From Murdochiella massiliensis (GTDB taxonomy: Bacteria > Bacillota > Clostridia > Tissierellales > Peptoniphilaceae): DNA of 64,000 nt. The notes below the pieces were generated by a model, which did no database searches, was not told the origin of the DNA, and worked only from the letters and a program-made list of their open reading frames with translations. Below are positions 1 to 64,000 of this stretch, piece after piece. Location: contig NZ_FIZW01000002.1 of assembly GCF_900059565.1 (NCBI RefSeq), positions 248,001 through 312,000 of the forward strand, written 5' to 3'. Numbering within the stretch: position 1 is the stretch's first letter; the number at the start of each line of letters is the position of its first letter. The translations under genes were made by a program, and so were the position numbers.

Positions 1-375
1 ATCGTCAATAAAAAAATGACGTCCGTTCTGCACGATAACGGCTTGATGTTTGCTCATCTGGCGATCCTTGATGACAATCGTGTTATCATCCGCACGTCCA
101 ATTGAGGTGTTGTCCGAAAGATAATATTCATCCCGCAAAGGAAAATCATAGTCTTGCGGATTGCTCAACAGTCGTAAGGACGCCGCCTGTACAGGTCGAT
201 GCGTAGCCGTTTGCTGAATGTCCATCGTGATCATGCGCACAATACGACTCACAAAAGACAGGACGATGAGGACAAATACAAATTTAAGCACGGTGGAAAG
301 AATCATGTAGAGCGTAATCTTTCCAAACAATTCCGTAAAAAACAATGCTTCCATAGCGTTAAAAAATTCATTCAT
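1..375 (-). CDS. FHA-domain membrane protein, N-terminal part (cut by window edge)
   Basis: An open frame of 125 codons starts at ATG 375 behind GAGGCGAAGCG and runs off the left edge. Residues about 18-48 form one hydrophobic membrane segment. Residues about 88-125 begin a forkhead-associated domain with the run SIGRADDNTIVI and the conserved SKHQA block; the Arg and the Ser/His belong to the phosphothreonine-binding surface. FHA proteins bind phosphothreonine peptides, usually as targets or readers of Ser/Thr kinases. In many Clostridia such a membrane-anchored FHA protein precedes an FtsW/RodA gene and a penicillin-binding protein. That context would lie outside this window and is only an inference. 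Confidence 0.85.
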   Translation of the reverse strand, partial: MNEFFNAMEALFFTELFGKITLYMILSTVLKFVFVLIVLSFVSRIVRMITMDIQQTATHRPVQAASLRLLSNPQDYDFPLRDEYYLSDNTSIGRADDNTIVIKDRQMSKHQAVIVQNGRHFFIDD

Positions 376-473
376 CGCTTCGCCTCAATTCTATGGGTAA
401 TTAACGTCCTCATCTTACGAGTCTTCTGTGACGATTTTTTGTATATGCGCATGATGTTTTTGCTCCTTCATGC

Positions 474-507
474 AAAAAAAGCCCTCCTGCGGAAGAAGCA
501 GGAGGGC
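474..507 (-). terminator. Intrinsic terminator after the glycogen operon
   Basis: A perfect 10-bp stem (481-490 pairs with 498-507) with a 7-nt loop is followed on the minus strand by seven T residues. It lies 5 bases beyond the phosphoglucomutase stop codon and ends the glg operon before the FHA gene. Confidence 0.9.
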
Positions 508-512
508 GATGC

Positions 513-2207
513 TTATTTCACGCTGTGCATCTGCGCGGTAATCTTCTCCGTCAATTCGTCACAAATGGCATTGGCCTCTTGTTCCTGTTCCCCTACCGAA
601 TAGACATAGAGCTTAATTTTGGGTTCCGTTCCTGAGGGACGAATCGCACACCAACTCTCGTCATCAAACTCGTATTTTAAGACATTGGATTTAGGCAGTC
701 CGGTGTCATCATTAAGATAATCCAATACCTTAATGACCTTGCGCTCTCCGGCATCCTTAATTCCCTTCTCGCGGAAAGTGTCCATAATGCGCCCGATGAG
801 CGCCTGTCCGTCCGCTCCCTCCTTCACAATGGAAATCAACTTATTCCCATAATAGCCATACTCCTCGTAGATATCGTGCAAAATATCCAGAAGTGTTTTT
901 TTCTGCGTTTTCTTGTAAAAGGCCGCTGCTTCAACAAGCAGCATTGCCGAAGAAACAGCATCCTTATCCCGCACAAATTCACCGTGATTGTACCCGATGC
1001 TTTCCTCGTAGCCGAACACAAAGGTATGTTCTTTTGTGGTATCCCATTCGTTAACCGGAGCGGCAATGTTCTTAAAACCGGTGAGAACATCAAAAAGGGC
1101 CAGCCCGTACTTTTTTGTAATCTTTCGCGCAATATCGCCGGTCACGATGGATTTAATAACAGCACCGTCTTTTGGCAATTTCCCCGTAGCAGCCATCTCC
1201 GAAACAATATAATGTGTAAGCAAAGCGCCGATATGGTTTCCATTGAAAAATTGATACGTGCCGTCGGGCTTGCGCACTTCCAGAGCCAAACGGTCGGAAT
1301 CCGGATCGGAGGCGATCAGCAGTTCCGCGCTCACTTCCTGTCCTTTTTTTTCTGCCAGGCGGAAGCACTCCGGACGTTCCGGATTGGGATAGCCGGTCGT
1401 AGTGAAATCCGGATCCGGTTCAATTTCTTCCTCAACAAGTGTAATGCCGGTAAACCCTCTGCGTGTCAACACCGTACGGATAGGAATGTTTCCGCATCCG
1501 TTAAGTGGTGAATACACAAACGGCACAGATTTGTCGACATCCTCATGAATAGCCAGCGCAAGCACCTTGTCCAGGTAACGTTCCATCAGACTGTCGTCGA
1601 TGAGAACAATTTTCCCTTCGGATACCCCCTGATCGAAAGCGATGCGTTCAATACACCCATCCTTCTCACACGCATGAATGTTTTTTTCGATTTTTTCCGC
1701 CCAGTCATCCAGAATCTGTGAGCCGGCTGTGCCGTATGCTTTATAGCCATTATACTCTCGCGGATTGTGTGACGCGGTCACCATCACGCCGGCAAAGGCA
1801 CCAAGATCCCGAATGGTATACGACAAAACCGGTGTCGGCACAATATCCCGATGCAGGTATACGCGAATGCCGTGCGCAGCAAAAATCTGCGCCGAGAGAT
1901 GCGCAAATTCACGTGACATATGGCGTACATCATAACCGATGGCGACGCCTTTTTTCTTGGCTTCTTCCCCACAATCCGCAATCATGCGTGCAAAGCCTTC
2001 CGTAGCACGACCGACGGTTACCACGTTCATACGATTGGTTCCTGCGCCCAGTTTTCCGCGAAGGCCTGCCGTACCGAAGCTCAACGATTGATAAAAGCGA
2101 TCTTTGATTTCTTCTTCATTGCCCCGAATCGCAACCAATTCGTCCTTCAAGTTTACATCCAGGCTCTCATCTGACAGCCATTGTTCATAAACAGAATGAT
2201 ACTCCAC
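513..2207 (-). CDS. pgcA: Phosphoglucomutase/phosphomannomutase (alpha-D-phosphohexomutase)
   Basis: This 564-aa enzyme interconverts glucose 1-phosphate and glucose 6-phosphate, linking glycogen turnover to glycolysis. The phosphoserine loop TASHNPREYNGYK lies near residue 144, the magnesium loop is DPDSDR, and the sugar-binding loop is GYEESIGYN. Near the C-terminus RPSGTEPKIKLY is the phosphate-binding loop. The start is taken as GTG 2207 because AAGGAGGG lies 4 bases upstream and the protein then has the length usual for PgcA. An open frame extends further upstream into the pullulanase gene but has no support. It is the last gene of the glg operon and is followed by a strong terminator. 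Mannose 1-phosphate use cannot be excluded. Confidence 0.93.
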   Translation of the reverse strand: MEYHSVYEQWLSDESLDVNLKDELVAIRGNEEEIKDRFYQSLSFGTAGLRGKLGAGTNRMNVVTVGRATEGFARMIADCGEEAKKKGVAIGYDVRHMSREFAHLSAQIFAAHGIRVYLHRDIVPTPVLSYTIRDLGAFAGVMVTASHNPREYNGYKAYGTAGSQILDDWAEKIEKNIHACEKDGCIERIAFDQGVSEGKIVLIDDSLMERYLDKVLALAIHEDVDKSVPFVYSPLNGCGNIPIRTVLTRRGFTGITLVEEEIEPDPDFTTTGYPNPERPECFRLAEKKGQEVSAELLIASDPDSDRLALEVRKPDGTYQFFNGNHIGALLTHYIVSEMAATGKLPKDGAVIKSIVTGDIARKITKKYGLALFDVLTGFKNIAAPVNEWDTTKEHTFVFGYEESIGYNHGEFVRDKDAVSSAMLLVEAAAFYKKTQKKTLLDILHDIYEEYGYYGNKLISIVKEGADGQALIGRIMDTFREKGIKDAGERKVIKVLDYLNDDTGLPKSNVLKYEFDDESWCAIRPSGTEPKIKLYVYSVGEQEQEANAICDELTEKITAQMHSVK

Positions 2208-2275
2208 AATACCCTCCTTACGGTTTTGTCTCGACGATGTGTCCCAATTCGGGATCATTCGTAATCCTTTCTTCC

Positions 2276-4237
2276 TCAATACAGTACATGAACGCGAAAA
2301 AGCGTCATGGAAATCGGTGCTAACGGTAAATGCAGGCGATCGGTACGACTGACCTCTACACGATTGCCCGAAACGAATCCCCAACGATCAAAAATGCGTT
2401 GTGCTTCAATGCGTTCCGCATGAAGCGCATCGAAGAGAACCGTGATGTCTGCCGAAAAATCCCACCAGCCGTCATGAAACAGAGAAACGAGATAATCTCC
2501 ATTGCAGCGATCGCCTAAACGATAGCTCACGCCAATAACCGACGGTTCTTCAATGGGCAAAATGTTTACCCGTTCACGCACTTCTGCACCGGTCTTTAAT
2601 CGAAAAACCGGATAGGTCTTTCGTAACGTGATCAGGTCCTGCACATATCGAAATAAGGTTCGATTCTCTTCTTTCTTGCACCAATCGATGGCGTTAATCG
2701 CATACGGTGCACAATAGGAATTGCTATTCATCTTTTTTGAACGGCGAAATGCATTTCCGGCATGGAAAAAGGGAATGCCCTGCGCTGTAAACAGAATACT
2801 GAAAGCCAACTTGGTCATGGCCTCGCGATGCTCAGCGCCGTTCAGCGATAAGGTCAACTTATCCTCCAGAATGAGATTATCGTGTGCGCAAAAATAGTTG
2901 ATCGAGTTTAACGGATCATCCAATCCTCCATTGTGCCCTGTGCCGTAGTTGATGGATCCTAAAAGCCCAATTTCCGTCCACCGTTTCCCAAGTGGATTGC
3001 CTTGAACAAATCCCCGACCGCTTCCTTCCACGCCTCCGCAGAGCGCATCGCGAAACGATGCATTAAATAGAGAAAAGCTTTGTCCGTTTTGAGCCCCCCA
3101 CCGCGTTTGTTGTTTTTCCGGCAAGGCGGAATACGCTCCGACCCAAGGCTCTCCATAGACGATCGTATTGGGGTTAACTCGCCGCAATTCTTTAATGGCC
3201 ATACGAACGGTCTCCTGATCCGTTAAAGCCATCAAATCAAAGCGAAAACCATCGACAAGATATTCTTTTTGCCAATACAATAACGACTCCAGAATAAACT
3301 TGCGCATCATAGGCGCTTCCGAAGCAATTTCATTTCCTACCCCGGAGCCGTCTGAAAAGCTGTCGTTCTCCTTGCGATAATAATAATCGGGAACAAGGAG
3401 ATTGAAAACCGAATCTTTTGTACGAAAAGTGTGATTATATACAACGTCCAAAATCACGCCGATTCCGGCTTCATGCAGCTTCTGTATGGCCGTTTTCAGC
3501 TCACGAATACGCGCTTTCGGATCAAAGGGATCTGTAGCATACGCTCCCTCCGGCACGTTGTAGAGATGCGGGTCATAACCCCAGTTGTAGTTGTCTTCCG
3601 CACCGAAACGCGAAGGGTGTTCATCCACCGTTGCATTTTCAGCAATGGGCATCAAGTGTACATGAGTAATCCCCAACTCTTTAAGATGCGCCAGTCCCGT
3701 TTTTACCCCATTATAGGCACTGTCTTCGACAAGACCCAAATATTTACCCGAAAACTTTGCTCCACTGTGTTCATGAAAGGAATAATCGCCGACGTGAAGC
3801 TCATACAGGATCGCGTCCTCCTCTTTTGTCTGCACATAGGTATTTTGGCGAAATCCGTCCGGATCCGTCGACAAAAGATCCACAACGGCACTCCGCCGTC
3901 CGTTAAGCGAAGCGGAAACGCAATACGGATCCGGCACCTCCACACCATCAACAAAATAGGTATAAAAATAGCCGTCCCAATCCCCTTCTACGCAAGCTGA
4001 ATAAACGCCATCCTGATTCTGCATATCCACCGTTTGGCATATTCCGCCTTCCGCCGATGCAAAAAGGCGAAGCGAAATATGACGCTTCGTGGGCGCCCAG
4101 ACACGAAAAACACTTCGACTTTTGGTATAGGTTACGCCGAGCGTGCTTGCAAGCGCATGGGCGGATGCGACCGGAAGAATCGGTCTTTCCACACACACAG
4201 AGGTTGTTTGTCCCGGTTGTTCTCTTTCTAAGATCAT
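2276..4237 (-). CDS. pulA: Type I pullulanase (glycogen/alpha-1,6-glucan debranching, GH13)
   Basis: A 653-aa GH13 enzyme expected to hydrolyse alpha-1,6 bonds of glycogen or pullulan. An N-terminal CBM48-like beta-sandwich (about 30-120) is followed by the type I pullulanase signature YNWGYDPHLYNVPEG. The GH13 blocks DVVYNHT, GFRFDLM (nucleophile Asp near residue 332), YGEPW (acid/base Glu) and FCAHDN are all present. No signal peptide is seen, so it should act in the cytoplasm on stored glycogen. Its ATG overlaps the glgA stop codon as ATGA, which suggests translational coupling. The ribosome site is weak, in keeping with coupling. No branching enzyme or phosphorylase gene is seen in the window. 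Confidence 0.9.
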   Translation of the reverse strand: MILEREQPGQTTSVCVERPILPVASAHALASTLGVTYTKSRSVFRVWAPTKRHISLRLFASAEGGICQTVDMQNQDGVYSACVEGDWDGYFYTYFVDGVEVPDPYCVSASLNGRRSAVVDLLSTDPDGFRQNTYVQTKEEDAILYELHVGDYSFHEHSGAKFSGKYLGLVEDSAYNGVKTGLAHLKELGITHVHLMPIAENATVDEHPSRFGAEDNYNWGYDPHLYNVPEGAYATDPFDPKARIRELKTAIQKLHEAGIGVILDVVYNHTFRTKDSVFNLLVPDYYYRKENDSFSDGSGVGNEIASEAPMMRKFILESLLYWQKEYLVDGFRFDLMALTDQETVRMAIKELRRVNPNTIVYGEPWVGAYSALPEKQQTRWGAQNGQSFSLFNASFRDALCGGVEGSGRGFVQGNPLGKRWTEIGLLGSINYGTGHNGGLDDPLNSINYFCAHDNLILEDKLTLSLNGAEHREAMTKLAFSILFTAQGIPFFHAGNAFRRSKKMNSNSYCAPYAINAIDWCKKEENRTLFRYVQDLITLRKTYPVFRLKTGAEVRERVNILPIEEPSVIGVSYRLGDRCNGDYLVSLFHDGWWDFSADITVLFDALHAERIEAQRIFDRWGFVSGNRVEVSRTDRLHLPLAPISMTLFRVHVLY

Positions 4238-5688
4238 CGTGTATCCGTTCCTTGTCCAAAAGGATTCAACGATTGATAAAGCGCCAGATATTTCCGACTG
4301 GATACCTGCCAGCTGAGGTCCTTAGTCATCCCATTTTTCTGTAAAAGGGAAAAATCCTGGGGGTGCCTGCGATAAACTTCACAGGCCCGTTGCATAGTAT
4401 ACAGCAGGTCATGCGCATTCACGTTGGCGAAGGTAAATCCTTCGCCTGTCTTTTCATATTGATTGTACGGCAGCACCGAATCGCGAAGGCCGCCGGCCTC
4501 GCGCACCAACGGCACGCATCCGTAGCGCATTGCAATCATTTGGGAGAGCCCGCATGGTTCAATCATGGACGGCATTAATAAGAGATCTGCACCGGCGTAG
4601 ACTTCGTGCGATTCGCGCGTCGAAAAATGAATTCGCGCGGCTATTTTTTCCGGATATGTGTCCGCAAAATAATGGAACATTTCTTCATAGGTCGCATCTC
4701 CCGTGCCGACGACGACAAACTGCACATCTTCCTGGAGAAATTCTTCCAGAATATAGCGGACAAGATCCAGTCCCTTCATCGCATTTAATCTCGTCACCAT
4801 CCCAAAGAGCGGGACATCATCACGCACGGGCAGCCCCACTTCCTTCTGTAGAGCCTGTTTATTTTTCTTGCGCAGGGAAAGTGTACGCACGTCATATTGC
4901 TGCGCGATCACGTCGTCCGTTTGCGGATTCCAGACGTCTTCATCAATGCCGTTTAAAATGCCGGAAATCTTCCAGGAATACGCATTGATGACATTTTGCA
5001 GTCCTTCGGCAAAGAAGGGATAATGAATTTCTTCGGCATACGTTTCTGAAACCGTGTTCACTTTCGTCGCGTGTACAATCGCCGCTTTCATGAAATTGAT
5101 CGATTCATAAAATTTCAGATCATAGTCGGAATAGTAGGCCGGATTGAGATTGGTCCAGAAGAAAAGATCCGGTGAAAACTGTCCCTGATACTTGAGATTA
5201 TGAATCGTATAGAGCGAACGTGTTTCCCGATAAAAGTCATCGCCGCGGCGAAAATCATTGAGATATACGGGAACTAAGCCGGCATGCCAATCATTGGCAT
5301 GAATAACGTCCACATTCCAGTCCAAAATGCGCGGCAGGCGCACGGCGGCCTTAGCGAAAAAGATGAAGCGTTCGCCATCATCAAACTGGCCGTAGATAGT
5401 CGGCCGTTTAAAATAGTATTCATTGTCCAAAAAATAATATGTGGCGCCATTGTACGTCAGTTCATAGACGCCGCAATACTCATTTTTCCATCCCACGCTC
5501 ACTGCGAATTGGGTAACGAGACGCATCTCACGACGATACCTCTCATCAATTTGCGAATAAAGCGGAAGCACAACGCGACAATCACAGCCGATTAGATTCA
5601 GCGCTTTCGGTAAAGAAGCCGCTACATCTGCCAAACCGCCCGTTTTAATGAATGGCGCCGCCTCCGCCGCTACATACAGAATATTCAT
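4234..5688 (-). CDS. glgA: Glycogen synthase (ADP-glucose type, GT5)
   Basis: A 484-aa GT5 glycosyltransferase that transfers glucose from ADP-glucose to growing alpha-1,4-glucan chains. The N-terminal donor-binding motif KTGGLADV sits at residues 15-22. The C-terminal GT-B half holds GMVTRLNAMKGLDL and the catalytic-region string PSMIEPCGLSQM. The length is normal for bacterial GlgA. The start is preceded by GAGGTAAGAA that partly overlaps the glgD stop; only 3 bases separate the genes. It lies directly after both ADP-glucose pyrophosphorylase subunits that supply its substrate. Confidence 0.96.
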   Translation of the reverse strand: MNILYVAAEAAPFIKTGGLADVAASLPKALNLIGCDCRVVLPLYSQIDERYRREMRLVTQFAVSVGWKNEYCGVYELTYNGATYYFLDNEYYFKRPTIYGQFDDGERFIFFAKAAVRLPRILDWNVDVIHANDWHAGLVPVYLNDFRRGDDFYRETRSLYTIHNLKYQGQFSPDLFFWTNLNPAYYSDYDLKFYESINFMKAAIVHATKVNTVSETYAEEIHYPFFAEGLQNVINAYSWKISGILNGIDEDVWNPQTDDVIAQQYDVRTLSLRKKNKQALQKEVGLPVRDDVPLFGMVTRLNAMKGLDLVRYILEEFLQEDVQFVVVGTGDATYEEMFHYFADTYPEKIAARIHFSTRESHEVYAGADLLLMPSMIEPCGLSQMIAMRYGCVPLVREAGGLRDSVLPYNQYEKTGEGFTFANVNAHDLLYTMQRACEVYRRHPQDFSLLQKNGMTKDLSWQVSSRKYLALYQSLNPFGQGTDTR

Positions 5689-5691
5689 TTC

Positions 5692-6819
5692 TTACCTCGA
5701 AATCACTTCTTTCTTTCCCACCACAAACGGATGAGAGTACGCGCCGGCAAGGGTAACGCCTTCTTCTATCATCGCACGCTTATCGGTGATGGTGTTGACG
5801 ACAACGGCGTTAGGACCGACAACGGTTTTTTCGTTCAAAATGCTGTTGCGTACTATGGCGTCTTTATGCACATGCACGCCGCGGGAAAGAATGGAGTTTT
5901 CCACCTGTCCTTCAACAATACAGCCATTCGCCACAAGACTGTTGCGTACATTGGCGCTGGGTGCATACATGGTCGACGGTTCATCTTTGGACTTGGTGTA
6001 AATCATGTTGTCACGGAAGAAGATTTCCTGATATAGGTTCTGATCCAAAAGACTCATGCTGGCCTGAAAATAAGAGTAGATGTCATGGATGACCAAAACG
6101 GGAGCGGAAACCTCATACACACCGATTTTCAACCGCTTTCTCTCCTTGTTAATCGCTTCAATAAGCGTCGTGGCCGAACCGCGTTCCAGAGCATGCTTGA
6201 CCAGGTTCACAAAAACGGTGCGCTTTATGAACATACGCTCCAGATAAAGCGGAAACGCCTCATTTGTTCCCAGATTGATGCCCATGTTCACAAAATTGCC
6301 CTGTTCATCCAAAATCAGCTTACTCATATTGGTATAGACGCCGCCGCGATCCTCAATGTTTTTATAGAAGAGCAGGACATCGTTTCCGCTTTCTAAAAAG
6401 CGATCATACGCTTCATCCAGATCCGCTTTGGTAATCATCATCGGATTCATGACATGGATATTGGACGCCGTGGATTCCTCAAAAAAGGTAATCGAGTCAT
6501 AGTACGTCTGAATGATACTCGGATGTTGATCCCAATTGCGACTGGGCGGATTGATAAATAAGCCGTTGTTTCGCCGATTCAGTTCCCAGTTCTTCCCGTC
6601 ACCCACATGATCCAGCGTGGAACGAATATTGTTTCCGCCATAAAGGATGACACGAGACAGGCTGTAATTGGAAAGGCTGGAGAGAGCAAAGTCAATGATG
6701 CGATAACGCCCGCCGAAGGGAATCATATACTCCGGACGATTCTCGGAAAGTCGGCCGAAGTCGCGGTGACCGTGCTCACCGTCATAACGAGAATAAATAA
6801 TGCCAAGACAATCTTTCAT
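5692..6819 (-). CDS. glgD: Glucose-1-phosphate adenylyltransferase, GlgD subunit
   Basis: This 375-aa protein is the second, usually regulatory, subunit of Firmicute ADP-glucose pyrophosphorylase. It keeps the substrate-side block [19 protein letters not shown] and a C-terminal left-handed beta-helix (about 285-365). At the N-terminus the catalytic GGxGxRL loop of GlgC is replaced by YSRYDGEHGH, so the subunit is expected to be non-catalytic. This matches the known GlgC/GlgD division of labour. The ATG follows AAGGAGTAGGCG, which overlaps the glgC stop. Confidence 0.95.
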   Translation of the reverse strand: MKDCLGIIYSRYDGEHGHRDFGRLSENRPEYMIPFGGRYRIIDFALSSLSNYSLSRVILYGGNNIRSTLDHVGDGKNWELNRRNNGLFINPPSRNWDQHPSIIQTYYDSITFFEESTASNIHVMNPMMITKADLDEAYDRFLESGNDVLLFYKNIEDRGGVYTNMSKLILDEQGNFVNMGINLGTNEAFPLYLERMFIKRTVFVNLVKHALERGSATTLIEAINKERKRLKIGVYEVSAPVLVIHDIYSYFQASMSLLDQNLYQEIFFRDNMIYTKSKDEPSTMYAPSANVRNSLVANGCIVEGQVENSILSRGVHVHKDAIVRNSILNEKTVVGPNAVVVNTITDKRAMIEEGVTLAGAYSHPFVVGKKEVISR

Positions 6820-6822
6820 CGC

Positions 6823-7962
6823 CTACTCCTTTGTAATTTTTCCATCGGCAATCAAATAGATGGCTTCGGATTGATCCTGTCCGATCTGCTGATCCGCTTC
6901 AATGACCTCATTTTCGCCGATGACCGCGTGAGAGACTTTCGCTCCTTTTTTAATGACCGTGCCCGAAAGCACCACACTGTCCTTGACTTCCGCCCCCTCT
7001 TCCACGGTAACATTCGTAAACAAAACGCAGTGATCCACTTTGCCGTAAATGCGACACGCTTCATTGACCAGCGAATTGGTCACTTCCGCTTTTTCGCCGA
7101 TATAATGCGGCGGAAGATTTTTCGCCGAGGTGTAAATACGCCAGTTTTTCTCATAAATATCCAAGCCATTGTGAGGATCAATCATGTCTAGATTGGCTTC
7201 CCAGTAGCTTTTGATGGTTCCTACGTCTTTCCAATAGCCCTTAAACCGATAGACATAAAGCGGCATTTTCGCCTTCAGCATTTTTGGGATGATGTCGTGG
7301 CCAAAGTCGTAGGTGGAATCCTTGTCGTTATAGTCCTCGACCAATGCCTTGCGCAGGGTTGGCCAGTTGAAAACGTAAATACCCATCGAGGCCAGATTGC
7401 TTTTCGGCTCTTTCGGTTTTTCCTCAAATTCTATGATGCGATCGTCCTCATCCGTATTCATGATGCCAAAACGGGAGGCTTCATCCCAAGGCACTTCCAT
7501 AACCGCAATCGTAGCTTCTGCGCCTTTTTGGACATGAACATCCAAAAGACGATTGTAGTTCATTTTATAAATATGATCACCCGATAGAATCAAGACATAT
7601 TTGGGGTTAAGATTATCCAAATAAGCGATGTTTTCATAAATTGCATTGGCGGTCCCATCATACCAACGTCCCCCCTCTTCCGAATAGAATGGAGAAAGCA
7701 AACGCAAGCCGCCATAAGTGCGGTCATAATCCCATGCGGTACCGATGCCGATATGTTCATTGAGTCGAAACGGCTTGTACTGTGTCAACACGCCGATATC
7801 ATGAATATCCGAATTGGTGGCATTACTCAGAGCAAAGTCGATAATACGGTATTTCCCGCCAAAGGGGACTGCGGGCTTAGCAGTCTCTCGCGTCAGTGCT
7901 TTTAAGCGCGAGCCTTGTCCGCCTGCCAAAAGCATGCAAACCATGCCGCTTTGATTTCTCAT
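6823..7962 (-). CDS. glgC: Glucose-1-phosphate adenylyltransferase, catalytic GlgC subunit
   Basis: This 379-aa enzyme makes ADP-glucose from ATP and glucose 1-phosphate, the committed step of glycogen synthesis. The nucleotide loop [13 protein letters not shown] is intact, followed by [19 protein letters not shown]. The Asp metal site lies in [11 protein letters not shown], and a C-terminal beta-helix domain follows. The start is set at ATG 7962 because AAAGGAGGGAGCACGA lies directly upstream; an open frame eight codons longer lacks such a site. It is the first gene of the operon, behind an extended -10 promoter. Confidence 0.96.
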
Positions 7963-8030
7963 TCGTGCTCCCTCCTTTATATGCATTCCTTTATCGTTAT
8001 CTTACGGCAAAACGTTATCCTTCTTGTCTT

Positions 8031-8059
8031 ATTTTACCATTTCCTGCAGGAAGATGGAA
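8031..8059 (-). promoter_or_regulatory. Candidate extended -10 promoter of the glg operon
   Basis: On the minus strand TTCCAT, a 17-bp spacer and TAAAAT are seen, with TGG just before the -10 box (extended -10). The -35 box is poor. It lies about 70 bases upstream of the glgC start and downstream of the eno hairpin. Confidence 0.5.
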
Positions 8060-8074
8060 TGAAAACGAATGCCT

Positions 8075-8116
8075 AAACGAAGGACGGTGTCGAAATCTCG
8101 ACACCGTCCTTCGTTT
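8075..8116 (-). terminator. Long perfect hairpin after eno, probable terminator
   Basis: A perfect 19-bp stem (8075-8093 with 8098-8116) encloses a 4-nt loop between eno and glgC. On the minus strand only three Ts, themselves paired, follow the stem, so the U-tract is weak. Its position after eno and stem strength favour a terminator. Confidence 0.7.
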
Positions 8117-8152
8117 TATTATTCTTTCGTATTGGAAATCGCAGAACGTCGC

Positions 8153-9484
<1,332 letters not shown>

Positions 9485-9491
9485 TTACTCG

Positions 9492-10247
9492 TTAATCGAG
9501 GCGATAGTTGACTAAACTGATGAAGCTTGGTGCTTCCAAACTTGCACCGCCAACAAGTGCGCCGTCGATGTTTTCCTGTTCCATAATCTTCTTAATGTTC
9601 TCCGGCTTAACTGAACCGCCATAAAGAATGCGAACATTCTCCGCTGCAGCGGGAGAAATCATTGTCGCAATCTGTCGACGAATAAAGGCGGCCATTTCTT
9701 CCGCATCGGCATCGGATGCAGTTTTCCCGGTGCCGATCGCCCAAATCGGTTCATAGGCAATCACCAATTTTTTAAAGTCATCCGGTTTTACATTCTGCAG
9801 GGCCGACATCAATTGTCCCTGTACCTTCTCCTCTTGTTTTCCGGCTTCCCTCTCTTCCAGAGTCTCCCCCACGCAAAGAATGGGAAGAAGTCCCTTCGCT
9901 AAGGCGGCGTCGACTTTTTTCTGAATCAACGCATCCGATTCACCAAAGAGTTCACGACGCTCGGAATGACCGAGAATGACGTACTCCACCTGTAAATCTT
10001 TGAGCATGGCGGCGGAAATTTCACCGGTATAGGCACCGTGATCCTCATAGTGCATATTCTGCGCACCGAGGTGCAGTTGCGTATCGTCCATAACTTCGTT
10101 GACTGCCTGAAGATCAACTGCCGGTACACAAACCAACGCTTCAACTTCGTCATCCAATTCGATGGAATCAATTTGGCGCACCAGCATCTGCGCCTGATAC
10201 GGCGTTTTGTTCATCTTCCAGTTGCCGGCAATGAGCGGCTTACGCAT
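9492..10247 (-). CDS. tpiA: Triosephosphate isomerase
   Basis: A 251-aa TIM-barrel enzyme interconverting dihydroxyacetone phosphate and glyceraldehyde 3-phosphate. AGNWKMNK at the N-terminus carries the active-site Asn and Lys. VILGHSERRELFGE holds the catalytic His, and AYEPIWAIGTGKTAS holds the catalytic Glu and the flexible loop. The start is ATG 10247, behind AAAGGAGGAGATT; an 18-codon upstream extension is not supported. It lies 31 bases after pgk and is likely co-transcribed with it. Confidence 0.97.
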   Translation of the reverse strand: MRKPLIAGNWKMNKTPYQAQMLVRQIDSIELDDEVEALVCVPAVDLQAVNEVMDDTQLHLGAQNMHYEDHGAYTGEISAAMLKDLQVEYVILGHSERRELFGESDALIQKKVDAALAKGLLPILCVGETLEEREAGKQEEKVQGQLMSALQNVKPDDFKKLVIAYEPIWAIGTGKTASDADAEEMAAFIRRQIATMISPAAAENVRILYGGSVKPENIKKIMEQENIDGALVGGASLEAPSFISLVNYRLD

Positions 10248-10278
10248 AATCTCCTCCTTTTTTTCTTTTGCGAACCTA

Positions 10279-11472
10279 TTACCGATCCGAAATGGCAGCA
10301 ATCCCGGGAAGGGTCTTGCCTTCTAAAAATTCAAGAGAGGCTCCGCCACCGGTAGAAACATGCGTCATCTTGTCTTTTAGTCCCGCCTGTTCCACTGCTG
10401 CAGCACTGTCTCCGCCACCAATAATGGTCACACCGGAACAATTCGCCATCGCTTTAGCCAAAGCAAATGTCCCTTCTGCAAATTCGGGAAGTTCAAAGAC
10501 CCCCATCGGACCGTTCCAAACGACTGTTTTTGCCGCTTCAATAATATTGACATAGTTCTGCGTCGTTTTCGGGCCGATGTCCAGAGACATTTTATCCTTC
10601 GGAATGGCATCGACGGAAACAACTTCCGTTGTCTGTCCGGATTTCACTTCGTCTGCGATCACACCATCCACAGGTAATTCGACATGTACACCCTTTTCTT
10701 CTGCACGACGAAGCAGTTCTTTCGCTAAATCGATCTTATCCTCTTCCAACAATGATGTACCAATCTCTTTGCCGAGCGCTTTGAGGAAGGTATAGGCCAT
10801 GCCGCCACCGATGAGAATGGTGTCCACCTTATTGAGTAAATTTTCGATGACACCGATTTTATCGGATACTTTCGCACCACCTAAAATCGCAACAAAAGGA
10901 CGTTCCGGCTCACTGAGCGCTTCGCCCATGATCTCGACTTCTTTTTGAACAAGAAGGCCGAGTGCGGAAGGTAACAGGGATGCAACACCGACATTGGAGC
11001 TGTGTGCGCGGTGGCACGTGGCAAATGCGTCATTGACGAATACATCGGCTAACGAGGCCAGCTCAGCGGCGAACGTCGGATCATTCTTGGATTCGCCTGC
11101 AACGTAACGCGTGTTTTCCAATAAACAGACTTCTCCGCTTTTCATTTCGGAGACATTTTTCTTCACCTCGTCATCAACAACAACAGGCGAGGAGAAGAAC
11201 GATACGGGTTGGTTCAACAGTTCTTCCAAGCGATTCGCTACCGGCTTTAATGTTAGCGCCGGGTCTGCACCCTTCGGGCGTCCCAGATGACTCATTAAAA
11301 TAACGGCTGCATTCTTTTTCAGCAAAGCCTCAATCGTTGGCAGTGCGGCAACGATCCGGCTGTCATCCGTAATGCGTCCGGAACCGTCTTTGGCTTGGGG
11401 AACATTAAAATCTACGCGCACCAATACTTTTTTTCCGTTCAGATCATAATCGTCAATTGTCTTTTTGGGCAT
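10279..11472 (-). CDS. pgk: Phosphoglycerate kinase
   Basis: A 397-aa kinase that makes ATP from 1,3-bisphosphoglycerate. The N-terminal substrate motifs [10 protein letters not shown] and [10 protein letters not shown] are present, as is the C-terminal nucleotide-site region [11 protein letters not shown] followed by [15 protein letters not shown]. The length matches the family. Start behind AAAGGACGTACAAGT. An intrinsic terminator separates it from the upstream gap gene, so it is expressed either by read-through or from a promoter in the short 70-bp gap, where no convincing promoter was seen. Confidence 0.97.
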
Positions 11473-11544
11473 ACTTGTACGTCCTTTCTTCCGCTTTCCT
11501 CTCTATCTTTCGTCTTCTCGTTGAAAGGAAAGTCCATTTGGCCG

Positions 11545-11580
11545 AAAAAAAAGGCGAGGAGTTCCCTCCTCGCCTTTTTT
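11545..11580 (-). terminator. Intrinsic terminator between gap and pgk
   Basis: A 9-bp GC-rich stem (11553-11561 with 11566-11574) with a 4-nt loop is flanked by A- and T-tracts on both sides. On the minus strand it ends in eight Ts. It starts 4 bases after the gap stop codon. Confidence 0.85.
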
Positions 11581-11583
11581 GTG

Positions 11584-12588
11584 TTATTTCGCGACTTCCG
11601 CGAAGTATTTGAGGGTGCGCACCATGTTGCTGGTAAAGCCCATTTCATTGTCATACCACGAGCAGGTCTTAACGATCTGCTTTCCGTCCGGTCCTTCCAC
11701 AACATTGGTTAATGTCGCATCGAAAATCGAGGGGCACGGAACGCCGATGATATCGGAGCTTACAATCTCATCTTCATTGTAGCGGAACCATTCTGCATCA
11801 CGCTCTTTCATCGCTGCATTCACTTCCTCAACGGTGACCTTCTTATTTAATACTGAGTAGAGCTCAACGATGGAACCGGTAATGACCGGAACGCGCAATG
11901 CACTACCGTCGATACGACCGCTTAATTCCGGAATAACTTTTCCGATGGCTTTCGCCGCGCCCGTGGTCGCCGGAATGGTGTTGGCGGCACCTGCGCGACT
12001 CTTTCTTCCGCCCGGTGCATCCTGTAAGCGCTGCGTTGAGGTGTAACCATGAATCGTAGACATAATGGAATGATCCACCCCGAAGGCTTCGTTTAATGCG
12101 TTGACCATCGGTGCCAGGCAGTTTGTCGTACAGGACGCCGCAGATACAATGAGATCATCATCATCGAGGCTCTTGTGGTTAACCCCGTAGACAATCATCT
12201 TAACGCCTTCGCCCTTCGCCGGAGCGGAGATGAGAACGCGCTTTGCACCGGCGTCAATGTGTGCTTGCGATTTTTCTTTTGACGTATAAAAGCCGGTGCA
12301 TTCAAGAACAAAATCCACACCCAGTTCTTTCCATGGCAAGTCGGCTGCGTTCTTTTCGGCATAGCAGCGAATCTCATGTCCTTCAACGATGAGGCTGTCA
12401 CCCTTTAACTCAACGTGGTACGGAAAAGCGCCTTGCGCCGTGTCATACTTTAATAGATAAAGCAGATCTTCATTGTCTGTTAAATCGTTAATTGCCACCA
12501 CTTCCAACTCCGGTGCATTGCGCAGCATTTCGCGCAGCGCCAGACGACCGATACGCCCAAAACCGTTAATCGCAACTTTTGTAGCCAT
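11584..12588 (-). CDS. gap: Glyceraldehyde-3-phosphate dehydrogenase (type I)
   Basis: A 334-aa dehydrogenase that oxidises glyceraldehyde 3-phosphate to 1,3-bisphosphoglycerate with NAD. The Rossmann start [15 protein letters not shown] and the catalytic block [12 protein letters not shown] (active Cys near residue 152) are intact. The C-terminal [12 protein letters not shown] is standard. The start follows AGGAGGAAAC. The gene is followed at once by its own terminator, so most transcripts should contain gap alone. Confidence 0.97.
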
Positions 12589-12636
12589 GTTTCCTCCTAT
12601 TTCTTCCCGATGGGTATTCTGTCGTGCCTACGTTAT

Positions 12637-12676
12637 GGGTTTATACCCTATTTTGATTGTTCCTTACCATAGGAAC
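12637..12676 (-). promoter_or_regulatory. Candidate gap promoter with two inverted repeats
   Basis: The short inverted repeat GGGT-4-ACCC (12637-12648) contains a minus-strand -10-like TATAAA. A second inverted repeat GTTCCT-6-AGGAAC (12659-12676) lies just upstream, where a -35 box would be; no good -35 is visible. The pair could be operators for a glycolytic repressor, but they do not match the CggR operator pattern I know. Confidence 0.3.
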
Positions 12677-12686
12677 GGAAACAAAC

Positions 12687-13646
12687 TTAATTTTTTGTCG
12701 CTTCACTGCTCTCTGCAGGCGCTGCGGAAGCATCTGCTTCCGAGCCTTTCTTCGATTCGGCTTCCGACACTGCGGATGACTCGCTTTCGCCTTCAATTTT
12801 GACATCGGCGGCCGCAATCTGTTCCTGCAGATATTGCGTGTATTTATCTCCATTAATCTTTTCCACAATCTGATCATGAAGCGCTTCAACGGTATCGTTA
12901 CGCTTGTTCACCTGAATGATGTGGAATCCGAACTGGCTCTTTACCGGAGCGCCGATTTCGCCCACCTTCTGTTCAAGAATAGCCTTCTTGAATTCGGGAA
13001 CAAACTTGTCGGGCGAGGTCAATCCTAAACTTCCGCCATTTTGTGCGGATTGCGCATCCAGAGAGACCTCTTTGGCGACATCTTCAAATTTCTCGCCTTT
13101 ATCCAGACGTTCTTTCACCTTGTTCGCTTCATCTTCCGTCTTAACCAAAATATGGCGAGCTTCTACGGTAATCAGCGCGTCCTTATTCTTTTCAAAATAC
13201 GTTTTGATCTCATCGTCGGCAGGCTGGTGATTCTGATTGAACCACTCTCTATGCTTACGCGAAATGGTCTCATAACGGAGGCTGTCCTTAAGCTGATCAT
13301 CCGTAATACCGAGCGATTTAATGGTGTTGCTATAATTGGCCGCACCACCATATGCCTGAATGGCCTTATCGTACTCCACGGCATAATCCTTGTCGGTCAA
13401 TTCGATTTTGTTCTTTTTCAGTTCCTGCAACATAACCTGCTCAGAAATAAGTGATTCGCGGATCGTCATGGGTAAACGATACTGCGCGGCGATCATGCTT
13501 TTATAGAGATCCAGCTGGGAATCGTACTTCGCCTTGGAGATTTTCTCTCCATTGACGGTGGCAAAGGTCTCCTGTGATGCACCACAGCCGGCCAACGCCA
13601 ACATACCTGCCAATGCCAGAGCCACTACTTTTTTACTGCTTTTCAT
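12687..13646 (-). CDS. prsA: Peptidyl-prolyl isomerase lipoprotein (PrsA/SurA-like, parvulin)
   Basis: A 319-aa exported foldase lipoprotein. The signal peptide ends in the lipobox LAGC (Cys21). A SurA-like N-terminal chaperone region (about 28-150) is followed by a parvulin domain (about 160-255) with EARHILVKTEDEA and QFGFHIIQV. The last 40 residues are rich in Ser, Ala and Glu and look unstructured. It should help fold proteins outside the membrane. The gene starts inside the last codons of mfd (14-base overlap) behind AAGGAGGAAAGTATTA. Clostridial and bacillar gene runs often place a prsA-like gene after mfd. Confidence 0.9.
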   Translation of the reverse strand: MKSSKKVVALALAGMLALAGCGASQETFATVNGEKISKAKYDSQLDLYKSMIAAQYRLPMTIRESLISEQVMLQELKKNKIELTDKDYAVEYDKAIQAYGGAANYSNTIKSLGITDDQLKDSLRYETISRKHREWFNQNHQPADDEIKTYFEKNKDALITVEARHILVKTEDEANKVKERLDKGEKFEDVAKEVSLDAQSAQNGGSLGLTSPDKFVPEFKKAILEQKVGEIGAPVKSQFGFHIIQVNKRNDTVEALHDQIVEKINGDKYTQYLQEQIAAADVKIEGESESSAVSEAESKKGSEADASAAPAESSEATKN

Positions 13647-16600
13647 TAATACTTTCCTCCTTGTTTTTTAACTGCGTCATGAGTGACAGTAGTCGTTTCG
13701 TATCATTTAGTTTTCTCGGCGTTGCCGCGATCTTAAAACGCGGCACTTTCTGAAAGTCGAAGGTCAGCGGACCGCTATACCCTTCAGAAATCGCCTTGAG
13801 CTGTTCCACGGAAAATTGTTCAAAACGCTCATAACGCAATTCGACCGCTTCTTCCGTCTCCTTAATACGAGAAAAGCCCAAGTCGCTCGCCCATCGTTTA
13901 ATCAGGGCGATGTTGAGCAGATTTTCAACGCTTTCCGGAGGGTCACCGAAGCGATCAATGAGTTCCTCTACAATTTTACCGTAATCTTCTTCATTTTCAA
14001 TCGCAGCGATCTGACGATACATCATGATTTTGTCGGAACTTTGAGGGATGTAGCTGTCAGGAATGTAGGCACTGACCTTAACATCGACGTTAATGTCATC
14101 CAAATGCACCTTTTTCGTTTCTCCTTTGACGCGGGCTACCGCTTCTTCCAACATGCGCACATACAGCTCATAGCCGATGGACTCGATATGGCCGGATTGG
14201 CTCTCTCCCAGAAGATTTCCCGCTCCGCGAAGTTCCAGATCACGCATGGCAATTTTATAACCGGAACCGAACTCACTGAAATCGCGTATAGCTTTTAAGC
14301 GTTTTTCCGAAATTTCCGACAGCATGTGATCGCGTTCATACGTAAAATAGGCATAACTTTGTCTATCTGAGCGCCCGATGCGTCCCTTCAACTGATAGAG
14401 CTGGGACAGGCCCATGCGATCGGCTCGCTCAACGATGAGCGTATTGACGTTGGCGATGTCCATTCCCGTTTCAATGATGGTGGTCGAAAGCAAAATATCG
14501 GCTTCCCCCGATACAAAGCCCTCCATTACATTTTCCAGTTCACGTATGCTCATCTGGCCATGGGCCACCGCAATACGTGCCTCCGGCACAAGAGCCTGAA
14601 GACGCTCATAGGCATAATGAATATCATGAACGCGATTATGAACAACATAAACCTGGCCATGGCGGTCCAATTCACGCCGAATGGCGTCGCGAATAACGAG
14701 AGGATCTGCCTCAAGCACATAAGATATCGTCGGATAGCGCTCTTCCGGCGGCTCCTCCAGAAGACTCATATCGCGAATTCCCGTCAAAGAAAGTTGAAGA
14801 GTTCGCGGAATGGGCGTTGCGGAAAGCGTCAACACATCCACGTTTTCCTTCATTTTCTTCATTTTCTCTTTGTCCTTTACGCCGAAACGTTGCTCTTCAT
14901 CGACGATCAGCAGGCCTAAATCCTTGAAATGCACATCTTTGGACAGCAGGCGATGCGTTCCCACAACAATGTCGACACTCCCCTGACCGAGACTTTTTAC
15001 GACTTCTTTTTGCTTCTCCGCGCTTTTAAAGCGGGAAAGAAATTCAATGCGCAACGGAAAAGAAAGAAAGCGATCCATCATGGTCTGATAATGCTGTTGC
15101 ACAAGAATCGTGGTAGGAGCCAGGAAGGCAACCTGTTTTCCATCCATAACGGCCTTGAATGCTGCGCGCAATGCCACCTCAGTTTTGCCATAGCCGACGT
15201 CTCCGCAGAGCAGACGATCCATGGGCTTGTCCCGTTCCATATCCTGTTTGATTTCCTCGGTTGCCCGAAGCTGAGAGGGCGTCTCTTCATAAGAAAACGA
15301 CTCTTCAAATTCCTGTTGCCAAGGCGAATCCGGTGCAAAGGCATGCCCCTTTACTTTCGCTCGTTTTGCATAGAGAGCCAACAGATCTTCCGCGATCGCA
15401 TCCACCGCTTTTTTCGCTTTTTCTTTGGAGCGCTTCCATTCGCCGCCTCCCAAAGAAGAGATACGCGGCTTTGGACCGCCACTTCCGATATATTTGGTGA
15501 CCAGGTCCATTTCGTCGGTAGGTACGTAGAGCGCATCGGCACCTTTGTAGCTGATTTTAATAAAATCCTTGACCAGTCCGTCATACGCGATGGTTTCCGT
15601 ACCCAAAAACTCTCCGATGCCATAGAGTTCGTGCACGACATAGTCTCCTGGTGTTAAATCCTGGTAGTTGAGCAAATCGCTTTTTCGACGCGGACGATGA
15701 ACCGGTTTCCGTTTCTTTTCCTGACCGAAGATTTCCGTACGCGAAAAAATCAGTACATTGCTGTCCACCAATTGAAAACCGTGCGGTAAAGACAGACGGC
15801 TGAGAAGAATTTGTCCCTCCTTGAGAGACAGGGAATCACTTTTTTCGGTTTCGCGCGAAAACTGTACATCAGAAGCGGTTAAACGTTCAGCCAAGGCATT
15901 ATCCGCCGCACCGCAGGCAAGAAAGACCTTTTTCTTCTGTTTCTGCGTCCAATGTAAATACGCCACAAAGTCCGTCCAACGATGATGAAAGTTCTCCAAC
16001 TCTCTCGTGCGTATCTGCAACAGAGCATCGGGTGTGAAAAACCGCGATTTTTTCAAAATTTGTGTGAGATTGATCATGACATACGCCGAAAGACTTTCTG
16101 CAATCTCCTCCGCAGGCAAGAGATGATGCAGATGTTCACGCAGCAATTCAGACTGTTCGGCTAAGGTCGTAACCGTCTCCAGCACCAGCGCATCCCGGCG
16201 TTTTTCGGTCTCCATAATGCGCGAAAAATCATCAAAGACCACCACCGCATTGTCCGGTAAATAATCCATTAATCCGGCCAGCGCATCGTCGTTAAGATAA
16301 GCTTCGGCCAGATCGGGATTGTCAACATGATTATCTGTTTCAAGCGTATCCAGAAGACGGTAAAATTTATCCAGATGCCCTTGACGACGTTCTTTTTTAG
16401 CCAAGCGCTCCGCTTCGGAAATATCTTTCTTCAACCGCTGGATCACATCCTGACAATCCGCATCGGTAAAGAGCAGGTTTTCAGCCGGCGTGAGCAGAAT
16501 GCTCTCCACCGCTTCATCACTTCGTTGTGTTTCAACGGAAAACGTATGAATACGATCAATGGTGGTGTCAAAAAATTCAACGCGATATGGCTGCTTCGCC

Positions 16601-17157
16601 GAGGGTGGGAAAACATCCAGAATATCCCCGCGCACGGAAAACTCGCCGGCGTGTTCGACAGAGGTCGTCCGCACATAGCGCATAGACACAAGTTTTTGCG
16701 CAACCGTATCAAGCTCCGCTTCCTTTTCCACGGTAAGCGAAACAACACTCTGTGCATAACGTCTCGGCGGTACGACGCGTCGCTTGAGGGCGGTCAATGT
16801 CGTAGAAACAATCAGATTTCCGCCGTTATACAGCCGCTGTAAAACGGCTAAGCGCTGACGAGAAACGGGTGAAACAACGGTATCCGTCTTGAAAAATTGC
16901 CACTCTTCTTCGGGATACGTCACGGCATTATCCGCACCGGATAAAACCAGTGCATCGGTGAATGCACGAGCCTTCACCGCCGATTCAAACACGACAAAAA
17001 CAGGACAACTTCGTTTTTCCGCCAAGGAGGCGACAAAGGGTCCTGTGCTTTCCCCCACTAAACCGTGAAGATGGATACGCCGTTTTCCCGCCTGCAACGT
17101 CTGCAGAAGGCGGGAAAAACGGGGCTCCGCTAAAAATAAATCTTCTACCTTACTCAT
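13633..17157 (-). CDS. mfd: Transcription-repair coupling factor
   Basis: A 1174-aa DNA translocase that removes stalled RNA polymerase and recruits the UvrA repair complex. Order: UvrB-like N-terminal modules, a CarD-like RNA polymerase-interaction domain ([19 protein letters not shown] near residue 500), a RecG-like helicase core with Walker [10 protein letters not shown] (near 652) and VDEEQRFGV (near 754), motif [14 protein letters not shown] and a C-terminal regulatory domain. The start is ATG 17157, overlapping the pth stop as TGATG with GGAG upstream. An open frame four codons longer begins with TTG and is less likely. Confidence 0.96.
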
Positions 17158-17840
17158 CAATCTCCGCAACGCTTGGCGCCTTTACGAAACGCATCTTGAC
17201 GTTCGCGTTCCTGATCCCGCTTCGCTTCAAGTGCTTTCTTCTCTTCGCTTTGCTCTTTTATCGAAGGAGCAAGCCATCCGTTCCAGGTGTTCATCGCGGT
17301 GGGAAGGTCATGATCCAGAATATCGAGAACCGCCTGTGCCGCCGCCTCGGTTTCTTCGTCAATCGTCTTCTGATCTTCTTCCGCAAAGCGGGCCAGAACA
17401 AAGTCCGCAAGGTCCCACGAGGCCGGCCGATGACCGGTCGCAATCTTCACTCGGGCAAAGGCATCGCTGCCCAGTTCCTGAACAAGAGATCGCAGCCCGT
17501 TATGTGTTCCGGCCGATCCTTTTTCACGTATGCGCACCGTCCCCAGATGAATATCGATGTCATCGACGAGCACCAGCACATCTGCCGGTTCGACATGATA
17601 AAAGTCGACAACCTGTCTGACCGCTTTTCCGGAAAGATTCATATAGGTCTGCGGTTTGACCAAAACCAGTTTTTGTCCGGCATAGCGTCCTTCGCCGATT
17701 AACGCATCCCACTTCGAACGGTCCACGGCAATCCCCAGTTTTTGTGCTACACGATCCAACACGGCAAAACCGATGTTATGGCGTGTCCCCTCATAACGCG
17801 CACCCGGATTTCCCAGGCCGACAATAATCTTCGTACTCAT
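17157..17840 (-). CDS. pth: Peptidyl-tRNA hydrolase with extended charged tail
   Basis: A 227-aa hydrolase that recycles peptidyl-tRNA released from stalled ribosomes. The N-terminal signature VGLGNPGARYEGTRHNIGF contains the catalytic His21; VLVDDIDIHLG and GSAGTHNGLRS follow. Family members are usually about 185-195 residues. Here the last 35 or so residues form a Lys/Glu/Arg-rich tail, possibly a helix, of unknown role. The ATG overlaps the prs stop as ATGA, and the stop overlaps the mfd start. The order prs, pth, mfd is common in Firmicutes. Confidence 0.95.
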   Translation of the reverse strand: MSTKIIVGLGNPGARYEGTRHNIGFAVLDRVAQKLGIAVDRSKWDALIGEGRYAGQKLVLVKPQTYMNLSGKAVRQVVDFYHVEPADVLVLVDDIDIHLGTVRIREKGSAGTHNGLRSLVQELGSDAFARVKIATGHRPASWDLADFVLARFAEEDQKTIDEETEAAAQAVLDILDHDLPTAMNTWNGWLAPSIKEQSEEKKALEAKRDQERERQDAFRKGAKRCGD

Positions 17841-18790
17841 CGGCTGAACAACCCGCTGACGGACTTAAACGAGTAGACGCGTCGAATGGCTTCCGCCAGC
17901 AAGGGCGCGATCGAAACAATTTCAATCTTCTCGTTCATCTTTTCTTCATCCAGCTTAACCGTATCGGTGACGACACATTTCTTTACAGAGGAACGCAGGA
18001 TCTTTTCCGAAGCATTGCCGGACAATAGAGCATGGGAAGCGGTAATGTAGACATCCTTCGCTCCCCGTTTGGTCAGGAAGTCGGCCGCATTGGTAATCGT
18101 TCCGGCGGTATCAATGATGTCGTCAATGATGATGCAATTCTTGTTTTCCACATCGCCAATGATATCCACTACTTCCGAAACGTTAGCTTCAGGACGGTGT
18201 TTTTCAATGATGGCGATGGGCAGGCCGAGCAGATGCGAAAAAGCGCGTGCGCGTGTGACACCGCCCAGATCCGGAGAAACCACCATCCAGTCGTCCGGCG
18301 AATCCTTGACCAGCGGACGGAAATAATCGGCTAAAAGACGACCGCCCTGGAAATGATCTACCGGAATATCGAAATAGCCCTGAATTTGTCCGGCATGAAG
18401 ATCAACCGTGATGACACGATCCACGCCTGCCGTCTCAAGCAGGTCCGCTACGAGTTTCGCCGTAATCGGCTCACGGCCGCTGGTTTTACGGTCCTGACGG
18501 GCATAACCGTAATATGGCAGGACAAGGTTAATGTGGCTGACGGATGCGCGCTTAAAGGCATCAGCACAAATGAGGGCTTCCATCAGATGGTCATTCACCG
18601 GCTCGGACGTCGGCTGAATCAGAAAAACATCATAGCCACGGACCGTCTCATTGATTTTGACGTTAATCTCGCCGTCAGCAAAATGGCCTACCTTCATGTC
18701 GCCAAGCGGCATGTCCAGTTCCCGACAAATCGCCTGCGCCAACGGAAGATTGGCATTTCCCGAAAAAATCTTCATTCCCACGCGTTCCAT
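17837..18790 (-). CDS. prs: Ribose-phosphate pyrophosphokinase
   Basis: A 317-aa enzyme making PRPP from ribose 5-phosphate and ATP for nucleotide, His and Trp synthesis. The catalytic flexible-loop region YARQDRKTSGREPI, the metal/ATP signature VDLHAGQIQGYFDIPVDH and the PRPP loop IIDDIIDTAGTI are present. The start is ATG 18790 behind AAAGGGGGATGT; 17 further codons upstream stay open but lack a ribosome site. It lies 92 bases after the glmU-like gene, the usual partner upstream of prs. Confidence 0.96.
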   Translation of the reverse strand: MERVGMKIFSGNANLPLAQAICRELDMPLGDMKVGHFADGEINVKINETVRGYDVFLIQPTSEPVNDHLMEALICADAFKRASVSHINLVLPYYGYARQDRKTSGREPITAKLVADLLETAGVDRVITVDLHAGQIQGYFDIPVDHFQGGRLLADYFRPLVKDSPDDWMVVSPDLGGVTRARAFSHLLGLPIAIIEKHRPEANVSEVVDIIGDVENKNCIIIDDIIDTAGTITNAADFLTKRGAKDVYITASHALLSGNASEKILRSSVKKCVVTDTVKLDEEKMNEKIEIVSIAPLLAEAIRRVYSFKSVSGLFSR

Positions 18791-18882
18791 ACATCCCCCT
18801 TTGTCCTTTTCGCGTTTCCACGAGCATCGTCTGCACGGCAAGTCCGGAATCTTTTTCGTTACGGTATGTCGTGCAAAAAGCC

Positions 18883-20004
18883 TTACAACAACCCCTTCTC
18901 TTTACGTCGAGCCACATAGCCCGGAATATTTCGCTGTTCCGCACGTTCCACGGCTAACGCCCCTTTATCGACCGCTTTGGTAATCGTTGAGCCTGCGGCG
19001 ATAAAGCTCTCGTCTTCCACCTCAACCGGGGCAACCAGATTGGCATTGGAACCAATAAATACGTGGTCACCGACGATGGCCTTGTGCTTGTTCTTTCCAT
19101 CATAGTTACAGAAGATGACCCCGCAGGAAATGTTAACGTCCTTTCCCACTTCCGCATCACCGATATAGGCAAGATGTCCCGCCTTTGTTCCTTCGCCAAG
19201 GCTTGCTTTCTTAACCTCGACAAAATTACCGATGTGCACATTCTCGCCGATGATGGCATGCGGACGTAAATGGGAGAACGGACCGATATTTGAAGCTTTA
19301 GCCATCACGGATTCTTCAATTATGGAAGAACGGATGGTGACATTATCGGCAATGGCCGAATCCGTAATTTCCGATCCTTCCGTGATCAGACAATGTTCAC
19401 CGACTGTGGTTTTTCCCATGATGCGTACGGCACCGCGAATCCAGGTTCCTTTGCCGATAATGACCTCAGGGGCAATGCGCGTTAAAGTGGGTTCATCAAT
19501 GCGCACGCCTTTTTCCATCCAGCAATAACAGATCTTCTGCGCCAAATGTTTTTCCGCCAATTGCAACGTCAAAAAGGAATTGACCACCGGAATATCAAGG
19601 AAAAGTTCATCGATAACAGGATCCGCATCGTCTGGCTTAGCGACATCCATCCAAGCCTCAAAAAAGGTATCAAAATCGTCGGCAAAGGCATCCTGCAGCA
19701 GCTTCCGTTCCTGTTCGCTCACCTTGACCGCCGCCGGATGGCCGTCATAATCTGTCAACACACGTTGTTCGTCACTGTAGAAGCGATACAACATCTCCTC
19801 ATCCAGTCCCGCTGCGGCTTCATGAACGACAAGCAGATCTCCCCGACACGTGTCAAGTCCGTCCTGAAGAATCGTCCAGGACGGACCTGTAGCGGCTTGC
19901 ATAATCAATTCGCGAATCGGATGACCCAATATCCGCATTTGTGCTTCTTCCTCCGCGCGATGCGCGTTAAGAAAGGAGGAAGACAGAATAAAAAGTGAAG
20001 GCAT
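18883..20004 (-). CDS. glmU: GlmU-like protein: acetyltransferase domain kept, uridyltransferase domain degenerate
   Basis: A 373-aa protein, against about 450-460 for normal GlmU. The C-terminal left-handed beta-helix (about 145-373) is well kept: KAGHLAYIGDAEVG holds the acetyltransferase catalytic His, followed by CNYDGKNKH and FIGSNANLVAPV. The preceding linker VNSFLTLQLAEKHL matches the end of the GlmU pyrophosphorylase domain. The N-terminal half is only about 140 residues. Where GlmU has LAAGKGTRMKS, this protein has ILSSSFLNAHRAEEEAQ, and the uridyl-binding motifs are missing. I infer it can acetylate glucosamine 1-phosphate but not make UDP-GlcNAc. The start follows AAGGAGAGAGT. Gene order with prs, pth and mfd is that of standard glmU. 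Confidence 0.85.
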   Translation of the reverse strand: MPSLFILSSSFLNAHRAEEEAQMRILGHPIRELIMQAATGPSWTILQDGLDTCRGDLLVVHEAAAGLDEEMLYRFYSDEQRVLTDYDGHPAAVKVSEQERKLLQDAFADDFDTFFEAWMDVAKPDDADPVIDELFLDIPVVNSFLTLQLAEKHLAQKICYCWMEKGVRIDEPTLTRIAPEVIIGKGTWIRGAVRIMGKTTVGEHCLITEGSEITDSAIADNVTIRSSIIEESVMAKASNIGPFSHLRPHAIIGENVHIGNFVEVKKASLGEGTKAGHLAYIGDAEVGKDVNISCGVIFCNYDGKNKHKAIVGDHVFIGSNANLVAPVEVEDESFIAAGSTITKAVDKGALAVERAEQRNIPGYVARRKEKGLL

Positions 20005-20039
20005 ACTCTCTCCTTATGGATTATCGTAAAATCAAAGTT

Positions 20040-20068
20040 ATTATACACAAACCAGACGCGGAAACCAA
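20040..20068 (-). promoter_or_regulatory. Promoter of the glmU-like/prs/pth/mfd/prsA operon
   Basis: Minus-strand TTGGTT, a 17-bp spacer and a perfect TATAAT lie 36 bases upstream of the glmU-like start. Confidence 0.7.
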
Positions 20069-20097
20069 CCGACGAACGCTCTCTTCTATGGTATAAT
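20069..20097 (+). promoter_or_regulatory. Promoter of murC (extended -10)
   Basis: Plus-strand CCGACG, a 17-bp spacer and TATAAT preceded by TGG (extended -10). The -35 box is weak. It abuts the -35 box of the opposite promoter, so the two polymerases could compete. Confidence 0.65.
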
Positions 20098-20126
20098 ACC
20101 GACTTGAATAAGCGCGAGGAGGAGAA

Positions 20127-21512
20127 ATGTTTCAATTTACTTTACAGCCTACAAAAATAAAAAAAGTCCATTTCATTGGCATCGGCGGCGTCAGTATGTC
20201 GGGCATTGCCGAGCTGCTTCATGATAAAGGGTTCACGGTCACCGGATCGGATATTCGCGATAACAAATATGTGCGCCATCTGCAATCTGTTGGCATCCCC
20301 GTAACGATCGGTCAAAAAGCGGAAAATATTACCGATCAGGAATTTTTCGTCTATACCGACGCCATTCTCCCGACCAATCCGGAGCTACAGGCGGCTATAG
20401 CTACGCGCAAGCCCTGCGTAACACGAGGACAATTCTTGGGCGCCCTGATGCAAAATTTCCCCGCTTCCATCGCCGTTTCCGGGTCACACGGGAAATCTAC
20501 GACCACATCCATGATTTCGGATATTCTCATTCGTACGGATGAATCTCCCACAATTCTGTTGGGCGGAACGTTGGATGACATCGGCGGAAATGTACTTTCC
20601 GGAGACGGCCCGTTTTTCCTGGCGGAAGCCTGTGAATACAAAGGCAACATCCGCTATTATTATCCGCAGATTGCCATCGTCCTCAATTTAGACGAAGATC
20701 ATCTCGACTATTACAAGGACATGGATGATATAGTTAATGCATTTGAAGGTTATATGGAAAATATTCAGCCTGACGGTGTCGCCATTATCAATGCGGATGA
20801 TCCGCATTCAAAAACCCTTCCCGCCCATGTAACGGGACGCGCAATTACCTATGGCATAAACAATACGGAAGCCGATTACTACGTTACTGACGTCACGTTC
20901 GATTCCGTCGGACATCCGGCGTTCACACTGCATTTCCCGGACGGCACCAGCGAACACTATCAGTTGGGGATTATCGGGCGCTTCAACATTTATAACGCCG
21001 TCGCATCCATTATCGCGTGTGATGTTACACACGTTGATCGGAAAATCATTAAGCAGGGAATTGAAGAATACCGTCCGCTGCATCGCCGCATGGAATACGT
21101 CGGCGACTTCTGCGGTGCGCGTGTACTCACCGATTACGGTCATCATCCGGTGGAAATTCGTGCAACCCTACATGCTCTTGCCGAACATAAAACGAAAAAA
21201 CTCTGGTGTGTTTTCCAGCCCTATACCATTTCCCGCACCAAGACGCTGATGAATGATTTTGCCAAAGCCTTCAGTGATGCGGATGAATCGGTCATCACCG
21301 CCATTCAGGTGGCACGCGAAATTGACACCGGCGAAGTAACCGGCGACCATCTGGTGAAACGTATTTGTGAAAATGGAGATAACGCCGTATTTCAGGAGAC
21401 CTTTGCCGACGTGTGTGCATACCTGAAAGATCGGGTTGCGGAAGGCGACATCATCTTGACGACGGGATGTGGAAATGTCGACGAGTTGGCGGAAATGTTG
21501 GTTCGTTATTAA
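20127..21512 (+). CDS. murC: UDP-N-acetylmuramate--L-alanine ligase
   Basis: A 461-aa Mur ligase that adds L-Ala to UDP-MurNAc in the cytoplasm, the first peptide step of peptidoglycan synthesis. The N-terminal fold has the Gly-rich IGIGGVSMSGIAELL (residues about 17-31). The ATP loop is SGSHGKSTTTSM near residue 117, and LNLDEDHLDYY is also typical of MurC. The start follows GAGGAGGAGAA. It is transcribed away from the glmU-like operon, so two steps of the UDP-sugar route share one promoter region. Its 3' end overlaps the convergent TPR gene by 4 bases, with no terminator between them. Confidence 0.96.
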   Translation: MFQFTLQPTKIKKVHFIGIGGVSMSGIAELLHDKGFTVTGSDIRDNKYVRHLQSVGIPVTIGQKAENITDQEFFVYTDAILPTNPELQAAIATRKPCVTRGQFLGALMQNFPASIAVSGSHGKSTTTSMISDILIRTDESPTILLGGTLDDIGGNVLSGDGPFFLAEACEYKGNIRYYYPQIAIVLNLDEDHLDYYKDMDDIVNAFEGYMENIQPDGVAIINADDPHSKTLPAHVTGRAITYGINNTEADYYVTDVTFDSVGHPAFTLHFPDGTSEHYQLGIIGRFNIYNAVASIIACDVTHVDRKIIKQGIEEYRPLHRRMEYVGDFCGARVLTDYGHHPVEIRATLHALAEHKTKKLWCVFQPYTISRTKTLMNDFAKAFSDADESVITAIQVAREIDTGEVTGDHLVKRICENGDNAVFQETFADVCAYLKDRVAEGDIILTTGCGNVDELAEMLVRY

Positions 21513-22843
21513 TCCGCAAGCTGTTCACGAAGGCGCATGACTTCATTGAACAATTCATCCGAGAGATCGTCATACGAAAGAATCTCTGCGATGTCCTCCT
21601 GTGCCTTCTCTATCTCCTTCTGACCCGCATAGAGTACCGCACGATTAAATAACAGGCGAAGTGCATCCGGATGCAACGACAAACCTTCTGTTGCGGCGGC
21701 AATCGCTTCGCCTACTTTATTTTGTGCATTCAACGCATAAACGAGGCCGTTATAAATATCTTCCAAATTTCCTCCCTCTTCGATCGATGTGCGGAAAGCT
21801 TCTTCGGCCGCCGCAAAATTTCCTGTATTTTGATACACCACACCAAGGTAATAGTCCGCATCATAGCGTTTGCTTTCTGCCTTTGCCTTCATCAAGGCTT
21901 CCCTTGCCCGATCATAGTCGGCACGGCGCAGATAGTAGATAGCATTTTCCATCGCCGCATCAGGAGCAATGCGCGTGATGCTTTGCCGCAATACTTCTTT
22001 CATCGTTTCGCGCTCGCAATGTGCCAGCGCATGAGAATAATAGGCCGTCGCCTTCAAAAAGTTTCCCATATGTTCCTGCAATTCGCCCAATGCCGTATTG
22101 ACACCGACATGTTCTTCATCGTAGGCAAGCACCTGTTCCAACAGATGATTGGCCTCGGCAAGAAAGGCTGGTTTGGGCTCACTCTGCCAAAGCAATCGGG
22201 CATACTGCACGGCAGCAACCGGCTCGTTAGGATTCAGCAGATGGGCACCGCGAAACGAGAGAAGCGCGGCTTCCCATTCTTCGCTTTCTTTTTTATCCCA
22301 TTCATCCGATTGCACAGTGCTTTCCTCGGTGAGCGTCTGCTGTTCCCTCTCCTCCTTCAGGGCATAGGCCTGGTTGACATGTCCCATACCCAAGTGAAGC
22401 GCGTAGCCGACGGGATCCTTTACGGACGTATTTAGAAATTCACGATATACGGAGGTATAGCGAAACGTAGGATCAATGGCGATCATCCATACCATGCCAT
22501 TCAGAATGGCACGCATGGGAATTTCCCGATCAAATGTTTCTTCCATGCCTTCCAAAAAATCGCGCATACGAATGGGCAACGGAACACCCAGAAGCGATGA
22601 TGGCGCCGATTGCGCCTGTTCTTTTAATTCAATAAAGGCAACTCTTGTATTTTTGGATCGAAAATAGCTCTCGACGTTCTCCGAATCCTCGTGGATATGC
22701 TGTCCGCAGCATTCCCCATTCGGGCCGTGGTGATGTTCTGTTTGGTGATCATGATCATGACAACAACAGTCTTCACTGCCGTTATGGTCATGATCATCAC
22801 ATCCATGGTGATCGTGTGTGCATTGGCAATCGTGATGCGTCAT
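21509..22843 (-). CDS. TPR protein with His/Cys-rich metal-binding-like N-terminus
   Basis: A 444-aa protein of unknown function. Residues about 1-52 are extremely rich in His, Cys and Asp, with repeated HDH, CCCHDHDH and CCGQHIH blocks, as in metal storage or chaperone tails. The rest is soluble and helical. From about residue 170 to the end TPR-like helix pairs are visible, for example ADYYLGVVYQNTGNFAAAEEAF. No signal peptide or membrane segment. The start is ATG 22843 behind GAGAGGAAAAACA; eight upstream codons are unsupported. It is the last gene of a long minus-strand run after a membrane protein. A role in binding Zn, Ni or Cu together with protein partners is inference. Confidence 0.75.
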   Translation of the reverse strand: MTHHDCQCTHDHHGCDDHDHNGSEDCCCHDHDHQTEHHHGPNGECCGQHIHEDSENVESYFRSKNTRVAFIELKEQAQSAPSSLLGVPLPIRMRDFLEGMEETFDREIPMRAILNGMVWMIAIDPTFRYTSVYREFLNTSVKDPVGYALHLGMGHVNQAYALKEEREQQTLTEESTVQSDEWDKKESEEWEAALLSFRGAHLLNPNEPVAAVQYARLLWQSEPKPAFLAEANHLLEQVLAYDEEHVGVNTALGELQEHMGNFLKATAYYSHALAHCERETMKEVLRQSITRIAPDAAMENAIYYLRRADYDRAREALMKAKAESKRYDADYYLGVVYQNTGNFAAAEEAFRTSIEEGGNLEDIYNGLVYALNAQNKVGEAIAAATEGLSLHPDALRLLFNRAVLYAGQKEIEKAQEDIAEILSYDDLSDELFNEVMRLREQLAD

Positions 22844-22884
22844 TGTTTTTCCTCTCGTTTTCGTCAACGTCTTTGTTGTAGATA

Positions 22885-23598
22885 TTATCTGCGCTTTCGG
22901 TCAAATTGATGATGATAGGCGCGTGAACGTGGCGTCGAAAAGTATAATATGCGGAAAAGAATCCCTTTCGTCAGGCCATAAGCCGCATAGAGAACGGCTT
23001 GTAAGGCGATAGCGCCGGCACCGTATATGGAAAAGACCGCCGTCGAAAAAACAACGGGATAAAACAGCAATGCCACAGCGATACATACCGCACTGTATAG
23101 AAGCATGGGCTGCCAGTTATCGCGCCAAAATTCGATCATCGCAGAAAAGAGATGTGCAGATGGTTCATGCGCAAGGTAGACCACTTCAAAAAGCGGTGCG
23201 GTAAACACTTTCCAGGCGAGGCCGATAAATAAGAGCAGCTGTGCGGGAAGAAGTGGCGAAAGCACGCGGGAAGCAAAGAACTCGACGACAAAGAGCAAAA
23301 AGAAGGCCTGGGTCAAAGGCGGAAAAAAGTTCCCATCAAACTGAGCGAGGTCTTTGGGCATTAATTTTTCCCGGGCAAAAAGCGCGGTCATGATCGTCGC
23401 AAAATGGGTCTTGATGGCCATCTCAATGAGCCACGCAAGAAAGCCCCCGGCCAAAAAGCCGGCAGCGGCCGTCACCGGCGAAAGCAGCTTCTGCGCAAGA
23501 GCATAGCCCAACGCTGCCAAAAGAAGTGTCGGAAACGCTTTGCTCAACACCTTCAAATCTTCCCAAAAGGTTGTATAGACGTTTTTGATGTCTTCCAT
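22885..23598 (-). CDS. Multi-pass membrane protein of unknown function
   Basis: A 237-aa hydrophobic protein I do not recognise. About five or six membrane helices are seen, at roughly residues 20-62 (two), 90-112, 117-137, 164-188 and 190-215, with a basic C-terminal tail. No signature motif was found. The start follows GGAGGAACG and lies 8 bases after the mutS2 stop, so it is very likely co-transcribed. The TPR gene follows it 41 bases later. Confidence 0.7.
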   Translation of the reverse strand: MEDIKNVYTTFWEDLKVLSKAFPTLLLAALGYALAQKLLSPVTAAAGFLAGGFLAWLIEMAIKTHFATIMTALFAREKLMPKDLAQFDGNFFPPLTQAFFLLFVVEFFASRVLSPLLPAQLLLFIGLAWKVFTAPLFEVVYLAHEPSAHLFSAMIEFWRDNWQPMLLYSAVCIAVALLFYPVVFSTAVFSIYGAGAIALQAVLYAAYGLTKGILFRILYFSTPRSRAYHHQFDRKRR

Positions 23599-23606
23599 CG
23601 TTCCTC

Positions 23607-25952
23607 CTATTTCAACACCACATCCGTAGCGCCTGTTCCGCCTTCTCGTACATCGGCAAAGGCGAAGGAGACGACACGGCGATCATGTTTTAACCGTTCA
23701 TGAATGCCCTTACGAAGGGCTCCGGTTCCCTTACCATGAATGATACGTACTTTATTGTACCCTGCCAACACACAATCATCTAAATATTTATCCACCGTGC
23801 GCATGGCATCATCAAACCGTTCCCCGCGCAAATCCAAATACGGCAAGGAATTCTGTGCAGTATTAACCGATACGAAAGAAGAGGATGCTTTAGGGGTTAC
23901 AATGCGATCGGGCTCGGCCACACGAGCCAAGTCGCGCACATTGGAACTCACCGACAAGATGCCCATTTGCACCTTGACATCCCCATTGCGATCCGGCCCT
24001 TCGACCAGAACACCTGTTTGATTGAGCGAAAGAATTTTTACACTCTCGCCCATCTGCAGATTTTGAGGACCCGGACGATTCGTATCCGCCTTGACCTTTT
24101 GATGTTTTTTCTCAAAGTCTTTAGCCGATTCATGCACTTTATTATAGGCACGATCCAGCGCCGGACGCTCTCCTTTTAACGCATCTTTCGCATCGCGAAG
24201 CATATCCTGCGCAGTCTCACGCGCTTCTTTGATAATATCGCGAGCCTGCTGTTCCGCATTTTGCATGCGTCTTTCATAGGCTTGCTGCGCCTGTTCCAGC
24301 TCTTGCTTCATATGGATCAGTTTTTGCTGATAGGCTTCGCGTTCACGGCGAATCTGCAGGCGTTCCTCCTCGGAAGCCTGTCGGCTTTTTTCAATGTCGG
24401 CCAATACGTTCTCGAAGCGAATGGTGCCGTGATCCAAATAGCTCTCCGCTTCCCGGAGAATATCCTCCGACAGTCCGAGCCGCTTGGAAATCTCAAAGGC
24501 ATTGGATCGTCCGGGCAAGCCGATGACAAGACGATAGGTCGGCGAAAGGGTCTCCACATCAAATTCCACCGAGGCGTTCTGTACGCCCTCCTCCTGAATG
24601 GCGAAAAGTTTCAGCTCTGCATAATGTGTTGTAGCTACGGTCCGAATATCCTGATCACGCAGCTGCTTGAGAATCGCCATGGCCATGGCCGCGCCTTCCG
24701 TGGGATCCGTTCCCGATCCGAGTTCGTCAAACAACAACAGAGCATCACGATCCGCCGACGCTAAAATATGGACAATATTGGTCATCGATGCTGAAAAGGT
24801 CGAGAGACTCTGCTCAATCGACTGCTTATCGCCGATATCGGCATAAATGAACGAAAAGATTCCCACAACCGACGGTGTTCGTGCCGGAATTTGCAGGCCG
24901 GACTGTGCCATGGCCTGTAAAAGACCAAGCGTCTTCAGCGTTACGGTCTTTCCGCCCGTATTGGGACCGGTAATGATGAGCGTCGTATAGTCCTTGCCGA
25001 GACGAATATCGATGGGCACGACATTTTTTCCCAGCAAAGGATGTCGCGCCTGTTGCAAGGCGATGGAACGATCCATCGAAAATGTCGGTTGTGAACAACC
25101 GGTGGCCAGCGCATATTGCGCCTTGGCAAAGGTGAAATCCAGATGGATCAGCACCTGTTCATTTCCGCCTAATTCCTCTTCAAATTCGGCGACTTCCTGC
25201 GAAAGATCAGCTAAAATGCGCTGAATTTCCTCTTCTTCTTCCCCCTCAAGCGAGCGAATTTCATTGTTCAGCTCGACAATGGCCAGCGGTTCGACAAAAG
25301 CTGTCTGTCCGCTTCCGGAAGAATCGTGTACAACACCCTTCACCTGGTTGCGATTAGCCGCCTTTACCGGCAAGACATATCTTCCGTCTCGCATCGTAAT
25401 TAAATTTTCATTGAGGTATCCCGCCTGCGCGGCATGCGCCAAAATTTCATTGAGACGGATCTTAATTTGGTCATTTTTGGTTCGCAGTTTCTGTCGGATG
25501 GTATATAACGCACGTGAAGCCGTATCGGCCATCGTGTCCTCCGTTAAAATGGAATCCGAAATCGCCCGTTCCAGCCCATCCTGCAAAAAGAGACTGTGGA
25601 TAGCGCGCACCATAACGCCATCTTCCGCTTCCGCCACATAACGCTGTAATTCGCGCGAAACACGAAGCGTATCGGCAATATGTAGAAGATCCCGCATGGA
25701 TAACACACCCCCGAGCGCTGCGCGTTTCAGTGCGGCGCGAATGGGATAAATGCCGAAGAGCGGCGGATTTCCGAAAGCCAACAGAAGGCGCACGGCATCC
25801 GCCGTCTCCTCCTGCGTTTGCAGAACCGTTTCGCGCTCTGTTGAAGGGCGCAGGGCCAATATGCGATCACGCCCGATGGCAGATTGGGCATGATCTGCGA
25901 CAAGCGCCAATATCTTATCGTATTCCAGCGTTTTTAATACGCTATCCTGCAT
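23607..25952 (-). CDS. mutS2: Endonuclease MutS2
   Basis: A 781-aa MutS-family ATPase without mismatch-recognition domain. It has a clamp/lever region, the ATPase core with Walker A GPNTGGKTVTLKT (near residue 330) and Walker B LLFDELGSGTDPTEGAA. A coiled coil (about 505-620) and a C-terminal Smr nuclease domain (about 705-781) with LDLRGERFDDA and IIHGKGTGALRKGI follow. MutS2 is known to suppress recombination and, in B. subtilis, to act on collided ribosomes. The start follows AAGGAGAAGTC and overlaps the end of the U32 peptidase gene by 11 bases. Confidence 0.96.
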   Translation of the reverse strand: MQDSVLKTLEYDKILALVADHAQSAIGRDRILALRPSTERETVLQTQEETADAVRLLLAFGNPPLFGIYPIRAALKRAALGGVLSMRDLLHIADTLRVSRELQRYVAEAEDGVMVRAIHSLFLQDGLERAISDSILTEDTMADTASRALYTIRQKLRTKNDQIKIRLNEILAHAAQAGYLNENLITMRDGRYVLPVKAANRNQVKGVVHDSSGSGQTAFVEPLAIVELNNEIRSLEGEEEEEIQRILADLSQEVAEFEEELGGNEQVLIHLDFTFAKAQYALATGCSQPTFSMDRSIALQQARHPLLGKNVVPIDIRLGKDYTTLIITGPNTGGKTVTLKTLGLLQAMAQSGLQIPARTPSVVGIFSFIYADIGDKQSIEQSLSTFSASMTNIVHILASADRDALLLFDELGSGTDPTEGAAMAMAILKQLRDQDIRTVATTHYAELKLFAIQEEGVQNASVEFDVETLSPTYRLVIGLPGRSNAFEISKRLGLSEDILREAESYLDHGTIRFENVLADIEKSRQASEEERLQIRREREAYQQKLIHMKQELEQAQQAYERRMQNAEQQARDIIKEARETAQDMLRDAKDALKGERPALDRAYNKVHESAKDFEKKHQKVKADTNRPGPQNLQMGESVKILSLNQTGVLVEGPDRNGDVKVQMGILSVSSNVRDLARVAEPDRIVTPKASSSFVSVNTAQNSLPYLDLRGERFDDAMRTVDKYLDDCVLAGYNKVRIIHGKGTGALRKGIHERLKHDRRVVSFAFADVREGGTGATDVVLK

Positions 25953-28299
25953 GACTTCTCCTTACCGTTTTCAGTACTTCGTAGGTCTCTGACCCGACAT
26001 CCACCACGCGAAGCCAGGAAGGCTTAAGCCGGGAAAACAGCGCCGAGCCTTTTCGCAAATCAATTCTGGTCGGTGAGAGCAGCTCCGTATAGCCTTTCTT
26101 CCGCACCATCGGTCGTTTCCCGTAACGATCGACAAGAAGCACATCTCGCCGAAACGCACAGGTTGCACAATGCCGCTCATCACGGCAACATTTTAATAAG
26201 GCACAAGGACAATGACGCAAAAGCATACCCGGTGCAGGACCGAAATAGAGCATTTCCGCTTCCAGAGCAGAGGACGGGAAGACAAAATCTTCTTCCTCTT
26301 CGCATTCTACGGAAATCGCCGTGCGAACGATCGGCATTTCTTTTGCCCAACGGGCGACTTCCAAAAACGCATCGCTGTTACGTAAATTGAAGCCGAAGCC
26401 TAAGGCGATCGATATCGGCTGCGGGAGTTGCTCCATTCCCCGCAGCACGTGCCCCAATTCGTTGAATGTGCGAACGGTAATGCCATCAAAAGGAAAGGAT
26501 AACTCGCGTGCTTCATCCCAGCAGATACGTGCGGCATCGCTCTCCTGCAGGAGCGGAAACGCCCAGTCGACCGGAATTCCCGCGTTTTGCCAAGCTTTGG
26601 CATGGGTCAAATCCGACAGCAACACGCGATCAGCGGTCTCAAGTACGCCGGAGAACGCGGTAGGATCGCGATCCGTTTCGAGAAGAATACGCGGTGTGTT
26701 GGGCGCCTGTTTCTCCTTGTTATGTATGCAGTATGCACCGACGACGCTATTTTCCCCTTTTCTCCATTTAGGGGTGTCTTCCAAGAAAAAGGCGCTTGCC
26801 GGTGTCCCGTTCGGAAGCGACGGCTTATCGCGTAAAACCGAACGGCTTAACGTGCGAGACAAGGCAGCCAATGCATCGCGTCTTGCCGCATTTAATTTGC
26901 TGACCGGAACAAACGTCCCCTCCGCCAAAGAAAGAGTGAGTTCCTCCAGTGCAAAAGGCGTATTTCCCACTTTGCGAAATGCACGCTCCACCGTTTCGCG
27001 ATCAAGCGCATGAGAACGCGCTGTCGAGACCATTTTCCCTTCCCACACCGTTTCCTGCCGACCGCTTCTTGCCGTCACACGAAGAGGCTTTTCCGGCGCA
27101 ATCGAGACCGAGAGCTGAAGCGGCAGTCGGTCTTCCTTTTTCGTCTCCGCTTCTAACGCTTCCTGCAATTTTTTTCGCACCGTCTCGGTATACACCAGAA
27201 GAACCGGCGAATCCTTGGGGATGTCGCGCATCGGAAACAGCAATTTACTTCCTTTCGGCTGATCGTCGGATACCGTGTACGGAAAGGCGCCGCGTTTTCC
27301 CTGCAGCATGAGCATATCTCCTGCGGCAAGCGACGTTTGCGTAACCACAAAGCGCCGGCCGTCCGCCTGCACGCCAATGGTTCCGATGCATTCGCCTCCG
27401 GATTGTTTTCGGTCAAAAGCTACATCCGTTCCAAAGGCATGAAAGAAAAAGCCCTTGGTAAACGGACGATTGGTCATCCGTTGCAGTCCTTTCGCATCAT
27501 AGGGTTGCTGAAGAAGAGCATTTCGATAGGCCGATACGGCGGCAAAGACGTACTCCGGCTTTTTCATACGCCCTTCGATTTTTAACGCCTGTACGCCGAG
27601 GCGTGCAAATTCCGCTACACGATCAAGCGTCATCAGATCGCGTGGACTGAGATAGGTATTTTCCGCACCGAGGATTTCACCATCCGAGCGTTCAATCGTG
27701 TACGTCTTTCGACATGGCTGTGCGCAGCTTCCCCGATTTCCGCTTCGTCCTCCGGAAAAAACGCTCAGGTAGCACTGTCCCGAAACCGAGATGCAGAGAG
27801 AGCCGTGCGCAAACACTTCCACCTCGAGATCGGTTTCGTTCACGATGCGTTCCGCTTCTTCTATACTGGTCTCCCGGCCAAGTACCACGCGAGTATAGCC
27901 AAGACCCTGCAATGCCAATGCACCGTCCAGTGACGTAACGGACATCTGCGTCGAAGCATGACGTTCCAACTTCGGCAACTCCCGTTTCAGTCGGGCCATC
28001 AAGCCGAGGTCCTGCAAAATGACCGCATCCAAACCGACATCGGCAAGCGGACGCAATAACGCGAGCACAGCATCCATCTCGTCTTCCCGGATGAGCGTAT
28101 TGGCCGTAAGAAAAACACGAACACCACGGCGATGCGCTTCCTCGATGAGCGCAATCAGTTCCGCCACTTCAAAGTTTTCCGAATAAGCGCGTGCGCCGAA
28201 GCGTTTTGCGCCCACATAGATCGCATCGCACCCTGCAGCAAAGGCGGCGCGAACCATCTCCATGTTGCCTGCAGGGGCAAGAATTTCCGGTCGGCTCAT
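25942..28299 (-). CDS. U32-family peptidase (RlhA-like, with DUF3656-type C-terminus)
   Basis: A 785-aa U32 protein. The N-terminal barrel starts PEILAPAGNMEMVRAAFAAG, with the family block ISVSGQCYLS followed by GGRSGNRGSCAQPCR. Cysteines near the C-terminus (CALLKCCRDERHC) resemble the cluster-binding set of this family. E. coli RlhA (YdcP) is a long U32 member that hydroxylates C2501 of 23S rRNA. Firmicute homologues of this length are mostly uncharacterised, so an rRNA-modifying role is inferred. Start at ATG 28299 overlaps the zapA stop as ATGA; a 36-codon upstream extension lies inside zapA and is rejected. Confidence 0.88.
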   Translation of the reverse strand: MSRPEILAPAGNMEMVRAAFAAGCDAIYVGAKRFGARAYSENFEVAELIALIEEAHRRGVRVFLTANTLIREDEMDAVLALLRPLADVGLDAVILQDLGLMARLKRELPKLERHASTQMSVTSLDGALALQGLGYTRVVLGRETSIEEAERIVNETDLEVEVFAHGSLCISVSGQCYLSVFSGGRSGNRGSCAQPCRKTYTIERSDGEILGAENTYLSPRDLMTLDRVAEFARLGVQALKIEGRMKKPEYVFAAVSAYRNALLQQPYDAKGLQRMTNRPFTKGFFFHAFGTDVAFDRKQSGGECIGTIGVQADGRRFVVTQTSLAAGDMLMLQGKRGAFPYTVSDDQPKGSKLLFPMRDIPKDSPVLLVYTETVRKKLQEALEAETKKEDRLPLQLSVSIAPEKPLRVTARSGRQETVWEGKMVSTARSHALDRETVERAFRKVGNTPFALEELTLSLAEGTFVPVSKLNAARRDALAALSRTLSRSVLRDKPSLPNGTPASAFFLEDTPKWRKGENSVVGAYCIHNKEKQAPNTPRILLETDRDPTAFSGVLETADRVLLSDLTHAKAWQNAGIPVDWAFPLLQESDAARICWDEARELSFPFDGITVRTFNELGHVLRGMEQLPQPISIALGFGFNLRNSDAFLEVARWAKEMPIVRTAISVECEEEEDFVFPSSALEAEMLYFGPAPGMLLRHCPCALLKCCRDERHCATCAFRRDVLLVDRYGKRPMVRKKGYTELLSPTRIDLRKGSALFSRLKPSWLRVVDVGSETYEVLKTVRRSHAG

Positions 28300-28691
28300 T
28301 GGTTCATCCCGGAGCTTCCCTTTGCCTTGGATTGCGTCGAACGTGCGCCAATCGACTTTTTGAGCTGCTGTATCTGTTCCGTTAAGGCACGATTCTTTTC
28401 GAGACATTGTTTCGCTTCCGCTTGTGCCTTTTTCGCTTGCTCCTGCGCCTGCTTCACCTCAGCATGCGCCGCTTCTGCTTCCGCTTGCGCTTGAAGGCAG
28501 GCGTCGGCTAAATTCATGCAGGCCAAGGTTGCTTGCATGGTATTGTTGTAACGCGTCTGTGGAGAAGCGGAATCTTGGATCGCTTTGGTTGCCAGAGAGA
28601 CCACTTTACGCATTTCCGCCTCGTCGCGCGCACTGTGTAACACATAACTCTGTCCGAAAATCTTGACTTCCATTCGATTGCGTGATGCCAT
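28296..28691 (-). CDS. zapA: Cell division protein ZapA
   Basis: A 131-aa FtsZ-ring stabiliser. The N-terminal domain (MEVKIFGQSYVL to about residue 50) is typical. A long coiled coil rich in Ala, Gln, Glu and Lys (about 55-115) follows. It is longer than the usual 90-110 residues because of the coiled coil and a Ser/Gly tail. Start behind AAGGAGGTTGTC. It lies downstream of pheT and is translationally coupled to the U32 gene; pheT, zapA, U32 and mutS2 often cluster in Firmicutes. Confidence 0.9.
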   Translation of the reverse strand: MASRNRMEVKIFGQSYVLHSARDEAEMRKVVSLATKAIQDSASPQTRYNNTMQATLACMNLADACLQAQAEAEAAHAEVKQAQEQAKKAQAEAKQCLEKNRALTEQIQQLKKSIGARSTQSKAKGSSGMNQ

Positions 28692-28731
28692 GACAACCTC
28701 CTTCTCTTTTCCCTATTGTCCTATCATCTCA

Positions 28732-31182
28732 TTATTGTGCCCGCAACGTGGCACCCGCATCCGCCAGCGCATCACGGATTTCCTTCATGTGCGCATGTAT
28801 CTCTTCTGCCGTAAGCGTACCCTCATCGGAGGCTAATTCGACACGCAAAGTGACCGATTTGTGTCCTTCAGGAATCTGCTTTCCGCGGTATTCATCGACA
28901 AAGGCGATGGATACGGCACGATCGCCGATGGCTTCTTCCATTTGTTTCCATGTGGTCTCTTCACGAACCAGAAGCGACAGATCCTGGAAAACATGAGGAT
29001 ATTGCGGAAGTGCGGTAAAGGTATTGGTGCGCGAATCAAAAGCCTTCAGTTTCTCCATGTTCACAACAAAGAGGCAGGCATCCTGATATTTGATATCGGC
29101 ACGAGCCTTGGTACGTGTGGAAAGAAGTCCCATCACGCCGACGGCTTCTCCGCGAACCATGATCGTCAACCAAGCCTCGCGATCCGCCCAGTAAGGGCGC
29201 TCTTCACGTGCAAAGGAAAAGGTGTCGGTCTGTACCGCCTGCCCCAGTGCTTCCAGAACCCCTTTTACCGTATAAAACAGTTCCTGCGGATTATTGCCCA
29301 CCACGGCACCGGCCAATTCACGATGCATTGCCGGCAACACTTCATCCGGCGTGGAGGGACTTTGCGCACCGACGCAATAGACCTGACCCAGCTCAAACAG
29401 GCGGAACGCATCATAGAAGCGCACATTCTTCACAATCGCCTCGATGATATTGGGCACATGCGACGTACGCAATGTCGCCTGATTCGGTGCCGGCGGCTGT
29501 TCCAGACGAAGCATTTCCTCCGGATTTGCCCCGCAAAGCTCGGCGTATTCCTCTTTTACCCAGGGATACGAAAGAATTTCCTGAAAGCCGAAAGAATGTG
29601 CGAGCGTTTCACGGATCCTGCGTTCCAAATCCATCTGCGGCTGATGCAGTGCCCCCGTCAGCGTCACCTGTGGCGGAATGAGCGTAAAGTTTTCATAGCC
29701 GATCATGCGTGCGACTTCTTCCAGAATGTCATCCGGAAGAGAGATGTCGCCTGTCGAACGCCACGTTGGAGCGGTCACGATAAGCCCTTGTTCATGTTTG
29801 TTTTCCGTGTCGGCACAGGAAACCGTAAAGCCGAGCGGTTCCAACATTTCCGTGATCTCTTCAACGGAAAGCGACCGACCCAGCCGTCGGGAAAGCCATT
29901 CGCGACTAACGCGTACTTCGGCTTTTTCTGTCACGCGTTTCTGTTCCTCCGCAAAAGCGACAAGACGCGCTTCCGGGAAAATGTCATGTATGAGTTTCTG
30001 CCAAAGGCCGAAGGTGGGATCCATACGTTGGGCATCAATGCCTTTTTCATTGCGAGAAGAAGCCTCCGTGCGAATGCCGAACTTCTGCGCGGTCTTGCGA
30101 ATGGTTTCCGGCTTAAAATTTGCGATTTCCAATACCGTTTCACGCGTTTGCGCAGAAATGGAATCGTGCTTTCCGCCCATGGCACCCGCCAATCCCAATG
30201 CTTTTTGGTGATCGGCAATGACCAGATCTTCCTTGCTCAGGGTCAGCTGTTTACCGTCCAGAAGCTCCAACGCTTCCCCCTCTTCCGCACGACGCGCAAG
30301 CAATCCGCCCTCAATATGATCGGCGTCATACGCATGCGTCGGCTGACCATAGACCATCATGACATAATTGGTCATATCGACCAGTGCGTTGATGGGACGA
30401 ATCTCGCATTTCATCAGTAACACGCGCATCCACAAAGGAGCTTTTCTGCTGTCCACCCCGGTATATTGTGCGGCGAGCATGCGTCCGCAAAGTTCGGGAT
30501 GTACCAATTTGAGCGGATAGGCCGGCACATCAATATTCTGCACCGCATCCATCGGCTTCAGCTCGGCATGATAGATGGCGGAAAGTTCACGTGCAATGCC
30601 GTAATGCCCCCATAAATCGGGACGATTGGTGATGGATTTATTCTCAATCTCCAAAATCTGATCGTTAAGACCAAGAGCTTCCGCAATCGGCATGCCCGGC
30701 GTAAGCTCAACTTCCTGATCGATGCCTTCTTCGGTTAAATCCACGATATGATGCGATTCACTCGTGGGGAAAAGCGTCTCCAAGCCGACTTCCGCCGCAC
30801 CGGCGATCATCCCGTAGGAATCTACGCCGCGCAATTTGGCCTCTTTGATTTGTACCGGTTCGCCTTCTCCATGCCACACGGCGAAGGAGCCGGGAAGCGT
30901 AACGATCACGTTATGTCCTTCGACGAGATTGCTTCCGCCACAAACGATCTGTCGTACCCCTTCATCGCCTAAATCGACCTGCACCACGCGCAGACGATCC
31001 GCATCCGGATGCGGCGACACGGTCTTGATGTTACCGACGACGATGCGTTCATATCGCTTCGCCAAGTCCGTCGTTCCTTCCACCTCCACGGTGCGCATGG
31101 TCAAGTCATAGGCCAGCTGCTCCATGGTGAGATCTTCCGGAAGCGCGACGTATTGTTTTAATAAATTATAGGAAAGTTTCAT
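28732..31182 (-). CDS. pheT: Phenylalanyl-tRNA synthetase beta subunit
   Basis: An 816-aa beta subunit of the alpha2-beta2 enzyme. An EMAP-II-like tRNA-binding domain (about 40-155, with SPHPDADRLRVVQVDLG) is followed by the B3/B4 editing domains, B5 and an FDX-ACB anticodon-binding C-terminus (LPQYPHVFQDLSLLV). The start follows AAGGAGAAGGAC, 10 bases after pheS. No T-box leader is visible upstream of the pheST pair. Confidence 0.97.
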   Translation of the reverse strand: MKLSYNLLKQYVALPEDLTMEQLAYDLTMRTVEVEGTTDLAKRYERIVVGNIKTVSPHPDADRLRVVQVDLGDEGVRQIVCGGSNLVEGHNVIVTLPGSFAVWHGEGEPVQIKEAKLRGVDSYGMIAGAAEVGLETLFPTSESHHIVDLTEEGIDQEVELTPGMPIAEALGLNDQILEIENKSITNRPDLWGHYGIARELSAIYHAELKPMDAVQNIDVPAYPLKLVHPELCGRMLAAQYTGVDSRKAPLWMRVLLMKCEIRPINALVDMTNYVMMVYGQPTHAYDADHIEGGLLARRAEEGEALELLDGKQLTLSKEDLVIADHQKALGLAGAMGGKHDSISAQTRETVLEIANFKPETIRKTAQKFGIRTEASSRNEKGIDAQRMDPTFGLWQKLIHDIFPEARLVAFAEEQKRVTEKAEVRVSREWLSRRLGRSLSVEEITEMLEPLGFTVSCADTENKHEQGLIVTAPTWRSTGDISLPDDILEEVARMIGYENFTLIPPQVTLTGALHQPQMDLERRIRETLAHSFGFQEILSYPWVKEEYAELCGANPEEMLRLEQPPAPNQATLRTSHVPNIIEAIVKNVRFYDAFRLFELGQVYCVGAQSPSTPDEVLPAMHRELAGAVVGNNPQELFYTVKGVLEALGQAVQTDTFSFAREERPYWADREAWLTIMVRGEAVGVMGLLSTRTKARADIKYQDACLFVVNMEKLKAFDSRTNTFTALPQYPHVFQDLSLLVREETTWKQMEEAIGDRAVSIAFVDEYRGKQIPEGHKSVTLRVELASDEGTLTAEEIHAHMKEIRDALADAGATLRAQ

Positions 31183-31192
31183 GTCCTTCTCC

Positions 31193-32230
31193 TTAATGGA
31201 ACTGCTTCAGAAAACGCAAATCATTGCTGTGGAATAAGCGCACATCATCCACCGCGTAGCGCATCATCACGAGACGATCCAGGCCGATATTGATGTAGAA
31301 TCCCGACCAGACGGCGGGATCCAATCCGGCAGCCTTCAACACGTTCGGATGCGGCGATCCGCCGGGCATGACCTCAATCCAGCCCGAATGGTGACACGTC
31401 CGGCAACCTTCCCCATGACAAACCTGGCACTCCATATCGATTTCAAAGCCCGGCTCCACGAAAGGAAAAAAGCCGGCGCGCATTCTGGTGCGCACGGGAT
31501 GGCCGAAGACCTTTTCCAGAATGGTATCAATGAGCAATTTTCCGGACGCAAAGGAAAAGTCCTTCTCCACAATGAGCGCCTCGTATTGCATGAACGCGCG
31601 TTCATGACGGGCATCGGTCGTTTCGTTACGAAATACGCTTCCGGGATAAATGAAACGTGCCGGCGCACCGTGTTTGAGCAAATAGCGCACGGAGGCACCG
31701 GTTAAATGCGGACGCAAAGCCAGTCTTTCCGCACCGTGCTTCTGTTCCGTTCCGGCAATCCAATAGGTATCCATCGATTCACGCGCCGGATGATTCGGCG
31801 GAAAATTCAAATTATCAAAGATATATTTTTCGCTGGATATCTCGTCTTCGCTGAATAATACAAAGCCCATGGACTGGAAGGCATCGTTAAGGTCGTACAA
31901 CATCTGAATGCTCGGATGCAATCCGCCAAGAGAAGGAATCGTCCCCGGTCTGGTGAGGTCCAGAGGATGGTCCACCACACTCGCTTCATCCATCAACTCC
32001 TCTTTGCGCTCGCGGATCGCTTCATGAAACTCCTGTTTAACCTCGTTTGCGCGCTGGCCTACAGCGCGACGTTCTTCCGGTTCCAAGGTGCGCAGGTTCT
32101 TCAACAACTCCATCAACGGACTTTTCTTGCCCAGATACGCTACACGTTGTTGCTCCAGTTCTTCTGCAGAAGAAGCCTGCCGAATGCGCTTGAGCGCCTC
32201 TTCACGAAGGGCCTCCAGTTTTTCCAACAT
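31193..32230 (-). CDS. pheS: Phenylalanyl-tRNA synthetase alpha subunit
   Basis: A 345-aa class II synthetase subunit that activates Phe. An N-terminal coiled coil is followed by the catalytic core with GSVFRNETTDARHE, then VEPGFEIDMEC and GLDRLVMMRY. The CxxC-type pairs in CQVCHGEGCRTC are common in this subfamily. Two ATGs lie in tandem. The second (32230) has GAGG at a better distance and is preferred over 32233. It lies 87 bases after the RNA methyltransferase. Confidence 0.95.
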   Translation of the reverse strand: MLEKLEALREEALKRIRQASSAEELEQQRVAYLGKKSPLMELLKNLRTLEPEERRAVGQRANEVKQEFHEAIRERKEELMDEASVVDHPLDLTRPGTIPSLGGLHPSIQMLYDLNDAFQSMGFVLFSEDEISSEKYIFDNLNFPPNHPARESMDTYWIAGTEQKHGAERLALRPHLTGASVRYLLKHGAPARFIYPGSVFRNETTDARHERAFMQYEALIVEKDFSFASGKLLIDTILEKVFGHPVRTRMRAGFFPFVEPGFEIDMECQVCHGEGCRTCHHSGWIEVMPGGSPHPNVLKAAGLDPAVWSGFYINIGLDRLVMMRYAVDDVRLFHSNDLRFLKQFH

Positions 32231-32317
32231 CATTTCCTCACTTCCTAATTCCGCGCTCTATTGAACGTCTATACACATTACACCGTTGCGGCGTGTCTTT
32301 TTTGCTTTTCCTACTCA

Positions 32318-33115
32318 TCACCGTTGTGCCATCGCCATGATCACTGACCCCGAAATGGCCGCATTCAGCGATTCCCCTTCTCCCTGCATGGGAATTGTGA
32401 CCGGATAATCGAGTTCCGCACGCACTTCCGTAGAGATGCCGTTTCCTTCATTGCCCACCGCTAAGATAAAGTATGCCGGCCAATCGCATCTTTGGACAGG
32501 TTCGCCTTGCAACTCCGCTCCATAAAGTGGCAGGTCCAATTGCTTTTTCCACGTCGAAAATGAACCTTCTTTCAGGTTGGTTATGGTCAAACGAAAGGTG
32601 GATCCCATGGCGGCACGAAGACACTTTGGACTAAAAACGTCTGCTGAGGCAAGCGTTGCGACATGTGTAAAGCCGAAGGCTTCCGCGCTGCGCAAAAGGG
32701 TGCCCACATTTCCCGGATCCTGCAGATGATCCAACAACAGCCAGCGAAAGGCCGCATGGCTCACCGGACGTTCCTCGGGAAGGCGAACCACCGCAATGAT
32801 GCCGTCGGGATGCTCCATGGTGGAGAGCTTCCGAAAAAGGGAAACGGGCAGCTCAACAATCTCCGCCGGCTGTGTTTCCCCCGCTTTTCGTCGATAGGAG
32901 AGCATCGCCTTCCAAGCATCCCTATGCTCCTCAGAAAGCAAGACCGTGAGCACTTCTCCTTCCGCATCAAAGACATCGGCGACGAGCTTTCGACTTTCCA
33001 CCAGACAACACCGTTCTTTTTTTCGGCCCTTCGGGGAAAGAAGCGATCGCCAGCACTTATAACGTGCATTTTGTGGACTTTCCAGACGATTCAGCTTCGA
33101 CGTTGTGCAACCCAT
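32318..33115 (-). CDS. TrmH/SpoU-family RNA 2'-O-methyltransferase
   Basis: A 265-aa SPOUT methyltransferase. A substrate-binding N-terminal domain (about 1-110) precedes the knotted catalytic domain with DHLQDPGNVGTLLRSAEAFG, VGNEGNGIS and ESLNAAISGSVIMA, the three SpoU motifs. It methylates ribose in tRNA or 23S rRNA; the target cannot be told. This gene next to pheST is a common Firmicute arrangement. It starts 25 bases inside the end of ktrA, in another frame, behind AAGGATTGGATCA. Confidence 0.9.
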   Translation of the reverse strand: MGCTTSKLNRLESPQNARYKCWRSLLSPKGRKKERCCLVESRKLVADVFDAEGEVLTVLLSEEHRDAWKAMLSYRRKAGETQPAEIVELPVSLFRKLSTMEHPDGIIAVVRLPEERPVSHAAFRWLLLDHLQDPGNVGTLLRSAEAFGFTHVATLASADVFSPKCLRAAMGSTFRLTITNLKEGSFSTWKKQLDLPLYGAELQGEPVQRCDWPAYFILAVGNEGNGISTEVRAELDYPVTIPMQGEGESLNAAISGSVIMAMAQR

Positions 33116-33768
33116 TGATCCAATCCTTGAAAATCTTCGTTTGAGCCCAGCCCATACAATACATCATTCTGTTGAAAGACGTCCTCCGGACCGGGGTTGA
33201 TTTGCACTTCACCCTTGCGCTTGATAGCGATAATGCTGATATTCAGCAACTGGCGAATGTTCAACTCATTCAAATTAGAACCGATCCACGTTTCCGGAAC
33301 CGGAAACTCCTCAATGGAATATTCTTCCGACATGCGCAGATGCTCATAAATGGAGTTCTCCGTCAACAAATGGGCAAGTCGAATGCCTTCTTCACGTTCC
33401 GGAAGGATGACCTTCATTACGCCCATGCGGTGCAAAATGCGACCGTGCCGCGAGTCCTTGGCTTTGGCGATCACCATGGGAATATTCTTTTCCCGACAGA
33501 TGGTGGCCGCCATAATAGAGGATTCAAAATCACCGCTCATAGCGACAATGGCGACGTCCACGTCTTTCAGGCCGATGCCGTCCAAGGCTCCGTCCTGCGT
33601 GACATCCGCCTGTACGGCGACGGTCACGTCTTGGGCAAGATCATTGACCACTTCCGCCGACGCATCCACCGCCAGTACCTCCATCCCCTGTTTTGTTAAC
33701 TCCAGTGCTAAACTTCGGCCGAAGCGTCCGCAGCCGATTACCGCATAGGATTTTTTCTTTGTTTCCAT
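33091..33768 (-). CDS. ktrA: Potassium uptake regulatory subunit (KtrA/TrkA, RCK)
   Basis: A 225-aa cytosolic gating subunit of a Ktr/Trk potassium transporter. A Rossmann RCK_N domain starts AVIGCGRFGRSLALEL and is followed by an RCK_C domain (about 140-218). It binds nucleotides and opens the membrane subunit. One RCK pair and this length match KtrA rather than the double-length TrkA. It lies 8 bases after ktrB, with start behind AGGAGAAAAT. Confidence 0.93.
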   Translation of the reverse strand: METKKKSYAVIGCGRFGRSLALELTKQGMEVLAVDASAEVVNDLAQDVTVAVQADVTQDGALDGIGLKDVDVAIVAMSGDFESSIMAATICREKNIPMVIAKAKDSRHGRILHRMGVMKVILPEREEGIRLAHLLTENSIYEHLRMSEEYSIEEFPVPETWIGSNLNELNIRQLLNISIIAIKRKGEVQINPGPEDVFQQNDVLYGLGSNEDFQGLDQWVAQRRS

Positions 33769-33776
33769 ATTTTCTC

Positions 33777-35138
33777 CTATCCCACCAAAAGGTGTTCTTC
33801 CGCCAAACGATTGTTCTGTTGCCGCGCTTTAGGAATCAAGGCATGTAAAAGGGTTAACGGACCCAGTTTTCCATACAGCATCGTAAGCGCGATGATCATC
33901 TTACCGGCAACGCTCAGCTGCGGCGTGACATTTTGCGTCAAGCCGACCGTGCCGAAGGCGGAGACGGTTTCAAACAGCAAGTTGGCCAGCGGAATCGCTT
34001 GCTCGGTAATACTGAGGAAAAACAGAGCCAGGATGTTCCAAAGCGTTGCCAAGGCAAAGAGCACGAACGCGCTGTGTACGACCTCCTGTGCAATGGTGCG
34101 ACGAAAGACCGATACATCACGCGACGAGCGCAGTGCACTGACTAAGCCCAAAAGCAAAGCGACCATGGTCGTCGTTTTAAGGCCGCCCGCTGTTCCGGCC
34201 GGCGATCCGCCGACAAACATGAGAAACATACTGCTCAGTCCGGCGGCCTGTGTCATTTTTTCCTGGGCAAAGGTATAAAAGCCCGCCGTACGGGTCGTCA
34301 CCGATTGAAAAAAAGCATTCAGTCCCTTTTCCGGCAGGGAAAGAGCTCCCATCGTTTGCGGGTTATTCGCTTCCATCAGAAAAATCAAAACTGTTCCGGC
34401 AACCAATAAGATTGCCGTGGAAGATAAAACGATTTTGGAATGCAGGTGCAGCCGTTCCCCCTTTCGTGCATGCCATAGATCCAGATAAACGGTATAACCG
34501 ATGCCGGCAAGGATGATGAGTGTAGCGATCGTTAACAGAACCAGCGGATCCTGTTGGTACGGCATGAGGCTCTCCGAACCGATGAGATCAAAACCTGCAT
34601 TGCAGAAAGCGGAAATCGCATGAAATACGGAAAACCACAGGCCCTTCACCATGCCAAATTGCGGAACAAAGCGTATCGCGAGCAAAATCGCCCCTGCGCC
34701 TTCAATGGCAAAGGTGGCAAGAATGATGAATTTAATAAGGCGAACCATGCCGGTTAATTCATTTTGGTTTTTTTCTTCCATGAACAGCTTACGGTCCGCG
34801 ATGGAAAAATGCTGATTGGTGAGCAGGCCGAATAAGGCCACGAAGGTCATGATGCCCAATCCGCCGATCTGAATGAGCAGAATGAGGACGATTTGACCGA
34901 ACAGAGTCCAATGCTCAGCCGTAACGACGGGAGAAAGTCCCGTCACACAAACGGCGGAAGTGGCTGTAAACAAGGCGTCCGGTAATGCGGTGATCTGTCC
35001 ATCCTGCGCCGAAATCGGCAACATCAGCAAAAGCATTCCCAGCACGATGACGCCTAAATAGCCCAATAGAAAGTATAACGGTGTATTCCTTTTCAACTTA
35101 TCCAGCACCGTCTTTTTCGGTTGTCGTAAATGATCCAC
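33777..35138 (-). CDS. ktrB: Potassium uptake membrane subunit (KtrB/TrkH)
   Basis: A 453-aa integral membrane protein of the superfamily of K transporters, with four M1-P-M2 repeats. Pore-loop-like segments include TATSAVCVTGLS, HAISAFCNAGFDL and FETVSAFGTVGLTQ. The start is taken as GTG 35138 because AAGGAG lies 5 bases upstream. ATG 35186 and a longer GTG start have no ribosome site. It heads the long minus-strand run and is divergent from infC. Coupling ion in Ktr systems is sodium; this is not shown by the sequence. Confidence 0.92.
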   Translation of the reverse strand: MDHLRQPKKTVLDKLKRNTPLYFLLGYLGVIVLGMLLLMLPISAQDGQITALPDALFTATSAVCVTGLSPVVTAEHWTLFGQIVLILLIQIGGLGIMTFVALFGLLTNQHFSIADRKLFMEEKNQNELTGMVRLIKFIILATFAIEGAGAILLAIRFVPQFGMVKGLWFSVFHAISAFCNAGFDLIGSESLMPYQQDPLVLLTIATLIILAGIGYTVYLDLWHARKGERLHLHSKIVLSSTAILLVAGTVLIFLMEANNPQTMGALSLPEKGLNAFFQSVTTRTAGFYTFAQEKMTQAAGLSSMFLMFVGGSPAGTAGGLKTTTMVALLLGLVSALRSSRDVSVFRRTIAQEVVHSAFVLFALATLWNILALFFLSITEQAIPLANLLFETVSAFGTVGLTQNVTPQLSVAGKMIIALTMLYGKLGPLTLLHALIPKARQQNNRLAEEHLLVG

Positions 35139-35195
35139 AATAGCTCCTTCTTGGTCGCCGACGCTTTTCTTGCCGCCTGCCGACATATGTTTCTT

Positions 35196-35201
35196 ATTAT
35201 A
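35196..35201 (-). promoter_or_regulatory. Possible -10 box of the ktrB run
   Basis: A perfect minus-strand TATAAT lies about 58 bases upstream of the GTG start of ktrB. No recognisable -35 box is present, and the infC -35 box lies just beyond it on the other strand. Confidence 0.35.
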
Positions 35202-35222
35202 ACGCACTCTTGGTTTCAGCGC

Positions 35223-35251
35223 TTGACCAATGGAAGATAGTGCGCTATACT
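35223..35251 (+). promoter_or_regulatory. Promoter of the infC-rpmI-rplT operon
   Basis: TTGACC, an exact 17-bp spacer and TATACT form a strong sigma-A type promoter. It lies about 137 bases upstream of infC. Confidence 0.85.
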
Positions 35252-35387
35252 ACCAACGGATCAAGAAGAGCTCCCACTCTCACCGACCGCCAACGGTTGT
35301 TCGGTTATTTCTGAAGACAAATTCCGTAGAATTTGCGTGTTAGAGTGGGCTTTGCCCGCTTTTTTTATGTTCAACAGGAGGTGCACT
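35252..35387 (+). promoter_or_regulatory. L20-type ribosomal protein leader (transcription attenuator)
   Basis: The leader between promoter and infC contains CCCACTCT (35273-35280), fully complementary to AGAGTGGG (35342-35349). The latter also forms the left arm of a downstream terminator. Two internal hairpins are visible (about 35282-35304 and AAATTC-4-GAATTT at 35330-35345 region). This arrangement of mutually exclusive terminator and anti-terminator matches the L20 leader of Firmicute infC operons, where L20 binding favours termination. The match to that family is by position and logic, not by a covariance search. Confidence 0.7.
35345..35366 (+). terminator. Leader terminator upstream of infC
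   Basis: Stem GTGGGC/GCCCGC (35345-35350 with 35354-35359, one G-T pair), 3-nt loop, then seven Ts. It competes with the long-range pairing of 35273-35280. Confidence 0.75.
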
Positions 35388-35900
35388 ATTAAGGAACTGG
35401 CTATCAACGAGCAAATCCGCGCAAAAGAAGTCCGTTTGATCGACGCCGACGGCGAGCAACTGGGCATCATGTCCATTCAGGATGCCAACGCTAAGGCGGA
35501 AGACGAACATTTGGACTTGGTGCTGATTTCGCCGAATGCGAATCCGCCCGTCTGTCGTCTGATGGACTATGGCAAATATCGCTACGACACGCTCAAAAAG
35601 CAAAAAGAACAGCGCAAAAACCAGAAGAACAGCGAAACCAGAGAAATTCGCCTGAGTCCGCGCATTGATGATCATGATCTGGAAACCAAGTCAAAGAAGA
35701 TCTATGAAATCCTGGATGCCGGAGATAAGGTCAAAGTAAGCGTTCGCTTCCGCGGCCGCGAATTGGGTCATACGGAACAGGGACGCGAAGTACTCGAACG
35801 TCTGTTCGCTTTGGTGCAGGATGTTGGACAGATGGATCAAAATCCGAGAATGGAAGGCCGCAGCATGGTCATGCTGGTGGAGCCGAAAACAGAAAGTTAA
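35388..35900 (+). CDS. infC: Translation initiation factor IF-3 (AUU start)
   Basis: A 170-aa IF-3 that keeps 30S subunits apart and checks start codons. The N-domain has AINEQIRAKEVRLID and VCRLMDYGKYRY; the C-domain begins near residue 85. The proper start is ATT at 35388, six bases after AGGAGG. No ATG, GTG or TTG fits: the next upstream ATG (35337) lies inside the leader. AUU starts in infC are a known self-control device, because IF-3 itself discriminates against them. Confidence 0.94.
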   Translation: MKELAINEQIRAKEVRLIDADGEQLGIMSIQDANAKAEDEHLDLVLISPNANPPVCRLMDYGKYRYDTLKKQKEQRKNQKNSETREIRLSPRIDDHDLETKSKKIYEILDAGDKVKVSVRFRGRELGHTEQGREVLERLFALVQDVGQMDQNPRMEGRSMVMLVEPKTES

Positions 35901-35909
35901 GGAGCGATC

Positions 35910-36107
35910 ATGAAAGCAAAAATGAAAACCCATCGCGGTTCGGCCAAGCGTTTCAAACGCACCGGATCAGGTCAACTGAAACGCTTTTTCTCCGGAAAAA
36001 GCCATATGACCGGAAAGTACACCGGCAAGCGCATCCGTCATCTGCGTCAGTCGACCGTCGTCAGCAAAAGTGATATGAAGCGCATCGACAAGATGCTGCC
36101 GCGTTAA
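35910..36107 (+). CDS. rpmI: 50S ribosomal protein L35
   Basis: A 65-aa basic ribosomal protein with the standard pattern [18 protein letters not shown] and the C-terminal KRIDKMLPR. It lies 9 bases after infC, with AAGGAG upstream. Confidence 0.98.
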
Positions 36108-36121
36108 AGGAGGCACGAACC

Positions 36122-36466
36122 ATGGCACGTGTAAAAGGTGGCGTCAACGCCAAGAAAACACATAAGAAAGTCTTAAAACAGGCGAAGGGCTATTACGGTG
36201 CAAAATCCAAGCTCTATCGCGTGTCGAAACAGGCGGTCATCAAATCGCTGCAATATTCCTACATTGGACGTAAACAGCGCAAGCGCCAGTTCCGTCAATT
36301 GTGGATTGCCCGCATTAACGCGGCCTGCCGCGAAAACGGCACCAACTATTCAACCTTTATGAATGGTCTGAAAAAACAGAACATCAACATCAACCGCAAG
36401 ATGCTCTCCGAGATGGCCATCCATCAACCGGAAGACTTCAAGGCGTTGATCAGCCAAGTGAAATAA
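36122..36466 (+). CDS. rplT: 50S ribosomal protein L20
   Basis: A 114-aa ribosomal protein that binds 23S rRNA early in 50S assembly. [15 protein letters not shown] at the N-terminus and [16 protein letters not shown] are typical. L20 is the known repressor of this operon in B. subtilis, in keeping with the leader found upstream. Start behind AAAGGAGGCACGAACC. Confidence 0.98.
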
Positions 36467-36488
36467 GTTTTTTCCTTTCCGATGTAAT

Positions 36489-36517
36489 AGGCCTCCCCAA
36501 TTCGGGGAGGCCTTTTT
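36489..36517 (+). terminator. Intrinsic terminator after rplT
   Basis: A 10-bp GC-rich stem (36489-36498 with 36504-36513), 5-nt loop and a T-tract, 22 bases after the rplT stop. Confidence 0.92.
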
Positions 36518-36546
36518 GATTGGGTATCCGCATTATGTCTATGAGC

Positions 36547-37251
36547 TCAATGAGCAAGTTTTTCCACTTCTTCCGGAAACACGCTCAAATACCTCTCTTC
36601 CGCCGTCTGCGTGACGTCGAAGGCGCTTTCGACAAGGCGTCCGTCTTTAAGAAATAGAATATTGTCCGTAAGCTGGTCAATCTCGCTGAGGGTATGCGAA
36701 GAAATGAGAACAACGGAGCCTTCCTCAGCGAGGGCTTTGAGCAAACGTCGAACCAAAATGACCGACGTCGGATCCAGACCATTTAACGGCTCATCCAAAA
36801 TCAAAAGTTTTGGTTTGTTGAGAAGTGCCATCGCAATAAGCAGATGTTGCTTCATTCCCAAAGAATACGTGCCAATTTTTTTCTTTACATAGCCGGCGAT
36901 GTTCATTTCCTCAATGACCTCATCCACTCGGCTTTTCGGAAGTTTCTGTGCAAGACGAATGAAATCCAAATGATCGAATCCGGTCAGATAGTCGTAGAGC
37001 ACACGATTATCCTTCAGAAAAGACACCTCGAAAAAGATCGATGGGTCTGTATTCTTTTTCCCCATCACTTCGATCGTGCCGGCAGTGGGCTTTAACAGAT
37101 TAGAAATGATATTGAAGAGGGTGGACTTCCCTGCCCCGTTCGGCCCGACAAGCGCCACAATACCGGGTTTATCTAAAAGAAGGTTGACGCCCTTTAATAC
37201 TTCATGACGCCCGTACTTTTTCGTCACGTTTTCGATTTTTAAAATGGACAT
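36547..37251 (-). CDS. ABC transporter ATP-binding protein (BcrA-like)
   Basis: A 234-aa ATPase. Walker A is GPNGAGKST, the signature motif is the variant YSLGMKQ typical of the DRA/bacitracin-lantibiotic exporter group, and Walker B is LLILDEPLNGLD. It pairs with the permease 9 bases upstream. Likely role: export of, or resistance to, a peptide or other membrane-active compound, or handling of the small secreted protein encoded first in this set. The start follows TAGGAGGGAATT. Confidence 0.9.
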   Translation of the reverse strand: MSILKIENVTKKYGRHEVLKGVNLLLDKPGIVALVGPNGAGKSTLFNIISNLLKPTAGTIEVMGKKNTDPSIFFEVSFLKDNRVLYDYLTGFDHLDFIRLAQKLPKSRVDEVIEEMNIAGYVKKKIGTYSLGMKQHLLIAMALLNKPKLLILDEPLNGLDPTSVILVRRLLKALAEEGSVVLISSHTLSEIDQLTDNILFLKDGRLVESAFDVTQTAEERYLSVFPEEVEKLAH

Positions 37252-37260
37252 AATTCCCTC

Positions 37261-39777
37261 CTATTTCACTTTCAAACGATTCACGAACCTGTATGACAAG
37301 AGTAACCAAAGAAGCGACCAGCCGAAAAGAACAGCCAGGGCGATCGGATAGGAAAACAGATTCGTATGCGCAATAATGGCGATGGATTGATCCGCAACGA
37401 CATTGGATTTCAAGTAGATAAAGGGATTCAGGTTCTTGAGCGGACCGAAAGCTTTTGTGAACAATAGGCCGATCACCGTGAGTAAGCCAAAGGCGCCCAG
37501 AAGCTTTGCTTTATTGTCAATAACAAGCGATAACGCCATCTGCAAAGAAACGATAAACGTAACGCTGCCGATCATCGCGATAAACCAGCGTAGGTAGTAA
37601 TGCCACATGGGAATGGTTTTCGTTGCCATCTCTTGATAAACCGTTACCGGAAAGTTATAGTCGCCGATGCCGCCCGACACAAGGCCGATGAGCGTGACAA
37701 AAAGAAAAGCAATCAGTAAAATGACAATTCCAAGTCCCCATTGTGCAAAAAACTTGATCAACGTATACCGTCTGCGCGAGAGTCCGTTGGTGAAAAGAAA
37801 AGCGCATTGCGATCCATGTTCCCGGTCGATGGCGTAACCGACGCCTGCAATCAGGAGCACAAGAGCGTCGACCCAAAGCGTCAATTGATGGCTTCGAATC
37901 AATCGAAACGGTAAGTAACTTGCGCTATGGGAGGCATAGCCGGCATTTTCGGAATTCTTTTCGATAAAGGAAGGATCCTTATGTGTCTCTAAGGCAGAAA
38001 CATGCGGTGCAAAGGAAAACATCGGCGGACAATTCTGTTCCGATGCTTTTTGCAGGAATTCTTGTTTCATCGCTGATGTCAGATCACCGGGGAAATCATT
38101 GGCTAAACCGGGCGTATAATCGATGTTGCCCTCCGTCTGTTGCATCCGTGCCGCAAGATTGTAGAATTCTTTACCATCTTTATTTTTGTAGGCATTGATC
38201 ATTGACTGATAAAGAGCCAGTTGTTCTTTTGCATTGTCAAGCTCTGCCACATAATTGTCGCGATCCCGCTTCACCTCTTCTTTGTCCTCGTCGGACCATT
38301 TTGACGAATCCATCGCCGCAATACGGGCATCAAATTCATCTAAAGCTTGTTGCTGACCTTTTATTCCATCTTGAAGCGCCTCAAATTGACTATTGTGTTC
38401 CCCCAAATTTTCGAGTTCGGTATTATGATCGATTTTTGACAAAATGAAAAAATTGGAAACGACCAAAATCACAAAAGCCAACAAATAAATGAAGGTGCCT
38501 TGCGACAACAGACTTTTCTTTTGTTCAAAAGCAGGCAGAGAAGAAATACGCCACGTATGCCGCGTAAAACGCGAAGTGGTCACCTGCTCTTTAGGAAAGC
38601 AACTCAAAAGGAAGAAAAATAGGGCCATAAAAACGTACAGCCCGTACTTATACCATGGAACGGTAAGGACTCTTTTAAGTGTGGTAATACCCGCCGCATC
38701 TGTCTCAAGAGCAAAATATCCTAAGAGCACGTTAAAAGACTGTACACCATACATCGGGTTAGCAATGTGTCGCAACCACGTTGTGTTGTTGGTGAATACA
38801 TAAAGAATAGCAAACGAGGCTAAGCTCACAGCCAATGCCTGTTCACCCGATAAGCGCGTGCTTAAAAACAAAGCAAACAAGGAAACCATAAACGCAGTGA
38901 CAAAAAAGGCGCCCATGACTTGGAGAATCAGAAGCCATCCGCGGATTATCGTGTACGCCTTTTCGCCGGTGATGAGGCGATATATATCTTGAAAGCCGGT
39001 GAAGGGCATACCGCAGAAGGCACTGATTGCTGTAAAGAACAAAAATGCAGCTATCGTGTACAGCAAAACCCCGAAGGCTATCACAACTGCCTTAGCGCTC
39101 AGAATATTGCGTCGCGAATAGGCTTGGGTATGCAGGAGTGATAAGGTTCCCTGCTCTCGTTCTCTGGAGTAAAAGGTGGAGAATAATACGAGGAAAAACA
39201 AGAGTTGCCAAACCCCGAAAATATGCTCCTGCTGTAATAAGAACGCTTGTACCAAATCATCCCCACCCGAATGCATGGGATAATAGGGATCTTGAAGGCC
39301 TTCGGACACGATTTTTTGATTTTTATAGTTTTCCCATCGCCCGATTTCGGCTATTTTTTCGCTCTGTTCCGTTTTCAGCCTTGGGTTTTTTGCTGTCATT
39401 TCATCATAAAGTTCTATATAGTGTGTATACTCGTCTAACTTGTACTGTAGCAAACGATGATATCGTTCATAATAAGTAGGATCCGATAACGGAACATTTT
39501 TTACTTCCGCTTCTAAGGCATAGGAGATATCCGCATTAGGAGCGTTATAGATGGCCGCTTCATATTTAGTTTTCTCTTCTTCTGTCACCTCATTTTGGTT
39601 CATCGCTAAAAACATCGGAAAAGGAACAAATTGATCGGATGCAACGAGGAACTGACGTTGCGACAACGTCTGTTCTTTCTGCAGAAGAATGCCTACAAAG
39701 GAAGACAAAAACGCAAAAAAGAGTATGAGGAAAACGATTTTCTTCTCGACGAACTTTTTTACTTCAAAAAACACCAT
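37261..39777 (-). CDS. Large ABC-2 type permease made of two similar halves
   Basis: An 838-aa membrane protein. Each half has a first membrane helix, a large polar loop expected outside the cell, and a cluster of further helices. Half one has the cytoplasmic string SREREQGTLSLLHTQAYSRR (near residue 210). Half two has the matching AIDREHGSQCAFLFTNGLSR (near 670). This looks like a fusion or duplication of an ABC-2 subunit, giving a whole transporter core in one chain. The start is uncertain. ATG 39777 has GGAG 7 bases upstream; ATG 39840 has no ribosome site. Base composition is more AT-rich than the flanks. Confidence 0.82.
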   Translation of the reverse strand: MVFFEVKKFVEKKIVFLILFFAFLSSFVGILLQKEQTLSQRQFLVASDQFVPFPMFLAMNQNEVTEEEKTKYEAAIYNAPNADISYALEAEVKNVPLSDPTYYERYHRLLQYKLDEYTHYIELYDEMTAKNPRLKTEQSEKIAEIGRWENYKNQKIVSEGLQDPYYPMHSGGDDLVQAFLLQQEHIFGVWQLLFFLVLFSTFYSREREQGTLSLLHTQAYSRRNILSAKAVVIAFGVLLYTIAAFLFFTAISAFCGMPFTGFQDIYRLITGEKAYTIIRGWLLILQVMGAFFVTAFMVSLFALFLSTRLSGEQALAVSLASFAILYVFTNNTTWLRHIANPMYGVQSFNVLLGYFALETDAAGITTLKRVLTVPWYKYGLYVFMALFFFLLSCFPKEQVTTSRFTRHTWRISSLPAFEQKKSLLSQGTFIYLLAFVILVVSNFFILSKIDHNTELENLGEHNSQFEALQDGIKGQQQALDEFDARIAAMDSSKWSDEDKEEVKRDRDNYVAELDNAKEQLALYQSMINAYKNKDGKEFYNLAARMQQTEGNIDYTPGLANDFPGDLTSAMKQEFLQKASEQNCPPMFSFAPHVSALETHKDPSFIEKNSENAGYASHSASYLPFRLIRSHQLTLWVDALVLLIAGVGYAIDREHGSQCAFLFTNGLSRRRYTLIKFFAQWGLGIVILLIAFLFVTLIGLVSGGIGDYNFPVTVYQEMATKTIPMWHYYLRWFIAMIGSVTFIVSLQMALSLVIDNKAKLLGAFGLLTVIGLLFTKAFGPLKNLNPFIYLKSNVVADQSIAIIAHTNLFSYPIALAVLFGWSLLWLLLSYRFVNRLKVK

Positions 39778-39864
39778 AACCATTCTCCAATCGTTATCGT
39801 GATAAATACCAAAGGGTCGAATCGCTTCCTTCTCATTCATCTGTGAAAGAATGAATTCCCTTTG

Positions 39865-40176
39865 CTATTTGCCGGATATCAACAGCATGCCGCCATAAAT
39901 TACGCGATATCTTCCCGTATTGGATCTTGGATAAGCCTTCTTTACATGCAAGTATCCTTCATAATTCTGGCCGCCAGGTGATACTTTTACGACCCATATC
40001 TTCATCGGATAACTGTTGTAATAAACTCTCTCTTCCTCGACATACCATGTTGGATCCACGGGGCCTCGTAACACTTTATCAGGTGTGTCTGCAAAAATGG
40101 TAGATGCCCCAAACACCGTCATCACTAAGACAAGGGTTAACAACGTAAAGGTCTTTTTTATTCGATAAGCTTTCAT
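39865..40176 (-). CDS. Small secreted protein, unknown, next to ABC transporter
   Basis: A 103-aa protein with a clear signal peptide: basic start, hydrophobic core and probable cleavage after IFA near residue 29. The mature part of about 74 residues is rich in Tyr, Gly, Lys and Val, has no Cys and contains VYYNSYP. It has a strong ribosome site (AGAGGAGGTAACA) and its own good promoter. It is the first gene of a three-gene set with a large permease and an ATPase, an arrangement like lactococcin-972-type bacteriocin loci. Similarity to that family is only faint, so no function is assigned. Confidence 0.72.
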   Translation of the reverse strand: MKAYRIKKTFTLLTLVLVMTVFGASTIFADTPDKVLRGPVDPTWYVEEERVYYNSYPMKIWVVKVSPGGQNYEGYLHVKKAYPRSNTGRYRVIYGGMLLISGK

Positions 40177-40213
40177 TGTTACCTCCTCTACAGAAGCGAT
40201 TCAACCCACTAAT

Positions 40214-40242
40214 AGTATATTTTTATTCGAATTCATAATCAA
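40214..40242 (-). promoter_or_regulatory. Promoter of the secreted protein/ABC set
   Basis: Minus-strand TTGATT, an exact 17-bp spacer and TATACT, 38 bases upstream of the small secreted protein. The surrounding 80 bases are very AT-rich. Confidence 0.75.
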
Positions 40243-40250
40243 TTAAAAAT

Positions 40251-40284
40251 ATAATAAATCAAGCGTTCTCTTTGCAAGAAAACG
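40251..40284 (-). terminator. Possible terminator overlapping the znuB stop
   Basis: On the minus strand an 8-bp stem with one G-U pair (40277-40284 with 40264-40271) ends in a T-rich stretch. It lies in the last codons of znuB. Confidence 0.35.
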
Positions 40285-41131
40285 TTTGATCTTCGTCAAG
40301 TGGTTCGTTCTTTACCGTTTCAATCTTTCCATGACCTCGCAGGCGAAGTAATTTTTGTATTAGGAGCGCAATAAGAAATCCGGCGATGCCGAGAAGGACA
40401 ATGGTTCCGCCCGGTTTCCATCCCAAATAGTAGGATGCGGTCAAGCCACACGTTACCATGACAACGCCACTTAACATGGCGGAAAACACGGCCTGACGAT
40501 AGCTTTTGGCGAAAAGAAGCGCCGTCGCCACCGGTAAAATCATGAGCGAAGAAACCATTAACGCGCCTATGGTGCGCGCCGCCATCGCAATCGCTATGGC
40601 TAAGATAGCCGTAAAAAGGTTGTCCATTCGACGTATGGGTAGACCCGTCAGTCGCGCGCCGTGCGAATCCACACTCACATAAAGCAACGGATAGTACAGC
40701 GTAAAAAACAAAACTAACACCACGAAGCTGATCGCGATGCTGATCCACATTTCTTCCGGGCGAATGGTGACAATCGAACCGAACAGATACGTCTCAAATT
40801 TCATTGTCGTAGGCACCACATCCGATAATACCGAAGCAAGCCCGACGCCGATGGACATCACCATGGCCGTCGCCAGATCGCCGCTTTTCGGGAAACGATA
40901 GCGCACGAGCTCAATCGCGAACGCGCCAAGAATCGTCACCACAATCGACCCTACTAAAGGAGACAACCCCAATAACAGGCCGAAACCGATGCCGGCTAAC
41001 GACGAATGAGATAAGGCATCGCCTATCGTAGAGGTGCGTCGATTCACGACAATCACGCCCATGAGTGGAATGATAAAGCCGAGCAAAACACCGATGATCA
41101 TGGCGCGCTGCATGAAGGCATAGTTCAGCAT
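40259..41131 (-). CDS. znuB: Zinc/manganese ABC transporter permease
   Basis: A 290-aa permease of the ABC-3 (ZnuB/AdcB/MntB) family with eight or nine helices. It carries the conserved STIGDALSHSSLAGIGFG near residue 34, the segment that contacts the ATPase. The start is ATG 41131 behind GGAGGAGGTGCCTTT; a 17-codon extension lies inside znuC and is rejected. The last of three genes znuA, znuC, znuB. Zn is favoured over Mn by the His-rich binding protein. Confidence 0.92.
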   Translation of the reverse strand: MLNYAFMQRAMIIGVLLGFIIPLMGVIVVNRRTSTIGDALSHSSLAGIGFGLLLGLSPLVGSIVVTILGAFAIELVRYRFPKSGDLATAMVMSIGVGLASVLSDVVPTTMKFETYLFGSIVTIRPEEMWISIAISFVVLVLFFTLYYPLLYVSVDSHGARLTGLPIRRMDNLFTAILAIAIAMAARTIGALMVSSLMILPVATALLFAKSYRQAVFSAMLSGVVMVTCGLTASYYLGWKPGGTIVLLGIAGFLIALLIQKLLRLRGHGKIETVKNEPLDEDQTFSCKENA

Positions 41132-41802
41132 AAAGGCACCTCCTCCAGTCGATGATGCGAAACGCGCGCCAGTCGATTCCAATGGCCCTTGCCGATATCC
41201 ATCTCATGGGTAACCAGGAGAATCGTAATGCCATGGACATGATTCATGTGATCCAGCGTTTGATAAAGCTGTTCCTTGCTCTCTTGATCCAGCGCTGCTG
41301 TCGGTTCATCAAAAAGCAGTACATCCGGCTCCCCCACCAGCGCTTTAGCGATCAGCACCCTCTGTTTTTGTCCTCCCGATAGATCATGATAATTGCGATC
41401 GGCGAACGCCAGCATCCCCAGATGACGGAGAGAGGCGGCTACTTTTTTTCGTTCGGAAGCGTTCAAAAAAAAGCGCGGCACGATGGAGCGCGTCAAACCC
41501 AGCGAAACCATCTCCTGACAGCTGATCGGAAAGGTCATTCCGCTGGCCGAGTTCATCTGCGGCACGTAAGCGATGCGGTGCATCGCTTTTCTCTGTATGC
41601 CTTTTTCGCCAAAAAAGAACAAATCCCCCGCATCGGGAGAAAGCTCTCCTGTCAATAGCCGGAGAAGGGTGCTTTTCCCTTCTCCATTTGCGCCGACAAT
41701 GCCGACAAAATCGCCAGAATGCACACGAAAGGTAACATCTTCCAGAATTCTCTCCTGCGCATAGCGAAATTGTACGTGTTCCAGTCGATAGACTTCCTGC
41801 AT
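41125..41802 (-). CDS. znuC: Zinc/manganese ABC transporter ATP-binding protein
   Basis: A 225-aa ATPase with Walker A GANGEGKST (near residue 36), signature LSGGQKQRVLIA and Walker B VLLFDEPTAALD. It powers the znuB permease. The ATG overlaps the znuA stop as TAATG, with GGAGG upstream, and its end overlaps znuB by 7 bases, so the three proteins are coupled in translation. Confidence 0.94.
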   Translation of the reverse strand: MQEVYRLEHVQFRYAQERILEDVTFRVHSGDFVGIVGANGEGKSTLLRLLTGELSPDAGDLFFFGEKGIQRKAMHRIAYVPQMNSASGMTFPISCQEMVSLGLTRSIVPRFFLNASERKKVAASLRHLGMLAFADRNYHDLSGGQKQRVLIAKALVGEPDVLLFDEPTAALDQESKEQLYQTLDHMNHVHGITILLVTHEMDIGKGHWNRLARVSHHRLEEVPLC

Positions 41803-42914
41803 TATTTTCCTCCGAATGAATCGACAAGGGCCTCCAGGTTCTTTTGCATGAAGGTGAAGTAATTTTCGCCTTTTGCACGATCTTCTTTTGATTCGGCTTC
41901 CAGCGTATAAAGCGGTGCGGTCTTTGCGCCGATTTCAGCGGCTACGGATTCTGCTTCTTTGTCATCACCGTATGCTTCATAGAATACGGTCTTGATGCCT
42001 TCCTTCTTTGCCAGATCAACAATTTCTGCAATTTTTTTCGCACTCGGTTGTCCGTCGGCAAGCATGCCTTCAAGGCCGATTTGCTTGAGCCCATACGCAT
42101 CAAAGAGATAACCGAAAGCCTCGTGCGGAACGATAACGCTACGCCCGCTATACGGTTTAAGCTTTTCCGCATAGTCGCGCTCAAGCGCCTCAAATTTTTC
42201 CTGCAGTGCTTTATAATTGGCATCATAGACTTCTTTTCCCTGCGGGTCGGATGCCACTAATGCTTCATAAATATTTTTTGCCTGAATCGCTGCCGCTTTC
42301 GGGCTCAGCCAATAGTGCGGGTCAAATTCACCATGATGATGTTCATGTTGCTCTTTGTCATCGTGATCGGCGTCATCATGGTCTTCCTCATGATCATCAT
42401 GATCTTCCTCGTGATCATGGTCTTCCTCGTGATCATGGTCCTCCTCGTGATCATGGTCCTCTTCCCCTTTACGCAAGGTTACCCCGTCGGAAAGATCCAC
42501 GCTTTTGACCTTTCCCGTGAGGGATGCCTGCACATCGGGCAACCAGCTTTCCAGCCCGGCTCCGTTGAGCAGAAAAAGATCCGCTTCATTGATTTGCATG
42601 AGTAATTTCGGCGTTGGCTCCCAATGGTGCGCATCCGCATCGCCTTCAATGAGATCCACGACCTCCACCCGATCTTGACCGATCAGCTTCGTAAAGTCAT
42701 AAATGGCATCTGTCGACGCGATCACGCGAAGCGCTACCGCCGTGTTTTCCTTACTGTTCGCCATCGTTTCGGAGACAACCCCCTCACTCGTGGCGTTCAT
42801 TTCCTTTTCCTCCGTCGGCGTGTTGTTGCAGGCTGAGAGTGCCACCAGCAAGCCTAAAGAGAGTGCCGCAATACGCAAGGTACGATGCTTCTGTTTTTCA
42901 TGGTTTCTGTTCAT
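41802..42914 (-). CDS. znuA: Zinc-binding lipoprotein of the ABC importer, with long His/Asp-rich loop
   Basis: A 370-aa solute-binding protein of the ZnuA/AdcA (cluster A-I) family. The lipobox LSAC puts the lipid-anchored Cys near residue 29. Metal-site histidines include those at DADAHHWEPTP, GEFDPHYWLSP and VPHEAF. Between about residues 156 and 203 lies an acidic His-rich loop of repeated EEDHDH units, characteristic of Zn-specific members and thought to gather Zn. The loop is encoded by near-identical 18-bp DNA repeats. Start behind AAGGAGAAGAT. A Zur-type repressor is expected; a loose inverted repeat around 42925-42942 is too weak to call. Confidence 0.93.
   Translation of the reverse strand: MNRNHEKQKHRTLRIAALSLGLLVALSACNNTPTEEKEMNATSEGVVSETMANSKENTAVALRVIASTDAIYDFTKLIGQDRVEVVDLIEGDADAHHWEPTPKLLMQINEADLFLLNGAGLESWLPDVQASLTGKVKSVDLSDGVTLRKGEEDHDHEEDHDHEEDHDHEEDHDDHEEDHDDADHDDKEQHEHHHGEFDPHYWLSPKAAAIQAKNIYEALVASDPQGKEVYDANYKALQEKFEALERDYAEKLKPYSGRSVIVPHEAFGYLFDAYGLKQIGLEGMLADGQPSAKKIAEIVDLAKKEGIKTVFYEAYGDDKEAESVAAEIGAKTAPLYTLEAESKEDRAKGENYFTFMQKNLEALVDSFGGK
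42377..42468. repeat. 18-bp tandem repeats inside znuA
   Basis: About five imperfect copies of an 18-bp unit (core CTTCCTCGTGATCATG on the plus strand) in phase with the znuA frame. Each encodes one Glu-Glu-Asp-His-Asp-His unit. Copy number may vary between strains by slippage. Confidence 0.85.
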
Positions 42915-43000
42915 ATCTTCTCCTTATCCGATAACCGATTGCGATCAACCGGCTGTATTTTGGTTTCACCGCCTTCAAAAAAACAACGGCTCATTTCCAG

Positions 43001-43047
43001 TATACAAAACGATGCAACCCCCTAAGAGGTTGCATCGTTATTGTATA
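43001..43047 (-). terminator. Long hairpin after thrS, probable terminator
   Basis: A 12-bp stem (43008-43019 with 43028-43039) extended by a further 7 bp (43001-43007 with 43041-43047) around a one-base bulge. The minus strand has four Ts in the middle of the extended arm. It lies 50 bases after thrS, before the znuA leader. Confidence 0.7.
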
Positions 43048-43096
43048 AGAAATCCCTGTTTTCTCACACTTTAGAAAATCTGTGGCGTAACCTTTG

Positions 43097-45004
43097 TTAA
43101 GCACGCGTCTTAATCTGCTCCGTAATCCAGTTCTTGAAGTCTTCCCAAGAGTAACTCTTGGCTTCTTTTTCGCCATGGATGCGGACGCTGACGGTATGCT
43201 CGGACATTTCGTTGTCGCCAACCACGATTTGCAAGAAGGATTTTTTAATCTGGGCATCACGGATCTTTTTGCCCAGTGTTTCTTCGCGCAGATCCACATC
43301 GACGTGGACACCGAGATCTTCGAGTTCCTTTGCCATCTGTTTTGCAAATTCACCATGCGCCGCATTGTTCACCGGTATGAGTTCGACCTGTACCGGGGCC
43401 AACCACAGGGGGAAGTTGCCCGCAAACTGTTCGATAAGATAACCGATGAAGCGCTCAATGGATCCGTAAATCACGCGGTGAATCAGAACCGGCTGGTGCT
43501 TTTCACCGTCCTTACCAATGTATTCCGCGCCGAATCGCTGCGGCAGCTGGAAGTCCAGCTGAATGGTCGCGCATTGCCGGGTACGACCCAGCACGTCTTC
43601 AATCTGAAAGTCAATCTTCGGGCCATAGAAGGCGCCGTCGCCTTCGTTGATTTCATAGGGTTTGCCCAAGGAATCCAAGGCATTCTTAAGACCGGCAGTA
43701 GCTACTTCCCAATCCTCATCCGAGCCCATGGAATCCTCCGGGCGCGTCGAGATTTCCATCGAATACGTAAAGCCAAATTTCGAATAGACACGGTCGATCA
43801 ATGCCACAATTTTACGAATCTCGTCCTCGATCATTTCCGGCGTTAAGAAAATATGCGCATCGTCTTGCGTAAAGTTGCGCACACGGAAAAGGCCGTGAAG
43901 CGCACCGGAAAGCTCATGGCGATGGACATTGCCCAGTTCCGCCAAACGCAGCGGCAGATCACGATAGGAATGCGGCTTCGAATTGTATACGAGCATAGCG
44001 CCCGGGCAGTTCATCGGTTTAATCGCATAATCTTCCCCATCGATCTTCGTGGTATACATATTTTCACGATAGTGATCCCAGTGACCCGAGGTTTCCCACA
44101 GCTGGCGATTCAAAATCGTCGGTGTAGAGATTTCCAGATACCCTGCCTCTTTGTGCAATTCACGCCAGTAATCCAGCAAGGCATTCTTCAGGCGCATGCC
44201 GTTAGGCAGGAAGAACGGGAAACCGGGACCTTCTTCCATGAAGGCAAAGAGCTCCATGTCTTTACCGATCTTACGGTGATCACGTTTTTTAGCCTCTTCA
44301 ATGCGTGCCAGATAGTCATCCAGCATGGATTGCTTTGGAAAACTGGTACCGTAAATGCGGGTGAGCATCTTATTATGCTCATCGCCACGCCAATACGCGC
44401 CAGCAAGGCTGGTCAGCTTAATCGCCTTAATGCCGTGGAAATTCATCAGATGCGGGCCGGCACACAGGTCTACCCAATCGCCCTGCTGATAAAAGCTGAT
44501 GACCGCATCCTCGGGCAGATCTTCGATCAGCTCCACTTTGTACGGTTCCTGTTTTTCCTTGAAGAAAGCAATAGCGTCTTCACGCGATTTCGTAAAGCGC
44601 GTGATGTCCGGATTTTCCTTCACGATTTTTTTCATTTCCGCTTCGATTTTCGGCAGATCTTCATCGGTAAGCACTGTATCGCCAAAATCGATATCGTAGT
44701 AGAATCCTTCTTTAATAGCGGGTCCGATGGCTAAATGTGCCTCGGGGTAAAGGCGCTGCACGGCTTGTGCCATCAAATGCGAAGTGGAATGACGGAAGGC
44801 CAGACGGCCATATTCGTCATCAAAGGTGCAAATGGCTATTTTATCGCCGTCGTGCAAAACGGTGCGCAGATCCGCACCCTCTCCGTTAATCTCTGCTGCC
44901 AGTGCATTGCGGGCCAAGCCCTGGCTGATGGCCTTGGCGGCATCTAATGCGTTTGCACCCTCCTGTAATTCCAGGGCGCTGCCGTCCTTCGTGTAAACTT
45001 TCAT
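43097..45004 (-). CDS. thrS: Threonyl-tRNA synthetase
   Basis: A 635-aa class II synthetase. A TGS domain (1-60) and the editing domain with HSTSHLMAQAVQRLYP (near residue 73) are followed by the catalytic core with MNCPGAMLVY and RELPLR-like RDLPLRLAELG. The anticodon-binding C-terminus follows from about 535. Full length. Its ATG overlaps the hisS stop as ATGA. No T-box is present directly upstream because it follows hisS without a gap. Confidence 0.97.
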   Translation of the reverse strand: MKVYTKDGSALELQEGANALDAAKAISQGLARNALAAEINGEGADLRTVLHDGDKIAICTFDDEYGRLAFRHSTSHLMAQAVQRLYPEAHLAIGPAIKEGFYYDIDFGDTVLTDEDLPKIEAEMKKIVKENPDITRFTKSREDAIAFFKEKQEPYKVELIEDLPEDAVISFYQQGDWVDLCAGPHLMNFHGIKAIKLTSLAGAYWRGDEHNKMLTRIYGTSFPKQSMLDDYLARIEEAKKRDHRKIGKDMELFAFMEEGPGFPFFLPNGMRLKNALLDYWRELHKEAGYLEISTPTILNRQLWETSGHWDHYRENMYTTKIDGEDYAIKPMNCPGAMLVYNSKPHSYRDLPLRLAELGNVHRHELSGALHGLFRVRNFTQDDAHIFLTPEMIEDEIRKIVALIDRVYSKFGFTYSMEISTRPEDSMGSDEDWEVATAGLKNALDSLGKPYEINEGDGAFYGPKIDFQIEDVLGRTRQCATIQLDFQLPQRFGAEYIGKDGEKHQPVLIHRVIYGSIERFIGYLIEQFAGNFPLWLAPVQVELIPVNNAAHGEFAKQMAKELEDLGVHVDVDLREETLGKKIRDAQIKKSFLQIVVGDNEMSEHTVSVRIHGEKEAKSYSWEDFKNWITEQIKTRA

Positions 45005-46350
45005 TCGTTCCCCCTTCCACTCGCATCGCGCATGATACCAATTGCTTCCGCAAGCATCATTGTTGATTGTTCACCGCTTTGCATATCCTTAAGGCTGACG
45101 ACACCGGCTTCCCGCTCGCTCTCTCCAATGATCAGAACGTAGCGTACGCCGATAGCATCCGCATAGGAAAATTTCTTTTTCATTCTTCCCGATTCGGTAT
45201 ACAGCTGCACCCGAATATTGGCATCGCGCAGCGCATGCACGCATTCCAGCGAGAAGTCCAATTCGGCATCGCTCATCGGCAAGACCATCGCCTGAATGTA
45301 CTCCCCTTTTTTCGGCTGGATAAGATTCGCCTCACGCAGCTGATAAAAGAGTCGTGTCACACCGATGGAGATACCGACGCCCGGCATTTTGAGCTTGGTA
45401 AAGTTGGACGCCAGGTCATCGTATCGGCCGCCGGAAGCGACGGAACCGATGGATTCATACCCTTCAATGAAGGTCTCATACACCACGCCGGTATAGTAAT
45501 CCAAGCCGCGCGTGATGGACAGATCAAGAACAATCGCTTCTTTCGGCATGCCGAAGCCTTGCATTCCCTTCATGATGAGCTGAAGATCCGCCCAACCCTG
45601 TTTGAACTGTTCGGCGCCCGGTGCATCCGGGGCAAGCGTCTGATTGTAGGCTTCGAGACGTTCTTCCGCCGGACGATCGTCGGTTAAGCCGATAAAGCGG
45701 AAAATCTCTTCCTGTTGCTGTTTGTTGACTCCGCTCATCTCCAGCAGATCACCCACGGCATCCGGACCGATTTTTGCCAGCTTATCGATGGCGTGCAACA
45801 CTTCCATGGCATCGCGAATGCCGATGGACGTAAAGAATCCGTTGAGCATGCCGCGGTGATTGATGTGGATGTGTACGCCCGGAATCTCCAAGGCGCGAAA
45901 AACTTCGTAGATAACCGCCGGGCACTCGGCGTCATTGATCACCGAGAGCTCATCAAGCCCGATGACGTCCACGTCGGCCTGATAAAACTCACGATAGCGT
46001 CCCTTCTGGTTGCGCTCCCCGCGATAGACTTTGCCGATGTGATAGCGGCGGAACGGGAAGGACAACTCCGAGGAATGCTGCGCCACGTAGCGCGCCAGCG
46101 GAACGGTCAAATCAAAGCGCAACGACTGATCAACCGAATTTTCTCCCTTTTCGATATGATAGATCTGTTTGGTTGTCTCGCCACCACCCTTGGCAAAAAG
46201 AATTTCATTCTTTTCGATTGCCGGGGTGTCCAAAGGCCAATATCCGTAATGCTGATATGTTTTTTCAATCGCCTGTTTAACATGCTCAAACAATACCTGT
46301 TCTTCGGGCAAAAGCTCCATAAATCCCGCCATAATACTCGGTTGAATCAT
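45001..46350 (-). CDS. hisS: Histidyl-tRNA synthetase
   Basis: A 449-aa class II synthetase that charges tRNA-His. Motif 2 is seen as YHIGKVYRGERNQKGRYREF, and the His-binding motif as ITRGLDYYTGVVYE and SVASGGRYDDL. The Cterm anticodon domain begins near residue 345. The start ATG 46350 follows AAGGAGGGACCAAA. It is separated from the upstream tRNA-Cys gene by a terminator, so it needs its own promoter in the 50-base gap; a -10-like TACAAT near 46385 is the only hint. Confidence 0.96.
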   Translation of the reverse strand: MIQPSIMAGFMELLPEEQVLFEHVKQAIEKTYQHYGYWPLDTPAIEKNEILFAKGGGETTKQIYHIEKGENSVDQSLRFDLTVPLARYVAQHSSELSFPFRRYHIGKVYRGERNQKGRYREFYQADVDVIGLDELSVINDAECPAVIYEVFRALEIPGVHIHINHRGMLNGFFTSIGIRDAMEVLHAIDKLAKIGPDAVGDLLEMSGVNKQQQEEIFRFIGLTDDRPAEERLEAYNQTLAPDAPGAEQFKQGWADLQLIMKGMQGFGMPKEAIVLDLSITRGLDYYTGVVYETFIEGYESIGSVASGGRYDDLASNFTKLKMPGVGISIGVTRLFYQLREANLIQPKKGEYIQAMVLPMSDAELDFSLECVHALRDANIRVQLYTESGRMKKKFSYADAIGVRYVLIIGESEREAGVVSLKDMQSGEQSTMMLAEAIGIMRDASGRGNE

Positions 46351-46400
46351 TTTGGTCCCTCCTTTTTCGTCTTTCGCCTATTGTACAACGACGCGGTACA

Positions 46401-46434
46401 AAAAAACAGAGCACCGGCATCGGCGCTCTGTTTT
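46401..46434 (-). terminator. Terminator after tRNA-Cys
   Basis: A 10-bp stem (46403-46412 with 46425-46434) with an internal CCG/CGG mini-stem; the minus strand ends in seven Ts. It lies 22 bases after the tRNA. Confidence 0.88.
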
Positions 46435-46456
46435 GCCGGATTCTTCCGGCGTTTAA

Positions 46457-46527
46457 AGGCGACACCCAGATTTGAACTGGGGGTGAAGGTGTTGCAGACC
46501 TCTGCCTTACCACTTGGCTATGTCGCC
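46457..46527 (-). tRNA. tRNA-Cys (anticodon GCA)
   Basis: A 71-nt cloverleaf reads on the minus strand. The acceptor stem GGCGACA pairs with TGTCGCC, and the D arm is GCC/GGC. The anticodon stem GAGGT/ACCTT encloses the loop CTGCAAC with anticodon GCA, and the T arm contains GTTCAAATC. The discriminator is U, as is usual for tRNA-Cys. CCA is not encoded. Confidence 0.96.
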
Positions 46528-46549
46528 ACTAACGAATCACGTGGAAAAG

Positions 46550-46578
46550 ATTGTATCATGCCCGGACGTATCCTGCAA
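46550..46578 (-). promoter_or_regulatory. Promoter of tRNA-Cys
   Basis: Minus-strand TTGCAG, a 17-bp spacer and TACAAT preceded by TGA (extended -10). It lies 23 bases upstream of the tRNA and just after the symporter terminator, so the tRNA is its own transcription unit. Confidence 0.75.
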
Positions 46579-46582
46579 GAAA

Positions 46583-46617
46583 AGATTCCCCTCGTCCACA
46601 GAATGCGGACGAGGGGA
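46583..46617 (-). terminator. Terminator after the symporter gene
   Basis: A perfect 11-bp stem (46587-46597 with 46607-46617) with a 9-nt loop; the minus strand continues ATCTTTTCTT. It starts 9 bases after the stop codon. Confidence 0.82.
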
Positions 46618-46625
46618 GGCATTTT

Positions 46626-48053
46626 TTATTTCCAAAAATCCAGTTTGCTGTCGTCCAGGCCGATGTTTTTCGCCAGGAAGACCGGGTTCTTCCCCTCTTT
46701 TTTCTGTTGTTCATAATCACGCAGGGCGGCGATGGCCGTTTTGCTGAGAATAAAAATAGCCGGCAAGTTGATCAGCGCCATAACCCCCATGAGCAAATCG
46801 CCAAGATTCCAGGCATAAGTCGACTTTTGCGCCGCACCGAGGAAGATGACTGCTACCGCAATAAGGCGATAGACGATCATAAAACCTTTGCTCGGTTTCT
46901 TCCCCCGGACGTAAGCCAGGTTGTTGTCCACATAGAACAGGTTTCCGATGAGCGTCGTAAACGCAAACAGCGCCAGCGAGAAAGTAATGAAAGGAGCACC
47001 GAATTTTCCGAGAAAAGTAGCAACGGCTTCCTGTACATACGGAGCGCCATCAAGAGCCTCTGCGGGCTCAACGCCGGAGCTTAAGCACATGAATGCCGTA
47101 GCCGAGCAGATTAACAGCGTATCAATAAATACAGAAAGCATCTGAACCAAGCCCTGCTTAACCGGATGGCTGACACTGGCAGCAGCAGCAGCATTCGGCG
47201 CGGAACCGATACCGGCTTCATTGGAATACAATCCGCGCTTCACGCCGTACATAAGACTGGAACCGGCAATGCCGCCGAAAATGGCCTTGAAATTGAAGGC
47301 ATCCGAGAAGATACGGCCAAAAACGGTGGGCATGTAGCCGATGTTTTTAATGATCATGATAAGCGAAACGACGACAAAGATGATGCCCATCACCGGAACC
47401 AAGGTGGAGGTAAACTGAATGATGCGCTTGCCACCACCAAATACGCAGTAAGCTGTGATAAGTGCCAATACACCGCCGATAATCCAGGGAGTAACCTCTT
47501 TATTGTAAAAACTGTACGCAGAAAAGCTCGTCTGCAAGTTAAACGCCGCAAGCATATTGAAGCCGACCGCATAGGTGGCAATCAGAGAAATGGCAAAAAT
47601 AACACCGAGTGTACGACTATGGAGTGCGGATTCAATGTAGTATGCCGGGCCACCATAGCTTCCCCCTTCCGGATCTTTGCGCTTATAGATCTGTGCCAGG
47701 GTGGATTCGATGAAAGCTGAAGCGCCACCGATAATAGCGACAATCCACATCCAGAAGATAGCACCGTAGCCACCCAAACAGAGGGCACTGGACACGCCGA
47801 CGATGTTACCCGTTCCGACACGGGACGCTGTCGAAACCATCAATGCCTGAAAGGAGGATACGGATTCTTTGTTTGCCGGTTTTTCCATAACGACATTAAT
47901 GGATTCCTTGAATAATCTTCCCTGCAAAAAGCCCGTACGAATCGTAAAATAAAGGCCGATGCCGAGCAACAAGATAATCAGCACCGGATAGTAGATGACG
48001 CCGTTTATTTTGTCGATAACGCCAAATACGCTTTTCAGCATAGTGTTAAGCAT
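46626..48053 (-). CDS. alsT: Sodium:alanine/glutamine symporter (AGCS family)
   Basis: A 475-aa transporter with about eleven helices. The AGCS family block VSSFQALMVSTASRVGTGNIVG and GAIFWMWIVAIIGGASAFIE are present, as is GPAYYIESAL. Family members import Ala, Gly or Gln with sodium. Because the glutaminase gene lies directly upstream (16 bases), glutamine is the likely substrate, as in the B. subtilis glsA-glnT pair. The start is ATG 48053 behind AAGGAGAAAACT; 23 upstream codons inside glsA are rejected. Confidence 0.93.
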   Translation of the reverse strand: MLNTMLKSVFGVIDKINGVIYYPVLIILLLGIGLYFTIRTGFLQGRLFKESINVVMEKPANKESVSSFQALMVSTASRVGTGNIVGVSSALCLGGYGAIFWMWIVAIIGGASAFIESTLAQIYKRKDPEGGSYGGPAYYIESALHSRTLGVIFAISLIATYAVGFNMLAAFNLQTSFSAYSFYNKEVTPWIIGGVLALITAYCVFGGGKRIIQFTSTLVPVMGIIFVVVSLIMIIKNIGYMPTVFGRIFSDAFNFKAIFGGIAGSSLMYGVKRGLYSNEAGIGSAPNAAAAASVSHPVKQGLVQMLSVFIDTLLICSATAFMCLSSGVEPAEALDGAPYVQEAVATFLGKFGAPFITFSLALFAFTTLIGNLFYVDNNLAYVRGKKPSKGFMIVYRLIAVAVIFLGAAQKSTYAWNLGDLLMGVMALINLPAIFILSKTAIAALRDYEQQKKEGKNPVFLAKNIGLDDSKLDFWK

Positions 48054-48069
48054 AGTTTTCTCCTTAAGG

Positions 48070-48996
48070 TTAGTAAATGTGCAGATTGAGCAACGTGGAG
48101 AGTCTCTCCAGCATACGAACACCGACGTAAGAGTTTCCGTGTTTATCCAGTTTCGGGCTGAACACGCCGATGCCGTAACCGGAGCGATTAGTCGCTACAA
48201 TTCCCCCGCCTACACCGCTCTTTGCCGGCATGCCCACCAATAGAGCAAATTCACCGGCATAATCGTACGTACCGCAGGTCGCCATCACCGTTCGCAGGAT
48301 GGTCGCATTTTCTGCAGATAACACCTGTTCTCCCTTCGCATTTTTCCCGTCATGCGCTAATACAGCACCGATCGCCGCAAGATCCAGCGTATTGACCAGG
48401 AGAGAACAGGCGCGAAAATATGCGTTTAACAGATCTTCCACGTTCTGCGTAGTAGAAATAATGCCGTCATTGAGTAGCATGTAGGTCAACGCGCGGTTAG
48501 CATACGCGGAATTGCTCTCAGAAAGATAAATAGCATGACAATAATCGAGATCTGTTCGTCCAACCACTTCGCGGGTACGTTCCCGTATCTTTTCAAACGT
48601 GTTCTCATGATACTTTTGCATCAAAAGAGAAGTGGCAACAATAGCACCGGCATTGATAAACGGATTGACGGGAATATTGTGATGGCTTAATTCCAGCTCC
48701 AAAATGCTGTTGAACGGCTTTGACGAAGGCGTTACGCCTATGAACTGGCGAACGTAATCCGGATCATACGTCTCTAACACGCAAAGATAAATAATTATTT
48801 TCGCAATACTCTGTGCCGAGAACTTGTAACGATCGTCACCGACGGAATAAACAGCATTGTCGGGACTGATAAGGGTTGCTCCCACTAACTCCGGATTCTG
48901 CTTAGCAAGCTCCGGAATATAGTCTGCCACCTTTCCCTGATCGGTATATTCCAGCCCGTAATGATAGGCTTCCTGCAGTGCGCTTTGAATGTCCAT
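48070..48996 (-). CDS. glsA: Glutaminase
   Basis: A 308-aa serine-dependent glutaminase that splits glutamine into glutamate and ammonia. The SxxK-type catalytic pair lies in KFSAQSIAKIIIYL (near residue 58), with NPFINAGAIVA and AKSGVGGGIVA completing the active site. The start is ATG 48996 behind AAAGGAGGAAGGATA; 13 further upstream codons are unsupported. With the adjacent symporter it forms a glutamine uptake and use pair, which in other bacteria also supports acid resistance through ammonia release. Confidence 0.94.
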   Translation of the reverse strand: MDIQSALQEAYHYGLEYTDQGKVADYIPELAKQNPELVGATLISPDNAVYSVGDDRYKFSAQSIAKIIIYLCVLETYDPDYVRQFIGVTPSSKPFNSILELELSHHNIPVNPFINAGAIVATSLLMQKYHENTFEKIRERTREVVGRTDLDYCHAIYLSESNSAYANRALTYMLLNDGIISTTQNVEDLLNAYFRACSLLVNTLDLAAIGAVLAHDGKNAKGEQVLSAENATILRTVMATCGTYDYAGEFALLVGMPAKSGVGGGIVATNRSGYGIGVFSPKLDKHGNSYVGVRMLERLSTLLNLHIY

Positions 48997-49037
48997 TATC
49001 CTTCCTCCTTTCTGTAGATTGGTGAAGCGGAGCACAT

Positions 49038-49066
49038 TTCAATTCCACTTCAAAATTGAGTATACA
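49038..49066 (+). promoter_or_regulatory. Candidate promoter of the aminotransferase gene
   Basis: TTCAAT, a 17-bp spacer and TATACA on the plus strand. It overlaps the candidate promoter of glsA on the other strand. Confidence 0.4.
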
Positions 49067-49087
49067 ATAAACGTTTTCCGTTGAAAA
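49059..49087 (-). promoter_or_regulatory. Candidate promoter of glsA-alsT
   Basis: Minus-strand TTTTCA, a 17-bp spacer and TATACT, 63 bases upstream of the glsA start. Confidence 0.45.
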
Positions 49088-49173
49088 GAAAGGATGCATC
49101 ATCAAATAAATTCGTATATCATTACAGAGAGATGAATTGTTTTACAAGGAACGAAAAAAAACAGGAGGTGGCC

Positions 49174-50367
49174 ATGAACGTAGCAAAGCGCGTAAAGGAA
49201 TTACCGGTATCCCCGACTCGGCGATATCTTGGCATGGCGAAAGCGGCAGAAGAACGGGGGATAAACGTCATTCGGCTGAGCATTGGCCAACCGGATTTGC
49301 CCACCCCTCGAGAATACTTTGAAGCGCTGAAACAAATCCCGGAGGGAACCGTACGCTATCCAAACGCAACGGGGATTGATGACATGCGTAAGGCGCAGCA
49401 GGCGTACTATGCCCGATATGGGATTCAATACGCCGCAGACGATATTTTTGTCACCGGCGGTGCAATGGAAGGCATTCGTTTTGCCATAACAGCCACCTGC
49501 AATCCCGGCGACATCATGTTACTGATCGAGCCGTTTTACACCAATTACAATATGATTACGCATCTTTTCGGCGCCGAAGTGCGCGCAGTTACGACGCAAG
49601 CTGAGGATAATTATGCGATCCCCGATGAATCCGCTTTTGAAGCGCAATATGATGAAAAGATGAAGGCAATTCTCCTTTCCAACCCCTGCAATCCGAACGG
49701 ACGTGTCTATCGTCGTAAAGAGCTGGAAACCATCGTGTGCTTTGCCAAGAAACACGACCTGGTTGTCATTTCGGATGAAGTCTATCGTGAATTTAATTTT
49801 ACCCCTCACCCATTCATCTCCCTTTATGAATTTGAGGAGATTCGCGACCAGCTTATTCTGTTGGACAGCGCCTCAAAAAAATACGCCGCCTGCGGAACGC
49901 GTATCGGTACGGCTGCCACAAGCAATGCCGAGCTCAAACAGGCTCTTGCGAAACTTTGCCAGATGAACCTTGGCGTCTCATCCACCGAACAGTGCGCAGT
50001 TGCCGCTCTTAGCCGCGTCGATGAACGCTACCACGAAGGCGTGCGCGAAATCTATCGCTCGCGCCGCGAAGCAATGCTCAATGCTTTTGCCGAAATGAAA
50101 GATATTCGCTATTCCGAGCCAGAAGGCGCCTTCTATTCGCTGGTTAAATTGCCTGTCGATAATGCAGAAAAATTCATCCAATGGCTGCTTAATGATTTTT
50201 CTGTGGACGGCGAAACCGTTTTGGTTACACCGGCCGCCGACTTTTACTACACACCTGGGTTGGGTGAAGATGAGATTCGTATCTCCTACTGCGTGGACGA
50301 GGAAGAGTTGGTTCGCGCGTTGCGCATCATCAGAAAGGGCTTACAAGCGTATCCGGGACGAAAATGA
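49174..50367 (+). CDS. Class I/II aminotransferase (aspartate/aromatic type)
   Basis: A 397-aa PLP enzyme of fold type I. The substrate-end block LSIGQPDLPTP, the cofactor-site strings GAMEGIRFAI and NPCNPNGRVY, and ISDEVYREF are present. The PLP lysine is in DSASKKYAACGTRIG near residue 236. The C-terminal Arg in DEIRISY binds the substrate carboxylate. The amino acid cannot be told from the sequence. ATG 49174 follows AGGAGGTGGCC; the frame is open 31 codons further upstream but without a ribosome site. Divergent from glsA, which may hint at linked nitrogen metabolism. Confidence 0.9.
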   Translation: MNVAKRVKELPVSPTRRYLGMAKAAEERGINVIRLSIGQPDLPTPREYFEALKQIPEGTVRYPNATGIDDMRKAQQAYYARYGIQYAADDIFVTGGAMEGIRFAITATCNPGDIMLLIEPFYTNYNMITHLFGAEVRAVTTQAEDNYAIPDESAFEAQYDEKMKAILLSNPCNPNGRVYRRKELETIVCFAKKHDLVVISDEVYREFNFTPHPFISLYEFEEIRDQLILLDSASKKYAACGTRIGTAATSNAELKQALAKLCQMNLGVSSTEQCAVAALSRVDERYHEGVREIYRSRREAMLNAFAEMKDIRYSEPEGAFYSLVKLPVDNAEKFIQWLLNDFSVDGETVLVTPAADFYYTPGLGEDEIRISYCVDEEELVRALRIIRKGLQAYPGRK

Positions 50368-50390
50368 TGCATGCCGTTCCCATACGCACT

Positions 50391-50422
50391 AAGATCGCTT
50401 CTATGAGGAGGCGATCTTTTTT
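50391..50422 (+). terminator. Intrinsic terminator after the aminotransferase
   Basis: An 8-bp stem (50391-50398 with 50411-50418) with a 12-nt loop and six Ts, 24 bases after the stop codon. Confidence 0.85.
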
Positions 50423-50438
50423 ATATGCGGAAATATCC

Positions 50439-50467
50439 TTGCAGGGGACAAAAAGGTCTGCTATAAT
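50439..50467 (+). promoter_or_regulatory. Promoter of the uracil permease gene
   Basis: TTGCAG, an exact 17-bp spacer and a perfect TATAAT, giving a leader of about 57 nt. Confidence 0.85.
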
Positions 50468-50489
50468 GCTTACAATTTTGGGCTAAGGA

Positions 50490-50511
50490 GCGCTCGGGGA
50501 AACCCGGGCGT
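50490..50511 (+). promoter_or_regulatory. Stable GAAA-capped hairpin in the uracil permease leader
   Basis: A 9-bp stem (50490-50498 with 50503-50511, two G-T pairs) capped by a GAAA tetraloop lies just before the ribosome binding site. There is no U-tract and no match to the PyrR-binding loop I know. It may stabilise the message or modulate translation. Confidence 0.45.
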
Positions 50512-50531
50512 TCGTACAGAATGGAGAGAAT

Positions 50532-51911
50532 ATGGAACGCAAGATCCCTTCGGAAAAGACGGACGTAAAAAACGTCACGCCGGGAGAAAACGCGATTTGG
50601 GACATTCGCACCATGGCGGTGCCCACAAGACTTCTTCTCGGTTTGCAACATCTGTTCGCGATGTTCGGCGCAACCATCCTTGTGCCGCTGCTCACCGGAC
50701 TGGATATCTCAACAACCCTACTTATGGCCGGACTCGGAACCCTTTTATTTCATTTCGTCACAAAGGGACGCGTACCGGCTTTTCTTGGCTCTTCATTCGC
50801 CTTTTTGGGCGGATATGCGGCCGTGGCTCCGCTCATTAACGGACAGCCGAATACGGAAATGCTTCCCTATGCCGGAGGCGGTGTATTTGCCGCGGGACTC
50901 GTCTACGTTGTATTAGCTTTCTTCATCTATCGTTTCGGCGTTGAACGCGTCATGCGCTTTTTCCCTCCCGTCGTCACCGGGCCCATTATCATCTCCATCG
51001 GTCTGACGTTGGCGCCTTCCGCCATCGGCAATGCATCCACTGACTGGACGTTAGCCATTGTCGCCATCGCGGTCATTATCTTTTTCAATATCTGGGGAAA
51101 AGGCATGCTGCGCATCATTCCGTTAATCCTTGCCGTTCTGATTTCCTATGTCTTTGCTCTTATTCTAAATCGTGTGGATTTCTCCACCATCACACAAGCC
51201 GCCCCCATTGCCCTGCCGTTGCATCCTGAAGCGTTTATGAAGTTCGATCTCTCCGCGATTATTACCATTATGCCGATCTCTCTTGCGACCATGATGGAGC
51301 ACATCGGTGATATCACTGCAATCGGCGCTACGGTCGGAAACAACTACATTCGTGATCCAGGGCTTCACCGCACCCTTCTTGGCGACGGACTCGCCACCTC
51401 GCTTGCAGCAGCTTTCGGCGGCCCGGCCAACACAACCTATGGAGAAAATACGGGCGTGCTGGCGTTAACGCGCGTCTATGATCCCAAAGTGATGCAGATC
51501 ACCGCAGTCTTCGCTATTCTTCTCTCCTTTTTCCCGGTAGTCAGCGGCTTTATCCGCTCCATTCCGACGGCAATTATTGGCGGTGTCTCTCTCATTCTGT
51601 ACGGCATGATTTCGGCCATCGGCGTCCGAAACCTGGTGGAAAATCATGTCGATTTCACCAACAGTCGCAATCTGATTGTTGCGGCGGCCATATTCGTCTC
51701 GGCTCTGGGCTTTACCGGAGAGCATCCGGGGATAAGCTTTATGATCGGCGAATTAACCGTTTCGCTTTCCGGTCTTGCCATCGCTGCACTTCTCGGTATC
51801 CTTCTCAATGCGCTGCTTCCCGGCAAAGATTATGACTTTAAGGTCGAAGAGCCACAGGATACCGGCGTAAACTTCTCCGGAATAACGGAAAGAGGATCCA
51901 AAGAGAATTAA
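50532..51911 (+). CDS. uraA: Uracil permease (NCS2 family)
   Basis: A 459-aa NCS2 transporter with about fourteen helices. The UraA-like block FLGSSFAFLGGYA and the substrate-region string PANTTYGENTGVLALTRV favour uracil over xanthine. LATMMEHIGD carries the conserved Glu of the binding site. It imports uracil with protons. The first 28 residues are polar and slightly longer than usual. The start follows GGAGAGAAT. It stands alone with its own promoter and terminator; pyrimidine salvage genes cdd and pdp lie 10 kb away. Confidence 0.93.
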   Translation: MERKIPSEKTDVKNVTPGENAIWDIRTMAVPTRLLLGLQHLFAMFGATILVPLLTGLDISTTLLMAGLGTLLFHFVTKGRVPAFLGSSFAFLGGYAAVAPLINGQPNTEMLPYAGGGVFAAGLVYVVLAFFIYRFGVERVMRFFPPVVTGPIIISIGLTLAPSAIGNASTDWTLAIVAIAVIIFFNIWGKGMLRIIPLILAVLISYVFALILNRVDFSTITQAAPIALPLHPEAFMKFDLSAIITIMPISLATMMEHIGDITAIGATVGNNYIRDPGLHRTLLGDGLATSLAAAFGGPANTTYGENTGVLALTRVYDPKVMQITAVFAILLSFFPVVSGFIRSIPTAIIGGVSLILYGMISAIGVRNLVENHVDFTNSRNLIVAAAIFVSALGFTGEHPGISFMIGELTVSLSGLAIAALLGILLNALLPGKDYDFKVEEPQDTGVNFSGITERGSKEN

Positions 51912-51926
51912 GAACAAAGGAATACC

Positions 51927-51963
51927 AAAAAGGCCACCGGAATACGATCCGATGGCCTTTTTT
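51927..51963. terminator. Bidirectional terminator between uraA and the sigma-like gene
   Basis: A 10-bp stem with one mismatch (51931-51940 with 51949-51958) is flanked by A-tract and T-tract, so it can work for both convergent genes. Confidence 0.88.
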
Positions 51964-51979
51964 GATTAAAACGAGTAAG

Positions 51980-53206
51980 TTATGCATCACCGCTCTGCAA
52001 TTGATACTCAATCCCATCCACGACAATGCTTGCCGTCGCCGGATTTTTATCCTGTCCGGCGAACCAGGCTTCGACCCAATATTCCTCCATGGTCAGTTGA
52101 GGGGGATTCCCGGCGACATGGCCGCCTTGTCCATCCACAAAGGCAAGATAGATACGGTCGTCACGATAGCCGATGTGTTCAATGCCATAGGTTTCGGTAA
52201 TCGCCTCGCTCAGATTAAGCAGTGCGCGAACGGGCGAGCCGAGTTTAGCCTCATAGAGGATACCGCTTTTCTCATCCAGAAAAAGGATACGGTCTTTGTA
52301 ATATGCCGCATGGACACGTTTCACTTGACGAATTTCCGTCACTTCTTCCGACGTCGCAGAAGACGTCTCCTCCGAGGAAAGTATCGATTCTTCGATTTCA
52401 AATCGGCGGTCTCTATTCGGATGACCGAGCAGTTGCAGAAGAACAAAAATGATGATTACGCCGATCATAAGCGCGCCGACAAGGAGAAGAATGCGATTTT
52501 GTGACTCGCTTAAGTGCGAAATTTTGCTGACGGCTCGGTGATAGAGGATATTGCCCTGCAAGTCGTTAAGAATCTGTTCTTCCATTTCCGGCGCGAAAAT
52601 ATGTACGTCCAAGTTCGACACGGCCTCAACGGAATTGATGTGGCTCTTAAGCCAAAGATGAAGCGCCGTAACAAAGGAAGGATACTGCGGAAGTTCCTTT
52701 ATTTGCTGAGGGGACAGATTATTTTGCTCCCCGATGAATGCCATGGCGCGTGTGCGACGCGAGATGACGGAACTTCGTTTCATGCGTAAAAGAGCCGAAA
52801 TGCGTTCATCCGGCAGAGAGAACAGGACGCTCAATTGCAACACGATGCGATCCCGTTCCGGGATGCGGGCGATCTGTTCACCGAAGACACTCACCTCCGC
52901 ATCGCCCATCAACGAAGGAATGGGCACTTCCATATTTCTTTCTATCGGTGCCTGTGTACGGTTGGCTCTGGCGGCGACCAAAGCGCGATGGCGTGTCACC
53001 AACACGAGAAGTGCTTTCTTCTCTTCCCTGCTCCAGTCGCCATCAAGGACGCCGCATTCGTGAAGGATGTTCATCACCTGGCGCACCACTTCCTCTGCAC
53101 GGCCTTCCTCCTGCGTAAAGGAATAGGCGATGTGATAGGCCAGGTTTTTATGTTGCTGAAAAAATTTCAAGCCCGCCTGAGAAGCCGTTTCGTTTTCCAT
53201 CGGCAT
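51980..53206 (-). CDS. ECF-sigma-like protein fused to a membrane anti-sigma-like half
   Basis: A 408-aa protein with an unusual layout. Residues about 14-50 (FFQQHKNLAYHIAYSF then EEVVRQVMNILHE) resemble sigma-70 region 2. Residues about 110-158 (IARIPERDRIVLQLSVLF, then ALLRMKRSSVISRRTRAMAF) resemble the helix-turn-helix of region 4. After a linker, DVHIFAPEMEEQILNDL looks like the start of many Firmicute anti-sigma proteins. One membrane helix (about 238-262) and an external domain of about 145 residues follow. A fused sigma/anti-sigma regulator is my inference. Start behind AGGAGGAATAA, 1 base after the ABC exporter gene, so it is in that operon. No close family is recognised. Confidence 0.75.
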   Translation of the reverse strand: MPMENETASQAGLKFFQQHKNLAYHIAYSFTQEEGRAEEVVRQVMNILHECGVLDGDWSREEKKALLVLVTRHRALVAARANRTQAPIERNMEVPIPSLMGDAEVSVFGEQIARIPERDRIVLQLSVLFSLPDERISALLRMKRSSVISRRTRAMAFIGEQNNLSPQQIKELPQYPSFVTALHLWLKSHINSVEAVSNLDVHIFAPEMEEQILNDLQGNILYHRAVSKISHLSESQNRILLLVGALMIGVIIIFVLLQLLGHPNRDRRFEIEESILSSEETSSATSEEVTEIRQVKRVHAAYYKDRILFLDEKSGILYEAKLGSPVRALLNLSEAITETYGIEHIGYRDDRIYLAFVDGQGGHVAGNPPQLTMEEYWVEAWFAGQDKNPATASIVVDGIEYQLQSGDA

Positions 53207-55051
53207 TTATTCCTCCTGTCCGTATTGCAACTCGTAAAGCACGCGGAAAAGGCCATTTTGGGCAATCAGTTCGTCCTTCGTGCCCTGCTCCGCCACTCGT
53301 CCGTGATGCATGACGATGATGTGATCGGCACCGGCAATGGTCGAAATGCGATGCGCGACAGCCAGCATCGTGCGGTTCTTGGCCATGTTTTGAATGGCCT
53401 CCTGAATCAGCTGTTCGGTTTCCGTATCAATATTTGCGGTGGCCTCATCCAAAATCAAAATGGACGGATCTCCCGCGATGGTACGCGCAAAGGAAAGCAA
53501 TTGGCGCTGTCCTGCGGAGAGAGTTGCTCCGCGTTCGACGACCGGTTCATCGAATGTCTTCGGCAGTCGGTCGATGAAGCTGGTGGCATTAACCAGTTTT
53601 GCCGCCCACATCGCCTGTCGGCGAGTCACGTTGGGACGACCAACAGCGATGTTACTGAGAATATCGCCTTTAAAGAGGAAGACATCCTGCTGCACCGTAC
53701 CCAATGCCCGACGAAGAGAAACCAGATCATATTCCTGCACGTTCACGTCGTCGATTAAGATTTCTCCACGCTCCACCATATAAAAACGGGCGAGAAGACT
53801 GAGGATCGTGCTCTTTCCGGCACCCGTTGCACCGACAAAGGCCACAAACTGTCCCGGCTCGATAGTGAAAGAGACGTCTTTCAATACCCAGGGCATTTCT
53901 TCGTTCTCCGAAAGCACTACCGGCAAAACATCGTCCTCGTCATCTTCTTTCGACTTGGGTTCCGGTTTGGGATAACGGAACCAGACATGGCGAAACTCAA
54001 TTTTGCCGATGAATCCTTTTTCGTCCACCAGTTTTCCCTCTTGATAGGGTTCTTCCGGCGCATCCAGAAGTTTGAACAAGCGATCGGAAGAAGAAAATGC
54101 AGACTGCATCACATTGAATATTTCTGCCATTTCCTGAATAGGCATGAACAGCCGCTGCAGATAATTGATAAAGGCATAAAGCACACCGAACGTAACCGCT
54201 CCCCGAATCTGCGCCCCGCCTCCAAACCAAAAGAGAAGCGCAAGCCCGACCGTGCGCACAATTTCAATCGCCGGACGATAGACGCTGTAATACTTCACTT
54301 CACGACGCGAAGCGCGGTAGTAAGATCGATTGGTTTCATCAAATTCGTCGTAGATCTTTTTCTCCCGGAAAAACGTCTGAATCACGCTCATACCGCTGAT
54401 GTTTTCCGCTAATTTCGTATTGATTACCGAGCGAATCGCCCGCTGTTTATCGTACACCACACGGATTTGTTTCTGAAAGATGATGGAGATCAACATGACA
54501 AAGGGTGTCAACAACGTTACCAGAACCGCCAAGCGTACATCCAGCGCAAACATCATGGCTAAAATGCCGAAAAACAGCACCAAGTTGCGGAATAAATTGG
54601 TCAGAACATAGGTATAAAGTTCCAGTACAGATTCGGTATCATTGGTCACGCGCGTCACGATACTGCCGATGGCATGATGATCAAAATAGGTCATCGGTAA
54701 ACGTAAGACATGATCATAAATCTGTTGGCGCATATCCGTCACAATATACACGCCGGTACGTTGCGTCAACATGCCAGCCGCATACATCACAAAGAAGTGA
54801 AATACGATTGTTGCCAGATAGAGTAAGCCCAGTCGCATCGCGGAAGCCATCTGTGCATTCGCCACGTCCGGAGCCAGATCCCGTCTCTGTAAAATCGAAA
54901 GCGGGCCGTCGATCAATACCTGAATAATTTTCGGTCGAAGCAGCACCACCGCAGTACTCAGCAGCATCGTGAAAAAAATCAAAGCATACCAGCGCCAATA
55001 CGGCATGGCATAGGCGGCCAAACGACGGAGGGGACGTTGTTTTTTCGGCAT
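53207..55051 (-). CDS. ABC exporter half-transporter, catalytic-site subunit
   Basis: A 614-aa half-transporter: six membrane helices (about 15-310), then an ATPase with Walker A GATGAGKST, signature LSAGQ and Walker B LILDEATANID with a normal catalytic Glu. An acidic insert (KSKEDDEDD) lies between the strand-start and Walker A. It pairs with the upstream subunit as a heterodimeric multidrug-type exporter of the LmrCD/BmrCD kind. The start is ATG 55051, overlapping the upstream stop as TGATG with GGGAGG before it. Substrate unknown. Confidence 0.92.
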   Translation of the reverse strand: MPKKQRPLRRLAAYAMPYWRWYALIFFTMLLSTAVVLLRPKIIQVLIDGPLSILQRRDLAPDVANAQMASAMRLGLLYLATIVFHFFVMYAAGMLTQRTGVYIVTDMRQQIYDHVLRLPMTYFDHHAIGSIVTRVTNDTESVLELYTYVLTNLFRNLVLFFGILAMMFALDVRLAVLVTLLTPFVMLISIIFQKQIRVVYDKQRAIRSVINTKLAENISGMSVIQTFFREKKIYDEFDETNRSYYRASRREVKYYSVYRPAIEIVRTVGLALLFWFGGGAQIRGAVTFGVLYAFINYLQRLFMPIQEMAEIFNVMQSAFSSSDRLFKLLDAPEEPYQEGKLVDEKGFIGKIEFRHVWFRYPKPEPKSKEDDEDDVLPVVLSENEEMPWVLKDVSFTIEPGQFVAFVGATGAGKSTILSLLARFYMVERGEILIDDVNVQEYDLVSLRRALGTVQQDVFLFKGDILSNIAVGRPNVTRRQAMWAAKLVNATSFIDRLPKTFDEPVVERGATLSAGQRQLLSFARTIAGDPSILILDEATANIDTETEQLIQEAIQNMAKNRTMLAVAHRISTIAGADHIIVMHHGRVAEQGTKDELIAQNGLFRVLYELQYGQEE

Positions 55052-56856
55052 CACGCCCTCCCTTCTATCGGTTGTGCGGAAGAAACGACTTCCTCCGAAT
55101 TATAGACGTCATCGTCGGAAGCGTTGACCTGACTTTCCAGTAACTGACGATGATAGAGGTCGCAATAAAAGCCCTCTTCATTCACCAGCTGTTCATGATT
55201 GCCGCGCTGGGTAATCCTTCCTTCTTCCAAAACCAGAATCTCATCGGCATGTTGCACGGTCGATACGCGTTGACTGATCATGATGAGACCCTTCTTGTGT
55301 TTCTTCAGGCCGGATAAGATACGGCTCTCCGTCTCCGTGTCCACAGCCGAAAGCGAATCGTCCAACAACAACACCGGTGCCTTGCGATAATATGCACGTG
55401 CTATCGAAATGCGCTGTTTCTGTCCGCCGGAAAGCGTTACGCCACGCTCTCCCACGACCGTGTCATACCCTTCTTTCATCGCTTCAATGTCCTTATCCAC
55501 CTGTGCAAAGCGCGCCGCTTCGATTACCGCCTCACGATCTTCCTCTTCCCCGCTGAAGGCGATGTTTCCGGCAATTGTACGCGAAAACAGGAAGCTCTCC
55601 TGGGCAACGATCCCGAAGCTGTCATAGAGACGTGCAAAAGAGCACTGGCGAATGTCCACACCGTCCACGAGAATTTGTCCTTCCGTCACGTCATAACGAC
55701 GAAGAAGAAGTTGAATGATGGTCGATTTACCGACGCCGGTTTTGCCCAAGATAGCCAGGGAATTTCCCGGGTGAAAGGTAAAACTGATATCCTGCAGAAC
55801 CCATGGAAGATCCGGGCCGTAGCGGAAGGAAACATGCCGGAACTCCACCTCACCTTGCCGATCGCCGTCATCTACCGGATTCTCCACTTCCTGTACAGCG
55901 GATTGCATACGGAATATTTCATTCAAACGCGCCATGGACGATACGCCGCGCTGAAATTGCGAAACAATGAGTCCCATCGCGATGAGCGGCCAGACAATCA
56001 TGTTGAGATATTCCATCGTCGCCACGAAGGCGCCGATGGTGAGCGCTCCGCTGCGGATCTGTAAGGCTCCGTAAAGAATAAACACGACAAAGCTCAACCC
56101 TGAAATGAGTGTGACTGTAGGATCAAAAAGCATATCCATCAGACTCCAGCGAATGAACTTTTTTGCATAATCGGTATTGACCGCACGAAACGAGTCGCTG
56201 CGATTATCCTCAATAGCGCACGCTTTTATGACGCGCATGCCGGATAAATTTTCCTGCGTTTCGCTGGTCAGATCCGAGAAAGCATTCTGCAGCGCACGGC
56301 TTCTGGTTTGAATGGGCCCCATCAGTTTGGCAATCACATACGCAAGAAGCGGTAAAGAAACCAACGCCACCAAAGCGTTCACTACACCAATGGTGGAAAT
56401 GAGCATAATAACGGTAAAAATAGTCATGAATAAGCTGTCGACCAACATCATGACACCGAAGCCCATGGACTGTCCCACCATCACCACATCATTCGTGGCG
56501 TGTGCCATCAAATCCCCTGTAGAATGCATATTGAAAAAGCGCTGATCCAGCCGAAGATAATGACGAAATAATTTATCACGCAGCCAGTATTCGAGACGTC
56601 TTGCGGCGCCAAAAATGGCATTACGCCAGAAATATCGCCCAACCGCCATAAAAAGACCCAAGCCGGAAATCCAGGCCAATAACTCAAAAATGAGCCGTTC
56701 ATTCAATTGACCGGCCTGTGCCAAATCGGCAAAGCGACGAACCACCTGTGGAGTGTATAAACTGGCGGCATCCACCAAAATAAGCATAAGAATGCCGAAA
56801 AAATAATGGCGGCGATTTTCTTTAAAAAAGGGAAGGATGGTTTTGAATTCCCGCAT
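55051..56856 (-). CDS. ABC exporter half-transporter, degenerate-site subunit
   Basis: A 601-aa half-transporter with six helices and a C-terminal ATPase: Walker A GKTGVGKST, signature LSGGQ, and Walker B VLLLDDSLSAVD. The catalytic Glu is replaced by Asp, the hallmark of the degenerate site in heterodimeric exporters such as BmrC or TM287. It is the first gene of a three-gene operon. The start follows AAAGGAAGCGAT. Confidence 0.92.
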   Translation of the reverse strand: MREFKTILPFFKENRRHYFFGILMLILVDAASLYTPQVVRRFADLAQAGQLNERLIFELLAWISGLGLFMAVGRYFWRNAIFGAARRLEYWLRDKLFRHYLRLDQRFFNMHSTGDLMAHATNDVVMVGQSMGFGVMMLVDSLFMTIFTVIMLISTIGVVNALVALVSLPLLAYVIAKLMGPIQTRSRALQNAFSDLTSETQENLSGMRVIKACAIEDNRSDSFRAVNTDYAKKFIRWSLMDMLFDPTVTLISGLSFVVFILYGALQIRSGALTIGAFVATMEYLNMIVWPLIAMGLIVSQFQRGVSSMARLNEIFRMQSAVQEVENPVDDGDRQGEVEFRHVSFRYGPDLPWVLQDISFTFHPGNSLAILGKTGVGKSTIIQLLLRRYDVTEGQILVDGVDIRQCSFARLYDSFGIVAQESFLFSRTIAGNIAFSGEEEDREAVIEAARFAQVDKDIEAMKEGYDTVVGERGVTLSGGQKQRISIARAYYRKAPVLLLDDSLSAVDTETESRILSGLKKHKKGLIMISQRVSTVQHADEILVLEEGRITQRGNHEQLVNEEGFYCDLYHRQLLESQVNASDDDVYNSEEVVSSAQPIEGRA

Positions 56857-56945
56857 ATCGCTTCCTTTCGGTAAAAAAGTCCTGCATCAAGAGAATTAAC
56901 GGTATAATTCTTCATATATTGCGGACGGCGGATATGGTTGCCGTC

Positions 56946-56974
56946 TTTTCATTATACGTTTTTCTCATTATAAA
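56946..56974 (+). promoter_or_regulatory. Candidate promoter of the decarboxylase-SCIFF genes
   Basis: TTTTCA, a 17-bp spacer and TATAAA, about 70 bases upstream of the decarboxylase start. Another perfect TATAAT at 56906-56911 lacks a good -35 box. Between them GACGGC/GCCGTC with four Ts (56924-56949) could be an attenuator. Confidence 0.45.
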
Positions 56975-57042
56975 GGAAACGGACCGAAAAATCCTTAAAG
57001 AGACGAGAAACAACGAGAAGAACGACACAAACAGGAGGGCAC

Positions 57043-58548
57043 ATGAAACAAAATGCCTCGCTTCCGAAAGGAAACGATTATCTGGAGACCTTAAAGAACG
57101 TTCGTGAGAACGGTCTTTATCCCCTGCACATGCCCGGCCACAAGCGCAATCCTCGATACGGCAATGAACTGCCTTATGGATTGGATGTAACGGAAATTGA
57201 AGGCACTTGGGATCTGCATCACCCCGATGCGGCTCTACGTGCTCGTTTGCGAGAAGAAGCAAAAATGGTTGGAGCGGCCGCTTCATTTTATACCGTGCAA
57301 GGCTCCACAGGCGGAAACCTGGCCGGCGTCTATACGCTCTGTCCTCCGGGTTCAACGATCCTGTTATCGCGCGCCAGCCATCAAAGCCTATATCATGCGG
57401 TGGAATTGCTCCGCTTGAAGCCGGTGTATCTGATGCCGGATCTTGTTCCGCCGGGCATACCCGGTCCGATTCGGCCGGAACAGGTGCAGGCGGCGCTGGA
57501 GGCATTTCCCGGCATAAAGACGGTATTGTTGACTTCGCCCACCTTTGAAGGACGGCGCTGCGATATTCGTTCGATTGCCGATCTTTGCCATTCGTATGGA
57601 GCGAAACTGATGGTCGATCAGGCGCACGGCGCCCACCTGCGCTATCTTGCCGACTTTTTGCCGCATTTTTCGGATGCGGTAGCGGAGGGCGCGGATCTTG
57701 TCGTGGAAAGCCTGCACAAAACCCTGCCGGCGCTAACCCCGGCGGCGCTGGTCCATGCAGCGGACACCGTGGATTGTACGGAGCTTGCGCGTGCCATTTC
57801 AATTTTTGAGACCAGTTCCCCTTCACACCTTCTTTTGGCATCCATTGATCATTGCCTTCGCGTATTGGAAAAGGAAGGCGCAAGTCGACATCAAGAAGTA
57901 CTGGAAGCTTGGCGTTCTGCGGCAAAGGGTCTTGACGCGCTGAACGTTCTGGAATGGATGGATTTTGATGCGCCCTCTTCCCTTCCGAGCGATCCGTTTC
58001 GCGTCGTTCTTTCAACCGCACAAGCCTCAATTTCCGGACCGGAGCTGGCCAATCGCCTGCGCGAAAAAGGCTTTGAACCGGAAATGGCACAAGCCGAACA
58101 CGTGCTTTTGTTGCTGTCCATTGGCGATGATCCATCCGTTTTTCCCTCGCTCGTCGAGGCGATCCTCGCGATTGATGCGCAGCTGAACAAAACGCCGAAA
58201 AAGCGTCCGGTCTCCACACTTCCCTCCTTGCCGGTACAGGTGCTTTCGATTGCACAGGCAAGGCGTGCTCCCAAGTCCGATGTGCTGCTGTCGGATACAG
58301 CCGGTTACGTTGCTGCAGAAGCGCTTTGGACCTATCCGCCCGGCATCCCTCTATTGATGCCCGGAGAGCAGATACGACAAAATACGCTTGACGCTTTGCA
58401 AGGAATGGCCTCGCGCGGTGTTCGCCTTCGTACCGACCGTCGCCCGGAAGGCGTTCCTTTTGATGCCCTGTCTCTTTTTGTTGTCGGTGCGGAACTTGCG
58501 GAATCCATTCCTCAGGAAGAGGTTGACGCTTCGTCCCCTCGCACGTAA
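57043..58548 (+). CDS. Orn/Lys/Arg decarboxylase family protein (PLP)
   Basis: A 501-aa fold-type I PLP enzyme of the group that includes arginine decarboxylase SpeA of Bacillus. The N-terminal block YPLHMPGHKRNPRYG is typical, followed by VQGSTGGNLAGVY and DQAHGAHLRY. The PLP lysine is in ESLHKTLPALTPAAL near residue 227. A C-terminal domain (about 395-490) is retained. Substrate (Arg, Lys or Orn) is undecided. In many Firmicutes this gene lies near tmk and holB; here it is next to the SCIFF genes instead. Start behind AGGAGGGCAC. Confidence 0.9.
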   Translation: MKQNASLPKGNDYLETLKNVRENGLYPLHMPGHKRNPRYGNELPYGLDVTEIEGTWDLHHPDAALRARLREEAKMVGAAASFYTVQGSTGGNLAGVYTLCPPGSTILLSRASHQSLYHAVELLRLKPVYLMPDLVPPGIPGPIRPEQVQAALEAFPGIKTVLLTSPTFEGRRCDIRSIADLCHSYGAKLMVDQAHGAHLRYLADFLPHFSDAVAEGADLVVESLHKTLPALTPAALVHAADTVDCTELARAISIFETSSPSHLLLASIDHCLRVLEKEGASRHQEVLEAWRSAAKGLDALNVLEWMDFDAPSSLPSDPFRVVLSTAQASISGPELANRLREKGFEPEMAQAEHVLLLLSIGDDPSVFPSLVEAILAIDAQLNKTPKKRPVSTLPSLPVQVLSIAQARRAPKSDVLLSDTAGYVAAEALWTYPPGIPLLMPGEQIRQNTLDALQGMASRGVRLRTDRRPEGVPFDALSLFVVGAELAESIPQEEVDASSPRT

Positions 58549-58610
58549 AATGAAAGAAACCCATAGGGGAAAACCAAATGACCGATGGTCATGATCCTGA
58601 GGAGGACAAG

Positions 58611-58757
58611 ATGAAACATATTATCAGTTTACAAACCCGTGATCTCCAGAAAAGCGCGCAAGATGGCGGATGCGGTGAGTGCCAGACGTCCTGCCAATCG
58701 GCATGCAAAACATCCTGCGGTATTGCGAACCAGGACTGCGAACACGCGTCGAAGTAA
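58611..58757 (+). CDS. scfA: SCIFF precursor peptide (six cysteines in forty-five)
   Basis: A 48-aa ribosomally made peptide behind GAGGAGGACAAG. A leader of about 20 residues (MKHIISLQTRDLQKSAQ) precedes a core with six cysteines at positions 21, 24, 28, 32, 36 and 43, in the highly conserved SCIFF spacing. The next gene is the matching radical-SAM maturase. SCIFF peptides are near-universal in Clostridia. The maturase installs thioether crosslinks from Cys to non-alpha carbons (ranthipeptide class), and a role in cell-cell signalling has been proposed. The decarboxylase ends 62 bases upstream with only a weak hairpin between, so co-transcription is likely. Confidence 0.95.
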   Translation: MKHIISLQTRDLQKSAQDGGCGECQTSCQSACKTSCGIANQDCEHASK

Positions 58758-58771
58758 GAAACGACATACGG

Positions 58772-60247
58772 ATGATTCATTATTTTCAATCGCAAGGACA
58801 GAAAATCGCGCTGGATGTTTATTCCGGCGCGGTTCATCTTTTAGACGACCTTTCTTATGCGCTCTTGGACCAATTGGCGACACTGCAGAACGAAGGCCTG
58901 TTCGTTCCCCAAAACGGCATTGACGATGCGACACGAGAAGAAGCCAAAGCACGTGTGCTATCGTCCTCTCCTGCATTTTGCGCTGAAGAAGCGGAGGAAG
59001 CGTTGGCGGATTTGGCGACACTCATCGCACAAAAGCGTCTGTTTACGGAAGATCCGTACGCGGATTTGGTGCTTAATCTGCGTGAGCGAAAAACCTATGT
59101 CAAGGCGCTGTGTCTAAATGTCGCTCATACCTGTAACCTGGATTGCGACTATTGCTTTGCCAGCCAGGGCAAATACCATGGAGAACGTGTGCTGATGACC
59201 AAAGAGGTCGCCGAGCGCGCCATTGATTTTGTACTGAACGCTTCCGGTCCTCACCGGCAGATCGATATCGATTTCTTCGGCGGCGAGCCCATGCTCAACT
59301 GGTCACTCGTAAAAGACACGGTCGCCTATGCACGGGAAAAAGAGGCCGAACCAGGAAAGCAGTTTCGTTTTACCTTCACGACAAACGGGATGCTGTTGGA
59401 TGAGGAGGTAACGGCCTTTCTGAACCGGGAAATGCACAATGTGGTGCTTTCGTTGGACGGCCGAAAGGAAGTGCATGACCGCCTTCGCCACACCATCGAC
59501 GGGCGCGGAAGCTACGATCGCATCGTTCCCCGTTTTCGCGCCTTTGTAAAAGATCGCGGCGACAAAGAATATTATATGCGCGGCACCTTCACAAAAAATA
59601 ATGTCGACTTTTTCCAGGATGTGCTGCATATGGCCAATCTCGGCTTCTATCGCCTATCGATGGAACCGGTCATCGGCGATCCCAACGAGCCCTATATGCT
59701 CGGTCCCGAAGATTTGCCGACGCTTCTTGACGAGTACGACAAGCTCGCTGCAGAGATGATTCGCCGAAATCGTCTGGCACGAAAAGTGACCCGAGAAGGC
59801 GGCAGTATTAACGATCTGGCTCCTTCCGATCACCCCTTTGTGTTTTATCATTTTATGATGAATTTAGAAGGCGGTCCCTGTATTCATAAACGCATTGCCG
59901 GCTGTGGCAGCGGCGTGGAATATCTGGCCGTAACCCCACAGGGTGAGCTTTATCCCTGTCATCAGTTTGTCGGCGAAGATGCCTTTGCTGTAGGCAATGT
60001 ATGGGAAGGGATCACGAAGCCGGAGGTAACGGAACCGTTCAAAGCCTGCAACTGCTATTCGCATCCGGAATGCGCCGACTGTTGGGCAAAACTTTACTGT
60101 TCCGGCGGCTGTGCAGCCAATGCCCTTCATGCGTCCGGCTCGCTGACGGGAACGGTCCCGTTTAGCTGTGCCCTTTTCCGTAAGCGTATGGAGTGCGCGC
60201 TTGCCATTCAGGCGGATCTCGCCCTCTCCGCGCAGGAAGAAAATTAA
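58772..60247 (+). CDS. scfB: SCIFF radical-SAM/SPASM maturase
   Basis: A 491-aa thioether-forming radical-SAM enzyme. The N-terminal peptide-recognition part begins MIHYFQSQGQKIALDVYSGA and resembles known SCIFF maturases. The 4Fe-4S motif CNLDCDYC lies near residue 120, with the SAM-binding GGEP after it. A Cys-rich SPASM region (about 365-470) with GCGSGVEYLAV, YPCHQF and CNCYSHPECADCW binds two auxiliary clusters. The start ATG 58772 has no strong ribosome site and lies 14 bases after the scfA stop, so coupling to scfA is likely. An open frame from 58679 overlaps scfA and is rejected. Confidence 0.94.
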   Translation: MIHYFQSQGQKIALDVYSGAVHLLDDLSYALLDQLATLQNEGLFVPQNGIDDATREEAKARVLSSSPAFCAEEAEEALADLATLIAQKRLFTEDPYADLVLNLRERKTYVKALCLNVAHTCNLDCDYCFASQGKYHGERVLMTKEVAERAIDFVLNASGPHRQIDIDFFGGEPMLNWSLVKDTVAYAREKEAEPGKQFRFTFTTNGMLLDEEVTAFLNREMHNVVLSLDGRKEVHDRLRHTIDGRGSYDRIVPRFRAFVKDRGDKEYYMRGTFTKNNVDFFQDVLHMANLGFYRLSMEPVIGDPNEPYMLGPEDLPTLLDEYDKLAAEMIRRNRLARKVTREGGSINDLAPSDHPFVFYHFMMNLEGGPCIHKRIAGCGSGVEYLAVTPQGELYPCHQFVGEDAFAVGNVWEGITKPEVTEPFKACNCYSHPECADCWAKLYCSGGCAANALHASGSLTGTVPFSCALFRKRMECALAIQADLALSAQEEN

Positions 60248-60259
60248 GACGCTTTTTTC

Positions 60260-60288
60260 TTGCCATTTTTTCGTATAGCACCTAAAAT
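60260..60288 (+). promoter_or_regulatory. Promoter upstream of the mgtE leader
   Basis: TTGCCA, an exact 17-bp spacer and TAAAAT, just after scfB. A transcript would begin near 60295, directly at the foot of the next hairpin. Confidence 0.65.
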
Positions 60289-60318
60289 AAAAGGCGGGGC
60301 ATCACACCCCGCTATTTT
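60284..60318 (+). terminator. GC-rich hairpin: scfB terminator and/or 5' end of the mgtE leader
   Basis: GCGGGG (60294-60299) pairs with CCCCGC (60307-60312); an outer AAAATA/TATTTT arm closes around a 4-base bulge. For read-through from scfB this is a terminator. For transcripts from the local promoter it would be a 5'-terminal stem. Confidence 0.65.
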
Positions 60319-60338
60319 CATGGAGAAAGGAGTTCAAC

Positions 60339-60458
60339 ATGGGACCTGTGAACCATTCAGACAATGCAGAAACGCCACCGACTGAACCTCGAAGTTCGAT
60401 GAATGAACGCCTTTTCGTTGAGAACCGCTTGTTCTCTCTTTTTGTTGTTCTGCGCTGA
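60339..60458 (+). CDS. Proline/acid-rich leader peptide upstream of mgtE
   Basis: A 39-codon ORF with a strong ribosome site (GAAAGGAGTTCAAC) between the promoter and mgtE. The peptide has an early acidic, Pro-containing part (ETPPTEP at residues 11-17) and a hydrophobic, Arg-ended tail. Its last third overlaps an intrinsic terminator. In Salmonella the unrelated Pro/acid-rich leader MgtL controls the magnesium gene mgtA through ribosome instability at low magnesium. The likeness in composition and position is notable but only suggestive. It could also be a chance ORF. Confidence 0.55.
   Translation: MGPVNHSDNAETPPTEPRSSMNERLFVENRLFSLFVVLR
60420..60443 (+). terminator. Attenuator-like terminator inside the leader ORF
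   Basis: A perfect 6-bp stem GAGAAC/GTTCTC (60420-60425 with 60431-60436), 5-nt loop, then TCTTTTT. It lies within the leader ORF and 80 bases before mgtE, so ribosome position would decide whether it forms. Confidence 0.6.
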
Positions 60459-60524
60459 GGCGCTCATTTTTCCGTTTAGTAGGAGACGTTTGCATTGCCG
60501 TGCGTACCATGACGGAGGTGCAAA

Positions 60525-61874
60525 ATGGAAAATAAAACTTTTGTTGAGAAACTCAATGAACTAATTGAAAAAAAAGATGTTGTTGGCGTCCGCAAGCATA
60601 TTGAAGATATGCATGCTGCGGATGTTGCGACGCTTCTGGAAGAGGAACCGGCAGAAGAAGCGGCCATGTTCTTTCGTTTTATGACGAAAGATAAAGCGGC
60701 GCATGTCTTTTCGTATTTAAGTGTACCGCGCGCGCTGGATCTGGTTGCTCTTTTCACCACAGAGCAGACCGCTTCTATTTTTGAAGGCCTATATGTCGAC
60801 GATGCGGTTGACCTTTTAGAAGAAATGCCGGCGAATGCCGTGCGAGCGGTTCTGCAAAACGCAACGCCGAAAAAGCGTGAACAACTTAATCGCTTTCTGA
60901 AATACAGCGATCAATCCGCCGGAAGCGTCATGAGCGCGGAATTTATTCAGATTTATCCGTTCATGACGGTGCGTGAAGCCATAGATAAAATTCGCAATGA
61001 GAAACAACTTTTGGACTCCTTTTCGGAGGTCTACGTTACCAGCAAAGATCTCAAGCTCTTAGGCGTATTATCTGTTCGGGAGCTGTTGTCTGCTGAGGAT
61101 GACCAGAACATTGTAGACGTTATGCATGATCATGTGATCTCGGTTACCACGGATACCGATCAGGAAGATGCGCTGGATGTGATTTCCCGCTACGATTTCA
61201 GTGCTCTTCCGGTGACGGATTCGGAATCGCGCATTGTCGGTATTATCACCGCGGATGACGCGTTGGATATTTCCGAACAGGCCGCGAGTGAAGACTTTCA
61301 GATCATGGCCGCGATCAGCCCCAATGACAAGGAATATTTTGACACCAGTGTCTTGGATATGGCCAAAAGCCGCCTGCCCTGGCTGCTGTTTCTCATGCTT
61401 TCGGGAATGCTGAACGGTTTAATTTTAGGGTCATTTGAACATGCCTTTATGGCGCTACCCATCCTTGTCACCTTTATACCGATGCTCACCGACACCGGCG
61501 GTAATACAGGTGCGCAAAGTTCCACCCTCATCATTCGCGGATTGGCCACCGGCGATATTGATATGAAAGATGCGCCCAAGGTTCTCTGGAAAGAATTTTG
61601 CGTCGCCCTCTGTGTGGGTCTTGTACTGGGTTTCCTTTCTTTCCTGCGTGTGGCCTTCTTCCCGCCGAACGATCCGATTGTCGGCATTGTCGTCGGCTTA
61701 GCCGTCATGGTGATTGTGCTTTTTTCCAAGTTGCTCGGCGGCATGCTTCCACTTTTGGCTGAACGCCTCGGCGTGGATCCGGCCTTAATGGCGGCTCCGC
61801 TCATCACCACCATTATCGACGCCAGCGGATTGATTGTTTTCTTCCTGTTGGCTAAAGCGATTTTACATCTCTAG
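60525..61874 (+). CDS. mgtE: Magnesium transporter MgtE
   Basis: A 449-aa magnesium channel/transporter of normal length. The N-terminal superhelical domain (about 1-128) has DVATLLEEEPAEEAAMFF and AVDLLEEMPANAVRAVL, and a CBS pair (about 135-255) senses magnesium. Five membrane helices (about 280-449) include the pore signature TDTGGNTGAQSSTLIIRGLATG. The start follows GGAGGTGCAAA. Expression is probably controlled by the upstream leader; no M-box riboswitch was seen. Confidence 0.95.
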   Translation: MENKTFVEKLNELIEKKDVVGVRKHIEDMHAADVATLLEEEPAEEAAMFFRFMTKDKAAHVFSYLSVPRALDLVALFTTEQTASIFEGLYVDDAVDLLEEMPANAVRAVLQNATPKKREQLNRFLKYSDQSAGSVMSAEFIQIYPFMTVREAIDKIRNEKQLLDSFSEVYVTSKDLKLLGVLSVRELLSAEDDQNIVDVMHDHVISVTTDTDQEDALDVISRYDFSALPVTDSESRIVGIITADDALDISEQAASEDFQIMAAISPNDKEYFDTSVLDMAKSRLPWLLFLMLSGMLNGLILGSFEHAFMALPILVTFIPMLTDTGGNTGAQSSTLIIRGLATGDIDMKDAPKVLWKEFCVALCVGLVLGFLSFLRVAFFPPNDPIVGIVVGLAVMVIVLFSKLLGGMLPLLAERLGVDPALMAAPLITTIIDASGLIVFFLLAKAILHL

Positions 61875-61889
61875 CGATTTTACATCTCT
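61857..61889 (+). repeat. 17-bp tandem duplication at the mgtE 3' end
   Basis: GCGATTTTACATCTCT occurs twice with a period of 17 bases. The first copy encodes the last residues and stop of mgtE; the second is untranslated. It looks like a recent slippage duplication. Confidence 0.9.
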
Positions 61890-61898
61890 GACAAACGA

Positions 61899-61944
61899 AA
61901 GGACCTCTTCCCGCTTTTCAGCGCACGGAAGAAGTCCTTTTTTT
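61899..61944 (+). terminator. Intrinsic terminator after mgtE
   Basis: A 13-bp stem with one mismatch (61899-61911 with 61927-61939) and a T-tract. It also lies 15 bases from the convergent cdd stop and may serve both genes, though the minus-strand T-tract is short. Confidence 0.85.
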
Positions 61945-61959
61945 ATATTTTTTAACTCG

Positions 61960-62400
61960 CTACAACAAATCCTCCGGTCCAAAGGAATGCGGGAGCAGTT
62001 CATCCAACGTATATTCCACGACGACATCCTCTGCGTTGGCTAAGTAGACCGGCATCTTCTTTGTGCAAAACTCACTCAATGCCTGTCGGCAGACACCACA
62101 GGGCGTCGTAAACGACGCGGTGAGCATCTTCTCACCCTCCTGCCTTCCCACAATGGCGATGGCCTGAAACGACCGTGCTCCTTCGGAAACAGCCTTATAA
62201 AGAGCCGTTCGTTCGGCACAGGTTCCCGGAGAGAACGCGGCGTTTTCAATATTGCAGCCGCTCCAAATCACGCCGTGGTCATCCAAGAGGGCTGCGCCCA
62301 CCTGAAAGTGGGAATATGGAGAATACGCATTAGCCAATGCTTCCTCTGCGGCATCCACAAGCGTTTTTTGGGGACAATTTTGCCTGGTCCATTTCTTCAT
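61960..62400 (-). CDS. cdd: Cytidine deaminase
   Basis: A 146-aa tetrameric-type deaminase that converts cytidine and deoxycytidine to uridine forms. The substrate segment YSPYSHFQVGAAL and GCNIENAAF are present. The Zn ligands are Cys in TCAERTALYKA, next to the catalytic Glu, and the two Cys of PCGVCRQAL. The start is ATG 62400 behind AAGGAGAAAACG. It lies 10 bases after pdp, its pathway partner. Confidence 0.96.
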   Translation of the reverse strand: MKKWTRQNCPQKTLVDAAEEALANAYSPYSHFQVGAALLDDHGVIWSGCNIENAAFSPGTCAERTALYKAVSEGARSFQAIAIVGRQEGEKMLTASFTTPCGVCRQALSEFCTKKMPVYLANAEDVVVEYTLDELLPHSFGPEDLL

Positions 62401-62410
62401 CGTTTTCTCC

Positions 62411-63751
62411 TTATGCATTCGCCTCGGTAAGCGTCACGCCGTCTTTGCGTACCACGGCATACACCGGCGTATGCGCACGTTCAACCGGCTCCGTTGTGAG
62501 AGTATAGGCCGATTGGGCAAGCGCTACGGCTTCGGCTCCTTTTGTCTCGTCATTCGCTTCGACGGTAAACAGAACCTCGCCTTTTTTGGCCGGATCACCC
62601 ACTTTTTTGTACACATACAGACCTACCGCCGGATCAATCCGATCTTCTGTGCGCCGTCTGCCGGCACCTAAAAGGAGCGAGCTCTTTCCGATGGTTTCCG
62701 CATTGATGGCGGAGACGATCCCGTCCTGTTCCGCTCGACCGGCAAGGGAATATTCAGCTTTGGGGAAGTGAGAAGGATCATCGATATAGGTCACATCGCC
62801 GCCCTGATTCTTAACCATGGCTTTAAATTTGGAAAGCGCCTTTCCGGAGGTGATCGCTTCGTGAACAAGGCTTTCCGCTTCTTCTTGGCTCTTTGCGCAT
62901 TCTCCGGCAATCAGCATCGCTTCCGCCAGCGCATAGCATTCCGCACGGAAATCCGCAGGTCCTTCTCCTCTAAGCGTATCCAGCGCTTCTTTGACTTCCA
63001 TGGCATTACCCACCGCGCAGCCTAAGGGCTGTGTCATATCCGTAACTAAAGCAATGGTTTTCTTGCCGTTATCTTCACCAATGCCGACCATGGCTTTTGC
63101 CAGGCGGATCGCCTCTTCAGGCGTCTTCATAAAAGCTCCGGATCCGTACTTCACATCCAGAACAATCGCATCCGAACCGTCGGCTAATTTTTTCGACATG
63201 ATGGATGCCGCAATGAGTGGAAGAGAATCCACCGTACCCGTCACATCGCGCAAGGCATAGAGAACCTTATCCACCGGCGCAATGTCGGCACTTTGGCCGA
63301 TAATCGCAATTCCGTCGCGAGCAACAAATTGCGTAAACTCCTCTTCGCTGATTTCTGTACGAAAACCGGGAATGCTTTCCAATTTATCAATGGTTCCGCC
63401 GGTAAAGCCCAATCCCCGTCCGGACAATTTGGCAATGGGCAAGCCGCAGGCCGCTACAACGGGTGCAATCACCAACGATGTTTTATCGCCGACACCACCG
63501 GAAGAATGTTTATCCACAATGGGATGACGAAGCTCCGGGAAAGAAAGACGATCCCCAGAACAGGCCATTTCCCGCGTCAGGCTGGCCACCTCTCGCCCAT
63601 CCATCCCGGAAAAGAAAATGGCCATGAGCAGAGCGGAAATCTGATAATCCGGAATCGTCTTCGTTTTTACGCCATCGACAAAATACTGAATTTCCTCATC
63701 TGTGAGAGCCTGTCCGTCACGCTTCTTAAGAATGATATCGACGATATTCAT
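62411..63751 (-). CDS. pdp: Pyrimidine-nucleoside phosphorylase
   Basis: A 446-aa phosphorylase that splits uridine, deoxyuridine or thymidine into base and pentose 1-phosphate. The signature KHSSGGVGDKTSLVIAPV and SGRGLGFTGGTIDKLES are intact. The C-terminal domain (about 345-446) is present. Firmicute enzymes of this type accept both uridine and thymidine; strict thymidine phosphorylase (deoA) is the alternative. Start behind AAGGAGGAACC. With cdd it feeds pyrimidine salvage. Confidence 0.95.
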   Translation of the reverse strand: MNIVDIILKKRDGQALTDEEIQYFVDGVKTKTIPDYQISALLMAIFFSGMDGREVASLTREMACSGDRLSFPELRHPIVDKHSSGGVGDKTSLVIAPVVAACGLPIAKLSGRGLGFTGGTIDKLESIPGFRTEISEEEFTQFVARDGIAIIGQSADIAPVDKVLYALRDVTGTVDSLPLIAASIMSKKLADGSDAIVLDVKYGSGAFMKTPEEAIRLAKAMVGIGEDNGKKTIALVTDMTQPLGCAVGNAMEVKEALDTLRGEGPADFRAECYALAEAMLIAGECAKSQEEAESLVHEAITSGKALSKFKAMVKNQGGDVTYIDDPSHFPKAEYSLAGRAEQDGIVSAINAETIGKSSLLLGAGRRRTEDRIDPAVGLYVYKKVGDPAKKGEVLFTVEANDETKGAEAVALAQSAYTLTTEPVERAHTPVYAVVRKDGVTLTEANA

Positions 63752-63764
63752 GGTTCCTCCTTGA

Positions 63765-64000
63765 TCAGTGAATGGACTGCGATGTCAACGTTACGACGAC
63801 CAGTTCCTGGTCGTTAAACAGGCGAAAGGGAAACCGGGGGCCACCCATACCGGTGGACACCACCATGCTCTGTTTGCCGCTTTGATAGACGCCTTTACTG
63901 TACGCCGGAAAAAAGCTGCGCTCAGGCGACAGCAGACCGCCGATGAACGGCAGACGAATGACGCCGCCATGGACATGGCCGGACAGGATCAGATCCGCGC
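63765..64000 (-). CDS. Metallophosphoesterase, C-terminal part (cut by window edge)
   Basis: The last 78 codons of a calcineurin-like phosphoesterase run in from the right edge to TGA 63765. DLILSGHVHGG holds the metal-binding His pair of the family, and RLPFIGGLLSPER resembles YkuE-type membrane-linked phosphoesterases. The N-terminal half with the other metal motifs lies outside the window. It ends 13 bases before the pdp start and may be in the same operon. Confidence 0.88.
   Translation of the reverse strand, partial: ADLILSGHVHGGVIRLPFIGGLLSPERSFFPAYSKGVYQSGKQSMVVSTGMGGPRFPFRLFNDQELVVVTLTSQSIH

Follow-up and report, generated by a model that had tools for sequence, protein, structure and literature searches.

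In Murdochiella massiliensis, GlmU is probably an acetyltransferase with a vestigial uridyltransferase half, and NT304, a separate nucleotidyltransferase of the same genome, is likely the UTP:N-acetylhexosamine-1-phosphate uridyltransferase that has displaced the other half, as judged from sequence. GlmU is the two-part bacterial enzyme that makes a cell-wall building block, and it is commonly regarded as an essential drug target of bacteria, with two activities. Because the motifs of the UTP site are lost, the GlmU of 373 residues described here would make only GlcNAc-1-phosphate, from which NT304 would then make UDP-GlcNAc. The window, i.e. the whole stretch of DNA that was analysed, comprises 64,000 nucleotides.

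The glmU locus and the two halves of its product

The features of the locus are the following.
18883..20004, minus strand: glmU orthologue with a decayed uridyltransferase half, 373 amino acids (profile match and alignment)
19585..20004, minus strand: remnant of the uridyltransferase domain, residues 1-140, with the fold kept according to prediction, and the nucleotide loop and UTP-site residues lost
18883..19584, minus strand: linker helix and left-handed beta-helix acetyltransferase domain, residues 141-373 plus stop (Hexapep matches)
17837..18841, minus strand: prs, ribose-phosphate diphosphokinase (open reading frame as listed; NCBIfam match on the residues from 18784)
17157..17840, minus strand: pth, aminoacyl-tRNA hydrolase (NCBIfam)
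13633..17169, minus strand: mfd, transcription-repair coupling factor (NCBIfam)
20127..21512, plus strand: murC, divergent neighbour of glmU (NCBIfam)

The initial annotation had placed glmU at these coordinates, which stand; the gene lies on the minus strand. Its gene order glmU-prs-pth-mfd was borne out by the NCBIfam matches of prs, pth, mfd and murC; the last is a gene of the wall pathway, which consumes UDP-GlcNAc. An N-terminal extension of the protein was ruled out, since its frame is open for only three codons upstream of the ATG (376 residues from stop to stop) and the start of the divergent murC gene is separated from glmU by 122 bases. The match to the glmU profile TIGR01173 covers only residues 141-368, corresponding to profile positions 223-451, and its score of 280.3 bits lies below the cut-off of 366.85 for a bifunctional GlmU. 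The same open architecture was found in orthologues from separate genomes of the genus, at 98, 90, 71 and 61% identity. A sequencing error or frameshift, which the initial annotation had named as a possible refutation, was therefore rejected, and with it a pseudogene or assembly error. Throughout the clade of 11 genomes that includes the window's, glmU matches were free of internal stops (11/11) and were aligned to TIGR01173 from position 222-233 only.

The acetyltransferase half proved to be intact, as had been claimed: Hexapep matches span the beta-helix, and R247, K265, H277, Y280, N291, N300, Y301, K306, S319, A337 and R354, which include the catalytic His277 and residues of the CoA site, were invariant in 26 aligned sequences. 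We take their roles to be those of the known E. coli GlmU positions, for which the E. coli numbering is 86 higher. Among the hallmarks of a bifunctional GlmU, the left-handed beta-helix of the acetyltransferase, together with its catalytic His and CoA site, is thus present.

Ahead of a common anchor, the window's GlmU has 166 residues as compared with 251-255 in seven of seven intact relatives examined; it is therefore 85-89 residues short, in line with the shortening of about 90 residues noted initially. By the same anchor residue counts, the shortfall amounts to 82-95 residues across the window's clade (160-169 residues before the anchor in 10 rows) and to 43-59 in the other three decayed rows, G059, G096 and G097 (196-208 residues). 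With the intact GlmU of G098 as reference, six uridyltransferase motifs (LAAGEGTRM, the Lys of PKVLHK, the Gln of EQPMG, YGTG, the GD of YGDTPL, and YGR) were retained in all seven intact rows and replaced or deleted in all 13 decayed rows, which exclude the 14th decayed genome, G092, with a protein 98% identical to the window's. The reported loss of the Gly-rich loop was confirmed, as the LAAGEGTRM of intact relatives reads LSSSFLNAH in the window's GlmU. In an excerpt of PMC10128056, K25, Q76 and D105 of H. influenzae GlmU are stated to be absolutely required; the motif-matched positions of the window's GlmU hold Glu, a deletion and Ala, respectively. The LxxGxGTRM loop and the UTP-site Lys, Gln, GTG and Asp are not present, and on these defining uridyltransferase features the gene, as read from its sequence, falls outside the bifunctional GlmU family.

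The remnant is under purifying selection and is not junk. Among five sequences from the genus, dN/dS was 0.06-0.26 for the remnant (6/10 pairs, four saturated) and 0.03-0.11 for the acetyltransferase part (8/10 pairs), with pairs that are non-independent and in part close to saturation; synonymous changes predominate in both parts alike. The structure prediction proposed at the outset suggested that the remnant likely keeps the fold of a uridyltransferase domain. This is not independent evidence, since the input alignment of the model contained full-length GlmU proteins and the mean pLDDT was 67-73 in four of the five models. The structure comparisons cover 50 entries among the matches listed, and other families may still match.

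Distribution of GlmU decay and of NT304

TIGR01173 matched 128 of the 130 genomes of the family, those without a match being G030 (82% complete) and G064 (76% complete). In 113 genomes the alignment starts at profile position 2-4, which is how 'intact' is used here, the motifs having been inspected in seven of them, and in G038 it comes in two pieces around a stop. The other 14 of the 128 have a match only from position 186-233, below the cut-off, and are termed decayed: G000 (the window's genome), G091-G094, G067, G079-G082, G095, G059, G096 and G097. Relatives with a short GlmU are named Murdochiella sp., Levyella massiliensis, Kallipyga massiliensis, Kallipyga gabonensis and Khoudiadiopia massiliensis; the NCBI taxonomy lists Murdochiella and Khoudiadiopia under Peptoniphilaceae and Kallipyga under Tissierellia incertae sedis. 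In G038, a TAA interrupts the GlmU frame (G038:C1:163827-165175), as the result of a sequencing error or as a first step towards decay, and this genome also has NT304.

A tree was built from the acetyltransferase part and Prs for the 49 of 130 genomes with loci to hand, three of them without Prs. On this tree, decay requires at least three changes on supported branches, i.e. in the clade of 11, in G059, and in G096 plus G097, and a single grouping of all decayed genomes was rejected (AU p 2e-63). In G098, which is sister to G096 and G097, the N-domain is intact. We conclude from the alignments and this tree that the uridyltransferase motifs of GlmU were lost at least three times independently in the family.

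The second protein lies outside the window.
G000:C2:660653-661564, minus strand: NT304, stand-alone nucleotidyltransferase of 304 residues (genome search)

NT304 was detected in 45 of the 130 family genomes, comprising all 14 with a decayed GlmU and 31 of the 114 other GlmU-bearing genomes (Fisher p 9.6e-8, kinship ignored); a sign test on the tree, for which three independent pairs are too few, was not significant. Since the profile alignment shows no decay of the GlmU N-domain in those 31 genomes (G038, with its stop in frame, among them), the arrival of NT304 does not force decay and is not sufficient for it. NT304 matches the nucleotidyltransferase family of PDB 3pnn at full length, in sequence as well as fold, and its score of 22.3 bits against TIGR01099 (cut-off 326.8) sets it apart from GalU. 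Titles and abstract starts of the open-licence papers surveyed report neither an enzyme activity for an NT304 homologue nor a function for the 3pnn family.

The NT304 tree has 52 rows, including 16 of the 31 genomes with an intact GlmU; G081 was left out, as its NT304 is split over two contigs. In a large group, G098 and 21 database rows are joined by 13 of the 14 decayed-genome rows; the other group is made up of 15 of the 16 intact-genome rows, a single database row and the second NT304 copy of G067. The three decays have NT304 from three different branches of the large group. G067 encodes two NT304 proteins of different subtypes (G067:C8:21952-22848 and G067:C35:8068-8985).

Short GlmU genes were also found at about 23 loci outside the family, as judged by open-frame length without single curation (L074 starts at a contig end). 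Only two of these genomes have an NT304 match, G171 and, as a fragment, G165, and NT304 was dismissed as a universal partner of short GlmU. As most of them are without NT304, displacement by this protein is not universal and other routes exist. PF01704 was matched in 1/23, TIGR01826 in 0/23 and PF00483 in 15 of the 18 searched; G138, G139 and G173 (loci L047, L048 and L082), which are possibly incomplete genomes, had no match to any of the three. In G171, two NT304 copies lie head to tail in one frame of 663 residues (G171:C14:4822-6597). In uncultured Clostridia, the GlmU acetyltransferase domain is fused before GlmM (about 630 residues; L047:5935-7824 and L059:5920-7800, both parts recognised by NCBIfam), and L048-L052 and L060 fall into the same class by length only. 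A short acetyltransferase gene adjoins glmM in L055, L075 and L082, and glmM lies just upstream in L054.

Candidate sources of UDP-GlcNAc

Two further nucleotidyltransferase-like proteins are encoded in the window.
6823..7986, minus strand: glgC, PF00483 protein that matches its own equivalog model (PF00483 and NCBIfam)
5692..6819, minus strand: glgD, PF00483 protein that matches its own equivalog model (PF00483 and NCBIfam)

It had initially been suggested to search the genome for a second GlmU or a stand-alone uridyltransferase. This search yielded one proper GlmU match, the two further matches being weak and limited to the hexapeptide part, and a second GlmU was discarded as a candidate. 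The PF00483 and PF12804 proteins of the window's genome are GlgC, GlgD, IspD and NT304; PF12804 was searched in this one of the decayed genomes. A eukaryotic-type UAP was dismissed as a stand-in, as the PF01704 profile found none in the window's genome. This profile works on such data, since another searched genome, G156, scored over the cut-off (control genomes, 0/14). Because the GlmR profile missed Bacillus subtilis among the controls, the GlmR search was redone with a protein query, which matched 78 of the 130 family genomes. Neither the profile nor the query detected GlmR in the 11 genomes that make up the window's clade; for the query, five of the 11 are named as matchless and the other six do not appear among the matches. 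Three decayed genomes do have GlmR, namely G059, G096 and G097.

Judged by these searches, NT304 is the only candidate left in the window's genome among the families searched. The initial annotation had offered two options. The one in which another protein makes UDP-GlcNAc is well supported by this exclusion and by the occurrence of NT304 in every one of the 14 decayed genomes; a new role for the domain is favoured weakly, by its predicted fold and purifying selection. From co-occurrence, exclusion and context, NT304 is likely a GlcNAc-1-phosphate uridyltransferase. Nine of the 14 decayed genomes have, as PF00483 proteins, only a GlgC/GlgD-like pair and NT304 (two NT304 in G067, a second fragment in G059), the pair being named by model in G000 and elsewhere by size and adjacency. 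In G079-G082 and G095, a GalU over its cut-off is found beside NT304, and G082 has two further nucleotidyltransferase domains. NT304 and GlmR are rarely found together: GlmR occurs in 4 of the 45 genomes with NT304 versus 74 of the 85 others (raw p 5e-19, kinship ignored; not significant on the tree, where six independent pairs are too few). The sister genomes G069 (GlmR, no NT304) and G070 (NT304, no GlmR) present a swap.

Conceivably, NT304 merely co-occurs with the decay as a UDP-glucose or UDP-galactose pyrophosphorylase, while some other protein, or a moonlighting IspD or GlgC, makes UDP-GlcNAc. Nine of the 14 decayed genomes indeed have no GalU-like protein other than NT304, which may make UDP-glucose there, and the 3 of 18 short-GlmU genomes outside the family that have no PF00483 match suggest that unrecognised enzymes may exist. 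However, a true GalU accompanies NT304 in the other five, the TIGR01099 score of NT304 is far below the cut-off, and its co-occurrence recurs in three independent decays, so that we regard this explanation as unlikely. The best rival considered is GlmR (YvcK) having taken over, with NT304 being only a catabolic or UDP-glucose enzyme. An excerpt of PMC10128056 describes the GlmR of Listeria and its orthologues as making UDP-GlcNAc from UTP and GlcNAc-1-phosphate, and three decayed genomes do have the protein. For the window's clade it was rejected, both searches being negative for G000 as well as for its 10 clade mates, and overall this takeover appears improbable.

It is more improbable still that the shortened domain remains a uridyltransferase by means of a new site, or of a composite site with NT304. 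The equivalents of the three residues required according to the excerpt of PMC10128056 are replaced or deleted and the G-loop is gone, and the decayed domains vary in size and sequence between the three losses, which fits relaxed constraint rather than a new site. Nothing was found in favour of a pseudogene or an assembly error, and there is next to no likelihood of either, given the open frames in 11/11 clade genomes and the predominance of synonymous changes in both parts. We therefore retain the displacement of the uridyltransferase half by NT304 as the preferred reading.

Gene neighbourhood of NT304 and comparison with known systems

Eighteen NT304 neighbourhoods from 17 genomes were inspected. 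In the clade of 11, without G094, NT304 adjoins the acetate-kinase gene ackA in 9/10 loci, the tenth being at a contig end, and an AI-2E-type transporter gene lies opposite NT304 in 10/10; NT304 is not part of a sugar operon in this clade. A GlmS-like gene, 4.5 kb away from NT304 in G000, also occurs in its vicinity in G091 and G092. In three other decayed genomes, G059, G096 and G097, NT304 adjoins genes for an APH-type (NahK-type) kinase, with Pfam support in G097 and G059, and a GalE-like protein, with Pfam support in G097. In G097, G028, G033, G024 and G070, the neighbours of NT304 are transporter genes, recognised by eye, and a gene resembling lacto-N-biose phosphorylase, for which Pfam (PF09508) was used in G097 only; four of these five are intact-GlmU genomes with another NT304 subtype. 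The kinase and GalE-like neighbours in three decayed relatives point, by analogy, to N-acetylhexosamine-1-phosphate as the natural substrate of NT304. An excerpt of PMC11992087 identifies as a GalNAc kinase an APH-type enzyme of B. thetaiotaomicron that shares 39% identity with BL1642 of B. longum; an excerpt of PMC7335108 does not name the uridylyl step.

NT304 may have originated in the catabolism of N-acetylhexosamine sugars of the lacto-N-biose/galacto-N-biose type, where a NahK-type kinase would provide N-acetylhexosamine-1-phosphate for uridylylation by NT304, and the product would pass to GalE. Once in the cell, the same reaction would render the N-domain of GlmU redundant and its active site could decay, with the shell of the domain kept, perhaps as a support for the acetyltransferase trimer or for the linker helix. 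A bolder version, which we put forward only tentatively, is that NT304 and its thousands of relatives form a new family of UTP:N-acetylhexosamine-1-phosphate uridyltransferases, which arrived with host-glycan catabolism and, on at least three occasions within one bacterial family, took the place of one half of the essential GlmU; the vestigial domain might then dock NT304 or hold the trimer, resulting in a split GlmU.

What emerges is one GlmU activity that was lost repeatedly, its likely replacement being a member of a large family to which a function could then be assigned. A natural before-and-after pair is offered by the genus in which two species are decayed and one sister is intact, and inhibitors of the GlmU uridyltransferase site are not expected to act on bacteria with a decayed GlmU.

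Titles and abstract starts of the open-licence papers surveyed mention no GlmU that has lost its uridyltransferase half, which is weak evidence of absence. GlmR/YvcK resembles what we propose for NT304 in being a second protein that makes UDP-GlcNAc from GlcNAc-1-phosphate and UTP; in contrast to NT304, it is CofD-related, is described beside an intact GlmU in the excerpt of PMC10128056, and was not found in the window's genome by profile or protein query. The 3pnn entry, from Porphyromonas gingivalis, is titled a glycosyltransferase with the molecule called 'conserved domain protein', whereas for NT304 we propose a putative uridyltransferase. The lacto-N-biose/galacto-N-biose pathway finds a parallel in G097, where NT304 is accompanied by the PF09508 phosphorylase, the APH-type kinase and the GalE-like epimerase. 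In bifidobacteria, however, the uridylyl step is carried out by a GalT-type transferase and not by a UTP-dependent enzyme as proposed here, and in the window's genome the neighbour of NT304 is ackA. Relative to bifunctional GlmU (NCBIfam TIGR01173 and NF010934; PDB 1hm0 and 1hv9), the window's form has a uridyltransferase half that is 85-89 residues short and devoid of the G-loop, Lys, Gln and Asp. On the sequence comparisons, it would therefore best be likened to a GlmU with one of its activities displaced.
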